Positions 1 through 64,000 of a stretch of 64,000 bases of DNA are shown piece after piece; the stretch's first letter is position 1, and each line of letters opens with the position of its first letter. Location of the stretch: assembly GCF_000332815.1 (NCBI RefSeq), contig NZ_AOFD01000010.1, positions 1 to 64,000 of the forward strand, read 5' to 3'. The position numbers and the translations under genes are program-made. The notes beneath the pieces are model-generated. The model saw nothing but the letters and a program-made list of their open reading frames with translations. It did no database searches and had not been told where the DNA came from. This stretch comes from Arthrobacter nitrophenolicus (lineage in GTDB: Bacteria > Actinomycetota > Actinomycetes > Actinomycetales > Micrococcaceae).

Positions 1-164
1 TGTTCCAGCGCCGCGGCCCAGCCGGCCTCGACGGCGAGGATCGCCGCCAGTACGGCACCGTCACCCGTCAGCGCAGCCACCATGGGCGATGCGGAGGCGG
101 GCCGGAGCAGGCCGGCGTCGACACCGTGGCCGGCGGCCGCGTTCGGGGCAGCGGCGTCCGTCAC
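1..164 (-). CDS. pcaB: 3-carboxy-cis,cis-muconate cycloisomerase, N-terminal fragment
   Basis: The open frame starts with GTG at 164 and runs off the left edge of the window, so only about 54 residues are present. They include a segment reading GLLRPASASPMVAALTGD followed by AVLAAILAVEAGWAAAL, which resembles the N-terminus of PcaB, a fumarase/aspartase-superfamily enzyme. PcaB cyclises beta-carboxymuconate, the product of protocatechuate 3,4-dioxygenase, in the beta-ketoadipate pathway. The start codon overlaps the pcaG stop by GTGA, a typical sign of translational coupling inside a pca operon. Identity rests on these residues plus position directly after pcaHG; the catalytic C-terminal part is outside the window. 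Confidence 0.78.
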   Translation of the reverse strand, partial: MTDAAAPNAAAGHGVDAGLLRPASASPMVAALTGDGAVLAAILAVEAGWAAALE

Positions 165-726
165 TGGAAGTCCAGGAAGACGGTCTCGCCCTCACCCTGG
201 AGGCGGATGTCGAACGTCAGGCCGCCGTCGGGATCACGCCGCGCGATAAGGGTCTTGCGCCGTTCCGGGTCCAGGGAGGACAGCAGCGGGTCCTGGGCCA
301 GGGCCTCCTCGTTTTCCGGCAGGTAGGTGCGGGTGAAGAGCCGGTTGGTCAGGCCGCGGGCAAAGACGGCCACCGAGATGAAGGGGGCCGCGCCGGGCTT
401 GGTGGCACCGGGGTTGACGGTGGTGAAGGTGTAGATACCGGTGTTGCCCACGGCGCCGCGGCCCCACCCGGTGAAGGTGTAGCCGTCGCGGTGGAATGAA
501 CCGGTCTGCTGGACGATGTTGCCCTCCGCGTCGGGCTGCCAGATTTCCAGGATGGCGTCCGGGATCGTCTCTCCGGCGCGTCGTAGACGGTGCCCTGGAG
601 GCGGATGGAGCCGGGCGATCCCGGGGCAAGGAGCTCGTTGTCCTTCTCGAACGGCAGCGCGTAGCCGTAGAACGGGCCCACGGTCTGGCCGGGGGTGGGG
701 ACGAGCTGGCTGGTCTGGTTGCTCAT
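161..726 (-). CDS. pcaG: Protocatechuate 3,4-dioxygenase alpha subunit (frameshifted in this sequence)
   Basis: PcaG is the non-iron-binding partner of PcaH in the intradiol ring-cleaving dioxygenase that converts protocatechuate to 3-carboxy-cis,cis-muconate. The start at 726 gives MSNQTSQLVPTPGQTVGPFY, typical of the subunit. The frame is lost at about 575, where the plus strand reads ctccggcgcg and a third G would restore the expected PGETIPDA; the rest (DAILEIWQPDAEG to the end, FDIRLQGEGETVFLDFQ) then reads through to the stop at 161. With one base added the gene encodes 188 residues, the usual length. It lies 16 bp after pcaH and overlaps pcaB by 4 bp. I think a consensus error is more likely than a real mutation because other genes here show the same defect. 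Confidence 0.88.
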
Positions 727-742
727 GTGACTGGTCCTCTGC

Positions 743-1609
743 CTATTCCTCGTCGCCTGCGGCACCAAGTGCCTCGTTTTCGGTCCAGGTCCGCTTGGGA
801 CCGGTCAGGACAATGTCCCAGTTGTAGCCCAGGGCCCACTCCGGTTCGGTGAGGCTGTGGTCGTAGCTTGCCACCAGCCGGTCGCGGGCGTCCTGGTCCA
901 CGATGGTCTGGTAGATGGGGTCCAACGGGAACAGCTGGTCGCCCGGGAAGTACATCTGGGTGATGATGCGCTGGGTGAACTCGGTGCCGAACAGCGAGAA
1001 GTGGATGTGCGCCGGACGCCAGGCGTTCAGGTGGTTCTTCCACGGGTACGCGCCCGGCTTGATGGTGGTGAACCGGTAGGAACCGTCCGGACCGGTGATG
1101 CAGCGGCCGATGCCCGTGAAGTTCGGGTCGATCGGTGCCGGGTGCTGGTCGCGCTTATGGATGTACCGGCCGGAGGCGTTGGCCTGCCAGATCTCCACGA
1201 GCTGCCCCGCCACCGGGCGGCCGTCGCCGTCCAGGACTTTGCCGGCCACGATGATGCGTTCGCCCTGGGGTTCGCCGTTGTGCTGGATGGTCAGGTCTGA
1301 TTCCAGGGCGTGGACGTCCTGGTGGCCGAAGGCAGGCGAGAACAGTTCGATGGTTTCCGGATCCGCGTGGTGCAGGCTCTTGGTGGGGTGCCGGAGGATG
1401 CTGCTGCGGTACGGCGGGTAGTCCAGCCGGGGCTGGGTTTCCGCCGGGGCGCCGTCCTTCAGTGCACGGGCGTAGGCGTCGGCCAGGCCGTTGATCTCTG
1501 CGCTGAGGTCCTGCTGGGTTTCCACGGCTGTGTCCAGGGGCGCATGTCCTGCCTTGGGTTCGGCAGCCGGGACAAGCTCGTCCGTGGGGGCGTTCAATTC
1601 GTGCGGCAC
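743..1609 (-). CDS. pcaH: Protocatechuate 3,4-dioxygenase beta subunit
   Basis: PcaH carries the catalytic non-haem Fe(III) of protocatechuate 3,4-dioxygenase. The predicted product has 288 residues. The four iron ligands expected for the family are visible: Tyr in GRYIHKRDQHP, Tyr in KPGAYPW, and two His in WRPAHIHFSLFG. The frame is open further upstream to 1690, but I choose GTG at 1609 because AAAGGAG sits six bases before it and the extra N-terminal residues are not family-like. The N-terminal extension of about 60 residues before the LDYPPYRSS segment is usual for actinobacterial PcaH. It lies 46 bp after qsuB and 16 bp before pcaG, so it is probably transcribed from the promoter upstream of qsuD. 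Confidence 0.94.
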   Translation of the reverse strand: MPHELNAPTDELVPAAEPKAGHAPLDTAVETQQDLSAEINGLADAYARALKDGAPAETQPRLDYPPYRSSILRHPTKSLHHADPETIELFSPAFGHQDVHALESDLTIQHNGEPQGERIIVAGKVLDGDGRPVAGQLVEIWQANASGRYIHKRDQHPAPIDPNFTGIGRCITGPDGSYRFTTIKPGAYPWKNHLNAWRPAHIHFSLFGTEFTQRIITQMYFPGDQLFPLDPIYQTIVDQDARDRLVASYDHSLTEPEWALGYNWDIVLTGPKRTWTENEALGAAGDEE

Positions 1610-1655
1610 GGCTGGCTCCTTTCTGGTGTTTGGTTGGGTTTGCAGTGGTGCGGGT

Positions 1656-3524
1656 TCAGGGGCGGTGCAGGGAGTCGTACTGGACCGCATGCCGAACCGG
1701 GGCGTTGGGCGCCCCGTAGCCGTCGTAGTTGCCGCGGCGTTCCACCATCTCGAAGAACACGCTGCCCACCGTGGCGGTGTAGAAGTGCAGGAATTCGCCG
1801 TCGGCGTCGCGGTCGTACAGGAGGTTCAGTTCCCGGAGCGTGGCCAGGAAACCGGGTTCGAGATCGAACCGGGCGTCCAGGTCCTCGTAGTAGTTGGCAG
1901 GGATCTGCAGGAACTCCAGGCCGCGGCGGCGGGCCTCCCGGGCCGTGGCCACGAGGTCCTCCACCGCGAAGGCGATGTGTTCCTGGTAGGTCTGGCGCAC
2001 CTCGCTCTGTGCCTGCTGCACGGGTGCGAGGTTGAGCACCAGCCGCACGGCGCCGTCGGACGTCTGCATGACCTGCGAGCGGACCAGGCCGCTGGGGCTG
2101 GGAACCTCGGCGAACGGCTGCGGTTCCAAAGCCAGCGCACTGGTGTAGAAGAGGACGGCCTCGTCGAAGTGCTGCCAGGGCTGGGCCAGGTTGACGTGGT
2201 CGATGACGGCGCTGGCTCCGCTCGAGGGGTGCTCCAGGCCCTCGCCGAACTCGCGCGTCCACGCCGCGGTGCCGTCCGGGCTGCCCTGGCACAGGAAGAT
2301 TTCCGTGGAGTCCGGGGCCGCGATGCCCTGGAACACCTCCTCGTCAGCCTGGACCTTGCGGGCCACCACCGGCGCCTTGAGCTGCTGGGCGCGGGCGGAG
2401 GCAATGACCGGCGAATCGACGTCGAACCCCAGGGCGGCGATGGCCGGTTCGGTGTGCAGGGCTGCCTGCTCGTTGATGATCACGCGCGCCTGGCCCATGG
2501 TCCAGAGCTGGACGTCCTTGGTGCGGTGGCGGCCCTGGAAGGCGAAGCCGAGCTGGCCGAGGAGCTTTTCAAGCTGGGCGGTATCGTCTGCCTTGACCTC
2601 GGCGAAGTTGAACCCGGCGGGCTCGTTCACCTTGGGCAGGGTGGCCAGTTCCATGGGATAACGACGGCGGAGGGCGGCGCCGCCGGCCCCTTCGGCGTCC
2701 GTGGCGGCGAGCCATTTGGCGCTCTGTTCCTCGAGCCAGATGAGCGACCGCATGGCGTCCACGGCAGTGCGCTCGACGTCGGACTGGCGGAAGACGTCAT
2801 TGAACACTTCGAGGGAGACGGGACCTGTGTAGCCGGCACGGACCACATGCCCCATGAACTTGGCCAGCTCAAACTGGCCTTCACCGGGGAATACCCGGTA
2901 GTGGCGGCTCCAGGAGAGCACGTCCATGGACAGCTTGGGGGCGTCGGCCACCTGGACGAAGAAGATCTTGTCCGCGTTGATCTGCTCGATCGGCGCGGTG
3001 TCCCAGTCGCGGGAGAGGATGTGGAAGGAGTCCAGGCAGGTTCCGAGGTTGGGGTGGTCCACCATCTCCACGAGCCGGTACGCGTGCTCGTAGTCGTTCA
3101 CGTGCTTGCCCCAGGCGAGGGCCTCGTACGCCACCTTGATGCCGTGGTCTCCGGCAAGCCCGGCCAGCTGCGCCAGTTGGGAGGCGCGCAGGCCGTCGTC
3201 GTCGATCGTGGCCGTGGCAACGTTGGAGCAGACCAGGATGGTGTCCATGCCCAGGCGGGACATGAGCCCGAACTTCGCCTCAGCCCGGCGGAGGTTGGCC
3301 TTGAGCAGGTCCGGGGTGACGCCGTCGAAATCCCGGAACGGCTGGTAGAGGTCCAAACCCAGCCCGAGGTCCGCGGCCATCTTCCGGACATCCTCCGGGC
3401 TCAGCGGCGAGGTGACCAGGTCCTGCTCGAAGATCTCGATGCCGTCGAAGCCGGCGATGGCGCAGGCCTGCATCTTTTCCTTGAGGGTGCCGGAGAGGCA
3501 GACGGTGGCGATTCCCGTACGCAT
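1656..3524 (-). CDS. qsuB: 3-Dehydroshikimate dehydratase, two-domain (QsuB/QuiC type)
   Basis: The enzyme dehydrates 3-dehydroshikimate to protocatechuate, linking quinate/shikimate degradation to the beta-ketoadipate pathway. The 622-residue length and two-domain layout match QsuB/QuiC1. The N-terminal xylose-isomerase-like TIM barrel (about 1-285) has the metal-site residues at the positions known from Pseudomonas QuiC1: Glu134 (VAYEAL), Asp165 and His168 (CLDSFHIL), Gln191 (FFVQVAD) and Glu239 (VSLEVFN). The C-terminal half (about 310-620) is a vicinal-oxygen-chelate/4-hydroxyphenylpyruvate-dioxygenase-like domain with AVIDHVNLA, HIAFAVEDL and SVFFEMVERR. Its start overlaps the qsuD stop (TGATG). 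The alternative symbol is quiC. Confidence 0.94.
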   Translation of the reverse strand: MRTGIATVCLSGTLKEKMQACAIAGFDGIEIFEQDLVTSPLSPEDVRKMAADLGLGLDLYQPFRDFDGVTPDLLKANLRRAEAKFGLMSRLGMDTILVCSNVATATIDDDGLRASQLAQLAGLAGDHGIKVAYEALAWGKHVNDYEHAYRLVEMVDHPNLGTCLDSFHILSRDWDTAPIEQINADKIFFVQVADAPKLSMDVLSWSRHYRVFPGEGQFELAKFMGHVVRAGYTGPVSLEVFNDVFRQSDVERTAVDAMRSLIWLEEQSAKWLAATDAEGAGGAALRRRYPMELATLPKVNEPAGFNFAEVKADDTAQLEKLLGQLGFAFQGRHRTKDVQLWTMGQARVIINEQAALHTEPAIAALGFDVDSPVIASARAQQLKAPVVARKVQADEEVFQGIAAPDSTEIFLCQGSPDGTAAWTREFGEGLEHPSSGASAVIDHVNLAQPWQHFDEAVLFYTSALALEPQPFAEVPSPSGLVRSQVMQTSDGAVRLVLNLAPVQQAQSEVRQTYQEHIAFAVEDLVATAREARRRGLEFLQIPANYYEDLDARFDLEPGFLATLRELNLLYDRDADGEFLHFYTATVGSVFFEMVERRGNYDGYGAPNAPVRHAVQYDSLHRP

Positions 3525-4405
3525 CAGGCGGCCACCTCCTCGGCGGCCACGAGCTCCAGGAAGTGCGAGCGCATGCGGTCCGGGTCGGCGTCCAGGCCGG
3601 TGAAGATCCGGAAAGCGTCGGCCGCCTGGCCCACTGCCATCCGGCCGCCGTCCAGGACGTCACAGCCCTTGGCGCGGGCGCCGCGGACCAGTTCGGTGTC
3701 GATGGGGCGGTAGACGATGTCCGCCACCCAGTGGCGTGCTTCCAGCAGGTCAAGGTCAAGGGGTACGCCGGGGTGCGCAGCCATGCCGACCGGCGTGCAG
3801 TGCACCAGGCCGTCGGCCAGCGGCATCAGCTGCGGCAGCTCCGCCGTCGTCCGGGCCGTAACGGTGGCGTGCGGGAAGAAGCCTGCCAGTTCCGCCGCCC
3901 GCTCCGCGGCGCGCGCAGGGTCCATGTCCACCAGGTCCAGCGTCCTGACTCCGGCGGTGAGCAGGGCATAGGCGACGGCGGATCCGGCGCCGCCTGCACC
4001 AAGCTGCACCACGCGGTCCAGCCGTGCACCCGGCAGGCCGGAGGCCAGGGCTGCGGCGAAGCCGGAGAAGTCGGTGTTGTGGCCGATGAAGCGGCCGTCC
4101 CGGATGACCACCGTGTTCACGGCGCCCAGCCGGCGGGCGTCCGGGGAGATTTCATCCAGGTGCTGCAGGACCAGCTGCTTGCAGGGATGGGTGATGTTGA
4201 GCCCGTTGAATCCGAGGGTGCGTGCACTCTGAAGGAGCTCGCCCACAGCTTCGCCGGGCAGGCCCAGCTCCAGGAGGTCGATGGGACGGTACAGGTAGCG
4301 CAGGCCTTGCACATCCCCTTCGCGTTCGTGCATGGGCGGGGTGAGTGACGGCGTGACGCCGTCGCCGACCAGTCCCACCAGGTAGGACTCAGTTCGAGAA
4401 CTCAT
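3524..4405 (-). CDS. qsuD: NAD-dependent quinate/shikimate dehydrogenase
   Basis: An AroE-fold enzyme of 293 residues. It has the substrate motif NITHPCKQLV with the catalytic Lys, the partner Asp in GHNTDFSGF, and a Rossmann loop GAGGAGSAVAYAL. The second strand of the nucleotide fold ends DLVDMDPAR: the acidic residue there favours NAD over NADP, as in catabolic quinate/shikimate dehydrogenases, whereas biosynthetic AroE usually has an NR-type loop. It is the first gene of the qsuD-qsuB-pcaHGB operon, so it most likely oxidises shikimate to 3-dehydroshikimate (or quinate to 3-dehydroquinate). No 3-dehydroquinate dehydratase is present nearby. A two-site operator lies 77-110 bp before the start. 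Confidence 0.9.
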   Translation of the reverse strand: MSSRTESYLVGLVGDGVTPSLTPPMHEREGDVQGLRYLYRPIDLLELGLPGEAVGELLQSARTLGFNGLNITHPCKQLVLQHLDEISPDARRLGAVNTVVIRDGRFIGHNTDFSGFAAALASGLPGARLDRVVQLGAGGAGSAVAYALLTAGVRTLDLVDMDPARAAERAAELAGFFPHATVTARTTAELPQLMPLADGLVHCTPVGMAAHPGVPLDLDLLEARHWVADIVYRPIDTELVRGARAKGCDVLDGGRMAVGQAADAFRIFTGLDADPDRMRSHFLELVAAEEVAA

Positions 4406-4481
4406 CCGTGCAGCTCCTTTGGTAACGGCACCGGACCAGCCCTGCGGCGGTTCCGGTGATGGAAAATACAGTACAGCATTT

Positions 4482-4515
4482 GTTCACTTATCGCACTCCT
4501 GTTCGAGATACGAAC
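4482..4515. promoter_or_regulatory. Two-site IclR/PcaR-like operator upstream of qsuD
   Basis: Two 15-bp sites lie 4 bp apart. Read on the plus strand they are GTTCACTTATCGCAC (4482-4496) and the perfect palindrome GTTCGAGATACGAAC (4501-4515), with arms GTTCG and CGAAC around five bases. The first resembles the GTTCGATAATCGCAC consensus of PcaU/PcaR/PobR sites, matching at 12 of 15 positions. The same pair, in the same order relative to transcription and with the same 4-bp spacer, occurs at 17086-17119 before the AAHS transporter. A plausible -10 (TACTGT on the minus strand) follows the downstream site by about 9 bp, which would suit an activator. Confidence 0.7.
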
Positions 4516-4517
4516 TT

Positions 4518-5357
4518 TTAGCGCTGGGGAAGGCGTGCCGCCAGTTCCGCTGCGGCCTCCTGCAGGAGCGGGACATAGGCCTCGAGCGCCTCGAGGCTGA
4601 GCCGGAAGACGGGCACCGCGGTGGCCAGGGACGCGAACGCGTGGCCCTGGGCGTTCAGCAGCGGGACGGCGACGGCGCGCATGCCCGCCTCATTCTCTTC
4701 ATCCATGACGGCGTAGCCCTGGTGGCGCACCTTCTCGACTTCCTCGCGGAAGGCCTGCCTGTCGGTAATGGATTTTTCCGTCAGCGCCTCCAGCGGCAGT
4801 TCGTCCAGCAGCCGCTCGCGCTCCGAATCTTCCGCGAAGGCGACCAGGGCCTTCCCCACCGCCGTGGTGGACAGGGAGCCCAGGTGTCCGGGGTCGCTGG
4901 TGACGCGAAAGATCTGCGGCCCATCCACCTTGTTCACGGTGAGATGGTGGAGGCCGTCGCGGACGCTGAGGATGGTTGCCTCACCCGTCTGCCCGGTGAC
5001 GCGGCGCAGGACCGGGAGGGCGGTGCCGGCAAAGCCGTGATAGCTGGAGACCCGCTGGCCCAGCTGGAAGATGCGCAGGCCAAGGTGGTAGCGGCGCCCG
5101 TCCGGCTCATAATCCACAAACCCGTCGCGGGCGAGGGAGCCCAGGAGCCTGTATGTGGTGCTGAACGGCAGCTCCGCGCGGCGTGAGATTTCCGCAGCAC
5201 TGGCCCCCCGGGGCTCATCACCCAGGAGGACCAGCAGGCCAAGGGCCTTGCCCACCATGTCCGTCCGGTCCCCCGCCCGCGTCTTTTTTCCGCCTGCCGG
5301 GGCGCCGGCCTCCTCAGCGGGAACGTCATCGGCCACTGTGGTTTGATTCACACTCAT
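4518..5357 (-). CDS. IclR-family transcriptional regulator (PcaR/PobR-like)
   Basis: The 279-residue product has an N-terminal winged helix-turn-helix (GASAAEISRRAELPFSTTYR, about residues 58-77) and an IclR effector domain with LRVTGQTGEATILSVRDG and GSLSTTAVGKALVAF. The frame is open to 5453, but the ATG at 5357 gives a normal-length protein with a short disordered leader. It lies just upstream of the qsuD operon and divergent from the MHS transporter. The operator at 4482-4515 sits directly after its stop codon and in front of qsuD, and another half-site-like sequence overlaps its own start, so I infer that it controls the operon and possibly itself. The ligand is unknown; protocatechuate, shikimate or quinate are natural guesses. 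Confidence 0.87.
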   Translation of the reverse strand: MSVNQTTVADDVPAEEAGAPAGGKKTRAGDRTDMVGKALGLLVLLGDEPRGASAAEISRRAELPFSTTYRLLGSLARDGFVDYEPDGRRYHLGLRIFQLGQRVSSYHGFAGTALPVLRRVTGQTGEATILSVRDGLHHLTVNKVDGPQIFRVTSDPGHLGSLSTTAVGKALVAFAEDSERERLLDELPLEALTEKSITDRQAFREEVEKVRHQGYAVMDEENEAGMRAVAVPLLNAQGHAFASLATAVPVFRLSLEALEAYVPLLQEAAAELAARLPQR

Positions 5358-5358
5358 A

Positions 5359-5463
5359 GCTCGATATTGCCACAATGTGAGAGCTATTTCTAGATCGTGA
5401 TCATTTTCTTGACAGGTGACTGCCCTCACAGCCATCATTGCTGTATCGCACAAGTAGCTCTCA
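5359..5463. promoter_or_regulatory. Divergent promoter region between the IclR gene and the MHS transporter, with long-range inverted repeat
   Basis: A perfect 9-bp inverted repeat, TGAGAGCTA at 5378-5386 and TAGCTCTCA at 5455-5463, brackets the central promoter region; each arm also has CACA a few bases outside it. Between the arms lie a TTGACA box (5409-5414) and GATCGTGATC (5393-5402). Weak matches to the operator consensus occur at 5359-5373 and 5437-5451 (the latter ends TATCGCAC). These features suggest regulated divergent transcription, but no protein can be assigned with certainty. Confidence 0.45.
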
Positions 5464-5586
5464 TCATGTGGCTACTCGCCCTGGACCTCCACCGGACTCC
5501 AGCCGCATCGCGCCCCGCCCGCACCCAGGCACGGCTGCGATCCCCCAAGATTCACCAGCGACAATGTCGTCACACAAAGGAACTCC

Positions 5587-6906
5587 ATGAGCCAGACTCT
5601 TCCGTCCGCCGGAGCGGGTACCGCCACCCATGCCGGGACGCCCAAGAAGGCGGCCCTCGCCAGCTTCCTGGGCAGCGCCGTCGAATACTACGACTTCTTC
5701 ATCTTCGGCTCGGCAGCGGCGCTGATCTTCCCCACTGTCTTCTTCCCCGACGCTGACGCCAACGCCGCCATCATGTCGTTCGCCACCTTCGGCTTCGCCT
5801 ATGTGGCACGCCCCGTTGGCGCCGTGATCCTGGGGCACTTCGGTGACAGGATCGGCCGGCGGAAGGTGCTGATGTTCACCCTGATCCTGATGGGCGCCTC
5901 CACCTTCCTCATCGGCTGCCTGCCCGACTTCAACACCGTGGGCTGGTGGGCTCCGGCACTGCTGGTCCTGGCCCGGCTCTGCCAGGGCCTTTCCGCCGCC
6001 GGCGAGCAGGCCGGTGCATCCTCCATGACGCTGGAACACGCCCCGGACAACCGCCGCTCCTTCTTCACCTCGTGGACCCTCACCGGCACCCAGGGCGGCC
6101 AGATCCTCGCGGCCCTCGTTTTCATCCCCGTCCTGGCCCTTCCGGACGAGATCAAGTACGGCATCGGGTGGCGCATCCCCTTCTGGCTGAGCGCCGTGGT
6201 GGTCGTGGTGGCGTTCTTCATCCGCCGTACGCTGCACGAGCCGCCCGCCTTCGAGGAAGCCCAGAAGTCCGCGCAGATCTCCAAGCTCCCGGTTGCCGAC
6301 CTGCTCAAGGGCCACTGGCGGGACGTCCTCCGCGTTATCTGCTGCGCCTTCATCGCCGCCGTCTCCACCGTCTTCGGCACCCTGGCCATCAGCTACGCCA
6401 AGACCGTTGCCGGGGTGGACGGGACCATCACGCTGTGGCTGGTGGTCGGCGCCAACCTCGTGGCCCTGGGCACCCAGCCGCTGTTCGGCATGCTCGCGGA
6501 CAAGATCGGCCGCAAGCCCGTGTTCATCTACGGCGCGGTGGCCAGCGCGGTGCTGACGCCCCTGTTCCTGCTCAGCCTTGAGTCCGGCAGCGTGCCCCTG
6601 ATGTTCCTGGCCGCCATCGGCATGTTCTCCTGCGGCTACGCAGCCTCCAACGCCGTCTGGCCGTCCTTCTACGCGGAGATGTTCAGCACCAAGGTCCGGT
6701 TCTCCGGCCTGGCCATCGGCACCCAGCTCGGCTTCCTGATGGCAGGCTTCGCCCCGGCCATCGTCGCAGCCATGGGCGGCATCAAGGCCGGCGGCTGGGT
6801 CCAGATCAGCATCTTCACCGCGGTCATCTGCGCCGTGGCAGCCATCTCGGCCCTCACCGCCAAGGAATCCTTCAAGACCCCCACCCAGCAGCTGGGCCTG
6901 AAGTAG
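5587..6906 (+). CDS. MHS-family MFS transporter, probable shikimate/quinate symporter
   Basis: A 439-residue 12-helix transporter of the metabolite:H+ symporter family. It has the family signature SFLGSAVEYYDFFIFG at the N-terminus, the loop GHFGDRIGRRKVL between helices 2 and 3, and RLCQGLSAAGEQAGA in helix 4, as in ShiA- and ProP-like carriers. AAAGGA precedes the ATG at the right distance. It is divergent from the IclR regulator and faces the qsuD-qsuB-pca operon, so import of shikimate, quinate or a related acid is the likely role. Other MHS members carry dicarboxylates or betaines, so the substrate is an inference from context. Confidence 0.87.
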   Translation: MSQTLPSAGAGTATHAGTPKKAALASFLGSAVEYYDFFIFGSAAALIFPTVFFPDADANAAIMSFATFGFAYVARPVGAVILGHFGDRIGRRKVLMFTLILMGASTFLIGCLPDFNTVGWWAPALLVLARLCQGLSAAGEQAGASSMTLEHAPDNRRSFFTSWTLTGTQGGQILAALVFIPVLALPDEIKYGIGWRIPFWLSAVVVVVAFFIRRTLHEPPAFEEAQKSAQISKLPVADLLKGHWRDVLRVICCAFIAAVSTVFGTLAISYAKTVAGVDGTITLWLVVGANLVALGTQPLFGMLADKIGRKPVFIYGAVASAVLTPLFLLSLESGSVPLMFLAAIGMFSCGYAASNAVWPSFYAEMFSTKVRFSGLAIGTQLGFLMAGFAPAIVAAMGGIKAGGWVQISIFTAVICAVAAISALTAKESFKTPTQQLGLK

Positions 6907-6946
6907 GCCGCACACCGTACGGTCCCTCCCGGTTGCTCCCCGGACA

Positions 6947-6979
6947 GCCCGCCATTTCCCCGGAAACGGCGGGCTTTTC
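6947..6979 (+). terminator. Rho-independent terminator after the MHS transporter
   Basis: Stem GCCCGCC (6947-6953) pairs with GGCGGGC (6968-6974) and is followed by TTTTC, 40 bp after the transporter stop. Confidence 0.75.
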
Positions 6980-7084
6980 GGTGCCCGGGGACCGGCCGGC
7001 GGGCAGTAACCGGGCAGGAAGGCACGACGGCGGCCGGCTGGGTCATCCGGCAGGCAGGGACCGACATCAATTCACGGTTTTCAG

Positions 7085-7103
7085 GAAGGGAAGGCTACCC
7101 TAA
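7085..7103. promoter_or_regulatory. DtxR/IdeR-like iron box before the ABC importer
   Basis: The 19-bp sequence GAAGGGAAGGCTACCCTAA matches the DtxR/IdeR consensus TTAGGTTAGGCTAACCTAA at 14 of 19 positions, including the full AGGCTA core and the CCTAA right arm. It lies 57 bp before the GTG start of the substrate-binding protein. It suggests that the importer is repressed when iron (or another divalent metal sensed by a DtxR-family repressor) is plentiful. Confidence 0.6.
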
Positions 7104-7159
7104 GTCGTTCCCATCTTTTTATTCCTGCTTCCCCGGCAGCCCTGCAAGGCGGTATTTTC

Positions 7160-8716
7160 GTGCGCTCGTTCCTCCGGCCCCGCGTCCTCGTGGCAGCCCT
7201 CGCCACCCTTACCCTGGCCGGCTGCGGCTTCAGCGGCACCCAGACCCAGGCCGTCCAGGGCACGGCTGCCGCGGACACCAGCCAGCGGATCGTGGTGGAC
7301 AACTTCCGCGCGCCGGTGGCCAACTGGGCCATCGAATCCGATGCCGCCTACATCCTTTCGCTGTCCGGCTGCCTGGAAACCCTCACCCGGTTCGACCAGG
7401 CACAGGGCAAGGTAGTGCCCATGCTTGCGACAGAGTGGAAGCAGACGTCCCCGCTGGACTGGGACTTCACCATCCGCCAGGACGTTTCCTTCCAGGACGG
7501 CACCCCGCTCACCGCGGAGTCGGTGGTTGCCTCGCTGAACCACGTCCTGGACGCCAAAGTGCCGGCCCGGGCCTTCAACCGGACCATGGTCAGCAGCGTC
7601 AGCGCCGTGGACGAAAACACCGTCCGTGTGAGCACCCCGGCCGAAAACCCGCTGGTCCCGTACCGCCTGGCAAGCGTCAACACCGGCATCCTCGCCCCGG
7701 CGGCCTACAAGGACGCAGAGGTGGACCCGTTCGGCCACTGCACCGGCCCCTTCACCCCCGTCTCGGAAAAAGCGAAGCAGTCCCTGACGCTCGACCGCAA
7801 CGAAAACTATTGGGGCGGCGAGGTCCAGCTGGCAGGAGCGGAAATTCGCTTCATCACCAACGGCGCCACCCGCGCGGCCCAGGTCCAGACCGGCGAGGCG
7901 GACATCTCCCTGTCCATCCCGGTGGCGAGTCTCGCCACCCTGAAGGGCACCGCCGGTGTCACCGTGCTGGGCGCCGATTCGCCGCGCACTGCCACCCTGT
8001 ACATGAACAACGGCCGCGCACCGCTGGACAACATCGATGTCCGCAAGGCGATCCGCGACTCGCTGGACCTGGAAGCCCTGGCCGCCAGCGTCTACGAGGG
8101 CGCTGCCCTGCCCGCCACGGGACCGTTCGCGCCGTCCGAGCCCTGGGCCGGCGAGGCGCAGGAGCAGCACAAGCAGGACCTGGAGGGAGCCCGCGCCCTG
8201 CTGGAAAAGGCCGGCTACACCGCCGACCGCCCGCTGGAGATCATCGCAATCGTGGAGCGCGCCGAGTTCGCGGACGTGGCCGCGGTCATCCAGGAGAACC
8301 TGAAGAACATCGGCATCCCGCTGTCCATCCAGGCAAAGGAATACGCCTCGGCGGAACCGGATGTGCTGGCGGGCAACTACGACATGCTGCTCAGCCAGCG
8401 CAACCGACTGATCGACATCGCCGACCCCATCGGCTTCCTGACGGCCGACTACACCTGCAAGGGCACCTACAACCTGAGCCACTTCTGCGATCCGGAGTAC
8501 GACCGGATCATTGCCGAGGCGGCCAAGACGGTGGACACCAACGAACGGTACAAGCTGTACGCGGAGGCCGGACAGATCCTCCAGGACAAGGCGGTCAACG
8601 CCTGGCTGGTTAACGAGCAGGCCACCGACGCCGTCCGCACCAACGTCCTTTCCTACGTCCAGGACCCGCTGTCCCGCTATGTCCTGACGGCAAAGACGGC
8701 CAAGGCCGCCTCCTAG
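7160..8716 (+). CDS. ABC importer substrate-binding lipoprotein, SBP_bac_5 (Opp/Dpp/Ni) family
   Basis: The 518-residue product starts with a lipoprotein signal peptide with the lipobox LAGC (Cys22). It then shows the extracellular solute-binding family 5 pattern: LSGCLETLTRF, VPMLATEWKQ, WDFTIRQDVSFQDGTPLTAESV, and a C-terminal part that ends with VLSYVQDP. Family members bind oligopeptides, nickel or nickel complexes, opine-type metallophores or haem. The GTG start at 7160 fits the signal peptide. It heads a five-domain operon (binding protein, two permeases, double ATPase) with an iron box upstream, so a metal-chelate or metallophore is an attractive but unproven substrate. Confidence 0.88.
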   Translation: MRSFLRPRVLVAALATLTLAGCGFSGTQTQAVQGTAAADTSQRIVVDNFRAPVANWAIESDAAYILSLSGCLETLTRFDQAQGKVVPMLATEWKQTSPLDWDFTIRQDVSFQDGTPLTAESVVASLNHVLDAKVPARAFNRTMVSSVSAVDENTVRVSTPAENPLVPYRLASVNTGILAPAAYKDAEVDPFGHCTGPFTPVSEKAKQSLTLDRNENYWGGEVQLAGAEIRFITNGATRAAQVQTGEADISLSIPVASLATLKGTAGVTVLGADSPRTATLYMNNGRAPLDNIDVRKAIRDSLDLEALAASVYEGAALPATGPFAPSEPWAGEAQEQHKQDLEGARALLEKAGYTADRPLEIIAIVERAEFADVAAVIQENLKNIGIPLSIQAKEYASAEPDVLAGNYDMLLSQRNRLIDIADPIGFLTADYTCKGTYNLSHFCDPEYDRIIAEAAKTVDTNERYKLYAEAGQILQDKAVNAWLVNEQATDAVRTNVLSYVQDPLSRYVLTAKTAKAAS

Positions 8717-8747
8717 CCCCCAAGTCCCTCGAACACCGGACCACCGC

Positions 8748-9689
8748 ATGCTGCAGTTCATCGCCAAACGGACGGCCACCCTGGTGGCCGCCGTCGCTGT
8801 GTCCTCTTTCGCGGTGTTCCTCATCCCCTACGTCACCCCCGGCGACCCGGTCCGGAAGATCATCCGGTCCAGGGTCGCCGGCGATGCCATCGAGGACTCC
8901 TCCGTCCAGGCCCTCGCCGAGAGCCTGGGACTGAACGATCCCCTCGCCGCCCAGTACTTCCGGTGGCTGGGCGACTTCTTCAGCGGTGACATGGGGCTGT
9001 CCTACGTCAGCCGCACCCCCGTCGCAGAGCAGGTCCTGCCCGCGCTTGCCGTCACGCTCAGCCTCGTGGCCATGTCGCTGGGGCTCGCCGCCGCCGTCGC
9101 CCTTCCGCTCGGCATCATCTCCGGGCTGCGTCCGGGCAGCATGCCGGACAAGGCCATCACCGCCGTGACCCAGGCGTTCATCGCCATGCCGGAGTACTGG
9201 GTGGCACCGGTTCTGGTCCTGGTCTTCGCCCTCAAGCTCTCGGTGCTGCCCACGGCCGGCTGGAACGACATGTCCTCGGCAGTCCTTCCTGCCCTGACCC
9301 TGGCACTGCGGCCCATCAGCTTCTTCACCTCCGCGGTCCGCGCCGGCATCATCGACGCAGCAGCAGCGGACCACGTGCCGGCCGCCCGGGCCCGCGGCCT
9401 GAGCCAGGCCCAGTCCATCATCCGCCATGTCATTCCCAACGGGCTGGTGCCCCTGTCCACCCTGTTCGCTGTCTGGTTCGCCGGGCTGCTGGGCGGCTCG
9501 GTGATCGTGGAGGTGATCTTCGCCGTGCCCGGCATGGGCCGCCTGCTCTTCGATTCCGTGGTCAACAGCGACATCCCCCTGGCACAGGGCGGCGTGGTGG
9601 TGGTCGTGGCGCTGGCCGTGGGGGTAACCACCCTGGCCGATTTCGTCCACCGCTTCCTCAACCCCACGGTGGGAGGTTCCCTTGCGTAG
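8748..9689 (+). CDS. ABC importer permease, DppB/OppB type
   Basis: A 313-residue membrane protein with about six transmembrane helices. The order follows DppB: an N-terminal helix (AKRTATLVAAVAVSSFAVFL), the periplasmic PGDPVRKI segment, the LGLNDPLAAQYFRWLGDFFSGDMGLSY motif of first permeases, and the cytoplasmic coupling loop AADHVPAARARGLSQAQSIIRHVIPN that docks with the ATPase. It begins 31 bp after the binding protein and its end overlaps the second permease, as expected in one operon. Confidence 0.9.
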   Translation: MLQFIAKRTATLVAAVAVSSFAVFLIPYVTPGDPVRKIIRSRVAGDAIEDSSVQALAESLGLNDPLAAQYFRWLGDFFSGDMGLSYVSRTPVAEQVLPALAVTLSLVAMSLGLAAAVALPLGIISGLRPGSMPDKAITAVTQAFIAMPEYWVAPVLVLVFALKLSVLPTAGWNDMSSAVLPALTLALRPISFFTSAVRAGIIDAAAADHVPAARARGLSQAQSIIRHVIPNGLVPLSTLFAVWFAGLLGGSVIVEVIFAVPGMGRLLFDSVVNSDIPLAQGGVVVVVALAVGVTTLADFVHRFLNPTVGGSLA

Positions 9690-10510
9690 CCGGATCAGCG
9701 TGACCGCGGTTGCCGGATCAGTCCTTGCCCTGATCGTCCTGGCGGTGCTGCTTGCCCCGTGGATCTCGCCCTACCCGCCCGCGGAGCAGAACCTGGCACT
9801 GCGCCTGGCACCGCCGTCGGCAGCGCACTGGCTGGGTACCGACAACCTGGGCCGGGACACGCTGAGCCGGATCCTGGAGGGTGGCCGGTTCTCCATGTCC
9901 GTCGCCGCCTTGGCAACGGTGCTGACGTGCATCCTGGGGGTGGGCATCGGCATCCTCAGCGCCCGGCGACGTGGCTGGGTGGATGAGTTCCTCACCCGCA
10001 CGAACGATGTCCTGCTCGCGCTGCCGGAGATGGTAGTGGCGCTGTTCATCGTCGCGGCCCTCGGCACCGGATTCGGTCCCCTGCTGCTGGCGCTCACCGT
10101 CACCGGCTGGACGCCCTTCGCCCGGCTGGCACGGACTTGCCTACGACGTCTCCGCCCGCGGGTTCGTGGATGCCGCCAGGGTGCTGGGCTGCAGTCCGCG
10201 CTTCGTTATCTTCCGGCACGTCCTGCCGCACCTTGCCGCCCCGATCCTGGGCCAGGCCACCCTGCGGTTCGGCCACCTGCTGATCAGCGTAGGCGCCCTC
10301 TCCTACCTCGGCCTGGGCGTCCAGCCGCCGCAGTCGGACTGGGGCTCCATGCTGGCCGCGGCGCAGCCGTTTGCCGACCGTGCACCGCTGGGCATCCTGG
10401 CCCCGGGCCTGGTCATCTTCACGGTTGCCCTCTGTGTCACCCTGCTGGGCCAGCGCGCCGCCCACATGGCCGCCGGGCCCCTGCTGCTTCCGACGGCGGC
10501 GGACACGTGA
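9682..10510 (+). CDS. ABC importer permease, DppC/OppC type (frameshifted in this sequence)
   Basis: The start is TTG at 9682 with GGGAGG five bases upstream, overlapping the previous permease stop. The first part shows DppC features: WISPYPPAEQNLALRLAPPS and HWLGTDNLGRDTLSRIL. The frame breaks at about 10133-10141, where cggacttgcctac lacks two bases (CGGACCTTGGCCTAC would restore RTLAYDVSARG). The remainder, in another frame, has the coupling loop DAARVLGCSPRFVIFRHVLPH and ends at 10510. With the two bases restored the protein has 276 residues, normal for the family. Because the out-of-frame read continues without a stop into the ATPase gene, a naive translation gives a false 813-residue fusion. 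Confidence 0.85.
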
Positions 10511-12123
10511 GCGCCCGGCTGGTGCTGGACGGCCTGGAGGTCCGGCACAAAACCGACGACGGCGGACACGGCCGCCGTTTGCTGTCCGGCGTCTCCCTCG
10601 CCGTCGAGCCCGGTGAGTTCGTGGCCCTGGTGGGCAGTTCGGGGTCGGGGAAGACGCTCACCGCCATGTCGTGCCTGCGGCTGCTGCCCCCGCAGCTGGA
10701 AATCACCGCAGGGTCCATCCGGCTGGGGGACCAGGACCTGGCGCGCGCCCGCGAACCCGAACTCAACGCGGTCCGCGGCGGGCGGCTGGGCATGCTGTTC
10801 CAGCAGCCCAAGCGGATGTTCAACCCCAACCGGACCATCGGGAACCACCTCAAAGAGCCGCTGCGCCTGCACGCCGGGCTGCGCGGGTCCAAGGCCCGGG
10901 CCAAGGCCCTGGAGCTGCTGGCGGAGGTTGGTTTCGCCGACCCCGGCAATGGCCTTCGCTCTTTCCCGCACCAGCTTTCGGGCGGCATGGCCCAGCGCGC
11001 CATGACCGCCCTGGCGCTGGCCGGCCAACCGGACATGCTCCTGGCCGATGAGCCTACGTCAGCCCTGGACAAGATGCTTGAACGCCAGGTGCTGCAGCTG
11101 CTGGACCGCGAGCGCCGGGAGCGCGGGCTCGGCATCCTGTACATCACGCACAACCTGGCGTCCGTCGCCGCTTACGCGGACCGCGTCCTGGTCATGAACG
11201 CCGGCAGCATCGTGGAGGACGGACCCGCAGGTGAGCTGCTTACCCGCCCCGCAACGGAGTATGCCCGGGACCTGCTGGCCGCGGCGCAGCTGGCACCCGC
11301 CTCCCGGCGTCGTCCGTCCCCCGGAGAAGGCGACGTGCTGGTCCTGGACAAGGTGGGCAAGCGCTTCGGGCGCAGGCGCGGCAGTACCGTGCTGGAAGAT
11401 GTCTCACTCACGCTCCGCCGCGGGGAGATCCTGGGCGTCCTCGGCCAGTCCGGGTCCGGCAAGAGCACCCTGGCCAAGGCCATCGTCGGGCTTGAGGAGG
11501 CCAGCACCGGGATTATCAGCCGGCGGTTCGACGGCGGCGCCGCCCGGCCCACGGCGGTGCAGCTGGTGTTCCAGGAGCCGCACGGCGCGTTCGACCCCCG
11601 CATGACCCTGCGGGCAAGCCTGCAGGCACCGCTGCCGCCGCGGCGGGACCTCCCGCCCGCCCAGCGGGACGAGCGGATCGCGGCCGCCTTCAAGGAGGTG
11701 GAGCTGGATGCCGCCCTCCTGGACAAGCGCCCCGGCCAATGCTCCGGCGGCCAGCTGCAGCGGGCCACCATCGCCCGCGCCCTCCTGCTCGAACCTAAAG
11801 TGCTGATCTGCGACGAAGCCACCTCAGCCCTGGACGCGCTCACGCAGCGGACCATCCTGAACCTGCTGCTGCGGCTGCAGCGTGAGCATGACCTGTCCCT
11901 GATCGTGATCTCCCACGACATGGACGTGGTGCGGTACATGTGCGACAGGGTGGCGGTCCTGCTCGAGGGTAGGGTTGTGGAGGTGGCCGAAACGCGCGAC
12001 TTTTTCGCCGCCCCGCGGCACCCGCACAGCCGGGCACTGGTGGACGCGTCCATTCCCTGCCGCGCGGACGGCCTGTGGAGCATGCTGGACGCCAGGAACC
12101 CGGCAGTCCGGGGCAACGGCTAG
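10507..12123 (+). CDS. ABC importer ATPase with two fused nucleotide-binding domains (DppD-DppF type)
   Basis: The GTG at 10507 overlaps the permease stop by GTGA and gives 538 residues. The first ATPase domain has Walker A GSSGSGKTLTA, signature LSGGMAQRA and Walker B MLLADEPTSALD. The second has Walker A GQSGSGKSTLA, signature CSGGQLQRA and Walker B VLICDEATSALD. This is the fused arrangement of the OppD- and OppF-like subunits seen in many Opp/Dpp/Nik-type importers, and it would power the two permeases just upstream. It ends convergent with the ligase gene, overlapping by 4 bp, so nothing further downstream belongs to the operon. Confidence 0.92.
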   Translation: MSARLVLDGLEVRHKTDDGGHGRRLLSGVSLAVEPGEFVALVGSSGSGKTLTAMSCLRLLPPQLEITAGSIRLGDQDLARAREPELNAVRGGRLGMLFQQPKRMFNPNRTIGNHLKEPLRLHAGLRGSKARAKALELLAEVGFADPGNGLRSFPHQLSGGMAQRAMTALALAGQPDMLLADEPTSALDKMLERQVLQLLDRERRERGLGILYITHNLASVAAYADRVLVMNAGSIVEDGPAGELLTRPATEYARDLLAAAQLAPASRRRPSPGEGDVLVLDKVGKRFGRRRGSTVLEDVSLTLRRGEILGVLGQSGSGKSTLAKAIVGLEEASTGIISRRFDGGAARPTAVQLVFQEPHGAFDPRMTLRASLQAPLPPRRDLPPAQRDERIAAAFKEVELDAALLDKRPGQCSGGQLQRATIARALLLEPKVLICDEATSALDALTQRTILNLLLRLQREHDLSLIVISHDMDVVRYMCDRVAVLLEGRVVEVAETRDFFAAPRHPHSRALVDASIPCRADGLWSMLDARNPAVRGNG

Positions 12124-13208
12124 GGCCGGCCGGTCTCCAGGACCGAGGCGAGGTCAAAGTTGACCGGCTCCTCCAGCTGCGCGTAGGTGCACGACTCCGG
12201 GTCCCGGTCCGGGCGCCAGCGGTTGAACTGGGCGGTGTGCCGGAACCTGTCCCCCTCCATGTGGTCGTACCGGACCTCCACCACCAGTTCCGGCCGCAGC
12301 GGCACGAAGGACAGGTCCTTGCCGGCGCTCCAGCGGCTGCCCTCGGCGTTCCGCGGCGTCCGTTCGCCTTCCTCCTGCTTCGCCCATGCCCAGGGGTGGT
12401 TGTCGAAATCGGTCACCAGGGGCTGCAGTTCCTGGAACAGCTCCTTGCGGCGCTTCATCGGGAAGGCGCCGATCACGCCAACGCTCGCCAGGCCGCCGTC
12501 GTCCTTGTACAGGCCCAGGAGCAGCGAGCCGATGCTGTCCGGCCCGCTCTTGTGCAGCCGGTAGCCGGCCACCACGCAGTCGGCCGTGCGCTCGTGCTTG
12601 ATCTTGAACATCACCCGCTTGTCCGGTTCGTACCGGCCATCCAGCCTCTTGGCCACCACGCCGTCCAGGCCGGCGCCCTCGAACTGCTCGAACCATTTGC
12701 CGGCGGTGTCCTTGTCCGTGGTGGCGGCCGTGAGGTGGACCGGTGCCTTGCTGGCCGCCAGCGCCTTCTCCAGCGCGGCGCGGCGTTCGGAAAAGGGCCT
12801 GCCGGTGTAGTCGTCATCGCCCAGGGCCAGGAGGTCGAAGGCCACGAAGGATGCCGGGGTCTGCTCCGCCAGCAGCTTCACCCGGCTGGCGGCGGGGTGG
12901 ATGCGCTGCTGCAGGGTGTCGAAGTCCAGCCGGTCGCCCGAGGCGCCCACCAGGATGATTTCCCCGTCCACCACGCACCGCGGCGGCAGGTTCTCCTTCA
13001 GCGCCGCCACCAGCTCGGGAAAGTACCGGGTCATCGGCTTTTCGTTGCGGCTGCCGATTTCCAGCTCGTCCCCGTCGCGGAAGATGATGGACCGGAAGCC
13101 GTCCCACTTGGGTTCGTAGCTGAGGCTCCCTGTCCCCGGAATACCGTCGATGCCGCTGACGGATTTGGCGAGCATGGGCGGGACAGGCGGCATCACGGGA
13201 AGTTCCAT
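12120..13208 (-). CDS. ligC: ATP-dependent DNA ligase, LigC type
   Basis: The 362-residue protein has the nucleotidyltransferase motif I EPKWDGFRS, with Lys34 the predicted AMP-accepting residue, motif III LLAEQTPASFVAFDLLALG, motif IV GLDGVVAKRLDG and motif V MFKIKHERTADCVV, followed by an OB-fold domain. It lacks the polymerase and nuclease domains of LigD. LigC-type ligases seal nicks in mycobacterial-style end joining or repair and accompany the essential NAD-dependent LigA. No Ku or polymerase gene is seen in the window. Confidence 0.9.
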   Translation of the reverse strand: MELPVMPPVPPMLAKSVSGIDGIPGTGSLSYEPKWDGFRSIIFRDGDELEIGSRNEKPMTRYFPELVAALKENLPPRCVVDGEIILVGASGDRLDFDTLQQRIHPAASRVKLLAEQTPASFVAFDLLALGDDDYTGRPFSERRAALEKALAASKAPVHLTAATTDKDTAGKWFEQFEGAGLDGVVAKRLDGRYEPDKRVMFKIKHERTADCVVAGYRLHKSGPDSIGSLLLGLYKDDGGLASVGVIGAFPMKRRKELFQELQPLVTDFDNHPWAWAKQEEGERTPRNAEGSRWSAGKDLSFVPLRPELVVEVRYDHMEGDRFRHTAQFNRWRPDRDPESCTYAQLEEPVNFDLASVLETGRP

Positions 13209-13271
13209 GTGCCCATTCTTGCCCGGGGGCGGCCGGCGCGGAACCCCTGCCCTGCCTGCCGGCGCGGCGGA

Positions 13272-14195
13272 TCAGCCTGCGAGCAGCCAGACGATGAGGA
13301 TCAGCGCCGGCGCCGCAGCGGCCGTGGAGAGCATGATGGTTTCCCTGGCCACGGCCACTCCCCGGCCGTACTTGCTGGCGAACAGGAAGGCGTTCTGGGC
13401 GGAGGGGAGCGCAGCCATGAGGACAACGCCCAGGAGCATGGGCTGGTCCAGGTTGAACAGGAAGCGACCGACGACGAACGCCACCGCCGGCATCACCGCG
13501 GACTTGAGCACGGTGGCGGTGAGGATCTCCGCCGTATGCCCGCCGCTGCCCAGCATCCGGCTGCCGTGCAGCGACATGCCGAACGCCAGCAGCACCACCG
13601 GCACGGCCGCGCCGCCGAGCAAGGCCAGCGGGGCCATCACCGGCTCAGGCAGCTCCACGTTGAACGCCGCCAGCACCACGCCCAGGAGGGTGGCGATGAT
13701 CATGGGATTCCGGAACGGCTGCGTCAGCATCAGCCGCGGCGAGAACCTGCCGGCGGCCGAAAGGTCCAACAAGGTGAGCACCAGCGGCGCCAGCAGGAGC
13801 AGCTGGACCAGGAGCACCGGTGCCACGGGGGTGGCGTCCCCCAGCGCGTACAGGGTGATGGGGATGCCGATGTTGTTGGCGTTGACGTAGGAACTGGCCA
13901 TGGCGCCGACCGCCGTTTCGGCGAGCGGCCTCGGGAACCACAGCCGGCTGATCACCACGTACAGCAGCGCGGTGACCAGTGCGGTAAGCAGGGCCAGCGG
14001 CACGTAGGCAGAGAACACCACGCTGACGTCCGATTCCAGGACCACCGTGAACAGCAGGACCGGGTTGGTGATGAAGAACGCCGTGCGCGTCAATGCCGTG
14101 ACGGTGGGCTCGCCGCCCAGGCCGCAGCGCGCCGCGATGTACCCCACGGCGATCACGACGCCGATCACCGCCAGCCCGATCAGCACGCCTCCCAT
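13272..14195 (-). CDS. AEC-family transporter (auxin efflux carrier-like)
   Basis: A 307-residue protein with about ten hydrophobic helices in the AEC arrangement, including ITNPVLLFTVVLESD in the first half and the NANNIGIPITLYALGD motif typical of bacterial members. I start at ATG 14195, preceded by GAAGGAAG; the frame upstream to 14294 lacks a hydrophobic N-terminus. Bacterial AEC proteins export or exchange malonate, malate or other organic acids; the substrate here is unknown. The gene is divergent from the LLM oxidoreductase. Confidence 0.85.
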   Translation of the reverse strand: MGGVLIGLAVIGVVIAVGYIAARCGLGGEPTVTALTRTAFFITNPVLLFTVVLESDVSVVFSAYVPLALLTALVTALLYVVISRLWFPRPLAETAVGAMASSYVNANNIGIPITLYALGDATPVAPVLLVQLLLLAPLVLTLLDLSAAGRFSPRLMLTQPFRNPMIIATLLGVVLAAFNVELPEPVMAPLALLGGAAVPVVLLAFGMSLHGSRMLGSGGHTAEILTATVLKSAVMPAVAFVVGRFLFNLDQPMLLGVVLMAALPSAQNAFLFASKYGRGVAVARETIMLSTAAAAPALILIVWLLAG

Positions 14196-14254
14196 TGAGG
14201 TACTTCCTTCCCGTTCCGCCGGCCCCCGCATCGTCGGCAGGAACGCAGTACTAC

Positions 14255-14267
14255 AAGTTCCAAACTT
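14255..14267. promoter_or_regulatory. Short inverted repeat between the AEC and LLM oxidoreductase genes
   Basis: AAGTT and AACTT around a 3-bp spacer lie 60 bp before the AEC start in the divergent intergenic region. It may be a repressor site, but it is short and could be chance. Confidence 0.25.
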
Positions 14268-14347
14268 ATCCGACAAGTGGACGGGTTTGGGCACCGCCGT
14301 CCGGGATGCCCTCGACAGGGCACCGTACCGGACGGTAGAGGTTAACG

Positions 14348-15373
14348 ATGGTTACCGTCGGCTTTCACGCCTCCCACGAACAGATCAGTCCCGGCCAGCT
14401 GCTCCAGGATGTCCAGCATGCGGAGCGCGCAGGCTTTGACGCCGCCATGTGCTCCGACCACATCGAGCCGTGGTCCGCACGCCAGGGCCATTCCGGGTTC
14501 GCCTGGTCCTGGCTGGGGGCCGCCCTGGCCACCACCGGCCTCCGGTTCGGGGTGGTGACGGCACCGGGCCAGCGCTACCACCCGGCAATCATCGCCCACG
14601 CGTCCGCGACCCTCGCCGGGATGTTCCCGGGACGGTTCTGGTTCGCCCCCGGCAGCGGCGAAAACATGAACGAGCACATCACCGGCGATGCCTGGCCGGC
14701 CAAGGACATCCGGCAGCGCCGGCTGGAAGAGTGCGTTGACGTCATCCGCAGGCTGCACCGCGGTGAGGAAGTCACGCACCGCGGCCTGGTGACGGTGGAG
14801 CAGGCGCGGATCTGGGATGTCCCGGATTCTCCGCCGCCGCTGATTGCGCCCGCCATCAGCGTGGAGACAGCACGACGTGCCGCCGCCTGGGCGGACGGGC
14901 TGGTCACCGTCAACCAGCCTGCCGACAAGCTGCGGGACATGCTGGCCGCCTACCGGGACAACGGCGGACAAGGCAAGGCCGTGCTGCAGGTCCACCTTTC
15001 GTGGGCGTCCCGCGAAGAGCAGGCTGCTGCCATCGCCGTGGACCAGTGGCGGACCAACACGTTCGCCCCGCCTGTGCCCTGGGACCTGCCGACGGCCGGG
15101 CATTTCGACGGCGTGGGCGAGCATGTGGGCGAGGAGCAGGTCCGCACAAGCGTCAACGTATCGGCAAGCCTGGAGCAGCACGTGGACTGGCTGGCCGGTT
15201 ACGCCGAGCTCGGGTTCGACGAGCTCTACCTGCATTTCGTGGGCCAGGAGCAGGCTCCCTTCATCGACGCGTTCGCGGCGGACGTCCTGCCCCACCTGCG
15301 GACATCCGGCGGAGCGCCTGAACCGCAGCTTGCCGCAGCGGCTGCCGAACCGTCGTCGGAGGCCCGGGCATGA
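14348..15373 (+). CDS. LLM-class flavin-dependent oxidoreductase (TIGR03885-like)
   Basis: The 341-residue product has the luciferase-like monooxygenase TIM barrel: VGFHASHEQISPGQLLQDVQ at the start, AAMCSDHIEPWS, FGVVTAPGQRYHPAIIAH and MFPGRFWFAPGSGE. These match the LLM subgroup annotated as non-F420 flavinoid oxidoreductases. The natural substrate of the subgroup is unknown. The stop overlaps the start of the GH13 gene by ATGA, so the two are almost certainly one transcript and translationally coupled, which suggests a link with sugar metabolism or osmoprotection. Confidence 0.85.
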   Translation: MVTVGFHASHEQISPGQLLQDVQHAERAGFDAAMCSDHIEPWSARQGHSGFAWSWLGAALATTGLRFGVVTAPGQRYHPAIIAHASATLAGMFPGRFWFAPGSGENMNEHITGDAWPAKDIRQRRLEECVDVIRRLHRGEEVTHRGLVTVEQARIWDVPDSPPPLIAPAISVETARRAAAWADGLVTVNQPADKLRDMLAAYRDNGGQGKAVLQVHLSWASREEQAAAIAVDQWRTNTFAPPVPWDLPTAGHFDGVGEHVGEEQVRTSVNVSASLEQHVDWLAGYAELGFDELYLHFVGQEQAPFIDAFAADVLPHLRTSGGAPEPQLAAAAAEPSSEARA

Positions 15374-17064
15374 GGCTCGCCGAGACGTCCGACCTGTGGT
15401 GGAAGAACGCGGTCATCTACTGCCTGGACGTGGAGACGTTCTTTGACGACGACGGCGACGGCACCGGAGATTTCGCCGGGCTGACCCAGCGGGTGGACTA
15501 CCTGGCCGCCCTGGGCGTGACCTGCATCTGGCTCATGCCGTTCTACCCGTCCCCGGACCGGGACGACGGCTATGACGTGACGGACTTCTTCGCCGTGGAC
15601 TCCCGGCTGGGCACGCTCGGCGACCTGGTGGAGTTCATCCGCGCCGCCAAGGACCGGGGCATGCGCGTGATCGCGGACTTCGTGGTCAACCACACCTCCG
15701 ACCAGCACCCGTGGTTCGTCGAGGCCAGGAAATCGACGGACAACCCGTTCCGCGACTTCTACGTGTGGCGCCAGGACACTCCCCCGGACACGTCCTCCGA
15801 GGTGGTCTTCCCCGGGGAGGAGAATTCGCTGTGGACGCAGGACGACGCCACGGGCGAGTGGTACCTGCACATGTTCGCCAAGCACCAGCCGGACCTCAAC
15901 GTCACCCATCCCGGCGTCCGGGACCAGATCGCGAAGGCGATGGGACTGTGGCTGGAACTGGGGCTGGACGGTTTTCGGCTGGATGCCGTGCCGTTCTTCC
16001 TGGAGACCCGCGGCCAGCCCAAGGATGAGGCCGCCAACCTGGACCCGCACGAGTACCTTGCGGCGCTCCGCAGCTTTGTGAGCCGCCGCAACGGCAGCGC
16101 GGTGCTGCTGGGCGAGGTGAACCTGCCCTACAAGGAGCAGCTGGAGTACTTCGGCGGTCCCGAGGGCAACGAGCTGAACATGCAGTTCGACTTTATGTCG
16201 ATGCAGCACATCTACCTGTCGCTGGCCCGGCAGGATGCCCGCCCGCTCGCGGAGACGCTCAAGAGCCGGCCGGCCATCCATCCGGACAACCAGTGGGCCA
16301 TGTTCGTCCGCAACCATGACGAACTCACCCTGGACAAGCTCAGCGACGGCGAGCGGCAGGAGGTTTTCGCCGCCTTCGGGCCGGACAAGAACATGCAGAT
16401 CTACGGCCGGGGCCTGCGCCGCAGGCTGCCGCCGATGCTGGGCGGCGACCAGGAACGGATCCGGATGGTGTACTCGCTGATGTTCTCGCTGCCGGGCACG
16501 CCCGTGCTGTTCTACGGCGAGGAGATCGGCATGGGCGAGGACCTTCGGCAGAAGAGCCGCGCCGCCGTGCGCACCCCCATGCAGTGGACCAGCGAAAAGA
16601 ACGGCGGCTTTTCCAGTGCCAAGGCAGCGGACCTGGTGGCTCCGCTGGCCAGGGGCGACTACGGGCCCGGCCGGGTCAACGCCGCCGCGGCCAAGCGGGA
16701 CCCGGACTCGCTGTTCAACTTCATGGCCACGCTGATCCGCCGCTACCGCGAGTCCGCGGAGCTGGGCTGGGGTGAATTCAACGTCATTGACCAGCCGGAG
16801 CCCGCGGTGTTCGCCCATACCTGCAGTTCCGACGGCGGGACGCTGGTGCTGCTGCACAACTTTGGCGAGGACCCGGTGAAGGTCAGCGGCCTGGTGGGTG
16901 GAGAGGACGCCCCGCCGCAGGCCTACAAGGACGCCATGCTGCTGGACCTGTTCGACGGCGACAACGTGGAACTGGAGCCCGGCGGCGGCTTTACGGCCGA
17001 GCTGGGGCGCTACGGATACCGTTGGTTCCGGGTGCACCGGAAGGGGGACCGGCTGGCGCCATAA
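15370..17064 (+). CDS. GH13 alpha-amylase-family protein (trehalose synthase-like)
   Basis: A 564-residue (beta/alpha)8 GH13 enzyme. The conserved regions are all visible: region I DFVVNHTSDQHPWF, region II GFRLDAVPF with nucleophile Asp205, region III LLGEVNL with acid Glu249, and region IV VRNHDELT with Asp317. The sequence around VYSLMFSLPGTPVLFYGEEIGMG resembles trehalose synthases and related alpha-glucan transferases (subfamily 16-like) rather than secreted amylases. There is no signal peptide, so it is cytoplasmic. The substrate cannot be fixed from sequence alone. It is coupled to the LLM oxidoreductase through a 4-bp overlap. Confidence 0.87.
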   Translation: MRLAETSDLWWKNAVIYCLDVETFFDDDGDGTGDFAGLTQRVDYLAALGVTCIWLMPFYPSPDRDDGYDVTDFFAVDSRLGTLGDLVEFIRAAKDRGMRVIADFVVNHTSDQHPWFVEARKSTDNPFRDFYVWRQDTPPDTSSEVVFPGEENSLWTQDDATGEWYLHMFAKHQPDLNVTHPGVRDQIAKAMGLWLELGLDGFRLDAVPFFLETRGQPKDEAANLDPHEYLAALRSFVSRRNGSAVLLGEVNLPYKEQLEYFGGPEGNELNMQFDFMSMQHIYLSLARQDARPLAETLKSRPAIHPDNQWAMFVRNHDELTLDKLSDGERQEVFAAFGPDKNMQIYGRGLRRRLPPMLGGDQERIRMVYSLMFSLPGTPVLFYGEEIGMGEDLRQKSRAAVRTPMQWTSEKNGGFSSAKAADLVAPLARGDYGPGRVNAAAAKRDPDSLFNFMATLIRRYRESAELGWGEFNVIDQPEPAVFAHTCSSDGGTLVLLHNFGEDPVKVSGLVGGEDAPPQAYKDAMLLDLFDGDNVELEPGGGFTAELGRYGYRWFRVHRKGDRLAP

Positions 17065-17085
17065 GCGATGCACCGAAATCCAACT

Positions 17086-17119
17086 GTTCGCTAGACGAAC
17101 ATTTGTACGTTAAGAGAAC
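17086..17119. promoter_or_regulatory. Two-site IclR/PcaR-like operator upstream of the AAHS transporter
   Basis: The perfect palindrome GTTCGCTAGACGAAC (17086-17100) is followed after 4 bp by GTACGTTAAGAGAAC (17105-17119). Read in the direction of transcription this has the same order and spacing as the qsuD operator, whose second site reads GTGCGATAAGTGAAC (12 of 15 identical). A weak -10 (TAGTCT) follows about 7 bp later and the ATG is 87 bp downstream. Confidence 0.7.
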
Positions 17120-17205
17120 TGCCATGTAGTCTTCTTGCTTATGCCGCGGGTCACACCCTGCTGACCGGGCGGCGAAGGCATCTTTCTGATATCAACGAGG
17201 ATTTC

Positions 17206-18423
17206 ATGACAACTTCTTCATCCGGCCTGCCCTCGCGCTGGCCTGTATGGCTGTGCTGGCTGGCAATGGTCCTGGACGGCTTCGACCTTGTGGTTCTCGG
17301 CACCGTCATCCCGACACTCATCAAGACCGGCGAGCTGGGCTTTGATGCCGTGGGCGCCACCTTCGTGGCCACGGTTTCCCTGGTGGGCGTGGGCGCGGGT
17401 GCGCTTTTCATTGCTCCCCTCTCGGACCGCCTGGGGCGGCGAAACCTGCTCATGGCCTGCGTGCTGTGGTTTTCGGTGTTTACCCTCGCCGTCGTGTGGG
17501 CGCCGAACGTTGCCGTGTTCGGCGTTTTCCGGCTTCTGGCCGGTGCCGGGCTCGGAGCCTGCCTGCCCGCTGCCTTGGCGTACATGAACGATTACTCGCC
17601 TGCAGGCAATGCCGGCAAGTCGACCACCCGCACCATGACCGGGTACCACGTCGGCGCCGTGGCCACGGCATTCCTGGCCTTGCTGGTCATTCCGGAATGG
17701 CGGACCATGTTCGTCGTGGGCGGCGTTGCAGGTTTGCTGCTCCTGCCTTTCTTGTGGTTCAAGCTGCCGGAGACGCTGCCACCGGCCAGGGCAGCCGGGG
17801 CGGAGTCCCGCACCGGCTTCCGCGACCTGGTGAAGAAGCCGTACCCGGTGGTAGCCGCAGCCATCGCCGCGGCATCATTCATGGGGCTGCTGCTCGTGTA
17901 CGGCCTGAACACGTGGCTTCCCCAACTGATGGCATCCGCAGGGTATCCGGTCAGCGCGGGCCTCTCGCTGCTGCTGGTACTGAACCTTGGCGCTGTCGCC
18001 GGCCTTATTGTCGCCGGCATCCTGGCAGACAAGCACGGCACAAAACCCATCGTGCTGCTGTGGTTCGGCCTCTCGGCACTGTGCCTGGCGCTCCTGAGCA
18101 TCAAGGTGGAGAACGCAGTCCTGCTCAACGTGCTTGTCTTCGTCACTGGAGTGTTCGTCTTCAGTTCCCAGGTGCTCGTCTACGCCTGGGTGAGCCAGCT
18201 TTTCCCGGCCCGGCTGCGTGCCACGGCACTCGGCTTCGCTGCCGGCGTGGGCCGCGTGGGGGCCATCATGGGACCTGCAGTAACGGGCGGACTGGTGGCA
18301 GCAGGCATCGCCTATCCCTGGGGATTCTACGTATTCGCAGCGGCCGGAGCTCTTGCCCTGATAGCACTTCTCGCAGTTCCAAACGCCATCGCTGCCGAAC
18401 GAACCGGCGCTGCAGTTTCCTAG
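17206..18423 (+). CDS. MFS transporter, aromatic acid:H+ symporter (AAHS) family
   Basis: A 405-residue 12-helix carrier. The AAHS hallmarks are DGFDLVVLGTVIP in helix 1 (the DGXD motif needed for aromatic substrates), APLSDRLGRRNLL in the loop after helix 2, and LAGAGLGACLPAALAYMNDY in helix 4. These place it with BenK/PcaK/GenK-type importers of benzoate, 4-hydroxybenzoate or protocatechuate. It shares the two-site operator with the qsuD-qsuB-pcaHGB operon 12.6 kb away, which supports import of an aromatic acid feeding protocatechuate cleavage. A strong hairpin follows the stop codon. Confidence 0.89.
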   Translation: MTTSSSGLPSRWPVWLCWLAMVLDGFDLVVLGTVIPTLIKTGELGFDAVGATFVATVSLVGVGAGALFIAPLSDRLGRRNLLMACVLWFSVFTLAVVWAPNVAVFGVFRLLAGAGLGACLPAALAYMNDYSPAGNAGKSTTRTMTGYHVGAVATAFLALLVIPEWRTMFVVGGVAGLLLLPFLWFKLPETLPPARAAGAESRTGFRDLVKKPYPVVAAAIAAASFMGLLLVYGLNTWLPQLMASAGYPVSAGLSLLLVLNLGAVAGLIVAGILADKHGTKPIVLLWFGLSALCLALLSIKVENAVLLNVLVFVTGVFVFSSQVLVYAWVSQLFPARLRATALGFAAGVGRVGAIMGPAVTGGLVAAGIAYPWGFYVFAAAGALALIALLAVPNAIAAERTGAAVS

Positions 18424-18430
18424 CACCGCC

Positions 18431-18465
18431 GCCGGCCTCCCCTGCCCTAAGCAGGGGCGGCCGGC
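18431..18465 (+). terminator. Strong intergenic hairpin after the AAHS transporter
   Basis: GCCGGCC-t-CCCCTGC pairs with GCAGGGG-c-GGCCGGC around a 5-base loop. No T-run follows, so this may terminate weakly or stabilise the 3' end. Confidence 0.55.
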
Positions 18466-18489
18466 GCCGGCTGTGTGAAAAGATCAACC

Positions 18490-19716
18490 ATGCGCGCCAT
18501 GCAACACTCCAGCAAACTCCGGAATGTCCGCTACGAACTCCGCGGCCCCATCCTCCAGGCGGCCAAGAACATGGAGGCCGAGGGGCACCGCATCCTCAAG
18601 ATGAACCTTGGGGACACGGCGCCGTTCGGGCTGGAAGCGCCGGAATCCGTCGTCGTTGACATGATCCACCACCTTCGCGGTGCGCAGGGGTACAGCGATT
18701 CCAAGGGGATTTTCACCGCGCGCACCGCCATCTCGCAGTACTACCAGACCCGCGGCCTGATGAACATCGGCGTTGAGGACATCGTGGTCGGCAACGGCGT
18801 CAGCGAACTCATTTCCATGTGCCTGCAGGCATTCATGGAAAACGGTGACGAGATCCTGGTCCCGGCGCCGGACTACCCGCTCTGGACGGCTGCCGTGACC
18901 CTCACCGGCGGCAAACCGGTGCACTACCTCTGCGATGAGGCAGAGAACTGGTGGCCGGACATGGCGGACGTGGAAGCGAAAATCACCAGCCGCACCAAGG
19001 GCATCGTGATCATCAACCCGAACAACCCCACGGGCGCGGTGTACCCCCGCCACATCCTGGAACAGTTCGCTGCCCTGGCACGCAAGCACAACCTGGTGCT
19101 GTTCTCGGACGAGATCTACGAGAAGGTGCTGTACGACGGCGCCCGCCACATCCACACCGCGTCAGTGGCGGAAGACGTGTGCTGCCTGACCTTCAGCGGG
19201 CTGTCCAAGGCCTACCGGATGCCCGGTTACCGCGCGGGGTGGGTGGCCATCACCGGACCCCTCGCCGCCACCGCCGGCTACCGGGAAGCCCTGGAGCTGC
19301 TTGCCTCGCTGCGCCTCTGCGCGAACGTTCCCGCCCAGCACGCCATCCAGACCTGCCTGGGCGGCTACCAAAGCATCGAGGCCCTGGTGAATCCGGGCGG
19401 ACGGCTGCGGGAACAGCGCGACCTCGCCCATAAACTGCTCACTGCCATCCCCGGCGTCACCTGCGTGCCGGCGTCGGGGGCCATGTACCTGTTCCCGCGC
19501 CTGGATCCGGAACTGTACCCGATCGCCAATGACGAGCAGTTCGTCCTGGACCTCCTGCAGGAACAGAAAATCCTGGTCTCCCACGGCACCGCGTTCAACT
19601 GGCCCGCCCCGGACCACTTCCGGTTCGTGATCCTCCCGTCCGTCCTGGACATCGAGGAAGCCGTGGAAAGGATTTCGGCCTTCCTGGCCGGCTACCGCAG
19701 CCGCGGCGCCGCCTGA
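18490..19716 (+). CDS. Pyridoxal-phosphate aminotransferase, class I/II (AlaA-like alanine aminotransferase)
   Basis: The 408-residue product has the fold-type I aminotransferase landmarks: ILKMNLGDTAPFGLEAPE near the start, GNGVSELISMCLQAF, PAPDYPLWTAAV, INPNNPTGAVYPR, SDEIYEKVLYD, and the PLP-binding Lys in FSGLSKAYRMPGYRAGW. These are typical of AlaA, which makes alanine from pyruvate and glutamate. The ATG at 18490 is chosen; a GTG five codons upstream is also possible. It stands alone behind the hairpin at 18431-18465. Confidence 0.88.
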   Translation: MRAMQHSSKLRNVRYELRGPILQAAKNMEAEGHRILKMNLGDTAPFGLEAPESVVVDMIHHLRGAQGYSDSKGIFTARTAISQYYQTRGLMNIGVEDIVVGNGVSELISMCLQAFMENGDEILVPAPDYPLWTAAVTLTGGKPVHYLCDEAENWWPDMADVEAKITSRTKGIVIINPNNPTGAVYPRHILEQFAALARKHNLVLFSDEIYEKVLYDGARHIHTASVAEDVCCLTFSGLSKAYRMPGYRAGWVAITGPLAATAGYREALELLASLRLCANVPAQHAIQTCLGGYQSIEALVNPGGRLREQRDLAHKLLTAIPGVTCVPASGAMYLFPRLDPELYPIANDEQFVLDLLQEQKILVSHGTAFNWPAPDHFRFVILPSVLDIEEAVERISAFLAGYRSRGAA

Positions 19717-19860
19717 GCGGAATCCCGGCACCAGGGAAACAACACCGGCTCGAAGAACTAACCGGTCCCTAACCGCGGGGAAACCGGCGCGCAACATTGC
19801 CCGGCCACACTTGGTAGTGCAGGCAAGAGCCGGCACCAGCTCCAGCCAGGAGGCCACGCA

Positions 19861-20097
19861 ATGTTGAAGAAAGCGACCACGCATGTAACCAGAGTCCGCG
19901 CCCTGGACCAGCTCCACCGCGGTGACGAAATTGAAGCCCGCCTTTCCGTGGGCCCTTCCTACGACGACGTGGTGATCCGCCGCGGCAGCGTCCAGGAAAC
20001 AGCGCCGGGCATCGGCGTGGTCTGGATCCTGGACCGGATTACAGGGCTGCGGAAAGCCATCAATGCGGACGAATGCACCGTCTGGCGGGTCGCCTGA
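19861..20097 (+). CDS. Conserved small protein of unknown function
   Basis: A 78-residue protein with a strong ribosome binding site (CAGGAGG, seven bases before ATG). It is soluble, has no signal peptide or helix, and contains a mid-protein segment YDDVVIRRGSVQETAPGIG that looks like a short beta-rich domain, followed by VVWILDRITGLRKAINADE. I do not recognise a family. A hairpin without a T-run (20111-20130) follows. Confidence 0.65.
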   Translation: MLKKATTHVTRVRALDQLHRGDEIEARLSVGPSYDDVVIRRGSVQETAPGIGVVWILDRITGLRKAINADECTVWRVA

Positions 20098-20110
20098 ACT
20101 TCAACGCCTT

Positions 20111-20130
20111 GCTGCCCTTCCCGGGGCAGC
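20111..20130 (+). terminator. Possible terminator hairpin
   Basis: GCTGCCC pairs with GGGCAGC around a 6-base loop, 14 bp after the small gene's stop. There is no T-run, so the call is weak. Confidence 0.35.
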
Positions 20131-20191
20131 GCCGCCGCGGCAAGCGGGTGTAGTCAGTAAGGACTGCCCGCAGCCGCGGCACACACGGGAT

Positions 20192-20479
20192 TCAGCCGCC
20201 GGCCACCGACTGGATCACCAGAACCTCCTGGCCCGGCGCCACCTCGGTTTCCAGCCCCTGCAGGCGGCGCACCTCGTCCCCGTCCACATAGACATTCACG
20301 AAGCGGCGCAGCGCGCCCGTCTCGTCGCGGAGCCGCCTGCCGAGAACGGCGTAGCCGGAGGTCACCGCATCCAGCAGCTCCCCCACCGTCACAGGCCCGT
20401 CGGCGGGCGCAGTCAGCACGGACTGCCCGCCGGCGAGGGGCTGCAGGACGCTCGGCAGGACCACTGCGATGTCAGGCAC
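20192..20479 (-). CDS. MoaD/ThiS-family ubiquitin-like protein
   Basis: A 95-residue beta-grasp protein ending in Gly-Gly (LVIQSVAGG), the feature needed for C-terminal thiocarboxylation or conjugation. Other family traits are TVGELLDAV, FVNVYVDGDEVR and EVAPGQEVLVIQ. I choose GTG at 20479, which overlaps the end of the BNR-repeat gene by 8 bp; a longer start at 20512 gives non-family residues. The two genes are therefore coupled, a pairing I know from other actinobacteria. No molybdopterin or thiamine genes are near, so the sulfur acceptor is unknown. Confidence 0.82.
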   Translation of the reverse strand: MPDIAVVLPSVLQPLAGGQSVLTAPADGPVTVGELLDAVTSGYAVLGRRLRDETGALRRFVNVYVDGDEVRRLQGLETEVAPGQEVLVIQSVAGG

Positions 20480-21568
20480 CGGCCACCACTGCCGCCCGGA
20501 CACACAGCACATCCGGCAGGTGCGATGCTACTTCGGTAAAGGTGTCACCCTCATCCGCGCTGGCATAGACAGCGCCGCCGCGCGTGCCGAAATACACGCC
20601 CGCGGGTTCCGCCGTGTCCACCGAAGCGGCATCGCGCAGCACGCTGTTGTACTCGCCGGTGGGCAGGCCGGACGCCAGCCGCTTCCAGGTGGAGCCTGCA
20701 TCGTCCGTGCGGTGCACCGCCAGTTCACCATCGGGCGGAATGCGTTCGCCGTCAGCTTTCAGCGGCACCACCCAGGCCGTCCCCGCGCGGCGGGGGTGGG
20801 TGAGCATCACGAATCCGAAATCAGCGGGCAGGCCGTCCGCGATGGAGGTCCAGGTCTCGGCATTGTCGTCCGTACGGTAGACGCCGTGATGGTTTTGCGC
20901 ATAAAGGCGGCCTTCGACGGCGGCATCCGCGGCAATCTTGTGCACGCACTGGCCGAACTCAGGGTTGGGGTCGGGCATAAAGTAGGCCGAGATTCCCTTG
21001 TTGCGCGGCTCCCAGGAGGTGCCACCGTCAACCGACCGGTAAACGCCCCCAGTGCTCATAGCCACGTGGACGGTCTTCCCACTGGATGGACCACGATGGA
21101 ATGCGCCGCTGCGCCACCATATCCTGCACCCCACTCGCTGCGGTGCGGGTGGTCCCACAGCCCCCGGTTCAGTTCGAAGTGTTCGCCGCCGTCCGTGGAT
21201 TTCCACACGGAAATGGGCTCCGCGCCAGCCCAGACCACCCCCGGCCGGGATTTGGCATCCGGATAGATCTGCCACACCCGCTCGACGGCCGCGCCGGTGT
21301 CCTCCGGAAACCTGATGGCCCCCTGCTCGGGCTCGGACCAGGTGGCGCCGAGGTCATCGGAATGGGCAACCGTGGGTCCCCAGTGCTCATTGCGGACGCC
21401 CACCATGATCCGGGTGCGCCCGTTCCGGGTATCGATCCCGATGCTGGGGATTTCGCTCATCAGGAAATGGGGGCCGGTGAAGGACCAGGTACTCCTGTCC
21501 TGGCTGGTGGCCAGCCACAGTCCCTTTTTAGTCCCGATCGCTAAGACAAAACTCTCTGCGGATGCCAT
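20472..21568 (-). CDS. BNR/sialidase-like repeat beta-propeller protein (frameshifted in this sequence)
   Basis: The protein has repeated Asp-box/BNR motifs: SDDLGATWSEPE, KSTDGGEHFEL, RSVDGGTSWEP, RTDDNAETWTS, RTDDAGSTWKR and SADEGDTFTEV, forming a predicted beta-propeller. There is no signal peptide, so it is probably cytoplasmic and not a classical secreted sialidase. The frame breaks at about 21084, where one G is missing in the segment encoding HSIVVHPSSGKTVHV; adding it gives one 365-residue protein. The start at 21568 (MASAESFVLAIGTKKG) is the best of several nearby ATGs. It is coupled to the MoaD-like gene. Confidence 0.78.
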
Positions 21569-21640
21569 GTCCCCCATGCAACCATCGCTGCGGGCGGCCC
21601 GCAACGGTTTTATGGCGGCAGAAGCCTCCGGGTCCTCGGG

Positions 21641-21841
21641 TCAGTCGACAAACTCCGACTGCGTCTCGATGAAATCCCAGTCGGCATCGCTCAGGACTGC
21701 TGCAGGGTTATCGGGGTGCGGTCCGCCCGCTTCCGCAATGCCCTGGAGCACGGGAAGCGGCAACTCCTCGGCACGGAGGTTCTCCCGCAGCCACTCCTTG
21801 GTGTCGAGGTCCAGGTCCAGCCACCACATGTAGATTTCCAT
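21641..21841 (-). CDS. Hypothetical small acidic protein
   Basis: A 66-residue product beginning MEIYMWWLDLDLDTKEW and rich in acidic and Trp residues, ending DADWDFIETQSEFVD. GAAAGG lies upstream of the ATG at 21841. I do not recognise a family and see no signal peptide or membrane segment. The frame is open further to 21979, but the extra residues look non-coding. Confidence 0.55.
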   Translation of the reverse strand: MEIYMWWLDLDLDTKEWLRENLRAEELPLPVLQGIAEAGGPHPDNPAAVLSDADWDFIETQSEFVD

Positions 21842-22140
21842 GTCCACACACCTTTCGTATGCTTCAACGTTAGGCGCGGGGCCAACCGCGGACAAGGGAG
21901 GATCAAAAGAGTCGGCCGGTTTCCCACGCTGAACAAGTAGTACTCCCCCATTTCCGCGTAGGAGCAGGTATCGGCCCACGTCAGCGGCCCATAAAGTCGA
22001 GTACCTCCTACTCGCGACCCGCCCCTGCCGCCGCTCCTAGCCTGAAACCTCAAGCAAGCTGACCGTGCTGCTGGGGCATACGGCGTCAACGCTGGCACTC
22101 CCCGCGCGCATGGACCGCTACGGATAACTGGGGAGAAAAA
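21842..22140. other. Divergent intergenic region before the secreted Pro-rich protein gene
   Basis: The 299-bp gap contains a 7-bp inverted repeat GTAGGAG (21958-21964) and CTCCTAC (22005-22011), and GAGTACCTCCTACTC around the second arm. It probably holds the promoter of the secreted protein gene at 22141, but I cannot assign -10 and -35 boxes with confidence. Confidence 0.35.
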
Positions 22141-22830
22141 ATGAAACGCACCTTAGCCACTTTGGGGGTGGCAGGGCTGGGCCTGATTGGCCTCACTGCC
22201 CCTGCCATGGCCGCACCTGAGAAAGTCACCGTCTGCCACAACAACGGCAGCAGCTGGGAAGCGCTGGAATTCAACGTCAATGGCCTCAGCGGCCACGACC
22301 AGCACCCGTTGGACATCATTCCACCCACGTCGCAGTCGGCCGGCAAAAACTGGACCGACGCCGGCAAGCTCCTTTACGTCGACAACTGCGCGCCGCTGCC
22401 GCCGGGCGAAACACTGCCGGTCGTCGTTGAACCGCCGGTGGTCACACCCCCCGTGGTGACGCCGCCGGTCGACCCGCCCGTTGTGGTTGAGCCGGTCGTC
22501 GAGCAGCCGGTGGTGGTGCCCCCGGCCGAGCAGCCGGTCGTCCACCCGCCGGTGGCCGCCGAGGTGGTGGCTCCTCCGGCCGCGCCGCCTGCTGCCAGTG
22601 CACCTGTGGTTCCAGCGCAGCCCGCCGCCGCCACGCCACAGGTGCCGGCACGCACCGGTGCTGCCGCAAGCGCTACCACCAACCTCGGCACCAACAAGGG
22701 CTACAACGCACAGACAGCCGTTGGCGGGGCTGAATACTCCCCCGCCTGGGTTGCCGGGTTGGGCGCACTGGTGGCAGCAGGAGCCGCAGTGGCCGTACGC
22801 CGCAGGGCCGACGCCTCCGCCGCAGGCTAA
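22141..22830 (+). CDS. Secreted proline/valine-rich surface protein with C-terminal anchor
   Basis: The 229-residue product has a Sec signal peptide (MKRTLATLGVAGLGLIGL..APAMAAPE) with a likely cut after AMA. A small N-terminal domain with Cys in KVTVCHNNGSSWEA and VDNCAPLPPG follows. Then comes a long Pro-Val-Glu spacer of PPVV and PVVE repeats (about residues 92-165), and at the end a hydrophobic helix (WVAGLGALVAAGAAVAV) and an RRR tail. This is the layout of a sortase-anchored protein, and a class F sortase gene follows. No clear LPXTG is present; NAQTAVGG just before the helix is a possible variant motif. Function is unknown. Confidence 0.72.
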   Translation: MKRTLATLGVAGLGLIGLTAPAMAAPEKVTVCHNNGSSWEALEFNVNGLSGHDQHPLDIIPPTSQSAGKNWTDAGKLLYVDNCAPLPPGETLPVVVEPPVVTPPVVTPPVDPPVVVEPVVEQPVVVPPAEQPVVHPPVAAEVVAPPAAPPAASAPVVPAQPAAATPQVPARTGAAASATTNLGTNKGYNAQTAVGGAEYSPAWVAGLGALVAAGAAVAVRRRADASAAG

Positions 22831-22866
22831 GCCCGGGGCTCGAGCCGCGTTCCGCGGCCACTGACA

Positions 22867-22906
22867 AGGAAGGCGTCCCGCCAGTGCCCGGCGGGGCGCC
22901 TTCCTT
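22867..22906 (+). terminator. Terminator hairpin between the surface protein and the sortase
   Basis: AAGGAAGGCG-t-CCCGCC pairs with GGCGGG-g-CGCCTTCCTT around a 7-base loop. The right arm is T-rich at its end. Sortase expression would need read-through or its own promoter. Confidence 0.65.
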
Positions 22907-22937
22907 CCCATCACCCCCTGCCAGCAGAGGAGTAGAG

Positions 22938-23666
22938 ATGTCCCAGGATCGCAGCCGGCACGTTGCCCGGACCGGCCGCCGGTGGCGCCGCTTGAACCGC
23001 GGTGACCTCGCGATCCTCCTGTCCGGAATCCTGGCCTTCCTGGCCATTACGTTCGGCGGCCCACTGCTCCACCAGCCGCAGCCGGCCGCCGTCGGAAGCG
23101 TTGAAACGGCAACCCTTGCACCGGCAACCGCAGCACCGCTGGTGGGCAGCACGCCGGACATCCAAAGGCCGACGACGGCGCCCGCCGCGGCCGCTCCACC
23201 ACAACCTGGACCGGTGCTGCCGGCAGCGGCGGCACCGGTCCGGATCCGGTACGGGGCGGCAGGCTTTGACGTGCCGGTGCACCCCCTGGACCTCGACGGC
23301 GCCGCGCAGGACAGCCAGACCATCGTGCCGCCGGAAACCAAGGACGGCTACTGGCTGGTTCCGTTCGGAACCCCCGGGGAGGGCTCAGCAAACACGACGT
23401 ACGTGATCGGCCACAGCTGGGACGGAGCGGAGGCGCCGTTCAACCACTTGAGCTCAGCCTCCCGGGTGGGTGACCGCTTCGAGGTGGACACCGCTTCGGG
23501 AACGCTGACCTACCAGGTGGACAGCGTGACGACGTTCGTGAAGTCCAGCTTGAAGGACAGCCCCATCTGGGACATCGTGCCCAACCGCCTGGTCCTCATC
23601 TCCTGCTACACCGAAGACCCGTGGGGCAAGAACGTGGTGATAACGGCCTCACCTGCGCTTACGTGA
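22938..23666 (+). CDS. Class F sortase
   Basis: A 242-residue transpeptidase with an N-terminal membrane anchor (LAILLSGILAFLAITFGGPLL, about residues 24-44), a Pro/Ala-rich linker and a C-terminal sortase barrel. The catalytic His is in TYVIGHSWDGAEAPF and the catalytic Cys in LVLISCYTEDPWG, with Arg in IVPNRLVLIS. The ATG at 22938 has AGGAG five bases upstream; earlier in-frame ATG is less likely. Class F sortases in actinobacteria usually sit beside one secreted substrate; the neighbour at 22141 is the natural candidate. Confidence 0.87.
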   Translation: MSQDRSRHVARTGRRWRRLNRGDLAILLSGILAFLAITFGGPLLHQPQPAAVGSVETATLAPATAAPLVGSTPDIQRPTTAPAAAAPPQPGPVLPAAAAPVRIRYGAAGFDVPVHPLDLDGAAQDSQTIVPPETKDGYWLVPFGTPGEGSANTTYVIGHSWDGAEAPFNHLSSASRVGDRFEVDTASGTLTYQVDSVTTFVKSSLKDSPIWDIVPNRLVLISCYTEDPWGKNVVITASPALT

Positions 23667-23712
23667 CGAGGCAGGACCTGTTCAAGGCAGTTGCCCGGGC
23701 GCACAATGAGCT

Positions 23713-24231
23713 ATGACATCGGAACGGTTCAGTGGAACTGCCCCCCTGCTGGTGGGGATCATGCCCAAACAGCATCCGGAAGTCCTGCAGACCGCGGCCA
23801 CCCTGGCCGCCCGGCTGGGCACGCCCCTGGTGTGCGCGTTTGTGGATGAGGCCAGCTACCTGGTGGAGTGGGACCCTGCCCGCTCGGCCCACCGCCTGTC
23901 GCTTCATCCGGACGCCGACGACGAGGACATCCGGACCCTGACAGCGGAACTCAAGTCAGACATCCAGTCAGCCGTGGACCAGGTGCCGCCCGGCAGCGGC
24001 ACGGTGGACTGGACGCTCCGCACCCTCGCTGGCGATCCCGCCCGTGCGCTGGGCCAGCTGGCCGCCGAAGCCAACGTGCCGATGATCATTGTGGGCACGT
24101 CCGAACGTGGATTCTCGCACCGGCTTTCGGAGGCACTGAATGGTTCGGTGGGAGCCTGGCTGACCCACCACCAGAGCAAGCCCGTCCTGGTGGTTCCGTA
24201 CCGGATGCCGGCTCACGAGGACAGACCGTAA
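23713..24231 (+). CDS. Universal stress protein (UspA family)
   Basis: The 172-residue product has the Usp fold: PLLVGIMPKQHPEVLQTAATLAARLGTPLVC at the start, LRTLAGDPARALGQLAAEANVPMIIVG in the middle and TSERGFSHRLSEALNGSVGAWLTHHQSKPVLVVP at the end. The GTS-x-RG-x9-GSV pattern approximates the ATP-binding GX2GX9GS motif of ATP-binding members. The longer non-coding stretch after it contains the candidate RNA described next. Confidence 0.83.
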   Translation: MTSERFSGTAPLLVGIMPKQHPEVLQTAATLAARLGTPLVCAFVDEASYLVEWDPARSAHRLSLHPDADDEDIRTLTAELKSDIQSAVDQVPPGSGTVDWTLRTLAGDPARALGQLAAEANVPMIIVGTSERGFSHRLSEALNGSVGAWLTHHQSKPVLVVPYRMPAHEDRP

Positions 24232-24314
24232 CCCCTCCCGGGGCTGCCGGCAGGGCTCGGAAATGGCACGCTGAAAATAAAGTGAAAGTAGTTATTCGCG
24301 GTGCTGGCGGACGC

Positions 24315-24430
24315 TAATACCAGCCAGTAAGCTGATTCAAGCAGGCCGGTCCACGCAGGTGGACACCGGTTTTTGCCCAAGAGCTGCTCCGGAGTGCGTA
24401 TCCCCCAATAACGCACTCCGGAGCTTTTTT
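24315..24430 (+). ncRNA. Candidate small RNA with two hairpins and intrinsic terminator
   Basis: A good -10 box TAATAC (24315-24320) lies in a 277-bp gap. The predicted transcript (from about 24327) would contain a hairpin with arms CCGGTCCAC and GTGG..ACCGG (about 24345-24367) and then a perfect 14-bp stem (24386-24399 with 24411-24424) with a C-rich loop and TTTTTT. The C-rich loop recalls actinobacterial 6C-type RNAs, but I cannot confirm membership. The terminator alone could instead end the universal stress protein transcript. Confidence 0.4.
24386..24430 (+). terminator. Strong Rho-independent terminator
   Basis: A perfect 14-bp stem GCTCCGGAGTGCGT / ACGCACTCCGGAGC with an 11-base loop is followed by six T. 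It insulates the copper operon from upstream transcription. Confidence 0.88.
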
Positions 24431-24457
24431 GTGCCCTTCTTCCCGAAAGTTTGCACA

Positions 24458-24472
24458 TACCCCCTGGGGGTA
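24458..24472. promoter_or_regulatory. CsoR operator, upstream copy
   Basis: The perfect palindrome TACCCCCTGGGGGTA is the G/C-tract type bound by CsoR-family repressors. It lies 36 bp before the csoR ATG and next to a second site. Confidence 0.75.
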
Positions 24473-24480
24473 CTTGCCCG

Positions 24481-24497
24481 ATACCCCTAAGGGGTAT
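24481..24497. promoter_or_regulatory. CsoR operator, downstream copy
   Basis: ATACCCCTAAGGGGTAT is a perfect palindrome with a central A/T pair, matching the CsoR operator form TACCC..GGGTA. It ends 11 bp before the csoR start, so binding would block transcription of csoR-copZ-copA. Confidence 0.85.
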
Positions 24498-24508
24498 ACG
24501 GTGGGTTC

Positions 24509-24853
24509 ATGAACTCCATCCAAGAAGCAACCGCCGCGTCCGCAGTGGAGCACTTGCCGGAACACGGCTACACAGGAAACAAGGAGGCATACCTCCGCCG
24601 GCTGAAGCGCATCGAGGGGCAGGTTCGCGGCATTGCGCGGATGGTGGATGAGGACAAATACTGCATCGACATCCTCACCCAGGTGTCCGCCGTCACCAAA
24701 GCCCTGCATGCCGTCAGCCTGGGGCTGGTGGAGGAGCACATCGGCCACTGCGTGGTCGGGGCCGCCGCCGAACCCGACCCGGAAGCGCGCGCCGAAGCCA
24801 TTGATGCAAAGGTCAAGGAAGCGGCCGAGGCCATCGGCAGACTGCTTCGCTAA
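24509..24853 (+). CDS. csoR: Copper-sensing repressor CsoR
   Basis: A 114-residue all-helical DUF156 repressor. The Cu(I) ligands are at the canonical spacing: Cys52 (KYCIDILTQ), His77 and Cys81 (EEHIGHCVVG), equivalent to Cys36-His61-Cys65 of Mycobacterium CsoR. The DNA-contact region RRLKRIEGQVRGIARM is also conserved. Two operators lie directly upstream, so it represses its own operon, which includes copZ and copA, and releases it when copper binds. Confidence 0.93.
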   Translation: MNSIQEATAASAVEHLPEHGYTGNKEAYLRRLKRIEGQVRGIARMVDEDKYCIDILTQVSAVTKALHAVSLGLVEEHIGHCVVGAAAEPDPEARAEAIDAKVKEAAEAIGRLLR

Positions 24854-24908
24854 ACCCCCAACTGCACCCATCGCCGGCCACCGCCGGCCAGACGATCAGG
24901 AGCCAGCC

Positions 24909-25148
24909 ATGAGCACCACCTCCCCCACCATCACAACCGTCAGCGTTTCCGGCATGACCTGCGGCCACTGCGTTTCCGCGGTCAGCGAAGAACTCGAAGC
25001 CCTTGCGGGGGTGGAAGCCGTGGACGTTGAACTCAACGCAGGCGGGATCTCCACCGTGACCATCACGTCCACCCAAAAACTGTCACCCTCGGAAATCGGC
25101 GAAGCAGTGGCAGAGGCCGGGTACCTGGTCGTTGCCAACGAAGCCTAG
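24909..25148 (+). CDS. copZ: Copper chaperone CopZ (heavy-metal-associated domain)
   Basis: A 79-residue single HMA domain with the metal site GMTCGHC. It carries Cu(I) in the cytoplasm and passes it to CopA or CsoR. AGGAG lies six bases before the ATG. The gene sits between csoR and copA in a tight operon. The frame is open well upstream of this start, but the extra residues have no family similarity. Confidence 0.93.
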   Translation: MSTTSPTITTVSVSGMTCGHCVSAVSEELEALAGVEAVDVELNAGGISTVTITSTQKLSPSEIGEAVAEAGYLVVANEA

Positions 25149-25169
25149 AAGGGCCAACGGGGACAAGAC

Positions 25170-27512
25170 ATGAGCCACCAGGACCTGCTCCGCCCGCCGG
25201 ACACCCGCGTAGTGGAGCTCGATATCGAGGGCATGACCTGCGCCTCCTGCGTCAACCGCGTGGAGAAGAAGCTCGGCAAGCTCGAAGGCGTGGAGGCAAC
25301 CGTCAACCTCCCGCTCGAATCGGCCTACGTCAGGGTTCCGGCCGGGATCACCGACGAACAACTCACAGCCACGGTTGAAGCGGCGGGCTACACGGCAAGA
25401 GTCCGCCAGCCGCACCGTCCGAGCCAAGGTACCAGTGAGGTCACCGATGCCCAGATCACAAGCGGGGACACCGGGGAAGCCGCAGCACCCGGGGGCGCCG
25501 CCGTCGAAGGTGACCATCTCGCCCACGGCGGCACAGCGGCGCAGCTCCTGCCCCGCCTGCTGGTGGCCGCCGTCCTGACGCTGCCCGTGTTCCTGGTTTC
25601 CATGGTCCCGGCGTTCCAGTTCGCCAACTGGGGCTGGGTTGCTGCCGCACTGGCACTGCCGGTGGTGACCTGGGCCGCCTGGCCGTTCCACCGGGCCGCA
25701 GCCATCAACGCGCGGCACTTCGCGTCCACCATGGACACCCTGGTATCCCTCGGCGTGGCCGCGGCCTACCTGTTCTCCGCCTGGCAGCTTGCCGCCGACC
25801 CCCGCATGACCGAGCACCCCGGCATGGAGGGAATGGAAACCGGCGGCCTGTACTTCGAGGTGGCGGCGGTGGTCACCACCTTCCTGCTCCTGGGCAGGTA
25901 CCTGGAGGCGAACGCCAAGAAAAAGGCCGGCGACGCCCTGCAGGCCCTCCTCAACCTCGGGGCCAAGGACGCCACCATCCTGCATGACGGCGTGGAGCAG
26001 CGCGTCCCCGCGGACCGGCTTCAGGTGGGCAACGTCCTGGTGGTCCGGCCGGGTGAGAAGATCGCCACCGACGGCGTCGTGGTGGACGGCAACTCAGCGG
26101 TGGACGCCTCCCTGGTCACCGGCGAGTCCGTCCCCGTGGAAGTGGCACCCGGCTCAGCGGTCACCGGCGCCACCATCAACACCTCCGGAAGGCTGCTGGT
26201 CAAGGCAACCAGGGTGGGCTCGGAAACCACCCTGGCGCAGATGGCCCGGCTGGTATCGCAGGCACAGACGGGCAAGGCGCCCATCGCCCGGCTGGCGGAC
26301 CGTATCAGCGCTGTCTTCGTGCCGGTGGTCCTGGCCATTGCGGCGGCCACTTTCGCGCTGTGGCTCCTGTTCTCCGGCCCGGACGTGACCGGCGGCGAGC
26401 TGCGCTCGGCCTTCACGGCCGCCGTCGCGGTCCTGGTCATTGCCTGCCCCTGCGCATTGGGCCTGGCCACGCCGGTTGGCCTGCTGACCGGTACCGGCCG
26501 CGGAGCGCAACTGGGCATCCTCATCAAGGGCCCGCAGGTCCTCGAGGATACCCGCACCGTGGACACCATCCTGCTCGACAAGACCGGGACGGTGACCACC
26601 GGCGTCCTGGCCGTTGATGCCACCGCTGCCTTCAGCAGCTTCACGGAGGACGAAGTGCTCAGGCTGGCCGGAGCGGTGGAGTCTGCGTCCGAGCACCCCG
26701 TGGCGCACGCCATCGCGGCAGCGGCAAAGCAGGCCATGCACGACGACGGCGCCCTGCCCGCCGTCCAGGCCTTCCGTTCAGCACCCGGCGGCGGAGTCCT
26801 GGGCACCGTCGAGGGCCGGCTGGTGGTGGCCGGCCGCACCGGGTGGCTTGAGGACAACGGCATTCCCTTTACGGGCGGACAGCAGGAGGTGCTGGCAGCG
26901 GCGGAGGCCGGAGGCGCCACCGCAATCTGGGTTGCCGTGGACGGCACCCCGGCCGGCGTGATCAGCCTGCGGGACACCGTCAAGGAAGGATCCGCCGCGG
27001 CTGTTGCCCGGCTGAAGCACCTGGGGCTGCGTCCCATCCTGCTGACCGGCGACAATGCCGCCGTAGCCGCCCAGGTGGCTGCCGCCGTCGGCATTGATGC
27101 GGCGGACGTGTATGCGGGTGTCCTGCCGGAAGGAAAGGTTGAGGCCGTCCGCCGGCTGCAGGCCGGCGGGGCAACGGTGGCCATGGCCGGCGACGGCGTC
27201 AACGACGCTGCGGCCCTGGCGCAGGCGGACCTGGGGATTGCCATGGGTTCCGGCACCGACGTGGCCATCGAGGCCGCGGACCTGACCGTCATGGGCAACG
27301 ACCTCACCCAAGTGGCCCAGGCCATCGAGCTCTCCAGGAAAACCCTGGCGACGATCAAAACGAACCTGTTCTGGGCCTTTTTCTACAACGCGGTGGGCAT
27401 TCCCGTGGCCGCGCTGGGGCTGCTCAACCCCATGATCGCCGGTGCCGCGATGGCTGCGAGCTCGGTCCTGGTGGTGGCCAACTCACTGCGGCTGCGCAGC
27501 TTCGGCAGGTAG
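25170..27512 (+). CDS. copA: Copper-exporting P1B-type ATPase
   Basis: A 780-residue P-type ATPase. An N-terminal HMA domain carries GMTCASC (Cys24 and Cys27). The membrane metal site is IACPCALGLATPVG, the phosphorylation motif DKTGTVTTG, and the hinge MAGDGVNDAAALAQADLGIAMG, with the HP motif in ESASEHPVAHAI. The CPC motif and the neighbours csoR and copZ assign it to Cu(I) export (P1B-1). About eight transmembrane helices are expected and are visible as hydrophobic blocks. The stretch between the HMA domain and the first helix (residues about 80-120) is Pro/Gly/Ala-rich without a His-rich copper-binding tail. Confidence 0.95.
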   Translation: MSHQDLLRPPDTRVVELDIEGMTCASCVNRVEKKLGKLEGVEATVNLPLESAYVRVPAGITDEQLTATVEAAGYTARVRQPHRPSQGTSEVTDAQITSGDTGEAAAPGGAAVEGDHLAHGGTAAQLLPRLLVAAVLTLPVFLVSMVPAFQFANWGWVAAALALPVVTWAAWPFHRAAAINARHFASTMDTLVSLGVAAAYLFSAWQLAADPRMTEHPGMEGMETGGLYFEVAAVVTTFLLLGRYLEANAKKKAGDALQALLNLGAKDATILHDGVEQRVPADRLQVGNVLVVRPGEKIATDGVVVDGNSAVDASLVTGESVPVEVAPGSAVTGATINTSGRLLVKATRVGSETTLAQMARLVSQAQTGKAPIARLADRISAVFVPVVLAIAAATFALWLLFSGPDVTGGELRSAFTAAVAVLVIACPCALGLATPVGLLTGTGRGAQLGILIKGPQVLEDTRTVDTILLDKTGTVTTGVLAVDATAAFSSFTEDEVLRLAGAVESASEHPVAHAIAAAAKQAMHDDGALPAVQAFRSAPGGGVLGTVEGRLVVAGRTGWLEDNGIPFTGGQQEVLAAAEAGGATAIWVAVDGTPAGVISLRDTVKEGSAAAVARLKHLGLRPILLTGDNAAVAAQVAAAVGIDAADVYAGVLPEGKVEAVRRLQAGGATVAMAGDGVNDAAALAQADLGIAMGSGTDVAIEAADLTVMGNDLTQVAQAIELSRKTLATIKTNLFWAFFYNAVGIPVAALGLLNPMIAGAAMAASSVLVVANSLRLRSFGR

Positions 27513-27537
27513 CCCCGCCGCCGGGAAACCGGACCGT

Positions 27538-27810
27538 TTAGGCGGCGCCGTACCGGACGGCGGCGCGGGCCTTCGCCTTGGCAGCCTCGGCGTCCCGGTC
27601 CTTGGGCGGGGCCTGCGTCACCAGCGAATCGAGGAGGTGCTGGGTGATGTGGGCGATCTCGTGGACCGCCTCGTCGAAGGCCTCCTGGTTGGCCTTGGAG
27701 GGCTTGGTGCTGCCGCTGATCTTGCGCACGTACTGCAGCGCGGCGGCATGCACTTCCTCGGAGGTGGCGTGCGGCTCGAAGTTGTGGAGGGTTCGGATAT
27801 TCCGGCACAT
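27538..27810 (-). CDS. DUF2277 family protein
   Basis: A 90-residue protein starting MCRNIRTLHNFEPHAT, the hallmark of DUF2277, with EVHAAALQYVRKISG and EIAHITQHLLDSLVTQ helices. Many members begin with Met-Cys-Arg-Asn and are small helical proteins of unknown function. It is convergent with copA. Confidence 0.87.
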   Translation of the reverse strand: MCRNIRTLHNFEPHATSEEVHAAALQYVRKISGSTKPSKANQEAFDEAVHEIAHITQHLLDSLVTQAPPKDRDAEAAKAKARAAVRYGAA

Positions 27811-28022
27811 AAGGCCATGCTAGGCTCTGGAGCGCCTGGGATCGACCCCTTCCGTGCGGGTTGGCAGGCATCCGTCCATGGGGAGTCCGGCATGGGCAGG
27901 GGTGCCCATCGACACTGTTTGAGCGGCCGGGATAGGTTTTAGGCAATGGATCTTCCGGATGAGCCGGGAGGCCGCTGGGGATGCCGACCGTATTCGGATC
28001 CACTAACCAAGAGGAGAAACTG

Positions 28023-28286
28023 ATGGCTATTTGGGGTGCAGACGTTGAGCAGCTTCGCCAGCTCGGCAGCAAGCTTCAGGCAGGTGCGTCCGAGATCGAG
28101 ACGCAGAAGTCCACTCTCACCAAGGTTCTGAGCAGCACCAACTGGGAGGGCCCGGACGCGGACAAGTTCCGCAACGAGTGGTCCGGAACCCACACCGCCA
28201 TGCTGACCAAGGTTGCCGAGGCGCTCAAGGACGCCGGCAGCCAGGCCAAGCGGAACGCTGAAGAGCAGAGCCAGGCCTCCCGCTAA
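28023..28286 (+). CDS. WXG100-family protein (ESAT-6-like)
   Basis: An 87-residue helical hairpin protein with the WXG turn in STNWEGPDADKF between two amphipathic helices (WGADVEQLRQLGSKLQAGAS and AMLTKVAEALKDAGSQAK). AGAGGAG precedes the ATG at 28023. WXG100 proteins are exported as dimers by type VII secretion. No EccC ATPase or other ESX gene is present in the window, so this is an orphan copy; export by a system elsewhere in the genome is likely but not shown. Confidence 0.88.
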   Translation: MAIWGADVEQLRQLGSKLQAGASEIETQKSTLTKVLSSTNWEGPDADKFRNEWSGTHTAMLTKVAEALKDAGSQAKRNAEEQSQASR

Positions 28287-28309
28287 CCTTCCGGTCGCGA
28301 AGGCTTGCA

Positions 28310-28350
28310 GCAGGGCCCGGACACCATACGGCGTCCGGGCCCTGCCCTTT
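28310..28350 (+). terminator. Terminator after the WXG100 gene
   Basis: A perfect 13-bp stem GCAGGGCCCGGAC / GTCCGGGCCCTGC with a 10-base loop is followed by CCTTT. Confidence 0.8.
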
Positions 28351-28383
28351 AAGCCTCGCGGCTGCCGGCTGCTGCTGCCCGGC

Positions 28384-29432
28384 CTAGGGGACGGGTTCGA
28401 CGTCGTTCGCGTGCTCCAGCGGGGACGGCGCCTTCGGTTCGGCTTCCCCGCCAGGCCCCGCCTCTGTTTCCGCGGCCGGGGCGCGCAGTTCATCGAGCCG
28501 CACCAGGATGACGCCGCCGACGATCAGCACACCGCCCAGCAGCTGGATGGCACCGGGCAGTTCGCCCAGCAGGAGCCAGGCCCAGACCACGGCGAAGAGC
28601 ACCTCGGTGAGCGAGACGAAGGACGCCACCTTGGAGCCGAGGGCACGGGCAGCCATGATGCCTGAGACGTAGGCGAGCACTGTCGCCAGGACCACGAGGC
28701 CGGCGAGGGAGACCCACCAGGGGGCAACCCATCCCCCGAGCTTCGTGTCTGCCGTGCTGAACGCCATGGGCAGCAGGCCGGTTGCGCCGGCCAGCCACAT
28801 TACCGCTGCACCCACCATCAGGCCGCCCGAGGCCAGCACGATGGGCGGCAGGGTGTCGTTCTCCTTGGCGGTGATGAAGAAGTACATGGCCAGGCAGACC
28901 GCTGCGGCAATCCCCCAGAGGACGCCCACGGGATCCACCTTCACGCGCCGGTGAGGTCCAGGACCAGCACCAGGCCGGCCAGGGAGAGCAGGGTTCCGCC
29001 GAGCGTCAGCGCGCGCGGACGCTTCCGGCTGGCAGCCCAGAGCCAGAGGACGATCAGGACGGGCGCCAGATACTCCAGGAGCAGGGCGACTCCCACGGAC
29101 AGCCGGGCCACCGCATTGAAGTAGAACAGCTGGCAGGCCGCCACCCCGATCAGGCCAAACAGGAGGATGGTCAGCCAGTTGTCCCGCAGCTGGTGCCAGC
29201 GTCCACGCAGGGCAAGGACGGCGGGGATGGCAAGGATCAGGGCGGCGCCGGTCAGCCGGAGCGTCACGGCCGCTCCCGTAGACCAGCCGGTTTCCAGCAG
29301 GGCTTTAGCGAACGAGCCGGAGGTTCCAAAGACGGCGGAGGAAAACAGCGCGACGCCAAGTCCGGAGGCCAGGAATCCCCGGCCGGCCGCCGGGGCCACG
29401 CGGCTGCGGGGTTGGTTGTTGGCGGCAGGCAC
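28384..29432 (-). CDS. DMT-superfamily transporter, two EamA domains (frameshifted in this sequence)
   Basis: Two adjacent frames encode the two EamA halves of one ten-helix carrier. The first half (from 29432) has SSAVFGTSGSFAKALLE and AGLVLVLDLTGA; the second has KVDPVGVLWGIAAAVCLAM and SKVASFVSLTEVLFAVVWAW. They join at about 28944, where one G is missing in the sequence encoding LTGAVKVDP; adding it gives 349 residues, normal for the family. The accidental GTGA overlap could mislead an annotator into calling a two-gene operon. The substrate is unknown. It is divergent from the CGNR regulator. Confidence 0.83.
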
Positions 29433-29503
29433 CGTCGCCTCCTGTCAGGAGTAAAGTGGGGTATTGGTCATGACAGTACCCGTCTGCACTGTAAGGAGTC
29501 AAG

Positions 29504-30049
29504 ATGGTTTTTGCCCCTGACACCGAGGTGGCGCTGCGCTCCGTGGTGGGCCTGATTAATTCGGCGGCGAACGGACGGGAAGGGCTGGCTGCCCAGGCGG
29601 ACCTTGATGCCTTCCTGGAAGCCGAGGGATTTACCGGCTCAAGGACCAGGGATGCCGCGGAACTGGACAGCGTCCGCGCACTGCGGCGCGAGCTCACCCT
29701 GCTCTGGACCGCGGATGAGGACACGGCCGTGGAAATCGTGAACCGGCTGCTGCGCGAGGCAAAGGCCCTGCCCCAGCTGGTCAAGCACGATGGCTGGGAC
29801 TGGCACCTTCATGCGTCGGTGCCCGAAGCGCCGCTGGCCGACCGGATGAGCACCGAAGCGGCCATGGCCCTGGCGGACGTGATCCGCGGCAAGGAGATGG
29901 ACCGGCTGCGAACGTGCGAGGCGGAGGACTGCGACGCTGTTGTCCTTGACCTCACCCGGAACAGGTCCAAGCGCTACTGCGATACCGGGAACTGCGCCAA
30001 CCGTGCACATGTGGCCGCCTACCGGGCGCGGCAGGCGGCAGCGGGCTGA
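29504..30049 (+). CDS. CGNR zinc-finger transcription regulator (ABATE domain)
   Basis: The 181-residue protein has an N-terminal ABATE-like stress-induced domain with VGLINSAANGREGL and RALRRELTLLW, and a C-terminal zinc finger LRTCEAEDCDAVVLDLTRN..RYCDTGNCANRAHVAAYRAR. The CxxxxC-x-CANRAHV pattern is the CGNR motif with Ala for the usual Gly. Strong AAGGAG precedes the ATG. It faces the divergent DMT transporter, a common pairing, so it may control that transporter. Confidence 0.85.
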   Translation: MVFAPDTEVALRSVVGLINSAANGREGLAAQADLDAFLEAEGFTGSRTRDAAELDSVRALRRELTLLWTADEDTAVEIVNRLLREAKALPQLVKHDGWDWHLHASVPEAPLADRMSTEAAMALADVIRGKEMDRLRTCEAEDCDAVVLDLTRNRSKRYCDTGNCANRAHVAAYRARQAAAG

Positions 30050-30077
30050 CCGGGTGGAAAGTCGGCCCGCAGGCGGG

Positions 30078-30433
30078 TCAGCGCTCCGCTGGTCCTTCAG
30101 GGCCGGCGTCGGAGGCGGGCGGGTTGGCGGCGCCCGGCCCGAAGCCATGGGAGGGCTTCTTGGCTGAGCTGAGGTTGATGCCGGAGCCCTTGCCCAGGTG
30201 CTCGGCGTTTTCCTTGTAGCTCATGGACAGCATGGCCGCGATGACCAGGGTGACGATGAAGCGATGCCGGCGCCGGTGAGCGCGAGGTCGAAGCGGGGCG
30301 TCTTGGCGCTGCCGCCCGAGGCGAAGATGAGTACCGCCATGAAGGTGACGACGGCCCAGAACGCGGAGAACATCAGCGGCCCCTTCACCGAGGTCCGCAG
30401 CCTGCGCGGTTTTCCTGGATGCTGGTCTGCCAC
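30078..30433 (-). CDS. Small membrane protein (frameshifted in this sequence)
   Basis: Starting at GTG 30433 with GGGAGGA upstream, the first half reads SVKGPLMFSAFWAVVTFMAVLIFASG, one membrane helix. The frame is lost at about 30261, where one C is missing; the other frame continues RFIVTLVIAAMLSMSYKENAEHLG with a second helix and a polar C-terminal tail. With the base restored the product has 118 residues. The sequence resembles small actinobacterial two-helix membrane proteins of unknown function. Confidence 0.62.
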
Positions 30434-30537
30434 TGTAAGTCCTCCCTGCAGGCGGCATGCCGGCCGTCCTGGTTTAGGTGATGTGCTGGTGCGCCCGGCC
30501 CAATTTTCTACGAGGAGTAGAACCGCGCCCTCCTAGT

Positions 30538-31127
30538 TTACGGCTTGCGGGCACCGGTCCGGGCATCGTGCCTTAGCGTCAGGCCGGAGAGCACCCACAA
30601 CACGCCGGAAATAATGGCTCCACCGCCGGCCACTCCCAGCAGGGCGTGGGCGCCGAGGCTGATGAAGAAGGGCAGGACGGCGGCGGTTCCGAGGCCAATG
30701 ATGCCGGACGCGACCCAGTCCCGGGCCAGGACGTGCCGGCGGCGCTGGCGGAGGCCGCACCACAGCTCAAGGGCCCCGGCGGCGCCCAGGCCAAGGGCCG
30801 CCACAACGGCGAACAGCAGGTCGCCGTGCAGCAGCACCAGCGCGAAACCGGCACCGGTCAGCACCGAGCCGGCTGCGGAGAGGAGTTTGCCGGATGCGGA
30901 CTCCCGCGGGAAACCCGTGGCCGGCGCACCCCAGAGGGTTACGATGCCGGTGCCCAGCAGGTACAGCCCGCCGGCCCAGCCCATGACTTCGATAGAGGCG
31001 AGGGCCAGAAGATAGTCACGGCACCGAACACCAGCGCAGCCGCCGAGCGGAGCAGGACCGGCTTCCAGAGGTCGGACTGGGGAGCGGCTTCGGGAGCGGC
31101 GCCTGCGGGGGTAAGTGGTTGCGTCAC
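30538..31127 (-). CDS. Multi-helix membrane protein of unknown function (frameshifted in this sequence)
   Basis: The product begins at GTG 31127 (TQPLTPAGAAPEAAPQSDLW) and has five or six hydrophobic helices, including LLRSAAALVFGAVTIFW, GWAGGLYLLGTGIVTLWG and LLGVAGGGAIISGVLWVLSG. One G is missing at about 31004 in the run encoding IFWALASIEVMG; adding it gives 196 residues. The Arg-rich loop GLRQRRRHVLARDW is cytoplasmic. It resembles DUF308/HdeD-like or acid-stress membrane proteins in layout, but I do not assign a family. Confidence 0.62.
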
Positions 31128-31181
31128 CGGACCAGTTTAGTGGGGAGCGCTTCGCCGCGTATCGAGGGCCGGTCGCAACAG

Positions 31182-32534
31182 TCAGGCCGAGCCCAGGACC
31201 ATCCACCGGTCCGACCGGGCCCGGAGGCCCAAAGTCACTGCCCGGGCAGCCATGTAGCCCACCGCGAAAGCGGCCCAGAGCCAGCCCAGGCCTGCTCCAC
31301 CGGCAGCGCCGGACCAGGCGACGGCGGCCAGCAGGGGCAGATAGACGGCGAGGTTCACCAGTCCCGCCAGCGCCAGGTACCTGGCATCCCCGGCACCAAT
31401 CAGCACCCCGTCCAGGACGAAGACATACCCGGCGACAGGCTGGCCGGCGGCAACAATCCACAGGGCAACAGCCAGGACGGACTGCACTTCCCGGTCGGAC
31501 GTGAAGAGTGCCCCCACCCAGGGTGCCACCGCGGCCAGCAGCAGGCCGGTCAGCACGCCGAAGCCGATGCCCCAGCGGATCATCGTCCGCGTGAGCTCGC
31601 GCGCCTTGGCGGCATTGCAGGCCCCCAGCTCCTTGCCGATCAACGCCTGGGCGGCAATAGCCAGCGCATCCAGGGCAAAAGCCAGGAACGAAAAGATTGT
31701 CATCGCCAGCTGGTGCGCTGCAAGGTTCACGGCGCCCTGCGCGGTCACCACCAGCACCGTCACCAGGATGGCTGCGCGCAGGCTCAAGGTCCGCAGCATG
31801 AGCCACGACCCCACTTTGGTCATGCTCCGGATCCCGCGCCAGCTGGGGAGGAGGCTGACCCCGTGCCGGACGGCGTTGCGCCGGACCATCACCACATAGA
31901 CGCAGGCCATGGCCCACTGCGCGACGCTGGTCCCAACCGCTGAACCGGTGACCGACCAGCCCAGGCCGTAGACCAGCCACAGGTTCAGGACAATGTTGAT
32001 CCCGAAGCCTGCGGTGGCAACCACCAGCGGCGTCCGCGTATCCTGCAGGCCGCGGAGGACGCCGGTGCCCGCGAAGACCAGGAGCATGGCCACCAGTCCC
32101 GGCATGGACCAGCGAAGGTAGTTCACCGCGAAGGTGCGGACCTCCCCTTCCGCGCCCATCAACCCGATCAGCGGCTCAGCCGCCACGAAGCCGGCCACCG
32201 CAAGGACCACACCCAGCAGCAATGCCAGCCACACGCCGTCGCGCCCGGCCGCCAGGGCCTTGCCCAGCTGCCCCTCGCCGATGGCACGGGCCACCGCCGG
32301 GGTTGTTGAGTAGGCCAGGAACACCATGAGCCCGACGGCGGTGTGCAGCACAGCCGATGCCAGCCCCACGCCGGCCAGCTGCTCCACCCCCAGGTGCCCC
32401 ACGATGGCGGAGTCAGCGAGCAGGAACAGCGGTTCGGCCACCAGAGCGCCGAAGGCGGGGACGGCGAGGCGGAGGATTTCCCTGCCGTTGCTCCGGCGGG
32501 TTGCCGCGGGAAGGGGGGCTGAAAGTTGGGGCAC
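31182..32534 (-). CDS. MATE-family efflux transporter (DinF-like)
   Basis: A 450-residue protein with 12 predicted helices in two related halves. The MATE features include REILRLAVPAFGALVAEPLFLLADSAIVGHLG at the N-terminus, DTRTPLVVATAGFGINIVLNLWLVYGLGWS and ALIGKELGACNAAKARE. The opening segment is typical of the DinF branch, which exports drugs and cationic compounds by Na+ or H+ exchange. It is intact in this sequence. It is divergent from the DoxX gene. Confidence 0.9.
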   Translation of the reverse strand: MPQLSAPLPAATRRSNGREILRLAVPAFGALVAEPLFLLADSAIVGHLGVEQLAGVGLASAVLHTAVGLMVFLAYSTTPAVARAIGEGQLGKALAAGRDGVWLALLLGVVLAVAGFVAAEPLIGLMGAEGEVRTFAVNYLRWSMPGLVAMLLVFAGTGVLRGLQDTRTPLVVATAGFGINIVLNLWLVYGLGWSVTGSAVGTSVAQWAMACVYVVMVRRNAVRHGVSLLPSWRGIRSMTKVGSWLMLRTLSLRAAILVTVLVVTAQGAVNLAAHQLAMTIFSFLAFALDALAIAAQALIGKELGACNAAKARELTRTMIRWGIGFGVLTGLLLAAVAPWVGALFTSDREVQSVLAVALWIVAAGQPVAGYVFVLDGVLIGAGDARYLALAGLVNLAVYLPLLAAVAWSGAAGGAGLGWLWAAFAVGYMAARAVTLGLRARSDRWMVLGSA

Positions 32535-32610
32535 CGTGCCAGCTTAACCGGGAGACTCATTGCCGCGTCTTCGGACGCACCTGCATGACAAAGCCCACAC
32601 TTCGCGCCAC

Positions 32611-32630
32611 ATAGTTGACTCTTCAACTAT
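32611..32630. promoter_or_regulatory. Inverted-repeat operator before the DoxX gene
   Basis: The perfect repeat ATAGTTGA-ctct-TCAACTAT lies 21 bp before the DoxX start. Its form suits a winged-helix repressor of the MarR or HxlR type. No such regulator is next to it. Confidence 0.55.
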
Positions 32631-32651
32631 TCCTCCTGAAGACTGGAAAGC

Positions 32652-33086
32652 ATGAACCAGCCCCGACTTACCACTACTGCCCTCACCACCCTGCGCATCG
32701 TCCTCGGCTTTCTCTTCGCAGCCCATGGCTGGCAGAAGTTTTCCGAATGGACTATCGCCGGCACCCAGGCCTCCTTCGCCAAGATGGGCGTGCCCGCAGC
32801 AGAGATCGCAGCCCCGGCAGTGGCCGTGCTCGAACTCGCCGGTGGCATTGCCCTGATTCTGGGCATCCTCACCCGGGTGGTTGCCGCCCTCCTGGCCCTC
32901 GACATGCTGGGCGCACTCTTCCTGGTGCACGCGTCCGCGGGTGTCTTTGCCGCGAACGGCGGCTTCGAACTGGTGCTGCTGCTGGCAGCGGCCGCCTTCG
33001 CACTGGCGCTCACCGGAGCCGGCCGCCTTTCGGTGGACCGGGCCCTCTTCGGCCGCGGCAATTCCAAGCTGGCTGTCCTCGCGTAA
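32652..33086 (+). CDS. DoxX-family membrane protein
   Basis: A 144-residue four-helix membrane protein of the DoxX type: TTLRIVLGFLFAAHGWQKFSEW in helix 1, MGVPAAEIAAPAVAVLELAGGIALILG and LLALDMLGALFLVHASAGVFAANGGFELVLLL. DoxX proteins are linked to thiol and oxidative stress, sometimes as a membrane complex with SodA and SseA in mycobacteria. A perfect inverted repeat lies directly upstream, suggesting control by a repressor that responds to redox or electrophile stress. Confidence 0.87.
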   Translation: MNQPRLTTTALTTLRIVLGFLFAAHGWQKFSEWTIAGTQASFAKMGVPAAEIAAPAVAVLELAGGIALILGILTRVVAALLALDMLGALFLVHASAGVFAANGGFELVLLLAAAAFALALTGAGRLSVDRALFGRGNSKLAVLA

Positions 33087-33106
33087 CAGAAACTCGGAAA
33101 GCCAGC

Positions 33107-33152
33107 GCCCGACGGCGGCCGCGCACTCTGGGCCCGGCCGCCGTCGGGCATT
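33107..33152 (+). terminator. Terminator after the DoxX gene
   Basis: A perfect 14-bp stem GCCCGACGGCGGCC / GGCCGCCGTCGGGC with a 15-base loop is followed by ATTT. Confidence 0.8.
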
Positions 33153-33223
33153 TAACCAAACGGATCTGATGCCATTTACCAACAAATTCGAACAGCAAAT
33201 ATCACTATCGCGCGGGAAAGATC

Positions 33224-33239
33224 GGGAAAACGCTTGCCC
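33224..33239. promoter_or_regulatory. LacI-type operator in the leader of the rhamnogalacturonan enzyme gene
   Basis: GGGAAAACGCTTGCCC has the central A-CG-C-TT core of LacI/GalR operators (consensus about TGAAAACGCTTTCA) and 6 of 8 palindromic pairs. It lies 198 bp before the start codon, in a 284-bp leader (33153-33436) with no other gene. A sugar-responsive repressor is the likely reader. Confidence 0.5.
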
Positions 33240-33436
33240 TTCCCCCCGGCAAGCTGATAAACCATGGTGAGTGCAGCGTGCGAGCTGCATCACCCGCACC
33301 CAGGTCTCAGCCTCTTCACCGGTTCCCTTTCGGGATCCACCTTCGATTGCAGCAAGCACCCTTCAGCGGACGCGCTGCTTTTGAATCGTTACAACCGACC
33401 GGGCTGCGTTGCCACCGCTCATCGAAGGAGATGTCC

Positions 33437-36400
33437 GTGAACCAACCCCCGCAACCCATCCCTCCCACCCTGGAAGACCCGCCGCGCCGACGACGGCTGG
33501 CCGCTTCCGGTGCCAGGGCTGCCACTGCAGCCATCGCCTCGGCGGCGATAGCCTTCACCGGCCTTCCCGCCGTCCAGGCGGACACTGCCCTGCCGCCTGC
33601 GGGAAGCGGATTCAAGTTCGACTTTGGTCCCGGTGCTACGGCCGCCGGCTACACGCACGTGGATGCAGGCACGCAGTACTCCGCAGCAGGAAAGTTCGGC
33701 TTCACGGACACCTCAGCCACCTCCGGGGCGGACCGCGGCACCGGCGACGCCCTGCGTTCGGACTTTGTCCAGGCCCAGGGCAGCACCTTCCTCGTGGACC
33801 TTCCGAACGGCGATTACACCGTCAAGCTGATAGCGGGCGATGCCACGGAAGCAACCAACATCGCCATCACGGCCGAGAAGATGGCCAAGGTCCAGCTCAC
33901 GGACAAGCCTGCCGGCCAGTACCTGGAAATGGAGTTCCCCATTTCGCTGGTGGACGGCCAGCTGAACCTCGACTTCAGCGGCACGGCCGCCAAGATCAAC
34001 TCGCTGGTCATCGCTGCGCGGGCCCCCCGCACCGCCACCACCGATCCCGGCGTCTACCTTGCGGGCGACTCCACGGTCCAGACCTACGATCCCGGCTACG
34101 TCCCGCAGGCAGGCTGGGGCCAGATGATCGACCGCTACTTTGACGGCGCCGTGACCTTCCGCAACCACGCCATCGGCGGACGGAGCTCCAAGAACTTCAT
34201 CAGCCAGGGGCGCCTGGACGAAATCCTCCGCGTCATCAATCCCGGCGACTACCTGATGGTCCAGTTCGGCCACAATGACGCCACTATCGGCGTGGATGAC
34301 CGGTACGCGTCGCCCGCCGACTACAAGGAGTACCTCCGCACTTACGTCCACGGTGCCCGCCAGCGCGGTGCGACCCCCATCCTGGTGACGCCGGTGGGCC
34401 GCCGTGACTACGACGAGGCCACAGGCAAGTTCCGCGTCAGCTTCCCCGAATACGTCGCCAAGATGCAGGAGCTTGCCGCAGAGGAAAGCGTGCCACTGGT
34501 GGACCTCTCCGCTTCCAGCCGTGCGTACTACGACCAGATCGGCCCCGAGGACACCAAGTCGGTCTTCCTCCACGTCGATGCCGGCGTCTACCCCAACCGG
34601 CCCACCGGCACCGTGGACAACACCCACTTCCAGGAGTACGGCGCCATCCAGATCGCCCGCCTGGTCGCAGGCGGGGTGAAGGGCCTGAACCTGCCCCTGG
34701 CCACGCGCGTCCGCGAGGTGGCGCCGCCGTCGTCCGTTCCCGCCAAGCCGCAGGGCCTGGTGGCGGGCAGCATCTCCAATGCCGGGGCACTGCTCAAGTG
34801 GCAGCCGGTGGAAGGTGCCGACATCTACAAGGTGTACCGCAAGCTGGCGGACGAGCCGGATACCGCCTACAAACTCGCCACTACCGCCACTGTTCCCACC
34901 GCCAACCTGGCCGGTCTTGCCGAAGGCACGGCCTACAGCGTGCGGGTGGCCGCCATGAACGGCAAGGGCCTGTCCGAGCCCAGCGACGCCCTGGCCCTGA
35001 CCACCAAGAAGGCGAAGTACAAGTTCGACTTCGGTCCGGTGGGGGCGCCGGTGGAAGCCGGCTACACCGAGGTGAACCGGACCATGGCGTACACGCCGGA
35101 GCGGACGTTCGGCTTCAAGGACACCTCCGTCCTCAGCGACCGCGACCGCGGCGCCGTGACCAGCAACCTCCTCCGGGACTTCGTCCTGAGCGGCAGCAGC
35201 TTCGAATTCCGGCTGGACGTCCCCAACGGCACCTACGCACTGAAGACGTACCACAGCGACTGGATCGGCTCCACCCGGACGGACGTTGCTGCCGAAGGCA
35301 TCCCGTTCGGCCAGGTGTCCTCCGGAAAAGAATCCTCTGCCACCAAGATCATCAACCAGGTCCTGGTCTCCGACGGACAGCTGAACCTGGCCATCAGCGG
35401 ATCGGGCCAGCGGCTCAACGGCCTGGAGGTCACCCCGCTGCTGGTGGGGCCCACCAACCTGCGCACCACCGCCGTGAACGCCGCAGGCGACCCCGCCACC
35501 GTGGATCTGGCCTGGGATCCGGTGGACGACGCCGCGAGCTACAAGGTTTTCCGCCAGGCCTCTTTTGAGGCCGACCCGCAGCTGGTGGCCGATCACGTGA
35601 CGGCTCCGGCCTTCCAGGACACCACCGCTTTCCCGGGGCTCACGTACAAGTACTTCGTGACGGCGCTGGACAGCACCGGCCTCGAGTCGGTCCGCTCCAA
35701 CACCGCGGAGACCGCGCTGGTTGACCCCGCGACCCCGGTCCCCGCAGCCACCGGCAAGGTTGACATCAAGGCAGTGGAGAAGACCAGTGTGACCCTCAAA
35801 TGGCAGAAGGTGGCCGACGCCGCCGCCTACCAGGTCTACCGCTCCACTTCCCTGGACGGTCCGTTCGAGTACGTCGGCCGCGCCACGGAAGTGAACTTCA
35901 CCGACTACACCGTGCTGACCACCATCAAGTACTACTACCGCGTGATCACCGTCAACAAGGGCGGTGAGTCCGCCCCCTCCCCCGTGATCGGCACGGAGAA
36001 GGTCACGGTGGTCAACCGGCAGATGGAGCAGATTGACCGTGCTCCCGTGGCGCTCCTGACCGAGGGCGGTGTACGACTAGGCTGGCGCATGCTGGGCCTG
36101 GACCCGGAGCAGATCGGGTTCCATGTGATCCGCGACGGCGTACAGCTCACCGGGGAGCCCATCCGCAACAGCACCACCTTCCTTGACCTGGCGGGGACGG
36201 CTGCTTCCCGCTACGCCATCAAGGCCGTTGGTGCCGGTGCCGACCAGCTGACCGCGGAGTTCACGCCGCTGGCGCAGGACTACCTGGCGGTGAAGCTGGA
36301 CAAGCCGGCTGACGACTACACCAAGGACGGGCAGCCCTACACCTACTCCGCCGGTGACGCGAGCGTCGCGGACCTGGACGGGGACGGCACGTACGAAATC

Positions 36401-37831
36401 ATCCAGATGTGGTCCCCGTCCAATTCCAAGGACAACTCGCAGGCGGGCTACACCGGCACCGTCTACGTGGATGCCTACCGGATGGATGGCACCAGGCTCT
36501 GGCGGATCAACATGGGACCGAACATCCGTGCCGGCGCGCACTACACCCAGCTCCTGGCATACGACTTCGACGGCGACGGCAAGGCCGAGGTGGCCATGAA
36601 GACCGCGGACGGAACCCGTGACGGCGCCGGAACGGTCATCGGCAACGCCGGCGCCGACTACCGCAACAGCAGCGGCTACGTGCTCACCGGCCCGGAATTC
36701 CTCACCGTCTTCCATGGTGCCACCGGCACCGTGATGGACACCGTGGCCTATGACCCGCCCCGCGGGGATGTGGGGGCATGGGGAGATACCTACGGCAACC
36801 GCGTGGACCGGTTCCTGGGTGCCGTGGCCTACCTGGACGGGGAGCGCCCGTCCATGATGTTCAGCCGCGGCTACTACACCCGTGCAGTCCTGGCGGCGTA
36901 CGACCTTGTGGGCGGCAAGATCACCAAACGCTGGATCTTCGACTCTGACGCCAGCGGCACGCAGTACCGCGGGCAGGGCAACCACAACATGTCCGTCGCC
37001 GACGTGGACGCGGACGGCAAGGACGAGTTCGTCTTCGGTTCCATGACGATCGACGACAACGGCAAGCCGCTCTACACCACCGGCCTGGGCCACGGCGACG
37101 CCATCCACACCAGCGATTTCGACCCGTCCCGCCCGGGGCTGGAGACCTTTGCAGCCCACGAGGACATGGGATCCAGCGGCAACCGGGGCGCCACCTTCCG
37201 CGACTCGAAGACCGGTGCGGTCCTGTGGAGCATCCCTGCCGTGAAGGACACCGGCCGGGCGGCGATGGGCGACATCGATCCCCGGCACCCCGGCGCCGAG
37301 GGCTGGGCCATCGGCGGGGACGCCGCCTGGAACTCCCCCGTCGGCCAGCTCCGCTCCGCCAAGGGGGAGCTGATCGCCGAGAAGATTCCGGCCGCCAACT
37401 TCCTGGCCTGGTGGGACGGGGACCTGCTCCGCGAAATCGTCGACCACGACTGGGACGCCACCACAAGCACCGGCACGCCCAGCATCGCCAAGTGGAACTG
37501 GCAGGCCGCAGCAAGCGAACGGCTGCTGACCGCAACCGGCGCAAAGTCGAACAACAGCACCAAGGGAACGCCTGCCATCCAGGCCGATCTGCTGGGTGAC
37601 TGGCGGGAGGAAATTGCCTGGCCTTCTGCTGACAGCACCGAGCTGCGGATCTACACCACCACGGCGGGCACGGACGTCCGGCTCCGGACCCTGATGCACG
37701 ATCCGGTGTACCGCCTGTCGGTGGCGCGGGAGAACGTCTCCTACAACCAGCCGCCGCACCCGGGCTTCTTCATGGGTGTTGGAATGGAACTTCCCGCCCA
37801 GCCGGATATCGTGTACACCCGGGCCGGCTAG
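33437..37831 (+). CDS. Secreted rhamnogalacturonan acetylesterase - PL11 rhamnogalacturonan lyase fusion
   Basis: The 1464-residue product starts at GTG 33437, six bases after GAAGGAG. Domains in order: a signal peptide with RRRR before the core (cut after VQA, about 48); a malectin-like module (FKFDFGPG, 59-195); an SGNH esterase (about 203-420) with Ser212 in AGDSTV, Gly in AIGGRS, Asn280 in FGHND, and Asp394/His397 in DNTHFQ; a fibronectin III domain (435-525); a second malectin-like module (YKFDFGPV, 530-690); two more fibronectin III domains (about 695-885); and a PL11 lyase domain (about 890-1464) with VADLDGDGTYEIIQMW and DFDGDGKAEVAMKT calcium-type loops. It should deacetylate and cleave pectin rhamnogalacturonan I. 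No other pectin genes are adjacent. Confidence 0.88.
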   Translation: MNQPPQPIPPTLEDPPRRRRLAASGARAATAAIASAAIAFTGLPAVQADTALPPAGSGFKFDFGPGATAAGYTHVDAGTQYSAAGKFGFTDTSATSGADRGTGDALRSDFVQAQGSTFLVDLPNGDYTVKLIAGDATEATNIAITAEKMAKVQLTDKPAGQYLEMEFPISLVDGQLNLDFSGTAAKINSLVIAARAPRTATTDPGVYLAGDSTVQTYDPGYVPQAGWGQMIDRYFDGAVTFRNHAIGGRSSKNFISQGRLDEILRVINPGDYLMVQFGHNDATIGVDDRYASPADYKEYLRTYVHGARQRGATPILVTPVGRRDYDEATGKFRVSFPEYVAKMQELAAEESVPLVDLSASSRAYYDQIGPEDTKSVFLHVDAGVYPNRPTGTVDNTHFQEYGAIQIARLVAGGVKGLNLPLATRVREVAPPSSVPAKPQGLVAGSISNAGALLKWQPVEGADIYKVYRKLADEPDTAYKLATTATVPTANLAGLAEGTAYSVRVAAMNGKGLSEPSDALALTTKKAKYKFDFGPVGAPVEAGYTEVNRTMAYTPERTFGFKDTSVLSDRDRGAVTSNLLRDFVLSGSSFEFRLDVPNGTYALKTYHSDWIGSTRTDVAAEGIPFGQVSSGKESSATKIINQVLVSDGQLNLAISGSGQRLNGLEVTPLLVGPTNLRTTAVNAAGDPATVDLAWDPVDDAASYKVFRQASFEADPQLVADHVTAPAFQDTTAFPGLTYKYFVTALDSTGLESVRSNTAETALVDPATPVPAATGKVDIKAVEKTSVTLKWQKVADAAAYQVYRSTSLDGPFEYVGRATEVNFTDYTVLTTIKYYYRVITVNKGGESAPSPVIGTEKVTVVNRQMEQIDRAPVALLTEGGVRLGWRMLGLDPEQIGFHVIRDGVQLTGEPIRNSTTFLDLAGTAASRYAIKAVGAGADQLTAEFTPLAQDYLAVKLDKPADDYTKDGQPYTYSAGDASVADLDGDGTYEIIQMWSPSNSKDNSQAGYTGTVYVDAYRMDGTRLWRINMGPNIRAGAHYTQLLAYDFDGDGKAEVAMKTADGTRDGAGTVIGNAGADYRNSSGYVLTGPEFLTVFHGATGTVMDTVAYDPPRGDVGAWGDTYGNRVDRFLGAVAYLDGERPSMMFSRGYYTRAVLAAYDLVGGKITKRWIFDSDASGTQYRGQGNHNMSVADVDADGKDEFVFGSMTIDDNGKPLYTTGLGHGDAIHTSDFDPSRPGLETFAAHEDMGSSGNRGATFRDSKTGAVLWSIPAVKDTGRAAMGDIDPRHPGAEGWAIGGDAAWNSPVGQLRSAKGELIAEKIPAANFLAWWDGDLLREIVDHDWDATTSTGTPSIAKWNWQAAASERLLTATGAKSNNSTKGTPAIQADLLGDWREEIAWPSADSTELRIYTTTAGTDVRLRTLMHDPVYRLSVARENVSYNQPPHPGFFMGVGMELPAQPDIVYTRAG

Positions 37832-37845
37832 GGGATTCCCGCAAT

Positions 37846-37880
37846 GCTGCCCCGCCCGCCTTTCCGGCGGGCGGGGCAGC
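37846..37880 (+). terminator. Terminator after the rhamnogalacturonan enzyme
   Basis: A perfect 15-bp stem GCTGCCCCGCCCGCC / GGCGGGCGGGGCAGC with a TTTCC loop is followed by GTTGTGTTTC. Confidence 0.85.
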
Positions 37881-37921
37881 GTTGTGTTTCACCCCAACCC
37901 GCCGGTAACCCGGGGCGTCAG

Positions 37922-37927
37922 TATGAT
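37922..37927 (+). promoter_or_regulatory. -10 element giving a leaderless transcript for the thioesterase
   Basis: TATGAT ends six bases before the ATG at 37934, and no ribosome binding site is present, so the mRNA probably starts at the start codon. The -35 region is weak. Confidence 0.5.
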
Positions 37928-37933
37928 CGCACC

Positions 37934-38953
37934 ATGACTGCGACCGGCACTTCGAACTCCGTGACCCTGCGCTTCCTGGCCGCCCCCACGGATGTGGGCC
38001 ACAGCGGCTCCGTGGACGCGGGGACAGTCCTGGAGTGGGTGGACAAGGCCGCCTATGCAGCGGCGGTGGGCTGGGCCAAGTCCTACTGCGTCACCGCCTA
38101 CGTCGGAAACATCCATTTCGCGGACCCCGTCAACAGCGGCGACATGGTGGAGGTGGAAGCCACCATCGTCTACACCGGCCGGTCCTCCATGCACATCCGC
38201 ACGGTGGTTTCCTCCGGCGATCCCAAGGGCGGGCCCGCCACCATGCGCAGCCAGTGCATGGTCATCTTCGTGGCGGTGGGCGAGGACGGCAAACCCATCC
38301 CCGTTCAGCAGTTCGAGCCCGCCACGCCTGACGAGATCGAGCAGCGGGACCACGCCCTGGCCCGGATCAAGGTCCGGGAACAGATCGTGGAAGCTATGAA
38401 CCGGCAGGAATATACCGATGCGGGTACGGCCGAGCGGGTGACCCTGCGGTTCATGGCGGCCCCCACCGACGTGAACTGGGGCGGCAAAGTCCACGGCGGC
38501 ATTGTGATGAAGTGGATCGACGAGGCCGCCTACGTCTGCGCGTCCCGCTACTGCGGCAGGGACACAGTTGCGGTGTTCTCCGGCGGCGTCCGCTTCTACC
38601 GGCCGCTGCTGATCGGGCATGTGGTGGAGGTGGAGGCCCGGTTGGTCTACACCGGGACCAAGGGCATGCACATTGCCGTCCACGTCCGGTCCGGCGACCC
38701 CAAGGGCGGTGAGCTGAACCTCACCACCTACTGCCTCACCGTCATGGTCGCCCGCGACGCCGAGGGCAACTCCGTGCCGGTCCCCGCCTGGGTGCCAGTC
38801 AGCGATGAGGACAAGAGGCTGCACGCGCATGCGCGCGAGCTGCTGGAGATCCGGGGCACCGCCCCTGGAAACCGGCTGCCGAACCACCTGCTTGGACAGG
38901 CCGGGGCACGCCGCGCGGCCGGACAGGACGCCGGGCAGGCTGCTCCGGCCTGA
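37934..38953 (+). CDS. Acyl-CoA thioesterase with tandem hotdog domains
   Basis: The 339-residue protein consists of two hotdog domains about 155 residues apart. Each has the TLRF-AAPTD motif and a G-x-V-x2-W-D-A-Y segment (SVDAGTVLEWVDKAAYA; KVHGGIVMKWIDEAAYV), followed by SMHIRTVVSSGDPKGG and GMHIAVHVRSGDPKGG. This is the BFIT/ACOT layout of bacterial acyl-CoA thioesterases that release free fatty acids from CoA. A Pro/Ala-rich tail of about 40 residues follows. It is convergent with dnaB with only 8 bp between the two stops. Confidence 0.88.
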   Translation: MTATGTSNSVTLRFLAAPTDVGHSGSVDAGTVLEWVDKAAYAAAVGWAKSYCVTAYVGNIHFADPVNSGDMVEVEATIVYTGRSSMHIRTVVSSGDPKGGPATMRSQCMVIFVAVGEDGKPIPVQQFEPATPDEIEQRDHALARIKVREQIVEAMNRQEYTDAGTAERVTLRFMAAPTDVNWGGKVHGGIVMKWIDEAAYVCASRYCGRDTVAVFSGGVRFYRPLLIGHVVEVEARLVYTGTKGMHIAVHVRSGDPKGGELNLTTYCLTVMVARDAEGNSVPVPAWVPVSDEDKRLHAHARELLEIRGTAPGNRLPNHLLGQAGARRAAGQDAGQAAPA

Positions 38954-38961
38954 CGCCGCAG

Positions 38962-40344
38962 CTAGAAGCCGCCGCCGCCGGCGTCGGCCGCCATGTTCGC
39001 GAACCGCGAGTAGTGGCCCTGGAAGGCGACCACAATGTCCTTCGTGGGGCCGTTACGGTGCTTGGCCACCAGGATGTCCGCTTCGCCGGCGCGCGGTGAT
39101 TCCTTGTCGTAGACGTCCTCACGGTGGAGCAGGATCACCATGTCGGCGTCCTGCTCAATGGACCCTGACTCTCGAAGATCCGAAACCATGGGGCGCTTGT
39201 CCTGCCGCTGTTCAGACCCACGGTTGAGCTGGGACAGGGCAATGACGGGCACTTCGAGTTCCTTGGCGAGCAGCTTGAGCGCACGGGAGAATTCGGACAC
39301 TTCCTGCTGGCGGGACTCCACTTTCTTGCCGGAGCTCATGAGCTGCAGGTAGTCCAGGATGACGAGCTTGAGATTGTGCTGCTGCTTGAGGCGCCGGCAC
39401 TTTGCCCGGATTTCCATCAGGGACATGTTGGGGCTGTCGTCGATGAAGAGCGGAGCGTCGTTCATCCGGCCCATCGTGGTGGCGATCTTGGACCATTGCT
39501 CGTCCTTGATGGTTCCCTTGCGGAGGTCCTGCAGGCCGATGGTGGCTTCGGCCGAGAGGAGACGCATGGCGATCTCGTTGCGGCCCATTTCGAGAGAGAA
39601 CATGACGGTTGCCAGATTGTTCTTGATCGCCGCGGAACGGGCGAAGTCCAGGGCGAAGGTGGACTTACCGACGGCGGGGCGGGCAGCGATCACGATCATC
39701 TGGCCCGGGTGGAGGCCGTGGGTGAGTTCGTCAAGCTCGTAGAAGCCCGTGGGGACACCGGTCATGCCCTCACCGCGGTGGCCGGACGCCTCAATCTCGT
39801 CCACGGTGGACTCCATGACGTCCTTGAGCACCACATAGTCCTCGGCGGTCCGGCGCTCGGCCACCGCGTAGACCTCGGCCTGCGCCTGGTTGACCAGCTC
39901 CTCCACCTCGCCGTCGGAGCCATAGCCCAGCTGGACGATCTTGGTGCCGGCATTCACGAGGCGCCGCAGGACGGCGCGTTCGGCCACGATCTCGGCGTAG
40001 TACCCGGCATTGGCCGCCGTGGGAACGGTCTGGATCAGTTCATGGAGGTAGGCCGGGCCGCCGATCCTGTTGATCTCGCCACGTTTTGTCAGCTCGTCCG
40101 AGACGGTCACTGCGTCCGCGGGCTCACCCCGGCCGTAGAGGTCAATGATGGCTTCGTAGATGGTTTCGTGGGCCGGACGGTAGAAGTCCTGGCCCCGGAG
40201 GATCTCAACCACGTCGGCAATGGCATCCTTGGACAGCATCATGCCGCCAAGAACCGACTGCTCGGCGGCGATGTCCTGGGGAGGCTTTCGGCTTGAGTCT
40301 GATCCGCGGGTAGTTTCCACCGGGTCCAGTTGCGCGATTGACAA
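38962..40344 (-). CDS. dnaB: Replicative DNA helicase DnaB
   Basis: A 460-residue hexameric helicase. The N-terminal collar domain begins with PPQDIAAEQSVLGGMMLSKDAIADV. The RecA-like core has Walker A ARPAVGKSTFALDFA, Walker B LVILDYLQLM and the C-terminal DLRESGSIEQDADMVILLHRED motif. No intein is present. I choose TTG at 40344, which has GGAGG nine bases upstream and yields MSIAQLDPVETTRGSD; the frame is open ten codons further to 40374. The DnaA-box cluster upstream is described separately. Confidence 0.95.
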   Translation of the reverse strand: MSIAQLDPVETTRGSDSSRKPPQDIAAEQSVLGGMMLSKDAIADVVEILRGQDFYRPAHETIYEAIIDLYGRGEPADAVTVSDELTKRGEINRIGGPAYLHELIQTVPTAANAGYYAEIVAERAVLRRLVNAGTKIVQLGYGSDGEVEELVNQAQAEVYAVAERRTAEDYVVLKDVMESTVDEIEASGHRGEGMTGVPTGFYELDELTHGLHPGQMIVIAARPAVGKSTFALDFARSAAIKNNLATVMFSLEMGRNEIAMRLLSAEATIGLQDLRKGTIKDEQWSKIATTMGRMNDAPLFIDDSPNMSLMEIRAKCRRLKQQHNLKLVILDYLQLMSSGKKVESRQQEVSEFSRALKLLAKELEVPVIALSQLNRGSEQRQDKRPMVSDLRESGSIEQDADMVILLHREDVYDKESPRAGEADILVAKHRNGPTKDIVVAFQGHYSRFANMAADAGGGGF

Positions 40345-40500
40345 AGCTGCCGTCCTCCATTTGTACCGGGACATGGATTGCCCGGTGGTTACTGTCCTGT
40401 CTGAGGCTCACCCGGAAAAGTCCGTGCCCAGCCACCTGTCCAGTTCTACCGGCGGGGTCCGACAATGCTGCCGCCACCCCGAAAGCACATGATCCGGGAG

Positions 40501-40981
40501 TTATCCCCACTGTCCACAGGTTTTCCACAGAGGCCTCTCCTGAGGACAGTCATGGGCCGCGGCGTGGAGTGTGAACACCCGGCTGCCGGAGCCATTTCCT
40601 GCCCTCACAACAGGTACTCCGCTACGCTAGCCCCCCGAGCCCCGGCCGCAAAGCCGGAAGGCCTGGGCGGCTGTGGATAACCTGTGCACTAAGCGGCATA
40701 GCTTGTGCACAGCCTGTGTGAAAGCCTGTGGAAAGAAAAAAACTTTTGCCTGCTATCGGGCTCTGACCTGCGGAAACAGCACATTAAGACTGTGGAGTAA
40801 ATATTTCTTCTGTGGAATTTCATCCACAGGGTCTTTCCCTTCCGCTGGGCCAGGGGGTGGCTAAACGGCTCAAGTGACCCATGCCATGGGCAGGGAGTGG
40901 GACTTCTCATATTCCCCCTGCAGCGACTGCGACGAATGCCAGCCACGCTGTATGCGCACGCGTGAATATTGCTGTGGATAA
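40501..40981. promoter_or_regulatory. DnaA-box cluster upstream of dnaB
   Basis: The region holds two perfect DnaA boxes (TTATCCACA, both on the minus strand, at 40672-40680 and 40973-40981). It also has near matches: TTATCCCCA (40501), CTGTCCACA (40510), TTTTCCACA (40521), CTTTCCACA (minus, 40727), TACTCCACA (minus, 40791) and TCATCCACA (40820). Between them lies an unusually AT-rich stretch (about 40728-40830: AAAGAAAAAAACTTTTG and TAAATATTTCTTCTG). It fills the gene-free gap of 662 bp between dnaB and the gene at 41007. It resembles a small origin-like region or a DnaA-titrating or regulatory site. Confidence 0.65.
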
Positions 40982-41006
40982 CGTGGATCTGGCATAAGCT
41001 CTAAGT

Positions 41007-41291
41007 ATGGGCGAACTGCTGCTGGTGCTTCTGCCGGCAATTGTCCTGGTGGCGCTCATCTGGGGTCTCTTCACGGCTCTGAGCCCGCGGGACTCCGGCA
41101 TCTCCGACGCGGAAAAATACCAGCGCGACCTTGCCGAACGCTCAGCCCGGCATTACGCAGCCCAGGTTGAAGCGGCAACCGCCGCCCGCGCCCGGCTGGA
41201 GGCGAAGACGCGCCCCAGCCAAAACGCGCAGCAGCATATCCAGCAGCAGGACGCAGGCAAACAGATCTGGCACCGGCCAGGAAACATATAG
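41007..41291 (+). CDS. Small single-pass membrane protein
   Basis: The 94-residue product begins with a membrane helix (LLLVLLPAIVLVALIWGLFTAL) and has a basic, Gln/Ala-rich cytoplasmic helix (AEKYQRDLAERSARHYAAQVEAATAARARLEAKTR as a likely coiled coil). There is no ribosome binding site; a TAAGCT element six bases before the ATG suggests a leaderless mRNA. Function unknown. It may be co-transcribed with the next gene, 13 bp away. Confidence 0.65.
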   Translation: MGELLLVLLPAIVLVALIWGLFTALSPRDSGISDAEKYQRDLAERSARHYAAQVEAATAARARLEAKTRPSQNAQQHIQQQDAGKQIWHRPGNI

Positions 41292-41304
41292 AAGGCTAAG
41301 AACA

Positions 41305-41874
41305 ATGGAATCGCTTGTGGTCCCGGTCCTCATCCTCCTGGCCGTCGTGGCAGGAGTGATGCTTGCCATGCGCGCCTTGGGTAAGCGCAAGGCAGCACAT
41401 CCGGCCGCGACTCCGCAGCCCGCGGCGACCTCAGCCGAGCTGGCCCGAGCAGCGGCAGCCAAGCTCTCGGAGGACGAGCACCGCCGGCTCTATGCCCTGA
41501 TCGCGCAGGGGCAGGCCATGGCAGCCATCAAGCTTTACTACGAGGCCACCGGCGACGGTTTGCGCGCCTCCCGGGATGCGGTGGGTGCACTGGCCGCCCA
41601 CCCGCAGCCCTACCGGAGCACGGAAGCAGCCGGCCCGGAGCCCGACGAGGACGACGACGAGCCGCAGCGGTTCCCCTACCGCTACCGCGCCATTGCGAGC
41701 AAGGGCGACGTCACCCGCGAGGTCAGCAGCAACATGCTTAACGACGAGATCTACGGCAGGATCCGCACCCTGGCACGGAATGGTGACAGGGAGGCGGCCG
41801 CGATGGCATTGACCCGCCACTCGGACATCTCCATGAAGCAGGCCCGGGAATTCATCGAGCTGCTGGACGATTAA
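41305..41874 (+). CDS. Membrane-anchored protein with a ribosomal L7/L12 C-terminal-like domain
   Basis: A 189-residue protein. It begins with a membrane helix (VVPVLILLAVVAGVMLAM) and then has an Ala-rich helix region with AELARAAAAKLSEDE. The segment QAMAAIKLYYEATGDGLRASRDAVGAL resembles the AIKxVREATGLGLKEAKDLV helix-turn-helix of the L7/L12 C-terminal domain. A Glu/Asp-rich linker and a C-terminal segment with SDISMKQAREFIELLDD follow. The family is conserved in Micrococcaceae but has no known function. Confidence 0.7.
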   Translation: MESLVVPVLILLAVVAGVMLAMRALGKRKAAHPAATPQPAATSAELARAAAAKLSEDEHRRLYALIAQGQAMAAIKLYYEATGDGLRASRDAVGALAAHPQPYRSTEAAGPEPDEDDDEPQRFPYRYRAIASKGDVTREVSSNMLNDEIYGRIRTLARNGDREAAAMALTRHSDISMKQAREFIELLDD

Positions 41875-41883
41875 GGCCCCGGC

Positions 41884-42219
41884 CTAGAAATCGAACAGCT
41901 CCCCCAGCCAGCCTTCCTTCTTCTTGTGCCGGCGGTCGTAATCCCGGTCATAGCCCTGCTTGCCGTACTTCCGGTCATCGTAGCGCGGTTGCTCACGCCC
42001 CGGCTGGAAGTTGGGATAGAGCGGGGGCGGCGTAGGACCTGACGCGGAGGGTGCAGGCCGGGCAGGCGCCGTGCCTGGCATCAGCTCCGCGGCCCGGTCC
42101 AGGATCTTGTCCAGCTCGCCTCGGTCCAGCCAGACCCCGCGGCACTGCGGACAGTAGTCAATTTCCACCCCGCTGCGCTCGGTCATCAACAGGTCCACGG
42201 CATCCACAGGGCATTTCAT
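41884..42219 (-). CDS. Zinc-ribbon protein (zf-TFIIB type)
   Basis: An 111-residue protein with the TFIIB-type zinc ribbon at the N-terminus: MKCPVDAVDLLM..RSGVEIDYCPQCRGVWLDRGELDKIL, with Cys3 and CPQC plus the WLDRGEL motif. A Pro-rich linker and a charged tail (DRKYGKQGYDRDYDRRHKKKEGW) follow. An alternative GTG start three codons upstream at 42228 is possible. Function unknown; these proteins are common neighbours of dnaB and small ribosomal genes. Confidence 0.8.
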   Translation of the reverse strand: MKCPVDAVDLLMTERSGVEIDYCPQCRGVWLDRGELDKILDRAAELMPGTAPARPAPSASGPTPPPLYPNFQPGREQPRYDDRKYGKQGYDRDYDRRHKKKEGWLGELFDF

Positions 42220-42266
42220 ATCCCGCACAACGACCGGCTGTCCCCGAAAGTTCGCTCCGGTCCGCG

Positions 42267-42893
42267 TCAGCGGTTCCCGGAGATGCCAGCCAGCAGCTGC
42301 TCGAAGGGGAGCGACTGCATCGGGGCAGGCTTGCGGCCGGGCTGGGTGCCGGTCAGCAGCCCGGCGAACTCGCCGGCAGCGCGGTCAATCCGGCCCGCGA
42401 GCGAGGAACCGCCGTCGTCCACCGTTCCCCAGTCCTGCGGCCCGGCAAAGACGCCTGTGGCGGTGATCCGCGTGCGCAGGTAGCTGAACAGGGGACGCAT
42501 GGCGTGGTCCAGGACCATTTGGTGGCGGTCCGTACCGCCCGTGGCACCCAGCAGCACTGCCTTGCCGTCCAGCGACTTGGGGTCCAGAACGTCGATGAAT
42601 GACTTGAACAGGCCGCTGTAGGACGCGCTGAATACGGGGGTTACGGCGATCAGCCCGTCGGACGCCTCCACGCCGGCAATGACTTCCGCCAGCCGGGGAG
42701 CGGCGTAACCGGTCACGAAGTTGTTGGCAATGTCCACCGCGAGGTCGCGGAGCTCCACGACGTCCACCGTCACGTCGTAACCGGCGGACGAGAGCTGCCG
42801 CTCCGCGGACGCCGCCAGCTGGTCAGCCAGCAGGCGGCTCGACGACGGGACACCGAGTCCAGCGGAAAGAACTGTGATGCGGCGGGTTTCCAT
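42267..42893 (-). CDS. NAD(P)H-dependent FMN reductase-like flavoprotein
   Basis: A 208-residue flavodoxin-like protein. The FMN-binding N-terminus is RRITVLSAGLGVPSSSRLLADQLA, the second site is ASDGLIAVTPVFSASYSGLFKSFIDVLD, and GKAVLLGATGGTDRHQM follows. These are the CE1759-type reductase features, known to supply reduced FMN to LLM oxygenases or to act on quinones and disulphides. Its partner oxygenase is not adjacent. An inverted repeat lies directly upstream. Confidence 0.85.
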   Translation of the reverse strand: METRRITVLSAGLGVPSSSRLLADQLAASAERQLSSAGYDVTVDVVELRDLAVDIANNFVTGYAAPRLAEVIAGVEASDGLIAVTPVFSASYSGLFKSFIDVLDPKSLDGKAVLLGATGGTDRHQMVLDHAMRPLFSYLRTRITATGVFAGPQDWGTVDDGGSSLAGRIDRAAGEFAGLLTGTQPGRKPAPMQSLPFEQLLAGISGNR

Positions 42894-42919
42894 GGCATAT
42901 CTCCTGTTGATCGTTCATT

Positions 42920-42949
42920 CACCATACATGCATTTGCATCTACATGGTG
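42920..42949. promoter_or_regulatory. Nested inverted repeats before the FMN reductase gene
   Basis: ATGCA-tt-TGCAT (42928-42939) lies inside CACCAT (42920-42925) and ATGGTG (42944-42949), about 27 bp before the start. The nested arms look like a winged-helix (MarR-type) repressor site, but no regulator is nearby. Confidence 0.4.
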
Positions 42950-42996
42950 AACGGCCGGCCTCCCGTGGGTATTCCCGTTGCCAGGTGCGCCCGAAG

Positions 42997-43848
42997 CTAC
43001 AGGAGTACCTCGCCGCGGATGCAGGTGCTGGAGTGCCCGCCGATCCACGTTTCGCCGCCCCCGGCTTTGACGTGGATGCGTCCGGCACGGCCGAGGACTG
43101 TCCCCTGTGCGGCCACGTATTCCTGCGGGGCCCTGCCGCTTGCCATCAACCATTGCGCTGCACCCGCATTGAAGCTGCCGGTAACGGGATCCTCCACCAT
43201 GGCATCCCCGGGAATGAAGGTGCGCACCTCAAAGTCGGCATCCGCACCCGGCCCGTGCGGGGCCACAACACCCACTTTCAAATCCCCCATGAGCGCCAGA
43301 TCGGGCTCCAGCGCAAGCACCTGCCCTGCAGAGGCAAGCAGCACGCCGATCCATTCCGGCCCGTTTACCAGCCAGGAAGCGTCAAGGATGTCCTCCGGCG
43401 CCAGGCGGAGTGCCGCCGCCAACTGCCCCCTGGTGGGTCCATCCACCGGCCCGAAGCGTGTCAGCGGCGGAGCAGCGAAGGCCAGCCGGCCGCCGTCGTG
43501 CTTTATGTGGACCAGACCCGCCCCGCACTCCTGCACCACGCTGCCGGGCGTCTTTGGAACTCCACCGGCCTCCAGCCAGGCGTGGGCCGAGCCCAGCGTG
43601 GGATGCCCGGCAAACGGAAACTCCTCGCTGCCGGTGAAGATCCGGACCCGGTAGTCGGCGCGGGGATCGGTGGGGGGCAGCAGGAACGTGGTTTCGGACA
43701 AATTGGTCCAGTTGGCGAAGTGCTGCATCTGGCCTCCGGTGAGGCCTTCGGCATCAAGGACAACGGCAAGCGGGTTGCCCCGGTACGCCCGTTCCGAAAA
43801 GACGTCAACCTGGTGGAACGGGCGCGGCCGGATGGGTTCGATAGTCAC
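42997..43848 (-). CDS. PhzF-family isomerase/epimerase-like protein
   Basis: The 283-residue protein has two diaminopimelate epimerase-like halves. FHQVDVFSERAYRGNPLAVVLDAEGL is the family signature opening, GSEEFPFAGHPTLGSAHAWL is in the first half, and EDPVTGSFNAGAAQWL in the second. The catalytic Glu of PhzF corresponds to that in SETTFLLPP. There is no phenazine gene nearby, so the substrate is unknown; most members are cytoplasmic proteins of unclear role. Confidence 0.87.
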   Translation of the reverse strand: MTIEPIRPRPFHQVDVFSERAYRGNPLAVVLDAEGLTGGQMQHFANWTNLSETTFLLPPTDPRADYRVRIFTGSEEFPFAGHPTLGSAHAWLEAGGVPKTPGSVVQECGAGLVHIKHDGGRLAFAAPPLTRFGPVDGPTRGQLAAALRLAPEDILDASWLVNGPEWIGVLLASAGQVLALEPDLALMGDLKVGVVAPHGPGADADFEVRTFIPGDAMVEDPVTGSFNAGAAQWLMASGRAPQEYVAAQGTVLGRAGRIHVKAGGGETWIGGHSSTCIRGEVLL

Positions 43849-43905
43849 CGCTGCATGCTAGCAGCAGTGCTGGCAGGACACAGGCGCGTCTGCGAGACTA
43901 CGTCC

Positions 43906-44327
43906 ATGGCAGAGAACAAGACGATGCCCACCGGCGTCCCGGTGGAGGAGTTCCTTGCGTCAGTGGAGCATCCCGGCCGGCGGAATGATGGCTACGAGTT
44001 GCTGGCCCTCATGCGGGAGGCCACCGGGCAGGAGCCGTGATGTGGGGACCCAGCATCGTGGGCTTCGGCAGGTACCACTACCGGTACGGCAGCGGCCGGG
44101 AGGGTGACTCCGCCGCCGTCGGTTTCTCGCCCCGCAAAGCCAGCCTCGCGCTGTACGGCCTGACGTACGGCCCGGAAGCCAAGGCACTGCTGGAGACATT
44201 GGGCAAGCACAAGGTGGGCGCTGCCTGCCTGTATATCAACAGGCTGGACGACGTGGGCAGGGACGTTCTCACCCGGCTGGTCCGCAGCGGGTACCGGCAC
44301 GTCATGGCAGAACTGCACAGCCCCTGA
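43906..44327 (+). CDS. DUF1801-family protein (frameshifted in this sequence)
   Basis: The start at 43906 gives MAENKTMPTGVPVEEFLASV..RRNDGYELLALM, and the second part, from 44037, gives MWGPSIVGFGRYHYRYGSGREGDSAAVGFSPRKASLALYG in another frame. The junction CAGGAGCCGTGATG lacks one G: CCGGTGATG would restore EPVMWGPSIVGFG. The complete protein has 140 residues, the usual size for this small iron-chaperone-fold family of unknown function. Confidence 0.78.
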
Positions 44328-44336
44328 AACCCAATT

Positions 44337-44377
44337 GAAAGACCCCCGCTGCCGGAATCCGGCAACGGGGGTCTTTC
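44337..44377. terminator. Bidirectional terminator between DUF1801 and rplI
   Basis: GAAAGACCCCCG-ctGCCGG pairs with CCGGC-aa-CGGGGGTCTTTC. The T-rich and A-rich flanks let it act in both directions, ending the rpsF-rplI operon 17 bp after its stop. Confidence 0.88.
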
Positions 44378-44393
44378 CAGGTGCAGTCAGGGA

Positions 44394-44846
44394 CTACTTG
44401 CCTGCTACTACGTCGAGTTCGATCACAGCAGCAACGTCGTCGTGCAGACGGACGTTGGCCTGGTAGGAACCGACCGACTTGATGTGGACGGGCAGTTCAA
44501 CCTTGCGCTTGTCGATGCTGCCCAGGCCTGCGGCCTCAACAGCGTTGGCGACGTCGGCCTGCTTGACCGTGCCGAACAGGCGTCCGGTTTCGCCGGCCTT
44601 GACGACGAGCTGAACCGGCTTGGACTGCAGTGCAGCGGCCTGCTTCTGAGCGTCTTCCAGGGAAGCGTGCTCGCGGGCGGCGCGGGCAGCCTTGATGGAC
44701 TCAACCTGCTTCTCGCCACCCTTCGACCAGGTCAGGGCGAAGTTGCGGGGCAGCAGGTAGTTACGTGCGTAACCGTCCTTGACCTCGACAACGTCGCCAG
44801 CAGCACCGAGACCGGTTACTTCGTGGGTCAGAATGAGCTTTGCCAT
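44394..44846 (-). CDS. rplI: 50S ribosomal protein L9
   Basis: A 150-residue L9 with the conserved N-terminal RNA-binding domain [33 protein letters not shown] and a long helix to the C-terminal domain ending [14 protein letters not shown]. It binds 23S rRNA on the large subunit. It is the last gene of the rpsF-ssb-rpsR-rplI operon, 17 bp after rpsR. Confidence 0.97.
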
Positions 44847-44863
44847 GTTAGTTAATCCCTTCC

Positions 44864-45103
44864 TTAGCCGCGGCCAGCGCCGGAGTAAGGCAGCAGAGCA
44901 ACTTCGCGGGCGTTCTTGATTGCCTGTGCGATCTTGCGCTGTTCCTGGACCGTGACGCCGGTGACGCGACGGGCGCGGATCTTTCCGCGGTCGGAGATGA
45001 ACTTGCGCAGCAATGCTACGTCCTTGTAGTCGATGACAGTGATGTCAGCGGCCTTCAAGGGGTTGGACTTTGGTTTGGGCTTACGGAGTTCAGCCTTAGC
45101 CAT
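44864..45103 (-). CDS. rpsR: 30S ribosomal protein S18
   Basis: A 79-residue S18 with [36 protein letters not shown]. The protein binds S6 and 16S rRNA in the small subunit platform. I see no Cys4 zinc motif in the first 30 residues, so it is the zinc-independent (C-minus) form. It follows ssb with a 125-bp gap. Confidence 0.96.
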
Positions 45104-45228
45104 CGTGGAGCTCCTATTCTAGGGAGCCCGTGGATGTTGATCCACGGGATGGTGGTGGTCCGGCGGCGGCATCCGCACAGGTGCCGAAGGCACTTTCTGC
45201 GGTCCCGGCGTCGGGCCTTTATTGGTTG

Positions 45229-45801
45229 TTAGAAGGGAGGTTCGGAATCGGGGCCGTTGCCCCAGCCGCCCGCGTTGGAGACGCCGGGCGTGGCCCAGGG
45301 GTCATCCTGCGCAGCCTGCTGGTTGCCGCCGCCCCAGCCTCCACCGGAGTTGCCGCCCTGGCTTCCGCCAGAGTTGCCGCCTCCGAAGCCACCGCCGCTG
45401 TTGCCGCCACCAAAGCCGCCGCCCTGACCGCCGGAGCGCTGGGTGCGGTTGACCTTGGCATTGGCGTAGCGCAGGCTGGGGCCGATTTCGTCGACCTCGA
45501 GCTCGATAACGGTGCGCTTTTCGCCTTCTTTGGTTTCGTAGGAACGGCTCTTCAGACGGCCGGTAACGATGACGCGCATGCCCTTGGTAAGGGACTCGGC
45601 CACGTTTTCGGCTGCTTCACGCCAGACGGCGGCGCGGAGGAACAGGGTTTCCCCGTCCTTCCACTCGTTGGACTGGCGATCAAAGGTGCGCGGGGTGGAA
45701 GCGATGGTGAAGTTCGCTACTGCCGAACCGGACGGTGTGAACCGCAATTCCGGGTCATTGGTGAGATTACCGATGACCGTAATGGTGGTCTCGCCTGCCA
45801 T
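45229..45801 (-). CDS. ssb: Single-stranded DNA-binding protein
   Basis: The 190-residue SSB has an N-terminal OB fold ([45 protein letters not shown]), a Gly-rich disordered tail with [11 protein letters not shown] repeats (about 120-165), and the acidic C-terminal tip DSEPPF that recruits replication and repair partners. It sits between rpsF and rpsR, the conserved bacterial order. Confidence 0.96.
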
Positions 45802-45874
45802 CTACTGCCTCCTTGTTCGATCCTGGGTGAAGAGTTCGTTTCCTGCGGGGTAAAGAATGAAGATCGGTGCTGAA

Positions 45875-46180
45875 TTACTCAGCAATAACCTTCTGCTCTT
45901 CGGGGCGGGTGATCTTGGTGCGCATGATGGTCTCGTTAAGAGACAGCTGGCGGTCAAGTTCCTTGGCGGTTTCCGGCTTGGCGGTGAAGTTCACCACGGC
46001 GTAGATACCTTCGGACTTCTTCTTGATGTCGTAAGCCAGACGGCGACGGCCCCAGATGTCAACCTTTTCGATGGTTCCACCATCGTTGGTGATGACGTTC
46101 AGGAACTTCTGAAGCGACGGCTCAACGGTACGCTCTTCGACCTCGGGGTCGATGATTACCATCAATTCGTAAGGACGCAT
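45875..46180 (-). CDS. rpsF: 30S ribosomal protein S6
   Basis: The 101-residue S6 begins [26 protein letters not shown] and contains [23 protein letters not shown]. The ATG at 46180 is chosen for the conserved MRPYEL start; an in-frame GTG four codons upstream is also possible. S6 pairs with S18 in the platform of the small subunit. It heads the operon. Its RBS lies inside a predicted inhibitory hairpin. Confidence 0.96.
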
Positions 46181-46183
46181 ATG

Positions 46184-46238
46184 TGAACCCACCTCCTTTG
46201 GGCTAAGCGGTTACGGCATTTCCGTAACAGGAGGTTCA
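46184..46238 (-). promoter_or_regulatory. RBS-masking leader hairpin of rpsF
   Basis: On the mRNA (minus strand), a stem GTTACGG/CCGTAAC with a five-base loop sits at 46210-46228. The outer arm TGAACCTCCT (46238-46229) can pair with the Shine-Dalgarno region AAAGGAGGT plus GGTTCA (46199-46184), with a small bulge. The SD would be hidden. Many bacteria regulate rpsF operons through an S6:S18-binding leader, and this could be the actinobacterial version. Confidence 0.55.
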
Positions 46239-46392
46239 TTTGCGATGCAGTGCCGTGGCCAGCCACCGGAACGGGGCGGGACGCAGCACAGACTTCACTA
46301 TCTTAGTGCATTTGGAACGGATAGGCGATTCGCGCTTGACTTCGAGCCTAGCCCCCGTGCGCCACCCGGCGCAGGACGGATGCCCCTATGTG

Positions 46393-46437
46393 GAAAACCG
46401 CCCGCCCGGGAGCCGAGGCGGCTTCCGGGCGGGCGGT
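46393..46437 (-). terminator. Terminator after the amino-acid permease
   Basis: A perfect 13-bp stem ACCGCCCGCCCGG / CCGGGCGGGCGGT with a 15-base loop is followed on the minus strand by TTTCC. It separates the permease from the ribosomal operon. Confidence 0.8.
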
Positions 46438-46460
46438 CCGTTGGACAGTCGGGGCGGGAA

Positions 46461-47878
46461 TTACGACGCCGGGCCTGCCGTGGCAGGGACTTCGCGGGCT
46501 TCGTCGCCGTCCCCGGCCTGGGCGGAGGCCGGGCCGGACCTGCGGTAGCGCCACACGCCCACGGCCACTACAACGGCTGCCAGTGCCACGGACAACAGCA
46601 GGGACTCGCGGGTGGATTCCAGGATGACCATGCCCACCACCAGGGCCACGATGCTGGCGATGGCCAGCCAGGTCAGGTACGGGAACAGCCACATCTTCAG
46701 CGCCAGGTCCTTGCCGGCAGCGCCCATCCGCTTGCGGAGGATCAGCTGGGAGGATGCGATCACCAGCCACACGAACAGGGCAATGGCACCGGAGGTGTTG
46801 ACCAGGAACAGGAAGACGGTGTCCGGGGCGATGTAGTTCAGGCCCACCGTCACGAACCCAACCACAGTGGAGGCCAGCACGGCGGAGGCGGGCACGCCAC
46901 GGCGCGAGATCTTCGTCCAGGACGCGGGGGCGTCACCGCGCTTGGACAGCGAGAAGAGCATGCGGCTGGCGGTATAAAGGCCGGAGTTCAGGCAGGACAG
47001 CACTGACGTCAGGACCACAACGTCCATGATGGTGCCGGCGCCGGGAATGCCGAAGAGTTCGATCACGGCAACGTAGGGGCTCTTGGCCACGCTGGCGTCG
47101 TTCCAGGGCAGCAGGGTGACCACGATGGCGATCGAGCGATGTAGAAGACCAGGATGCGCCACACTGTGGACTTCACGGCCTTCTTGACCGCATCCACCGG
47201 GTTCTCGGATTCGCCGGCAGCGATGGTGGCAATCTCGGCGCCGAAGAAGGAGAAGACCACAACCAGGATGCCGGCCAGGACAGCACCTGCGCCGTTGGGC
47301 ATGAACCCGCCGTTATCCACGAGGTTGCTCAGGCCGGGGGCGGGGACACCCGGGACCAGCCCAAGGATTGCCGCGGCACCGAAGAGCAGGAACAGCACGA
47401 TCGCGGCGACCTTGATCGAGGCGAACCAGAACTCGAACTCGCCGTAGGACTTCACGGAGCCAAGGTTGGTCAGCGTCAGCAGGACCATCAGGATCAGCGC
47501 CCAGACCCACTGGTCGATACCGGGCACCCAGCGGTGCATGATGGCGGCACCGGCGGTGGCTTCGATGCCGAGCACGATGATCCAGAACCAGGCGTAGAGC
47601 CAGCCGATGCTGAACCCCGCCCAGCGGCCGAGCGCCTTGTCCGCATAGGTGGAAAAGGAACCGGTCTCGGGGTTGGCCGCAGCCATTTCACCGAGCATGC
47701 GCATCACCAGGACCACCACGATGCCGGCCGCCATGTAGGCAACCAGGATTCCGGGGCCGGCCTGCTGGATGGCGGCACCGGAACCAACGAAGAGGCCTGC
47801 GCCGATGACGCCGGCGATCGCGATCATGGAAAGGTGCCGCGGCTTGAGCGACTTGGCTAACTGCTGGTCAGCGGGCAT
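46461..47878 (-). CDS. Amino-acid permease, APC family (GabP/CycA-like; frameshifted in this sequence)
   Basis: The N-terminal part from 47878 shows LKPRHLSMIAIAGVIGAGLFVGSGAAIQQAGPG, the hallmark of amino-acid/polyamine permeases, and GEMAAANPETGSFSTYADKALG. The frame breaks at about 47136, where one G is missing in the segment encoding FYIGSIAIVVTLLPW. The other frame has SVLSCLNSGLYTASRMLFSLSKRGDAP and ends at 46461. With one base added it has 472 residues and 12 helices. The family carries gamma-aminobutyrate, D-Ala/Ser/Gly or aromatic amino acids; the substrate is not resolved. Confidence 0.86.
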
Positions 47879-48353
47879 GGTGCGCCGTCCTTTGGGTCAT
47901 TGCGGAATGGATGGAAGCCGGACGCCGGTGTCAGGGGGCTGGCCGGTGCCGTTCAACGCTGCATCCAGTGTGGTGGGTCACAGGGTTTTTCCAACCCTAA
48001 GCGTGGCGCGGGAAGGGACGTCATGTGCAGCCGCACAGATGGCCGGAACCGGATTCAGATCTTCTCACAGGTGGGAGCAGCAGGAGTAATCAAAAGGTAC
48101 TCCAGGGGAAACGTTGAAACGCAGCGGAAATCACACGGAGTCAATCTTGAGCCAATCCAGCGGATATCTGCATGGTGCCCCGTGACGGGGCGGCGCTATA
48201 TTCACTTCTACGGCTGGGTACCGTGCTGGAGGCGTTGGGCCTGCAGCATGCCGGACCTCCGGTTGCGGCCCCGTAACCGGCAGTGCGGCGGTCACTGTTG
48301 GAACGGATTGAAGCGAAAAGAAAGCGGTCTCCTTTTTCAGGGATGGGGACCCC
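47879..48353. other. Divergent intergenic region before the LAL regulator
   Basis: About 475 bp lie between the permease start and the LuxR-family gene. I find no further gene. The region contains short dyads but no clear -10/-35 set or strong repeat. Any operator for the LAL regulator would be expected here. Confidence 0.5.
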
Positions 48354-51047
48354 ATGTGCTTAATTGGCCGCAACAAGGAATTGGACCGGATCCGTTCGGC
48401 AGTCCGGTGTCCCAAGGAGACCGCCCTCACCATCAGTGGCGGGCACGGCGCGGGCAAGTCTGCCCTGCTTGCAGAAATCCCCACCCTGTCCGACCACCGC
48501 ACCGTCTTCCTTACCGCCAGCGCAGCAGAGTCGGACTGGCCGTTCTCCGGCCTTACGGTGCTCCTCAACAGCATGGATGACCCGGTACTCAACGCAATCG
48601 CGGATGACGTCCTGCATGATGGCACACGGGCGCCCAGCATTCCCACGGTGGGCACCATGCTGCTCAACGGTTTGCACCAGCGGTCCTCCGCCCGGACGGT
48701 CATCGTGCTTGATGACGCGGACCAGCTGGATGCCGGCAGCCAGGCGGTCATCGGATTCATCAGCCGCCGGCTTGCCGGAACGGACATAGCGCTGTTCATG
48801 AGCGTGCGCGAGGACGTACCGGAAGGCCCCCTCGGCGGGCCGGCCGTCCTCCACCTTGGTCCCTTGAGCTACAGCGACACGGTGCGGGTGCTGGAGGCAA
48901 TACCCTCGCGCCACAGCACGACGGCGGCGGCCCACGCGGTTGCCGCGGCCAGCAAGGGAAACCCGCTGGCCGCCGTCGAGCTTTACCACCACCTCCTGGA
49001 CCGCCAGGCGGAGGGAAAGTACGCCCTGCCTGTTCCGCTCCCCTGCAGTGCCAGCTTCGAAGCGGAAGCCGCCTCCGCCGTCGCCACGCTGACGGCTGGT
49101 GCACGCCGGGTCCTGGACTTGCTGGCCCTGTCCCGGCGCACTGAGGTCACCTCCTTGGAGGGTGTGGTCCCGGGGATGTGGTCCGGCGTGGATGAACTCC
49201 TTGCCGCCGGCCTGGTAACCCGGTCCGGGCCGCACCTGGGAATCCCGGACCAGTTGCTGCGGGGTTACCTGTTCTCGGCCATGACGCCCGCCGTGCGCGC
49301 GGCAGGCCACCATGCCCTCGCACAGGCGTCCGGAACGGCGGATCCCCACGTCCGCCGCTGGCACCTGAGCTTCACCGCGATGGAACGGCAAACTCCCTTC
49401 GGCCTCCTTCGCAGCGCCGTGGACCTCATCCAGGATGGGGATGTCCCCTTTGCCGTCGAGTGCATCGAACGGGCCCTCACCATCAATCCCTGGGAAGCGG
49501 AAACCGCTGCCCGCCTCACCACCGTTGCCGGGCTCATGTTCAACCGGGGCGAATTCGTGTACGCCAGGCGCTGCCTGGAGTGGGCGCAGCGGGTGACGCG
49601 GAACCCTGCCCTGGTGCTGCGGCTGACAGGCCTGGCGTTTGAAATCGAGTTCATCCAGGGCGGCTTTGTCCGGCCAAGCATGGTGCTGCGCCTGGTGAAG
49701 GAATTCGGCGTCCACGACCCGTGGTATGCGGCTAACCTGCTGGCGCTGGCTGCGCTCTACTTCGCCGAACGGTGGGAGCTCGATGATGCCGCCGTGCTGC
49801 TGGAACAGGCCACCGGGTTCCGGGAATCCGCGACTGCTGAGTGCCTCGCAATCATCGAGCGGGCCAGGATGCTCGTCGCCTCCGCCAGCGGGGATACGGG
49901 CACCATCAGCCGGAAGCATGAGCCGGCGGGAAGCGTCAGGATGCTCAGCCTGCTGGCGCAGGGGCGGGCCCTCAGTTACGCGGAACGCTACGAACACGCC
50001 CGGGAGGCGTTCGCCCTGGTGCGGAGCTCCAGCGACGCCGGCAGCATCAACTGGCGCGAAACCGCAATGTACCTGGCAGCGGACAACGAAATCCGGGCCG
50101 GAAACGTCCGGGCCGCCGTCATGCTCATCGACGACCTGGAACGCCACGAGCCGGAGAACAAGTACCACCGCGGAATGCGGCACGTCTTCCGGGTCTGGCG
50201 GGCCCATGCCCTGGGCGACGAGGCAGGGGCACAGGCAGCCGCTTCGGAGGCACTCCGCCATGCAGGCTGCGAAAGCCATCCGGCCATCACTGCCCAGCTG
50301 GCCGCGTGGCAGGGGCACTTTGCGCTGCTCCGGGGTGACCTGGCCGAGTCCTTCGCGCAGCTGTCCCGGGCGGCCGAGATCGGAAAGGCTTTCGGCAACC
50401 CCGCCCTGCTGCGGTGCGAGGCGGACCTGGTGGAGGTCCTCATCCGGCTTGGCCGCCACCGGGAGGCAACGCAGGCATTGGTCCGCCTGGAAAGCCGCTC
50501 CGTGGGACTGCGGTCGCCTTGGCTCATCATGGCGGTGGCGCGGAGCCGTGCCATGCTGGCCGACGGCGAGCAGTCGTTGCAGTTGTTCAGCCAGGCGCTG
50601 GAGGGCAGGGGCGGGCATGATTCAGTGCTGGAACGGGCACGGACGCTGCTGTGCTACGCGGACCGGCTGAACGCCTTTGGCCGCGTCCGGGCCGCACGCG
50701 ACGCCCTGGCCCATGCCAAGGTGATGTTCGAGGAGAAAGGGGCTGTGGCCTGGAGCCAGCACGTAGACGCGTTCCTTTTCCACGAGCTTCTGGAGCCCCC
50801 ACGGCAGCAGGACAATCCTGCCATGCTCATGCTTGCGGACCATGAGCGGGCTTTGGCCAAGATGGTGGCACGGGGGATGCGCAACAAGGACATCGCTGCC
50901 ACGCTCTATGTGTCGGTGCGGACCGTGGAGGTGCGGCTGACCTCCATCTATCGGAAACTCGGGGTGGAGTCGCGGGCGCAACTGACTGCCCTTGCCGCCG
51001 CCAGGGACGACGGCGCCGCAGCACCGTATGTGCTGCCGGTCCTGTAG
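48354..51047 (+). CDS. LAL-type LuxR-family regulator with AAA/NTPase domain
   Basis: The 897-residue protein has an N-terminal NTPase domain with Walker A SGGHGAGKSALL, Walker B VIVLDDADQLD and FMSVREDVPEG. A long helical (TPR-like) middle follows, and a C-terminal LuxR HTH (VARGMRNKDIAATLYVSVRTVEVRLTSIYRKLGV). This is the layout of MalT/LAL regulators, which respond to metabolites or proteins. Neighbours do not reveal the target. Divergent from the amino-acid permease. It is intact despite its length, unlike several neighbours. Confidence 0.9.
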   Translation: MCLIGRNKELDRIRSAVRCPKETALTISGGHGAGKSALLAEIPTLSDHRTVFLTASAAESDWPFSGLTVLLNSMDDPVLNAIADDVLHDGTRAPSIPTVGTMLLNGLHQRSSARTVIVLDDADQLDAGSQAVIGFISRRLAGTDIALFMSVREDVPEGPLGGPAVLHLGPLSYSDTVRVLEAIPSRHSTTAAAHAVAAASKGNPLAAVELYHHLLDRQAEGKYALPVPLPCSASFEAEAASAVATLTAGARRVLDLLALSRRTEVTSLEGVVPGMWSGVDELLAAGLVTRSGPHLGIPDQLLRGYLFSAMTPAVRAAGHHALAQASGTADPHVRRWHLSFTAMERQTPFGLLRSAVDLIQDGDVPFAVECIERALTINPWEAETAARLTTVAGLMFNRGEFVYARRCLEWAQRVTRNPALVLRLTGLAFEIEFIQGGFVRPSMVLRLVKEFGVHDPWYAANLLALAALYFAERWELDDAAVLLEQATGFRESATAECLAIIERARMLVASASGDTGTISRKHEPAGSVRMLSLLAQGRALSYAERYEHAREAFALVRSSSDAGSINWRETAMYLAADNEIRAGNVRAAVMLIDDLERHEPENKYHRGMRHVFRVWRAHALGDEAGAQAAASEALRHAGCESHPAITAQLAAWQGHFALLRGDLAESFAQLSRAAEIGKAFGNPALLRCEADLVEVLIRLGRHREATQALVRLESRSVGLRSPWLIMAVARSRAMLADGEQSLQLFSQALEGRGGHDSVLERARTLLCYADRLNAFGRVRAARDALAHAKVMFEEKGAVAWSQHVDAFLFHELLEPPRQQDNPAMLMLADHERALAKMVARGMRNKDIAATLYVSVRTVEVRLTSIYRKLGVESRAQLTALAAARDDGAAAPYVLPVL

Positions 51048-51069
51048 CGGACTCCCCGGAAAGAAAAAG

Positions 51070-52373
51070 CTAGGCGGCAGTCCGGAAGAACAGCTCCGTG
51101 ACGGTGGCCAGCCGGTGCGGGTCCTGCACGCCGCACAGCTCGCGGGCCGAATGCATGGAGAGCAGCGGCACCCCCACGTCCACAGTGCGGATGCCCAGCC
51201 GGGTGGCCGTCAGCGGACCGATGGTTGAACCGCACGGAATGGCATTGTTGGATACGAACTCCTGGTACGGCACCCCGGATTCGGAACACAGCCGGGCCCA
51301 GAAGGCGGCACCAAAAGCATCGGTGGCATACCGCTGGTTCGCATTGATCTTCAACAGCGGGCCGCCATTGAGCACCGGCAGGTTGGCCGGGTCGTGCCGC
51401 TCGGGGTAATTCGGGTGGACGGCGTGGCCGGCATCGGCCGACAGGCAGAACGACGACGCCATCGCCTGCCGCCGCTGGCTCACCGAGGCACCGAGCTGTC
51501 GGAGACGCGCACCAGGACGTCCTCAAGGATGGGCCCGCACGCACCGGAGCGTGAGTTGGAGCCGATCTCTTCATGGTCGAACGCTGCAAGGACGGCGACC
51601 GGCGCCCCCGGAGCGGCCCCGCCGGAGGCGTGGGCGACCAGCGCGGCAAGCCCCGCGTGCGTGGACGAAAGGTTGTCCAGCCGCCCGGACGCCAAGAACT
51701 CCCCCTTGCCCCCGAAAACCGCGGGGGCCTGCGTGTCCGCAATGACGACGTCGTACCCGCCGATCCGTGCCGGGTCCGGGGCCTTCCCGGGCACGGACGA
51801 CGCCAAAACGGCCAGCAGGTCGAAGTCCGCCGGATTCCCCAGCCCCCACACCGGGTTCATGTGCCGCTGTTTGTCCAGGGTCAGCCCCTCGTTGACGGCG
51901 CGGTCCAGGTGAATCGCCAGCTGCGGGAACCGGAGCAGGGGACCGGTGGCGGTCAGGTGCTCGGTGCCGTCCAGCATCACCAGCCGCCCCGCCAGCTGCA
52001 GCTCCCGGTCCAGCCAGGAGTTAAGGAGGGGACCGCCGTACACCTCCACGCCGGCCTGGAGCCAGCCGTGGGAGCCGGTGGTGGGCTTGGGCTTGAGCTT
52101 GAAGGACGGCGAATCGGTGTGCGCGCCGAGGATATTGAAACCGGTGGTGGGTCCCGCACCCTCCGGCACCACCCAGGCGATCAGGGCACCGTCCCGGATG
52201 ATGAAGAACCGTCCCGGCCCGCCCTCCCACGGCTCCTGTTCATCCAGGCGCGTGAATCCGGCATCCTCCAGCCGCCGGCCCGCCTCATGCGCTGCGTGGA
52301 AGCTCGACGGCGATGCGCTGACGTAGGCGCCAAGGTCCTGGATGTGCTCGGTGGCGGAGGATTCGAAAGGCAT
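51070..52373 (-). CDS. apeB: M18-family aminopeptidase (frameshifted in this sequence)
   Basis: The gene starts at 52373 and the first frame covers residues with the metal-ligand motif [13 protein letters not shown] (His), [14 protein letters not shown] (Asp), [13 protein letters not shown] (Glu pair). It loses frame at about 51497, where one C/G is missing; the other frame continues [38 protein letters not shown] (Asp, His) to the stop at 51070. Restored it has 434 residues, typical of M18 dinuclear-zinc aminopeptidases that trim N-terminal Asp or neutral residues. Cytoplasmic. Confidence 0.88.
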
Positions 52374-52424
52374 GGTTCCGAGTCTAGGGGGTGACGTTGA
52401 GCCCCGTCGTGTACCTTCCCTGGA

Positions 52425-53117
52425 TCAGTAGTCCGGGTTGCTGGGGACCACCAGGCCCGTCTCATACGCATAGACGACGGCCTGGACCCGGTCCCGGAGG
52501 TGGAGCTTGGTGAGGATCCGCCGCACATGCGTCTTCACGGTGGCCTCGGAGAGGAAATACCGGTGGGCGATCTCCGCATTGGAGAGGCCCTCGGCCATCG
52601 CCCCGAGCATCTCCGTTTCCCGCGGCGTCAGCTCAGCCAGCAGGGGATCGGGCGCGGGGGCAGCGGGCACCGGCCGGCCGGCACCCCGCACATACGTTTC
52701 CAGCAGCCGCTGCGTCACACGGGGAGCCACTACGGCGTCGCCGCTGGCCACTACCCGGACCGCGTGGATCAGGTCCTGCGGGGCCGCGTCCTTGAGCAGG
52801 AATGCGGACGCGCCCGCCTGCAGGCCCGCGAAGGCGTACTCGTCCACGTCGAACGTGGTGAGGATGATGACCCGGGCGCTGGAACCGGCAGCGGTGATCG
52901 CCCGGGTGGCCTCGATGCCGTCCAGGACGGGCATCCGCACGTCCATCAGCACCACGTCGGGCTGGAGCTCTTTGGCCAGCTTCACGGCTTCCGCGCCATC
53001 GGACGCCTCACCTGCGATCCGGAGGTCCTCCTCGCCCTCCAGGATCAGGCGGAACCCCATCCGCAGCAGGGGCTGGTCATCCACCAGCAGGACGGTGATG
53101 GGCGCATTGTCTGTCAT
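52425..53117 (-). CDS. NarL-family response regulator
   Basis: The 230-residue protein has a receiver domain with Asp13/Asp14 ([10 protein letters not shown]), phospho-acceptor Asp59 (VVLMDVRMP) and Lys109 (AFLLKDAAP). A C-terminal LuxR-type HTH follows ([40 protein letters not shown]). The start overlaps the stop of the histidine kinase gene (ATGA). It probably controls the ABC transporter upstream in the same operon. Confidence 0.93.
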
Positions 53118-54459
53118 GCCTTGCCTTGCAGTTCGTACGGATGGGTTGGTGTTTCGGTGCTGCCGTCCCCCGGCCAGGAGAGGACGGCGAGGACCCGCCA
53201 GCCGCGCCCGGTCCGGCCGGCCTCCACCGTGCCGGCGTAGATGCGGGCGCGTTCCGCCATCCCCGCCAGGCCCTGGCCGGTGCCGTAGGAGCCGCCGTGC
53301 GGGCCGCCCCCGTCGTCGGGCGCTGCCCCGGAACTCCCGCGCCGTCGTCGAGCACCTCGATGGTGACCATCCCGCCGGACACGGTGATGCTGACGTCCAC
53401 CCGGGCCAGGGACCGTCCGTAGCGGAGCACATTCGTGAGCGATTCCTGCACGATCCGGTACACGGTGAGCTGGAAGGCGGCGTCATCGGGCAACGCGGGG
53501 CCGCTGTGTAAATAGTGCAGCGGCAGGCCGGCCGTCCGGAAGCCCTCCAGCAGCTTGGCCAGGCTGTCGCCGGCGGCCAGCGGCAGGCGGGGTGCAGCCG
53601 CACCGGCATCATCGCGGAGGACGCCCAGGACACGCCGCATGTCCGCAAGGGCTGTCCGGCCCGTGCGGGACAGTTCCCCCAGCACCTCACCGGCCCGCTC
53701 GGGGCTTTTCCGGACCACGACGGCGGCACCGTCGGACAGGCTGACCATGACGGTCAGGGAGTGGGCGACGACGTCGTGCATTTCGCGGGCGATCCGGTTG
53801 CGTTCGTTCACGGAGGCAAGCTGCGCCGTACGGGCCGCCCACGCCGCCACCTCCTGTTCGTGTTCCCGCCGCTGCTTGACGCCGATGCCGATGCCGGTAG
53901 CAATGACGTTCGACAGCGCAATGGTGGCTCCGGTGGCAATGCTGGTCAGGAGGTGGAAATCCCCCGGATTGACCCCGTGGTCCTGGACAAACGAGTTCTC
54001 CATGGGTCCGACGGCGGCCAGCAGGTACAGGAGGGCAAGCGGTGCCGTGGCCACCGCCATGGTGATCAGCGCGAAGCGGCGCGTGTGCACCACCGCCACG
54101 GCATAGAGCGAAAACCACAACCCGGCGGACGCATTGGAACCCCACGGGTGCAGCAGGGTGACCGCAACCTCCACCACCGCCACGAACGCCACCAGCCCCA
54201 CCGGATGGGAGCGCCGCAGGAACATGGCGCCCGCCACCGCCACCAGCAGGGCTGCCGCGAGCCACGTGCCGGAGAGGACGGCATCAACCACCGTGGGCGC
54301 CACCAGCAGTGCATAGCTGGAAGCCACCAGCGCATCCATGATCCGCGGGTGCTGGTAGAGGTAGCGCCGGATGAGCCCGCGCCGCCGGGCCGTGAGCTCT
54401 GCGAAGGACGCGTCAGCCTGTCCGGCTGCCGCGTCCTTCCCCGGTCCTTCCTGGTTCAT
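53114..54459 (-). CDS. Histidine kinase, NarX/DesK-like (frameshifted in this sequence)
   Basis: The product from 54459 has about five transmembrane helices ([51 protein letters not shown]). A HisKA_3 dimerisation motif [16 protein letters not shown] follows, and an ATP-binding domain [12 protein letters not shown] with DDGAGVPG. One G is missing at about 53328 in a G5 run after VPG; the other frame continues [23 protein letters not shown], the last ATP-binding motif. Restored it has 448 residues. It senses an unknown membrane signal and phosphorylates the response regulator just downstream. Confidence 0.87.
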
Positions 54460-54472
54460 TCGTGAGTGCAGG

Positions 54473-55368
54473 TCAGACGTCGCGTTTCTTGAGCACAATC
54501 AGCGCCGGTACCAGGAATACCAGCACGTAGCCCAGGAAGATCAGGCCGCCCTGCCAGGGATCGATGACACCGTCCGTGTGGCCGATGGAGAGGAAGCGGC
54601 CGCCGGCGTCACTGGGAATGTACTGCGGGACGTATTTCCAGAATTCGCCCGGAATGAGCGTCAGGAAACTGGCCGCGATGGACAGCACGAAGAAGATGCC
54701 CACCAGGACGGTGATCCCGCCGGCGGAGTTGCGGAGCAGCGTCCCCAGCGAGAGCCCGATCAGTGCCACCCCGGCAACGTAGAGCCCGCCGGTGAAGATG
54801 CTGTACAGCACGCCGTCCGTGGACCAGTCGAGGTCGAACCCGATGCCCTGGAAGACCGGCATGGCGATCAGGAACGTGGCCAGGCCCGCGATGGTGGTGA
54901 TGACGTAGGAGATCACGGCCAGGATGATGGCCTTGGCCACGAATGCCGGGGTGCGGCGCGGTACAGCGTTCATCGTGGAACGGATCATCCCGGTGGCGTA
55001 CTCCGAAGCATGAACAGGACCGCCAGCGAGCCAAGGACCAGGATGCCGATCTGCAGGCCGGCGTTGGGCAGGTTGTAGAGGTCGAACCCGGATCCCGGCG
55101 GGAACGTCTGCTCCATCATTTCCGGCGTCAGGGTCTGGCCCTGGTCCCTGGCGTTGCGGATCATCTCGTCCAGGAACGTGTAGCGGATCAGGACGGCCAG
55201 TGCGCCCACGCCAACGATTGCCACCAGGGTGAGGAGCAGCAGGATGCGTGTGGACATCAGGGACCAGAGTTTGATCCATTCGGAGCGCAGGACGCCGCCG
55301 AAAGTGACCCCGCGGGTTCCCGCGGAGGAACGGACCGGGGCGGCAGGGGTTGTTGTCTGGATGCTCAT
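54473..55368 (-). CDS. ABC-2 family exporter permease (frameshifted in this sequence)
   Basis: The gene starts at 55368 with SIQTTTPAAPVRSSAGTRGV and VLRSEWIKLWSLMSTRILLLL (the ABC-2 first helix). A long periplasmic loop LDEMIRNARDQGQTLTPEM follows. One G is missing at about 55009 in the sequence encoding VLFMASEYATG; the other frame continues GMIRSTMNAVPRRTPAFVAKAIILAV with four more helices and ends VLKKRDV. Restored: 298 residues. It forms the exporter with the ATPase gene 5 bp upstream; such pairs export or resist peptides or antibiotics. Confidence 0.87.
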
Positions 55369-55373
55369 CGTCC

Positions 55374-56321
55374 TTACTTTCCTGCCGTTGCCGGGGCTGC
55401 CACTGCGGGGCCCCCGGTCAGGTGCGAATGGTATTCCACTTCGTCCTTGGTGAGGTCGAAGTAGGCGTCCTCCAGGGAGGACAGCTGCGGGGTGAGCTCG
55501 TAGACCAGGACGCCGCTGCTCAAAGCGACCTGGGCGATCTCGCGGGGTTCCAGTCCTGTCACCGTCAAGGTTTCCGGCTCGCTCTGGTCCACCGTGACGC
55601 CGTTGCCCGCCAGCAGGGACGCCAGCTGCGGGGCCGAGTCCGTGCGGACCAGGGTCCTGGCCTGCCGGGTGCCGGCGATGATCTCCTTGACCGGCGCGTC
55701 AGCAATGATGCGGCCACGCCCGATGACAATCAGGTGGTCGGCGGTTTGCGCCATCTCGCTCATGAGATGCGAGGAGAGGAAGACCGTCTTGCCCTGGTTG
55801 GCCAGGTAGCGCACCAGGTTGCGGACCCAGAGGACACCTTCCGGGTCCAGGCCGTTCACCGGCTCATCCAGGATGAGCGTCTGCGGGTCGCCCAGCAGGG
55901 CAGCGGCGATGCCGAGGCGCTGCCCCATGCCGAGGGAGAATCCGCCCGCCTTCTTGCGTGCCACGGCTTCCAGGCCCGTCATCTCGATGACTTCGTGGAC
56001 CCGCTTCTTGGGGATGCTGTGGGTGGCGGCCATGGCCAGCAGGTGGTTGTAGGCGCTGCGCCCGGTGTGCACGGCCTTGGCGTCCAGCAGGGCGCCCACC
56101 TCGTGCAGCGGCGCTTTGTGCTCCGCGTACGGCAGGCCGTTGACGGTGACGGTTCCGGACGTGGGCCGGTCGAGTCCCATGATCATGCGCATGGTGGTGG
56201 ACTTGCCGGCACCGTTCGGCCCCAGGAAGCCCGTTACCTGCCCTGCCCGGACGGTAAAACTGACCCCGGCCACGGCGGTCTTCGCGCCATAGACCTTGGC
56301 CAGGTCGTGTGCCTCAATCAT
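55374..56321 (-). CDS. ABC exporter ATP-binding protein (BcrA/DrrA-like)
   Basis: A 315-residue ATPase with Walker A GFLGPNGAGKSTTMRMIMG, Q-loop region, signature FSLGMGQRLGIAAALL, and Walker B TLILDEPVNGLDPEG, followed by SSHLMSEMAQTADHL. The SLGMGQR form of the signature is typical of BcrA/antibiotic-resistance ABC exporters. GGAGGA precedes the ATG. It leads a four-gene operon (ATPase, permease, kinase, regulator), the common layout of peptide-sensing detoxification modules. Confidence 0.91.
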   Translation of the reverse strand: MIEAHDLAKVYGAKTAVAGVSFTVRAGQVTGFLGPNGAGKSTTMRMIMGLDRPTSGTVTVNGLPYAEHKAPLHEVGALLDAKAVHTGRSAYNHLLAMAATHSIPKKRVHEVIEMTGLEAVARKKAGGFSLGMGQRLGIAAALLGDPQTLILDEPVNGLDPEGVLWVRNLVRYLANQGKTVFLSSHLMSEMAQTADHLIVIGRGRIIADAPVKEIIAGTRQARTLVRTDSAPQLASLLAGNGVTVDQSEPETLTVTGLEPREIAQVALSSGVLVYELTPQLSSLEDAYFDLTKDEVEYHSHLTGGPAVAAPATAGK

Positions 56322-56487
56322 TGGATATTCCTCCGGTCGGCAGCGCAGGGCTGCGGATGGGTCCAGCTCGGTGGTGTACCCCTTACGCTACTGACGCAGC
56401 GGTCCCTTTTCGCCTTCCTCAGGGATGATTCAGGGGCGAACCAGGGTAGTCCCCCTGGATGACCGGCAGCCCGGGGGACTCAGCGGG

Positions 56488-57970
56488 TCAGGTGTGGGGC
56501 GAGTAGTAGGCCAGGGCCCTGGGGAGCACCCTGTACTCCACGCTGCGCACCCCTGCCAGGGCCTCGCCGTCGACAGCCAGGGCCATGGGTGCCCCGCCCG
56601 CGTCGATGCGAACTTCCGTGGCTTCCCTCAGGTGCGTGATCCTGGAACCTGCCACCGTCCCCGTCAGGACGGACCACAGCAGCCGCAACCTGGCGAACGA
56701 CTCATCCGCAGTGATCAGCCGGACGTCCAGCACGCCGTCATCCATGACGGGCCGGAGCAACGGCGCGTGGTCCCGCGGGTAATACCGGCCGCGGCCCACG
56801 TAGGCGATCCACACCCGGTGCGGCACACCGTCCACGCTCAGCGTGACGGGGGTTCCGGCGGCGAAGGTCCGGAACATGGCGATAACCCCGGCGAGGGGCT
56901 TGCCCAAAGCCGCCTGCAAGTGCTCCCGCCGCCGCACGAAGTTCGGGTACAGGCCAACGCTGGACGTGTTCAGCATGAGCAGTTCCGTCACCTCCGGCTG
57001 TCCGGGGAGCCCCCGCTCCGCCCGGACGATGCCGATGTCCGCCAGGGCTGCCTCGCCCCTCGACGCCGCCGCAACTGCTTCCTTGAGGCTGCCGGTGCCG
57101 GCATCACGGGCAAAGTGGTTCAGGGTTCCGCCGGGCAGGACCAGGAGGGGAATCGAACGTTCGACGGCGGCGGCGGCCGCTGCTCCAACGGTTCCGTCGC
57201 CGCCCCACACTCCCAGCGCACGGGTGCCCGGCCATTCGGCTGCGGCGGTGATGGCCTCGAGGAGATCTTCCCCAGGCGGGACCGTAATGATATGCGCTTT
57301 GGGGAATACATCGCGCAGTGCCGCCGCCGTTTCCTCCCGGAAGGATCCTCCAAGGTGTTCACCACAATGCTCAGGCCTTCCCCGCCCGGCAGTTCGGGTG
57401 CCTCGGTCCAGGTTCTCGACGTTTGCGGGAAGGGTGGCCGCACCGGCCACCAGTGCCGGGTCACGAAGCTGCTCCCGCCCCGAGCGCTGATCCGAAGAAG
57501 ACGTCGGACGGCCAGTGTGCGCCCGTGTGCACCCGGGAATAGGCCACTCCAATCGCTGCGGGCGCCAGCGCGGCGCCGATGGCCGGCCGCACGAGGCCTA
57601 CGCCAACGGCAAAGGCAATGGCGGATGCCGAGTGCCCTGAGGGCATGGAGGAACTGGTGGGCTGTGGATGCACAAAACGGAAGACGGGCAGGTGCTCCGG
57701 CAGGGGCCGGGTCCGGGGGAGCAGGGTCTTGAAGATTCCGTTGGTCACCGCCGACGCCACCGCCTGGGCCAGCAGCCCATGCAGTGCTGCGCGGCGGGTC
57801 TTGCCCGGAAACGCGGCCATCAGGGCTGCGACGGCCATCCAAAGTTTGCCGTGGTTGGCCGAGGCCGAGAGCCTGCGGAAGAAATCATCATGGTTTCCTC
57901 CGGGCAGGTCTGATACATGCCGCACCAGGTATCTATCGAGCCGGCCGATCCACCGGTGGCTGTGACGCAT
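56488..57970 (-). CDS. PAP2 phosphatase - diacylglycerol kinase fusion protein (two frameshifts in this sequence)
   Basis: The gene starts at 57970 (MRHSHRWIGRLDRY). The first half is a PAP2 phosphatase with KTLLPRTRPLPEH, SSSMPSGHSASAIAFAVGVGL and YSRVHTGAHWPSDVFFGSALG. The second half is a lipid/diacylglycerol kinase with ALGVWGGDGTVGAAAAAAVE, PLLVLPGGTLNHFARDAG and MDDGVLDVRLITAD. A G is missing at about 57468 (GAGAAFVTRHWWPV) and at about 57354 (VVNTLGGSFREET). With both restored it has 494 residues, the length of known fusions. Such proteins act in lipid recycling. Confidence 0.86.
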
Positions 57971-58028
57971 GAGCTCCGCATGCCCCCAGACTACCCCCAG
58001 CCGGTGGGCATCCTCCTGCCCGTGCCGG

Positions 58029-59234
58029 CTAGGTGCCGTCAGCCTTGGCAGGGAGAGGTTTTGCCGCTCCGGCCAGCAGGAGCGCCAGCACAATGGGGGC
58101 CATGATGGCCAGAAGAGCGAGGTGGATCCCGGTGAGGTCGCCAAGGTAACCCAGGAGGGGCGGCCCGGCGAGGAACGATATATAGCCGAGAGTGGATACG
58201 ACGGAGACCCGGGCTGCGGAGTGCTTCGGGTCGTCCGCGGCAGCGGACATACCCATCGGGAAGGCCAGCGCGGCGCCCACGCCCCATAAGGCAGCCCCCG
58301 CGGCCGCAAGCCACACATTCCCCGCGAGCACGAACAGGCCCAGGCCGGCTGCCGCCGCCGCCATGCTGGCCCTCAGGACGGCGACCCGCCCGTACTTGTC
58401 GATCACCCGTCCCCCCAGGAACCGCATCGCTGTCATAGCAAGGACAAAGAGGGCAAACATGAGGGCACCCGTGGACTCGGAGGTTCCCAGCCCGTCCACG
58501 GAGGCCTTGGCAATCCAGTCATTGCCGGCACCCTCCGTGAGGGTGGCCCCGAGGACCACCACGCCAATGAGCAGCGTCCGGCTGTCCCGCCACGCGGACG
58601 GGCCCTTCGCCTGCTTTGCTTCCCCTTCGGAAGTGGCTGCGGGGACATGGGGGAGGAAGTGGCGCGGGGCGATCATGGTCACCAGTACCACCACGCCTGC
58701 GATCACCAGCAGGTGCAGGGGCAGGTCCACTCCCAGGTTGGAGAGTCCGGCCCCGATCAGCGCACCCACGAAGGCCCCGCCGCTGAACGCGGCGTGGAAC
58801 TGCGGCATGATGGTGCGCCGGAGTTTGTGCTCTACATCGGCGCCCTCGATGTTCTGCGAAACGTCCCACAGGCCAATGGCGATTCCGAAGAAGAAGAGCG
58901 CGATTGCCGTGCCGGGAATGGATTCAAGGGATAGGGAAAGGGCGATGCCCACCCCAGCCGCGGCTGCCAGCAATCCGCCAAACCGGACGGTGTTTGCCGT
59001 TCCGATGCGGCCCACCACCAAACCGGCGGTGGGCAGTGCCAGCAGGGAACCGACGGCGGTGCACAGCAGCAGCGTGCCCATTTGCCCCGAGGTGATGTTC
59101 AATGTTTCGGTCACCGCCGGAATCCGGGCAGCCCAGCTGGCGAAGACCAGTCCGTTGATGCCGAAGACCAGGAAAGTCGCCACTGCGGCTGCCTTGAGTC
59201 CGGCGTCCCGGACCGTGTCCGTATTCGTGCTCAT
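58029..59234 (-). CDS. MFS transporter (YbjJ/sugar-efflux-like)
   Basis: The 401-residue 12-helix carrier begins VATFLVFGINGLVFASWAARIPAVTETLNI, a motif of the YbjJ/fucose-permease-like branch, with FFFGIAIGLWDVSQNIEGADVEHKLRRTIMPQFHAAFSGGAFVGALIGAGL in the middle. It overlaps the DeoR regulator's stop by 4 bp, so the regulator likely controls it. Substrate unknown; related carriers handle sugars or sugar-acid derivatives. Confidence 0.85.
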   Translation of the reverse strand: MSTNTDTVRDAGLKAAAVATFLVFGINGLVFASWAARIPAVTETLNITSGQMGTLLLCTAVGSLLALPTAGLVVGRIGTANTVRFGGLLAAAAGVGIALSLSLESIPGTAIALFFFGIAIGLWDVSQNIEGADVEHKLRRTIMPQFHAAFSGGAFVGALIGAGLSNLGVDLPLHLLVIAGVVVLVTMIAPRHFLPHVPAATSEGEAKQAKGPSAWRDSRTLLIGVVVLGATLTEGAGNDWIAKASVDGLGTSESTGALMFALFVLAMTAMRFLGGRVIDKYGRVAVLRASMAAAAAGLGLFVLAGNVWLAAAGAALWGVGAALAFPMGMSAAADDPKHSAARVSVVSTLGYISFLAGPPLLGYLGDLTGIHLALLAIMAPIVLALLLAGAAKPLPAKADGT

Positions 59235-60004
59235 ACATTCACTACTTCCACAGAGTATTCATCGAGTTGGGCGCGTTCTTCGGCGCTGAAAACCTTGTCT
59301 GTCACCATCACATCCACCCGCTCCAGGCCGGCGACCAGTACCCGGGCGTTGCTGTGCCACTTCGCGGCGGCAGCAGCGAGGATGACGCGCGTTCCCGATT
59401 CCAGCCCGGCCCGTTTCACGGCGGAATCTTCCAGGTCATGGGCCAGGAGTCCGTCCCTGGTGCTTACGGCGCAGGGCGTGATGATTGCCGTATCGAACCG
59501 CAGGGACCGGATGTTTGCCTCGGCCAGGGGTCCGCGGAAACACAGTTCACCGGGCACCACGTTTCCACCGGGGAGCAGGAGCCCGGGCCGGACGCCTGCC
59601 CCGGCGTCCTCACCGGCGGCAGCGTTCAGCGCCTGCAAGGACATGGGCATCAGCGTCAGGTCCCTGCCAGCCAGGGCACGGGCCACCTCCGTGGCCGTGC
59701 TCCCGCTGTCCAGCCAGACATGCTCACGGTCCCGCAGCAGGCCCGCAACAGCAGCCGCGATACGTCGCTTGGCGTCCTGGTCCTCCAGTTCGCGCTGCCC
59801 GTAACCGGGGTTGTCCCCGGGCCCCAGCAGGCTGCGGGCCCCGCCGTGCACCCGACGGAGCACCCCGTTGGCGGCCAGCACCTCAAGGTCGCGGCGGATG
59901 GTTGCTCCGGACGCGTTACAGGCCACAGTGAGCTCTTCGACGCTGACTTCGGCCCGCGCCCGCAGAAGGTCTGCGATTGCGCGGTGCCGCTCGTCCGTCT
60001 TCAT
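59231..60004 (-). CDS. DeoR-family transcriptional regulator
   Basis: A 257-residue protein with a DeoR HTH (RHRAIADLLRARAEVSVEELTVACNASGATIRRDLEVLAANGVLRRVHGGA) and the sugar-phosphate-binding fold LDSGSTATEVARALAGRDL. The ATG at 60004 follows a possible leaderless promoter (TATCAT on the minus strand). An inverted and a direct repeat lie directly upstream, so it probably represses itself and the overlapping MFS gene until a sugar phosphate binds. Confidence 0.88.
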   Translation of the reverse strand: MKTDERHRAIADLLRARAEVSVEELTVACNASGATIRRDLEVLAANGVLRRVHGGARSLLGPGDNPGYGQRELEDQDAKRRIAAAVAGLLRDREHVWLDSGSTATEVARALAGRDLTLMPMSLQALNAAAGEDAGAGVRPGLLLPGGNVVPGELCFRGPLAEANIRSLRFDTAIITPCAVSTRDGLLAHDLEDSAVKRAGLESGTRVILAAAAAKWHSNARVLVAGLERVDVMVTDKVFSAEERAQLDEYSVEVVNV

Positions 60005-60053
60005 GCTCAAATGATAGCAATTCTTGAGCAACTGATCATCGTTGTGATCATCG
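60004..60053. promoter_or_regulatory. Repeats at the start of the DeoR regulator gene
   Basis: TGCTCAA (60004-60010) and TTGAGCA (60024-60030) form a perfect 7-bp inverted repeat that spans the promoter, and TGATCATCG occurs twice in tandem at 60033-60041 and 60045-60053. Such sites are suitable for a DeoR tetramer. Confidence 0.5.
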
Positions 60054-60060
60054 CTTGCCG

Positions 60061-61743
60061 TCAGCGGGCGCGCTCGACCCGCTTTTCGTCCCAGACGGGC
60101 TCGGCCGATTCATACACCTTGCCGTCGGAGCCGAACACGAGGAACCGGTCGAAGGTCCGTGCGAACCAGCGGTCGTGCGTCACGGCCAGGACGGTGCCCT
60201 CAAAGTGGTCGATGGCCCGTTCCAGCGCTTCAGCCGAATGCAGGTCAAGGTTGTCCGTGGGCTCGTCAAGCAGCAGCAGGGTGGCACCGCTGAGCTGGAG
60301 CAGCAGGATCTGGAACCGTGCCTGCTGCCCGCCGGAGAGCGACTCGTACTTCTGCTCCGACTGTCCGGCCAGGCCGTAGCCGTCCAAGGCACCGGCTGCG
60401 GCTTCCCGGCCCAGCCCCGAGCGGTGCTCGTCCCCGCGGTGCAGGATGTCCAGCAGCGTCTTGCCCAGAAGGTCGGGCCGCACATGGGTCTGCGCGAAGA
60501 AGCCGGGGCGGATGCGGGCCCCAAGTTTGACGGTCCCTTCATGCGGCACCTCCGCTATGTCCACGTCGGATACGGGCAGGTGCTCCCGCTCCGGGTCCGT
60601 GCCGCCGGTGGCAAGCAGCCGCAGGAAGTGCGACTTGCCGGACCCGTTGGAGCCCAGGACCCCAACCCGGTCACCGAACCAGACCTCCGTGGAAAACGGC
60701 TTCATCAGCCCGGTCAGTTCCAGCCGTTCCGCAACAATGGCGCGCTTGGCCGTGCGGCCGCCCTTGAGCCGCATCTGCACGTTCTGCTCAATGGGCAGCG
60801 CCTCCGGCGGCCCGGCCTCGAGGAACTTGGCCAGCCGGGTCTGGGCTGCGTGGTACCGGTTGGCCATATCGGAGCGGAAGGCTGCCTTGTTCTTGTACAT
60901 GTTGACGAGTTCCTTGAGCTTGATATGCTCCTCGTCCCAGCGTTTGCGGAGCTCCTCGAACCGTGCGTTCCGGTCTGCCCGCGCTTCCACGTACGAGCCG
61001 AATCCGCCGCCGTGGATCCATGCCGCAGCCCCGTTGATGCCGGGCTCCAGCGTCACGATCCGCCCCGCGGCATTGTTCAGCAGTTCACGGTCGTGGCTGA
61101 TGAAGAAGACCGTTTTCCTGGACTCGTTGAGCTTCTCCTCGAGCCAGCGTTTGCCGGGCACATCGAGGTAGTTGTCGGGTTCGTCCAAAAGCAGCAGCTC
61201 ATCCGGTCCGGCGAACAGCGCTTCGAGGACCAGCCGCTTCTGCTCACCGCCGGAAAGGCTCGACGCCGGGCGGTGCTGGGCGCGGTCAAAGGGGAGTCCC
61301 AGCGCGGCCATGCATACCTCATCCCAGACGGTCTCCACGTCGTATCCGCCGGCGTCGCCCCAATCGACGATGGCCTGGGCGTACCGCATCTGGGTGGGCT
61401 CGTCGTCGTGCTCCATCATGGCCAGTTCGGCCTCGTCCACCTCGCGGGCGGCGGCAGCCAGCGCCGGCGGGGCGGCGGAAACCAGCAGGTCGCGCACTGT
61501 GGATCCGTCCCGGACCTGTCCCACGAACTGGCGCATGATGCCCATGCTTCCGGACCGTCCGATGACGCCCTCATCAGGGGTGAGGTCTCCGGCGATAATC
61601 CGGAACAGCGTGGTCTTGCCCGTCCCGTTGGGTCCGATCAGCGCAGTCTTGGTGCCGTCCGGAACCTTGAAGGTGACCCCATTCAGCAGCTGGGTGCCGT
61701 CGGAGAGGAAATAGTCGATGCCGGAAACGTCAATATGGGCCAC
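60061..61743 (-). CDS. ABC-F family ATP-binding protein
   Basis: The product of 560 residues has two ATPase domains in one chain with no membrane segment. The first has LIGPNGTGKTTLFRIIAG and LSGGEQKRLVLEALF; the second has VLGSNGSGKSHFLRLLA and LSGGQQARFQILLLQL with LLLDEPTDNLDL. I start at GTG 61743 (VAHIDVSGIDYFL), which has GGGAAG nine bases upstream. ABC-F proteins act on the ribosome, either in translation quality control or antibiotic protection. The linker between domains has EELRKRWDEEHIKLKELV and AAFRSDMANRYHAAQTRLAKFLE. Confidence 0.9.
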   Translation of the reverse strand: MAHIDVSGIDYFLSDGTQLLNGVTFKVPDGTKTALIGPNGTGKTTLFRIIAGDLTPDEGVIGRSGSMGIMRQFVGQVRDGSTVRDLLVSAAPPALAAAAREVDEAELAMMEHDDEPTQMRYAQAIVDWGDAGGYDVETVWDEVCMAALGLPFDRAQHRPASSLSGGEQKRLVLEALFAGPDELLLLDEPDNYLDVPGKRWLEEKLNESRKTVFFISHDRELLNNAAGRIVTLEPGINGAAAWIHGGGFGSYVEARADRNARFEELRKRWDEEHIKLKELVNMYKNKAAFRSDMANRYHAAQTRLAKFLEAGPPEALPIEQNVQMRLKGGRTAKRAIVAERLELTGLMKPFSTEVWFGDRVGVLGSNGSGKSHFLRLLATGGTDPEREHLPVSDVDIAEVPHEGTVKLGARIRPGFFAQTHVRPDLLGKTLLDILHRGDEHRSGLGREAAAGALDGYGLAGQSEQKYESLSGGQQARFQILLLQLSGATLLLLDEPTDNLDLHSAEALERAIDHFEGTVLAVTHDRWFARTFDRFLVFGSDGKVYESAEPVWDEKRVERAR

Positions 61744-61832
61744 GCAGTCCATCTTCCCACGCCCCACCCATGAGTTTTTGCCCGGATATGGCGGTCTGAC
61801 GGGCTTGGAAGCCGCCATACGTGGACAAAATT

Positions 61833-63821
61833 CTAGCCGGCGGCAGTCAGGAATTCCTTGAGCAGCGGCCCCGAGGTGGTTGCCCCCAGCCCGCCGTCCT
61901 CCACAAAGACGGCCACGGCAAGGTCGCCGTGCACGGCCACGATCCATGCGTGGGTCTTCGGCGGTACCTCATTGCCGAACTCGGCGGTGCCTGTCTTGGC
62001 ACCGACCGGGGCCCCCGGAACCGAGGACAGGAACCCTGCGTGGCCACTGGTGACGACGGCACGCATCATGTCCGCCAGGGACGCCGCCTCCTGCGCGGTA
62101 ATCGGCTGCCCGGAAGCTGGAGCAGGGGCTTCCGCCGTTGCCGTGGCCGAGGGCTGCGCGGCGGGAGCAGTGGAACCGCTGGTGGTCCCGGCAGCCGCTT
62201 CGCCGCCGTCGGGATTCAGGACGAGCTGCGGCGCAACGGGTGCACCCTTGGCCACGGATCCCGCCATCATGGCGGCGGCCAGGGGTGACAGCAGGATCTT
62301 GCCCTGGCCGATCATGGACGCGGCATGCTCGGTCCCGGAAGCCTCACCCGGGACAGATCCCAGGAAGGCCTCCGCTCCAAGGGTGGGGGCCTCCACGGCC
62401 AGTCCCATGGCCATGGCGGCAGACTCGAGCTGGCCCTGCGGGACTTTGTCCCGGGCGGCAATGAACGCAGTGTTGCAGGAGTGCGCAAAGGCGTCCCGGA
62501 GGGTGACCGAGCCCAGGGAACCCTCCGGGTACCCCTCCGCATTCTTGAAGGTCCGGCCATCCACCGTGAGCGTGGGAGTGCACTCAACCTTGGATTCGGG
62601 TGTCAGGCCGTTGCGGAACATTGCCAGGGAATCGACCATCTTGAAGATCGACCCCGGCGCGTACTGGCCCAGCATGGCCGTGTTGTAGCCGTTGCTCCCC
62701 GGACCGGATGCGACAGCCAGAACGGCACCCGTCGAGGGCCGGAGGGCGACGATGGCGGAGGCAGGTCCCACCTTCGCCAGGGTGTCTTCGGCAAGCGTCT
62801 GCAGCCGGGGGTCCAGCGTGGTCTTCAGCGGTGTGCCGGACGTCGGTTCCACCTCGAACAGGACCCGCCGGGGGTCCGTTGCCGAGGACTGGATCTGTTC
62901 CCGGGTCAGGTCGGCCCGCTGGGCACGGATGACGACGGCGTCAGACCCGCGGAGCTGTTCGTCGTACTGCTGCTGCAGCCCGCCGATGCCGGTCAGGTCG
63001 CCGGCAGCGAGGGCCCCTTCGGATTCTTCGATCTGTTCCGCCGTGGCCTCACCCACGGAACCGAGTACGGCGCGGGCAAAAGACCGGGTGGGGGCCAGGG
63101 GCATGGTGGCGGGGATGGCGCGGGCACCGGGAATGGCGGCGATCTGTTCGTTGGTGATGGTGCGGCCCTCTTCCCGCAGCGTGATCGCCGGAACGAAAGC
63201 TTCGGCGCCCGAGGCCTTGACCTGTTCCGCATACACCGCGGGATCGACGCCCACCAGGGCGGCGACCTTGCCGGCCGAATCAGCAGGATCGGCGGAACCG
63301 AGCTGGGGCTTGTCGATGCCGACGTTGACCACGGGGCGATAGGTGACCAGGGGGACGTCCCCGGCGCCGAGGATATCCGCACGCGGCGGCGACTGGGCGC
63401 CCTTGCTCAGGACCTCTGAATCAGCCAGGCCAGGCACCAGCGTGGCGGGGTCCCATACGGTCAGCCATTTGTCGCCGGACTTCTTGAACCTGGCCGAGAC
63501 CGTATATTTCCATTCCGCCTCGCCGAACGTCCACGTGTAGTTCAGCGGCGCGGAGGCGTTGTCCCCGTCAAGGGTGAGCTCGCCGGCGGCAACGGAAGGC
63601 TTTTGGGGATCGAGGGCCGCGAAGACGGACTTGAGCTGGTCGTTGGCGGCAGCAGCATCCTTGCCGTCGAACTCCACCGAGCTGATGTCCAGGCCGGAAA
63701 CGGCGATGGCAAGCTCCGCAGCTGCGGCTTCCGCTCCGCTGCGGCCGTCATCGCAGGCAACCAGTGACGTTCCCAGGATGAGCGCGGCAACAGCAACAGC
63801 AACTATCGATTTTTTCCCCAT
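61833..63821 (-). CDS. Penicillin-binding protein 2A-like transpeptidase lipoprotein
   Basis: A 662-residue lipoprotein (signal peptide SIVAVAVAALILGTSLVAC with Cys at the lipobox). An NTF2/MecR1-like N-terminal domain (SVFAALDPQKPS; LNYTWTFGEAEWKYTV) precedes a dimerisation domain and a class B transpeptidase domain. The catalytic Ser/Lys are in YAPGSIFKMVD, the second motif is HSCNTAF, the third KTGTAEFG. The linker between 555 and 600 is rich in Ala, Pro and Thr. Such proteins synthesise cell-wall cross-links, and low-affinity members confer beta-lactam tolerance. It precedes the ABC-F gene. Confidence 0.9.
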   Translation of the reverse strand: MGKKSIVAVAVAALILGTSLVACDDGRSGAEAAAAELAIAVSGLDISSVEFDGKDAAAANDQLKSVFAALDPQKPSVAAGELTLDGDNASAPLNYTWTFGEAEWKYTVSARFKKSGDKWLTVWDPATLVPGLADSEVLSKGAQSPPRADILGAGDVPLVTYRPVVNVGIDKPQLGSADPADSAGKVAALVGVDPAVYAEQVKASGAEAFVPAITLREEGRTITNEQIAAIPGARAIPATMPLAPTRSFARAVLGSVGEATAEQIEESEGALAAGDLTGIGGLQQQYDEQLRGSDAVVIRAQRADLTREQIQSSATDPRRVLFEVEPTSGTPLKTTLDPRLQTLAEDTLAKVGPASAIVALRPSTGAVLAVASGPGSNGYNTAMLGQYAPGSIFKMVDSLAMFRNGLTPESKVECTPTLTVDGRTFKNAEGYPEGSLGSVTLRDAFAHSCNTAFIAARDKVPQGQLESAAMAMGLAVEAPTLGAEAFLGSVPGEASGTEHAASMIGQGKILLSPLAAAMMAGSVAKGAPVAPQLVLNPDGGEAAAGTTSGSTAPAAQPSATATAEAPAPASGQPITAQEAASLADMMRAVVTSGHAGFLSSVPGAPVGAKTGTAEFGNEVPPKTHAWIVAVHGDLAVAVFVEDGGLGATTSGPLLKEFLTAAG

Positions 63822-63882
63822 CGCGCCATTATCCCCTGCTTTTGCCGCCGGTTTTGCCTGCATGACGGACCGCCCCGGCGGG

Positions 63883-64000
63883 TCAGTTGCCGCCGGCAGT
63901 ATTCAGTCCCAACGCGGGTACCGGCAGCCGGAAAACGTCCTGCAAGGCATGTGTCGCCGCATGCAGGCCGGGCATTCCCGTGACGCCGGGGCCTGGCGGT
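63883..64000 (-). CDS. C-terminal fragment of an unidentified protein
   Basis: The minus-strand frame runs from the right edge to TGA at 63883. Its last residues read TGMPGLHAATHALQD and VFRLPVPALGLNTAGGN. The codon use is like neighbouring genes. I do not recognise the family, and most of the gene is outside the window. It would be just upstream of the penicillin-binding protein, 61 bp away. Confidence 0.45.
   Translation of the reverse strand, partial: PPGPGVTGMPGLHAATHALQDVFRLPVPALGLNTAGGN

Follow-up and report, generated by a model that had tools for sequence, protein, structure and literature searches.

The intergenic gap in front of dnaB in Arthrobacter nitrophenolicus contains a dense group of binding motifs for the replication initiator DnaA, and raises the question of what such a group does beside the gene of the replicative helicase. 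The window, which is the whole 64,000-nucleotide stretch that was analyzed, contained dnaB on one side of this 481-bp gap and a divergently transcribed gene on the other. The initial annotation, made from the letters of the window, had offered three readings: a site that titrates DnaA or times initiation, a DnaA-controlled dnaB promoter, and an origin-like element. The features of the locus were as follows (window coordinates; boxes are lettered from the divergent gene towards dnaB).

38962–40344, reverse strand: dnaB, replicative helicase (Pfam DnaB_C, 6.3e-108; DnaB N-terminal, 3e-37)
40501–40529, forward strand: three boxes within the predicted leader of dnaB, namely E at 40521, F at 40510 (two mismatches here), and G at 40501
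40624–40629, reverse strand: candidate −10 element TAGCGT of the dnaB promoter, in a block conserved across the 30-genome alignment
40646–40651, reverse strand: TTGCGG, candidate −35 element for dnaB, with box D lying 20 bp upstream of it
40672–40680, reverse strand: perfect DnaA box (D), preceding the candidate −35 element (genus alignment)
40703–40711, forward strand: box-like TTGTGCACA, within the near-invariant block CACAGnCTGTGCACAA
40721–40820, no strand: AT-rich core, 59% AT, the best 100-mer
40727–40735, reverse strand: DnaA box C, CTTTCCACA, two mismatches here, 55 bp upstream of box D
40820–40828, forward strand: TCATCCACA, DnaA box B, which is nearly invariant among genus members and mostly 148 bp from box D
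40973–40981, reverse strand: DnaA box A, perfect, ~26 bp upstream of the divergent gene (motif scan, genus comparison)
41007–41291, forward strand: divergent gene (open reading frame), 94-aa protein with an apparent membrane segment

The motif scan of positions 40501–40981 gave two perfect DnaA boxes, three boxes with one mismatch, and five with two mismatches. The perfect TTATCCACA sites were located at 40672–40680 and 40973–40981, both on the reverse strand, and the one-mismatch boxes at 40501–40509, 40521–40529, and 40820–40828, all on the forward strand; the two-mismatch sites started at 40510, 40703, 40727, 40791, and 40856. The scan and the AT profile agreed with the earlier description of two perfect boxes, further near matches, and an AT-rich segment. 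Five of the nine sites with at most one mismatch in the window fell inside the gap, and 100 shuffles of the whole window averaged 3.33 such sites and never exceeded 8. Two perfect TTRTCCACA sites per 64 kb were reached by 6 of 100 shuffles, which makes the pair mildly unusual. The rarity of the gap resides in the clustering of its boxes and not in the number of perfect ones; the initial annotation had put the chance expectation of perfect boxes below one per 64 kb. Chance clustering was also considered as an explanation and was ruled out by the shuffles, by permuted and reversed motifs, and by random placement of boxes.

The AT content of the core, measured from 40721, was matched by ~0.01% of positions in 90 kb, and the gap between dnaA and dnaN reached up to 57% AT. 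Averaged over 37 loci of the genus, the 150 bp between boxes B and D contained 51% AT and the next 150 bp contained 36%. The list of open reading frames showed no convincing gene at 40501–40981, where short overlapping frames were present. A structured RNA was dropped as a candidate after an Rfam scan of 40300–41100, in which one match scored 17.4 bits against a cut-off of 35 (E 0.28).

Translation of dnaB probably starts at the TTG codon at 40344–40342, with GGAGG (40358–40354) placed 9 nt upstream, rather than at the first in-frame ATG at 40374; the region around the TTG and GGAGG was conserved in the 30-genome alignment. The candidate dnaB promoter, TTGCGG-16-TAGCGT (40651–40624), matched the consensus loosely. 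It was not among the matches of a stricter sigma-70 consensus scan, which picked another promoter at 40516–40489 (shuffle mean 0.3). The divergent 94-aa protein had no confident match in Pfam, where DUF2514 was sub-threshold.

Conservation was examined in a genus set composed of 36 relatives and the own genome (37 loci), of which 30 were aligned and seven examined separately. Matches were obtained in 58 of 59 genomes; G045 (no match) and G051 (weak match) were excluded, and 20 of the 22 genomes from the order were kept. The cluster was retained in all 37 genus loci, with 2–8 boxes of at most one mismatch in fixed places, at least one of them perfect. Shuffles of the 30 aligned loci averaged 0–0.33 boxes per locus, and the reversed motif gave none in the other seven. 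Box B (TCATCCACAG), TTTCCGCAGGTCAGA, the block that includes the box-like site, and box D were near-invariant in the alignment and their flanks drifted; boxes B and D were separated by 148 bp in most genus loci, and box C had one mismatch or was perfect in many relatives. The gap first noticed in a single genome was thus found conserved in the relatives, and the DnaA-box group before dnaB in A. nitrophenolicus is a real, conserved element. A sequence comparison across 149 genomes of the family detected the core DNA in 38, which represent 11 of 32 genera.

Boxes upstream of dnaB extended well beyond the genus. They were present in 57 of 81 loci from the order (at least two boxes in 44) and in 18 of 27 loci from the class (at least two in 10), counts that exclude seven loci (five duplicates and two genus members) and cover a subset of the 117 and 79 matched genomes; the order set takes in five loci from other genera of the family of the window, and three class loci (L143, L160, and L161) had less than 310 bp of upstream sequence. 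Among named actinobacterial loci, 73 of the best 80 matches carried boxes (at least two in 70), including Streptomyces (31/31), Microbacterium (10/10), and Nocardioides (5/5); this set is uneven, with Streptomyces providing 31 of its 80 loci. Its members with the closest dnaB were Arthrobacter, up to 98% identical among these best 80 matches. One named locus (L207) was almost identical to an unnamed one (L110), and no other overlap of this sort was found. Permuted motifs occurred at 0.03–0.05 per locus, with one set counted before duplicates were removed. Within the best 80 matches, the loci that carried no box were both of those from Nesterenkonia and single loci of Rothia, Pedococcus, Modestobacter, Brachybacterium, and Sediminivirga; boxes were also absent upstream of dnaB in five of seven loci of family f6 and in five of six of family f11. 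The boxes were mostly directed with dnaB (103 with and 30 against, in 50 named loci of which 49 were not Streptomyces). Of the 73 named loci that had a forward box, 21 contained a pair of boxes in the same direction and 54–57 bp apart, and boxes C and D of the genus were arranged likewise.

When the named loci were aligned on the last box, a TTGnnn element and, after ~17 bp, a TAnnGT element appeared directly behind it. A box at most 25 bp upstream of a dnaB-directed TTG-16..18-TAnnnT was found in 59 of 81 loci (the best 80 named loci and the window), a count that is no independent test because the pattern was framed on the same named loci. All 31 Streptomyces loci and 28 of the 50 others contained the arrangement. 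The opposite strand gave 1 of 81, permuted motifs a mean of 0.3, and random box placement a mean of 7.4 with a maximum of 16. The smallest gap between box and promoter-like sequence was 5–8 or 19–20 bp in each of the 59 loci. In the unnamed sets, on which the pattern was not shaped, it was rarer and occurred in 12 of 81 order loci (opposite strand 2), with two gaps of 15 and 17 bp, and in 5 of 27 class loci (opposite strand 0). Within the genus, 33 of 37 loci had the arrangement (opposite strand 0), and the smallest gap was 19 or 20 bp in 31 of these 33.

The site was compared with the DnaA regions described in mycobacteria. As reported in PMC7738170, IDAP-seq of Mycobacterium tuberculosis placed the region upstream of dnaB among five strong DnaA regions in vitro (oriC, rpmH–dnaA, dnaB upstream, Rv0010c–Rv0011c, and Rv3843c–RVnc0040), and ChIP-seq of Mycobacterium smegmatis found the five homologous regions bound in vivo. 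The same report describes a mycobacterial DnaA mutant with weaker binding to the dnaB promoter that made less dnaB. The mycobacterial and Arthrobacter sites are alike in initiator, gene, and upstream place. Box clusters in the Arthrobacter genus also lie, as in mycobacteria, in the dnaA–dnaN gap, upstream of dnaA, at dnaB, and near a putative crgA. The Arthrobacter site differs in that it is known from sequence alone, that it contains up to 8 boxes over ~480 bp, and that its spacing was measured here; the Arthrobacter cluster at −8 kb from dnaA has no counterpart stated in PMC7738170.

The cluster is therefore taken as a DnaA-controlled promoter region of dnaB, on account of the mycobacterial binding and the lower dnaB of the weakly binding mutant (PMC7738170). 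This reading is the best supported of the three offered at the outset because it is backed by the conservation, by the spacing between boxes and promoter, and by the DnaA binding reported for the corresponding mycobacterial position, and we consider it probable that the region is one that DnaA putatively activates and that has been enlarged in the genus. DnaA is predicted to bind boxes C and D, the core pair that immediately precedes the candidate dnaB promoter. Bound DnaA would probably activate this promoter, so that the supply of helicase would follow the active initiator. The additional boxes of the genus (A, B, and E–G) would form an array with likely cooperative DnaA binding, and the enlarged array may also take up some DnaA near oriC. 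We infer that the predicted promoter is the real promoter of dnaB, and that in Arthrobacter DnaA would bind there, would activate rather than repress, and would in part be held by the array as a sink. Against this reading, the majority of the genus's boxes are not adjacent to the promoter, and a promoter switch by itself would not require such boxes.

Mycobacteria already provide a known example of DnaA binding in front of dnaB (PMC7738170). In the open-access literature searched, earlier reports of such a site were found only there and, for Caulobacter crescentus, in PMC8203912. The breadth of the boxes upstream of dnaB, their preferred spacing from the promoter, and the enlarged cluster in the genus are new; no earlier description of the class-wide spread or of the preferred spacing was found in the open-access literature, and the passages considered from PMC4210621, PMC13152386, and PMC13270200 did not mention boxes upstream of dnaB. 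In Caulobacter crescentus, dnaB belongs to the DnaA regulon (Hottes 2005) and has predicted boxes upstream, as described through PMC8203912. Both bacteria have predicted DnaA boxes in front of dnaB, and in Caulobacter the expression of dnaB depends on DnaA (PMC8203912). Caulobacter belongs to a distant phylum, and the comparison covers the presence of boxes and the dependence of dnaB on DnaA.

The alternative that survives best is related to the surroundings of the origin. The gene dnaA is absent from the window, as the initial annotation had stated, yet it is located on the same contig (C10:86395–87816), just beyond the window and ~45 kb away, so that this dense cluster lies outside oriC yet near it. 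Farther along C10 are parB, parA, other genes, dnaA, and dnaN (Pfam: ParB, ParA-type ATPase, DnaA, and DNA polymerase III beta). The distance between dnaB and dnaA was 46–80 kb in the own genome and the seven relatives measured. The own genome contained 28 perfect boxes, compared with 7 occurrences of the reversed motif. Besides dnaB, boxes were grouped at C10:77.9–78.3 kb, on both sides of dnaA, and at C87:5.7–6.8 kb; the others were single. In the five complete genomes of the genus for which all perfect boxes were listed, at least two perfect boxes per 1 kb occurred only in the dnaA region, at about −8 kb and +17 kb, and at dnaB in three of these genomes; G016 and G018 had a single perfect box at dnaB. 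The record of one complete relative, G001, starts with dnaA, and the position of dnaA was confirmed in this genome. Its 400 kb around dnaA contained 67 sites with at most one mismatch, compared with 16 for the reversed motif. Windows of 500 bp with at least three boxes were found only at −55 kb (dnaB, 7 boxes per 500 bp), at −8.5 kb, in the dnaA region, and at +17 kb, and the reversed motif reached a maximum of 1. A random spread of similar box density, which would have spoken against the initial annotation, was thus not seen in these 400 kb, where the sliding windows gave no further dense clusters.

The cluster at +17 kb was the densest, with 11 boxes per 500 bp and 4 more at G001:C1:16917–18052, ~17 kb from the start of dnaA, corresponding to C87:5713–6788 (L001) in the own genome. 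It lies between genes for a rhomboid protein and a methyladenine glycosylase (Pfam), with a putative crgA-like gene beyond, and the minimum of the GC skew in G001 lay ~3–4 kb from it. This cluster may act as the principal sink for DnaA or contribute to the function of the origin. Its gene neighbourhood resembles what we take to be that of the Rv0010c–Rv0011c site, Rv0011c presumably being crgA. The cluster at −8.5 kb (C10:77927–78336, L002; 7 boxes per 500 bp in G001) is located between a thioredoxin-reductase-like gene and parB, and a pair of boxes near −10 kb was kept in three f11 genomes.

From this map it could be argued that the cluster mainly titrates DnaA near oriC and times initiation as in Bacillus subtilis, with its position beside dnaB incidental or secondary. 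Three clusters recur in the neighbourhood of dnaA apart from the origin itself, this one among them, the number of boxes per cluster exceeds the need of one promoter, and clusters of B. subtilis and Streptomyces are reported to restrain initiation (PMC5295017, PMC5742627). Like Arthrobacter, these two have several clusters outside oriC (Okumura 2012 and Smulczyk-Krawczyszyn 2006, via PMC5295017 and PMC5742627); the Arthrobacter clusters found lie near the origin and are known as sequences, whereas an effect on initiation is reported for B. subtilis and Streptomyces. The datA and DARS sites of Escherichia coli are likewise non-coding DnaA-box clusters, and feature IHF or Fis dependence and ATP/ADP switching (PMC5742627). 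However, for titration there would be no need for boxes to be present at dnaB in much of the class, often in ones or twos, or for them to be mostly oriented with dnaB and often to keep a favoured spacing from a promoter-like sequence. In G039 and G228, moreover, dnaB is 130 and 221 kb from dnaA and the boxes are still upstream of dnaB. The three f11 genomes, in which dnaB is 268–383 kb from dnaA, had no TTRTCCACA 20–90 kb from dnaA on the parB side, the usual side of the dnaB cluster; this comparison of position against dnaB is indecisive because the displaced f11 dnaB genes have lost their boxes too. Titration as the main role is accordingly rated as rather unlikely.

Less likely still is that DnaA represses dnaB, or acts through box A on the divergent 94-aa gene, instead of activating dnaB. 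Box A lies ~26 bp upstream of the divergent start, and DnaA bound to boxes E–G, within the predicted leader of dnaB, could obstruct transcription; the position of boxes upstream of the −35 element suits activation, however, and the lower dnaB in the mycobacterial mutant with weaker DnaA binding (PMC7738170) speaks against repression.

A second or accessory origin adjoining the helicase gene is highly improbable and was set aside because of the GC skew of G001 and the layout of boxes and AT-rich DNA: boxes with an AT-rich core do look origin-like, and the cumulative skew over 90 kb of contig C10 was lowest at ~39–42 kb with a modest rise after, but this shallow minimum is trusted less than the 400-kb profile of G001, which, although noisy, was about level from −90 to 0 kb, lowest at +20.8 kb, and without a turn at dnaB, contrary to the origin-like element of the initial annotation, and the AT-rich part sits between the boxes, whereas unwinding elements are described in PMC4285127 as lying beside a box cluster and never inside it.

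A module of DnaA boxes that recurs at dnaB across the class would provide a direct and testable link between the initiator and the supply of helicase, and the cluster map indicates where control of origin timing may be sought in Arthrobacter and its relatives. No homologues of helicase loaders or of DnaA regulators have been identified in mycobacteria, according to PMC5720831. As far as the sequence tells, the Arthrobacter cell probably ties its helicase supply to DnaA. A small and conserved actinobacterial circuit near the origin is conceivable, albeit doubtful, in which one DnaA pool would serve oriC, the promoters of dnaA and dnaB, and one or two more clusters on the parB and crgA sides; the dnaB promoter would be its widespread core, and the array of the genus would double as a sink. 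If this circuit is true, one signal would set both the time at which replication starts and the amount of helicase available for it.
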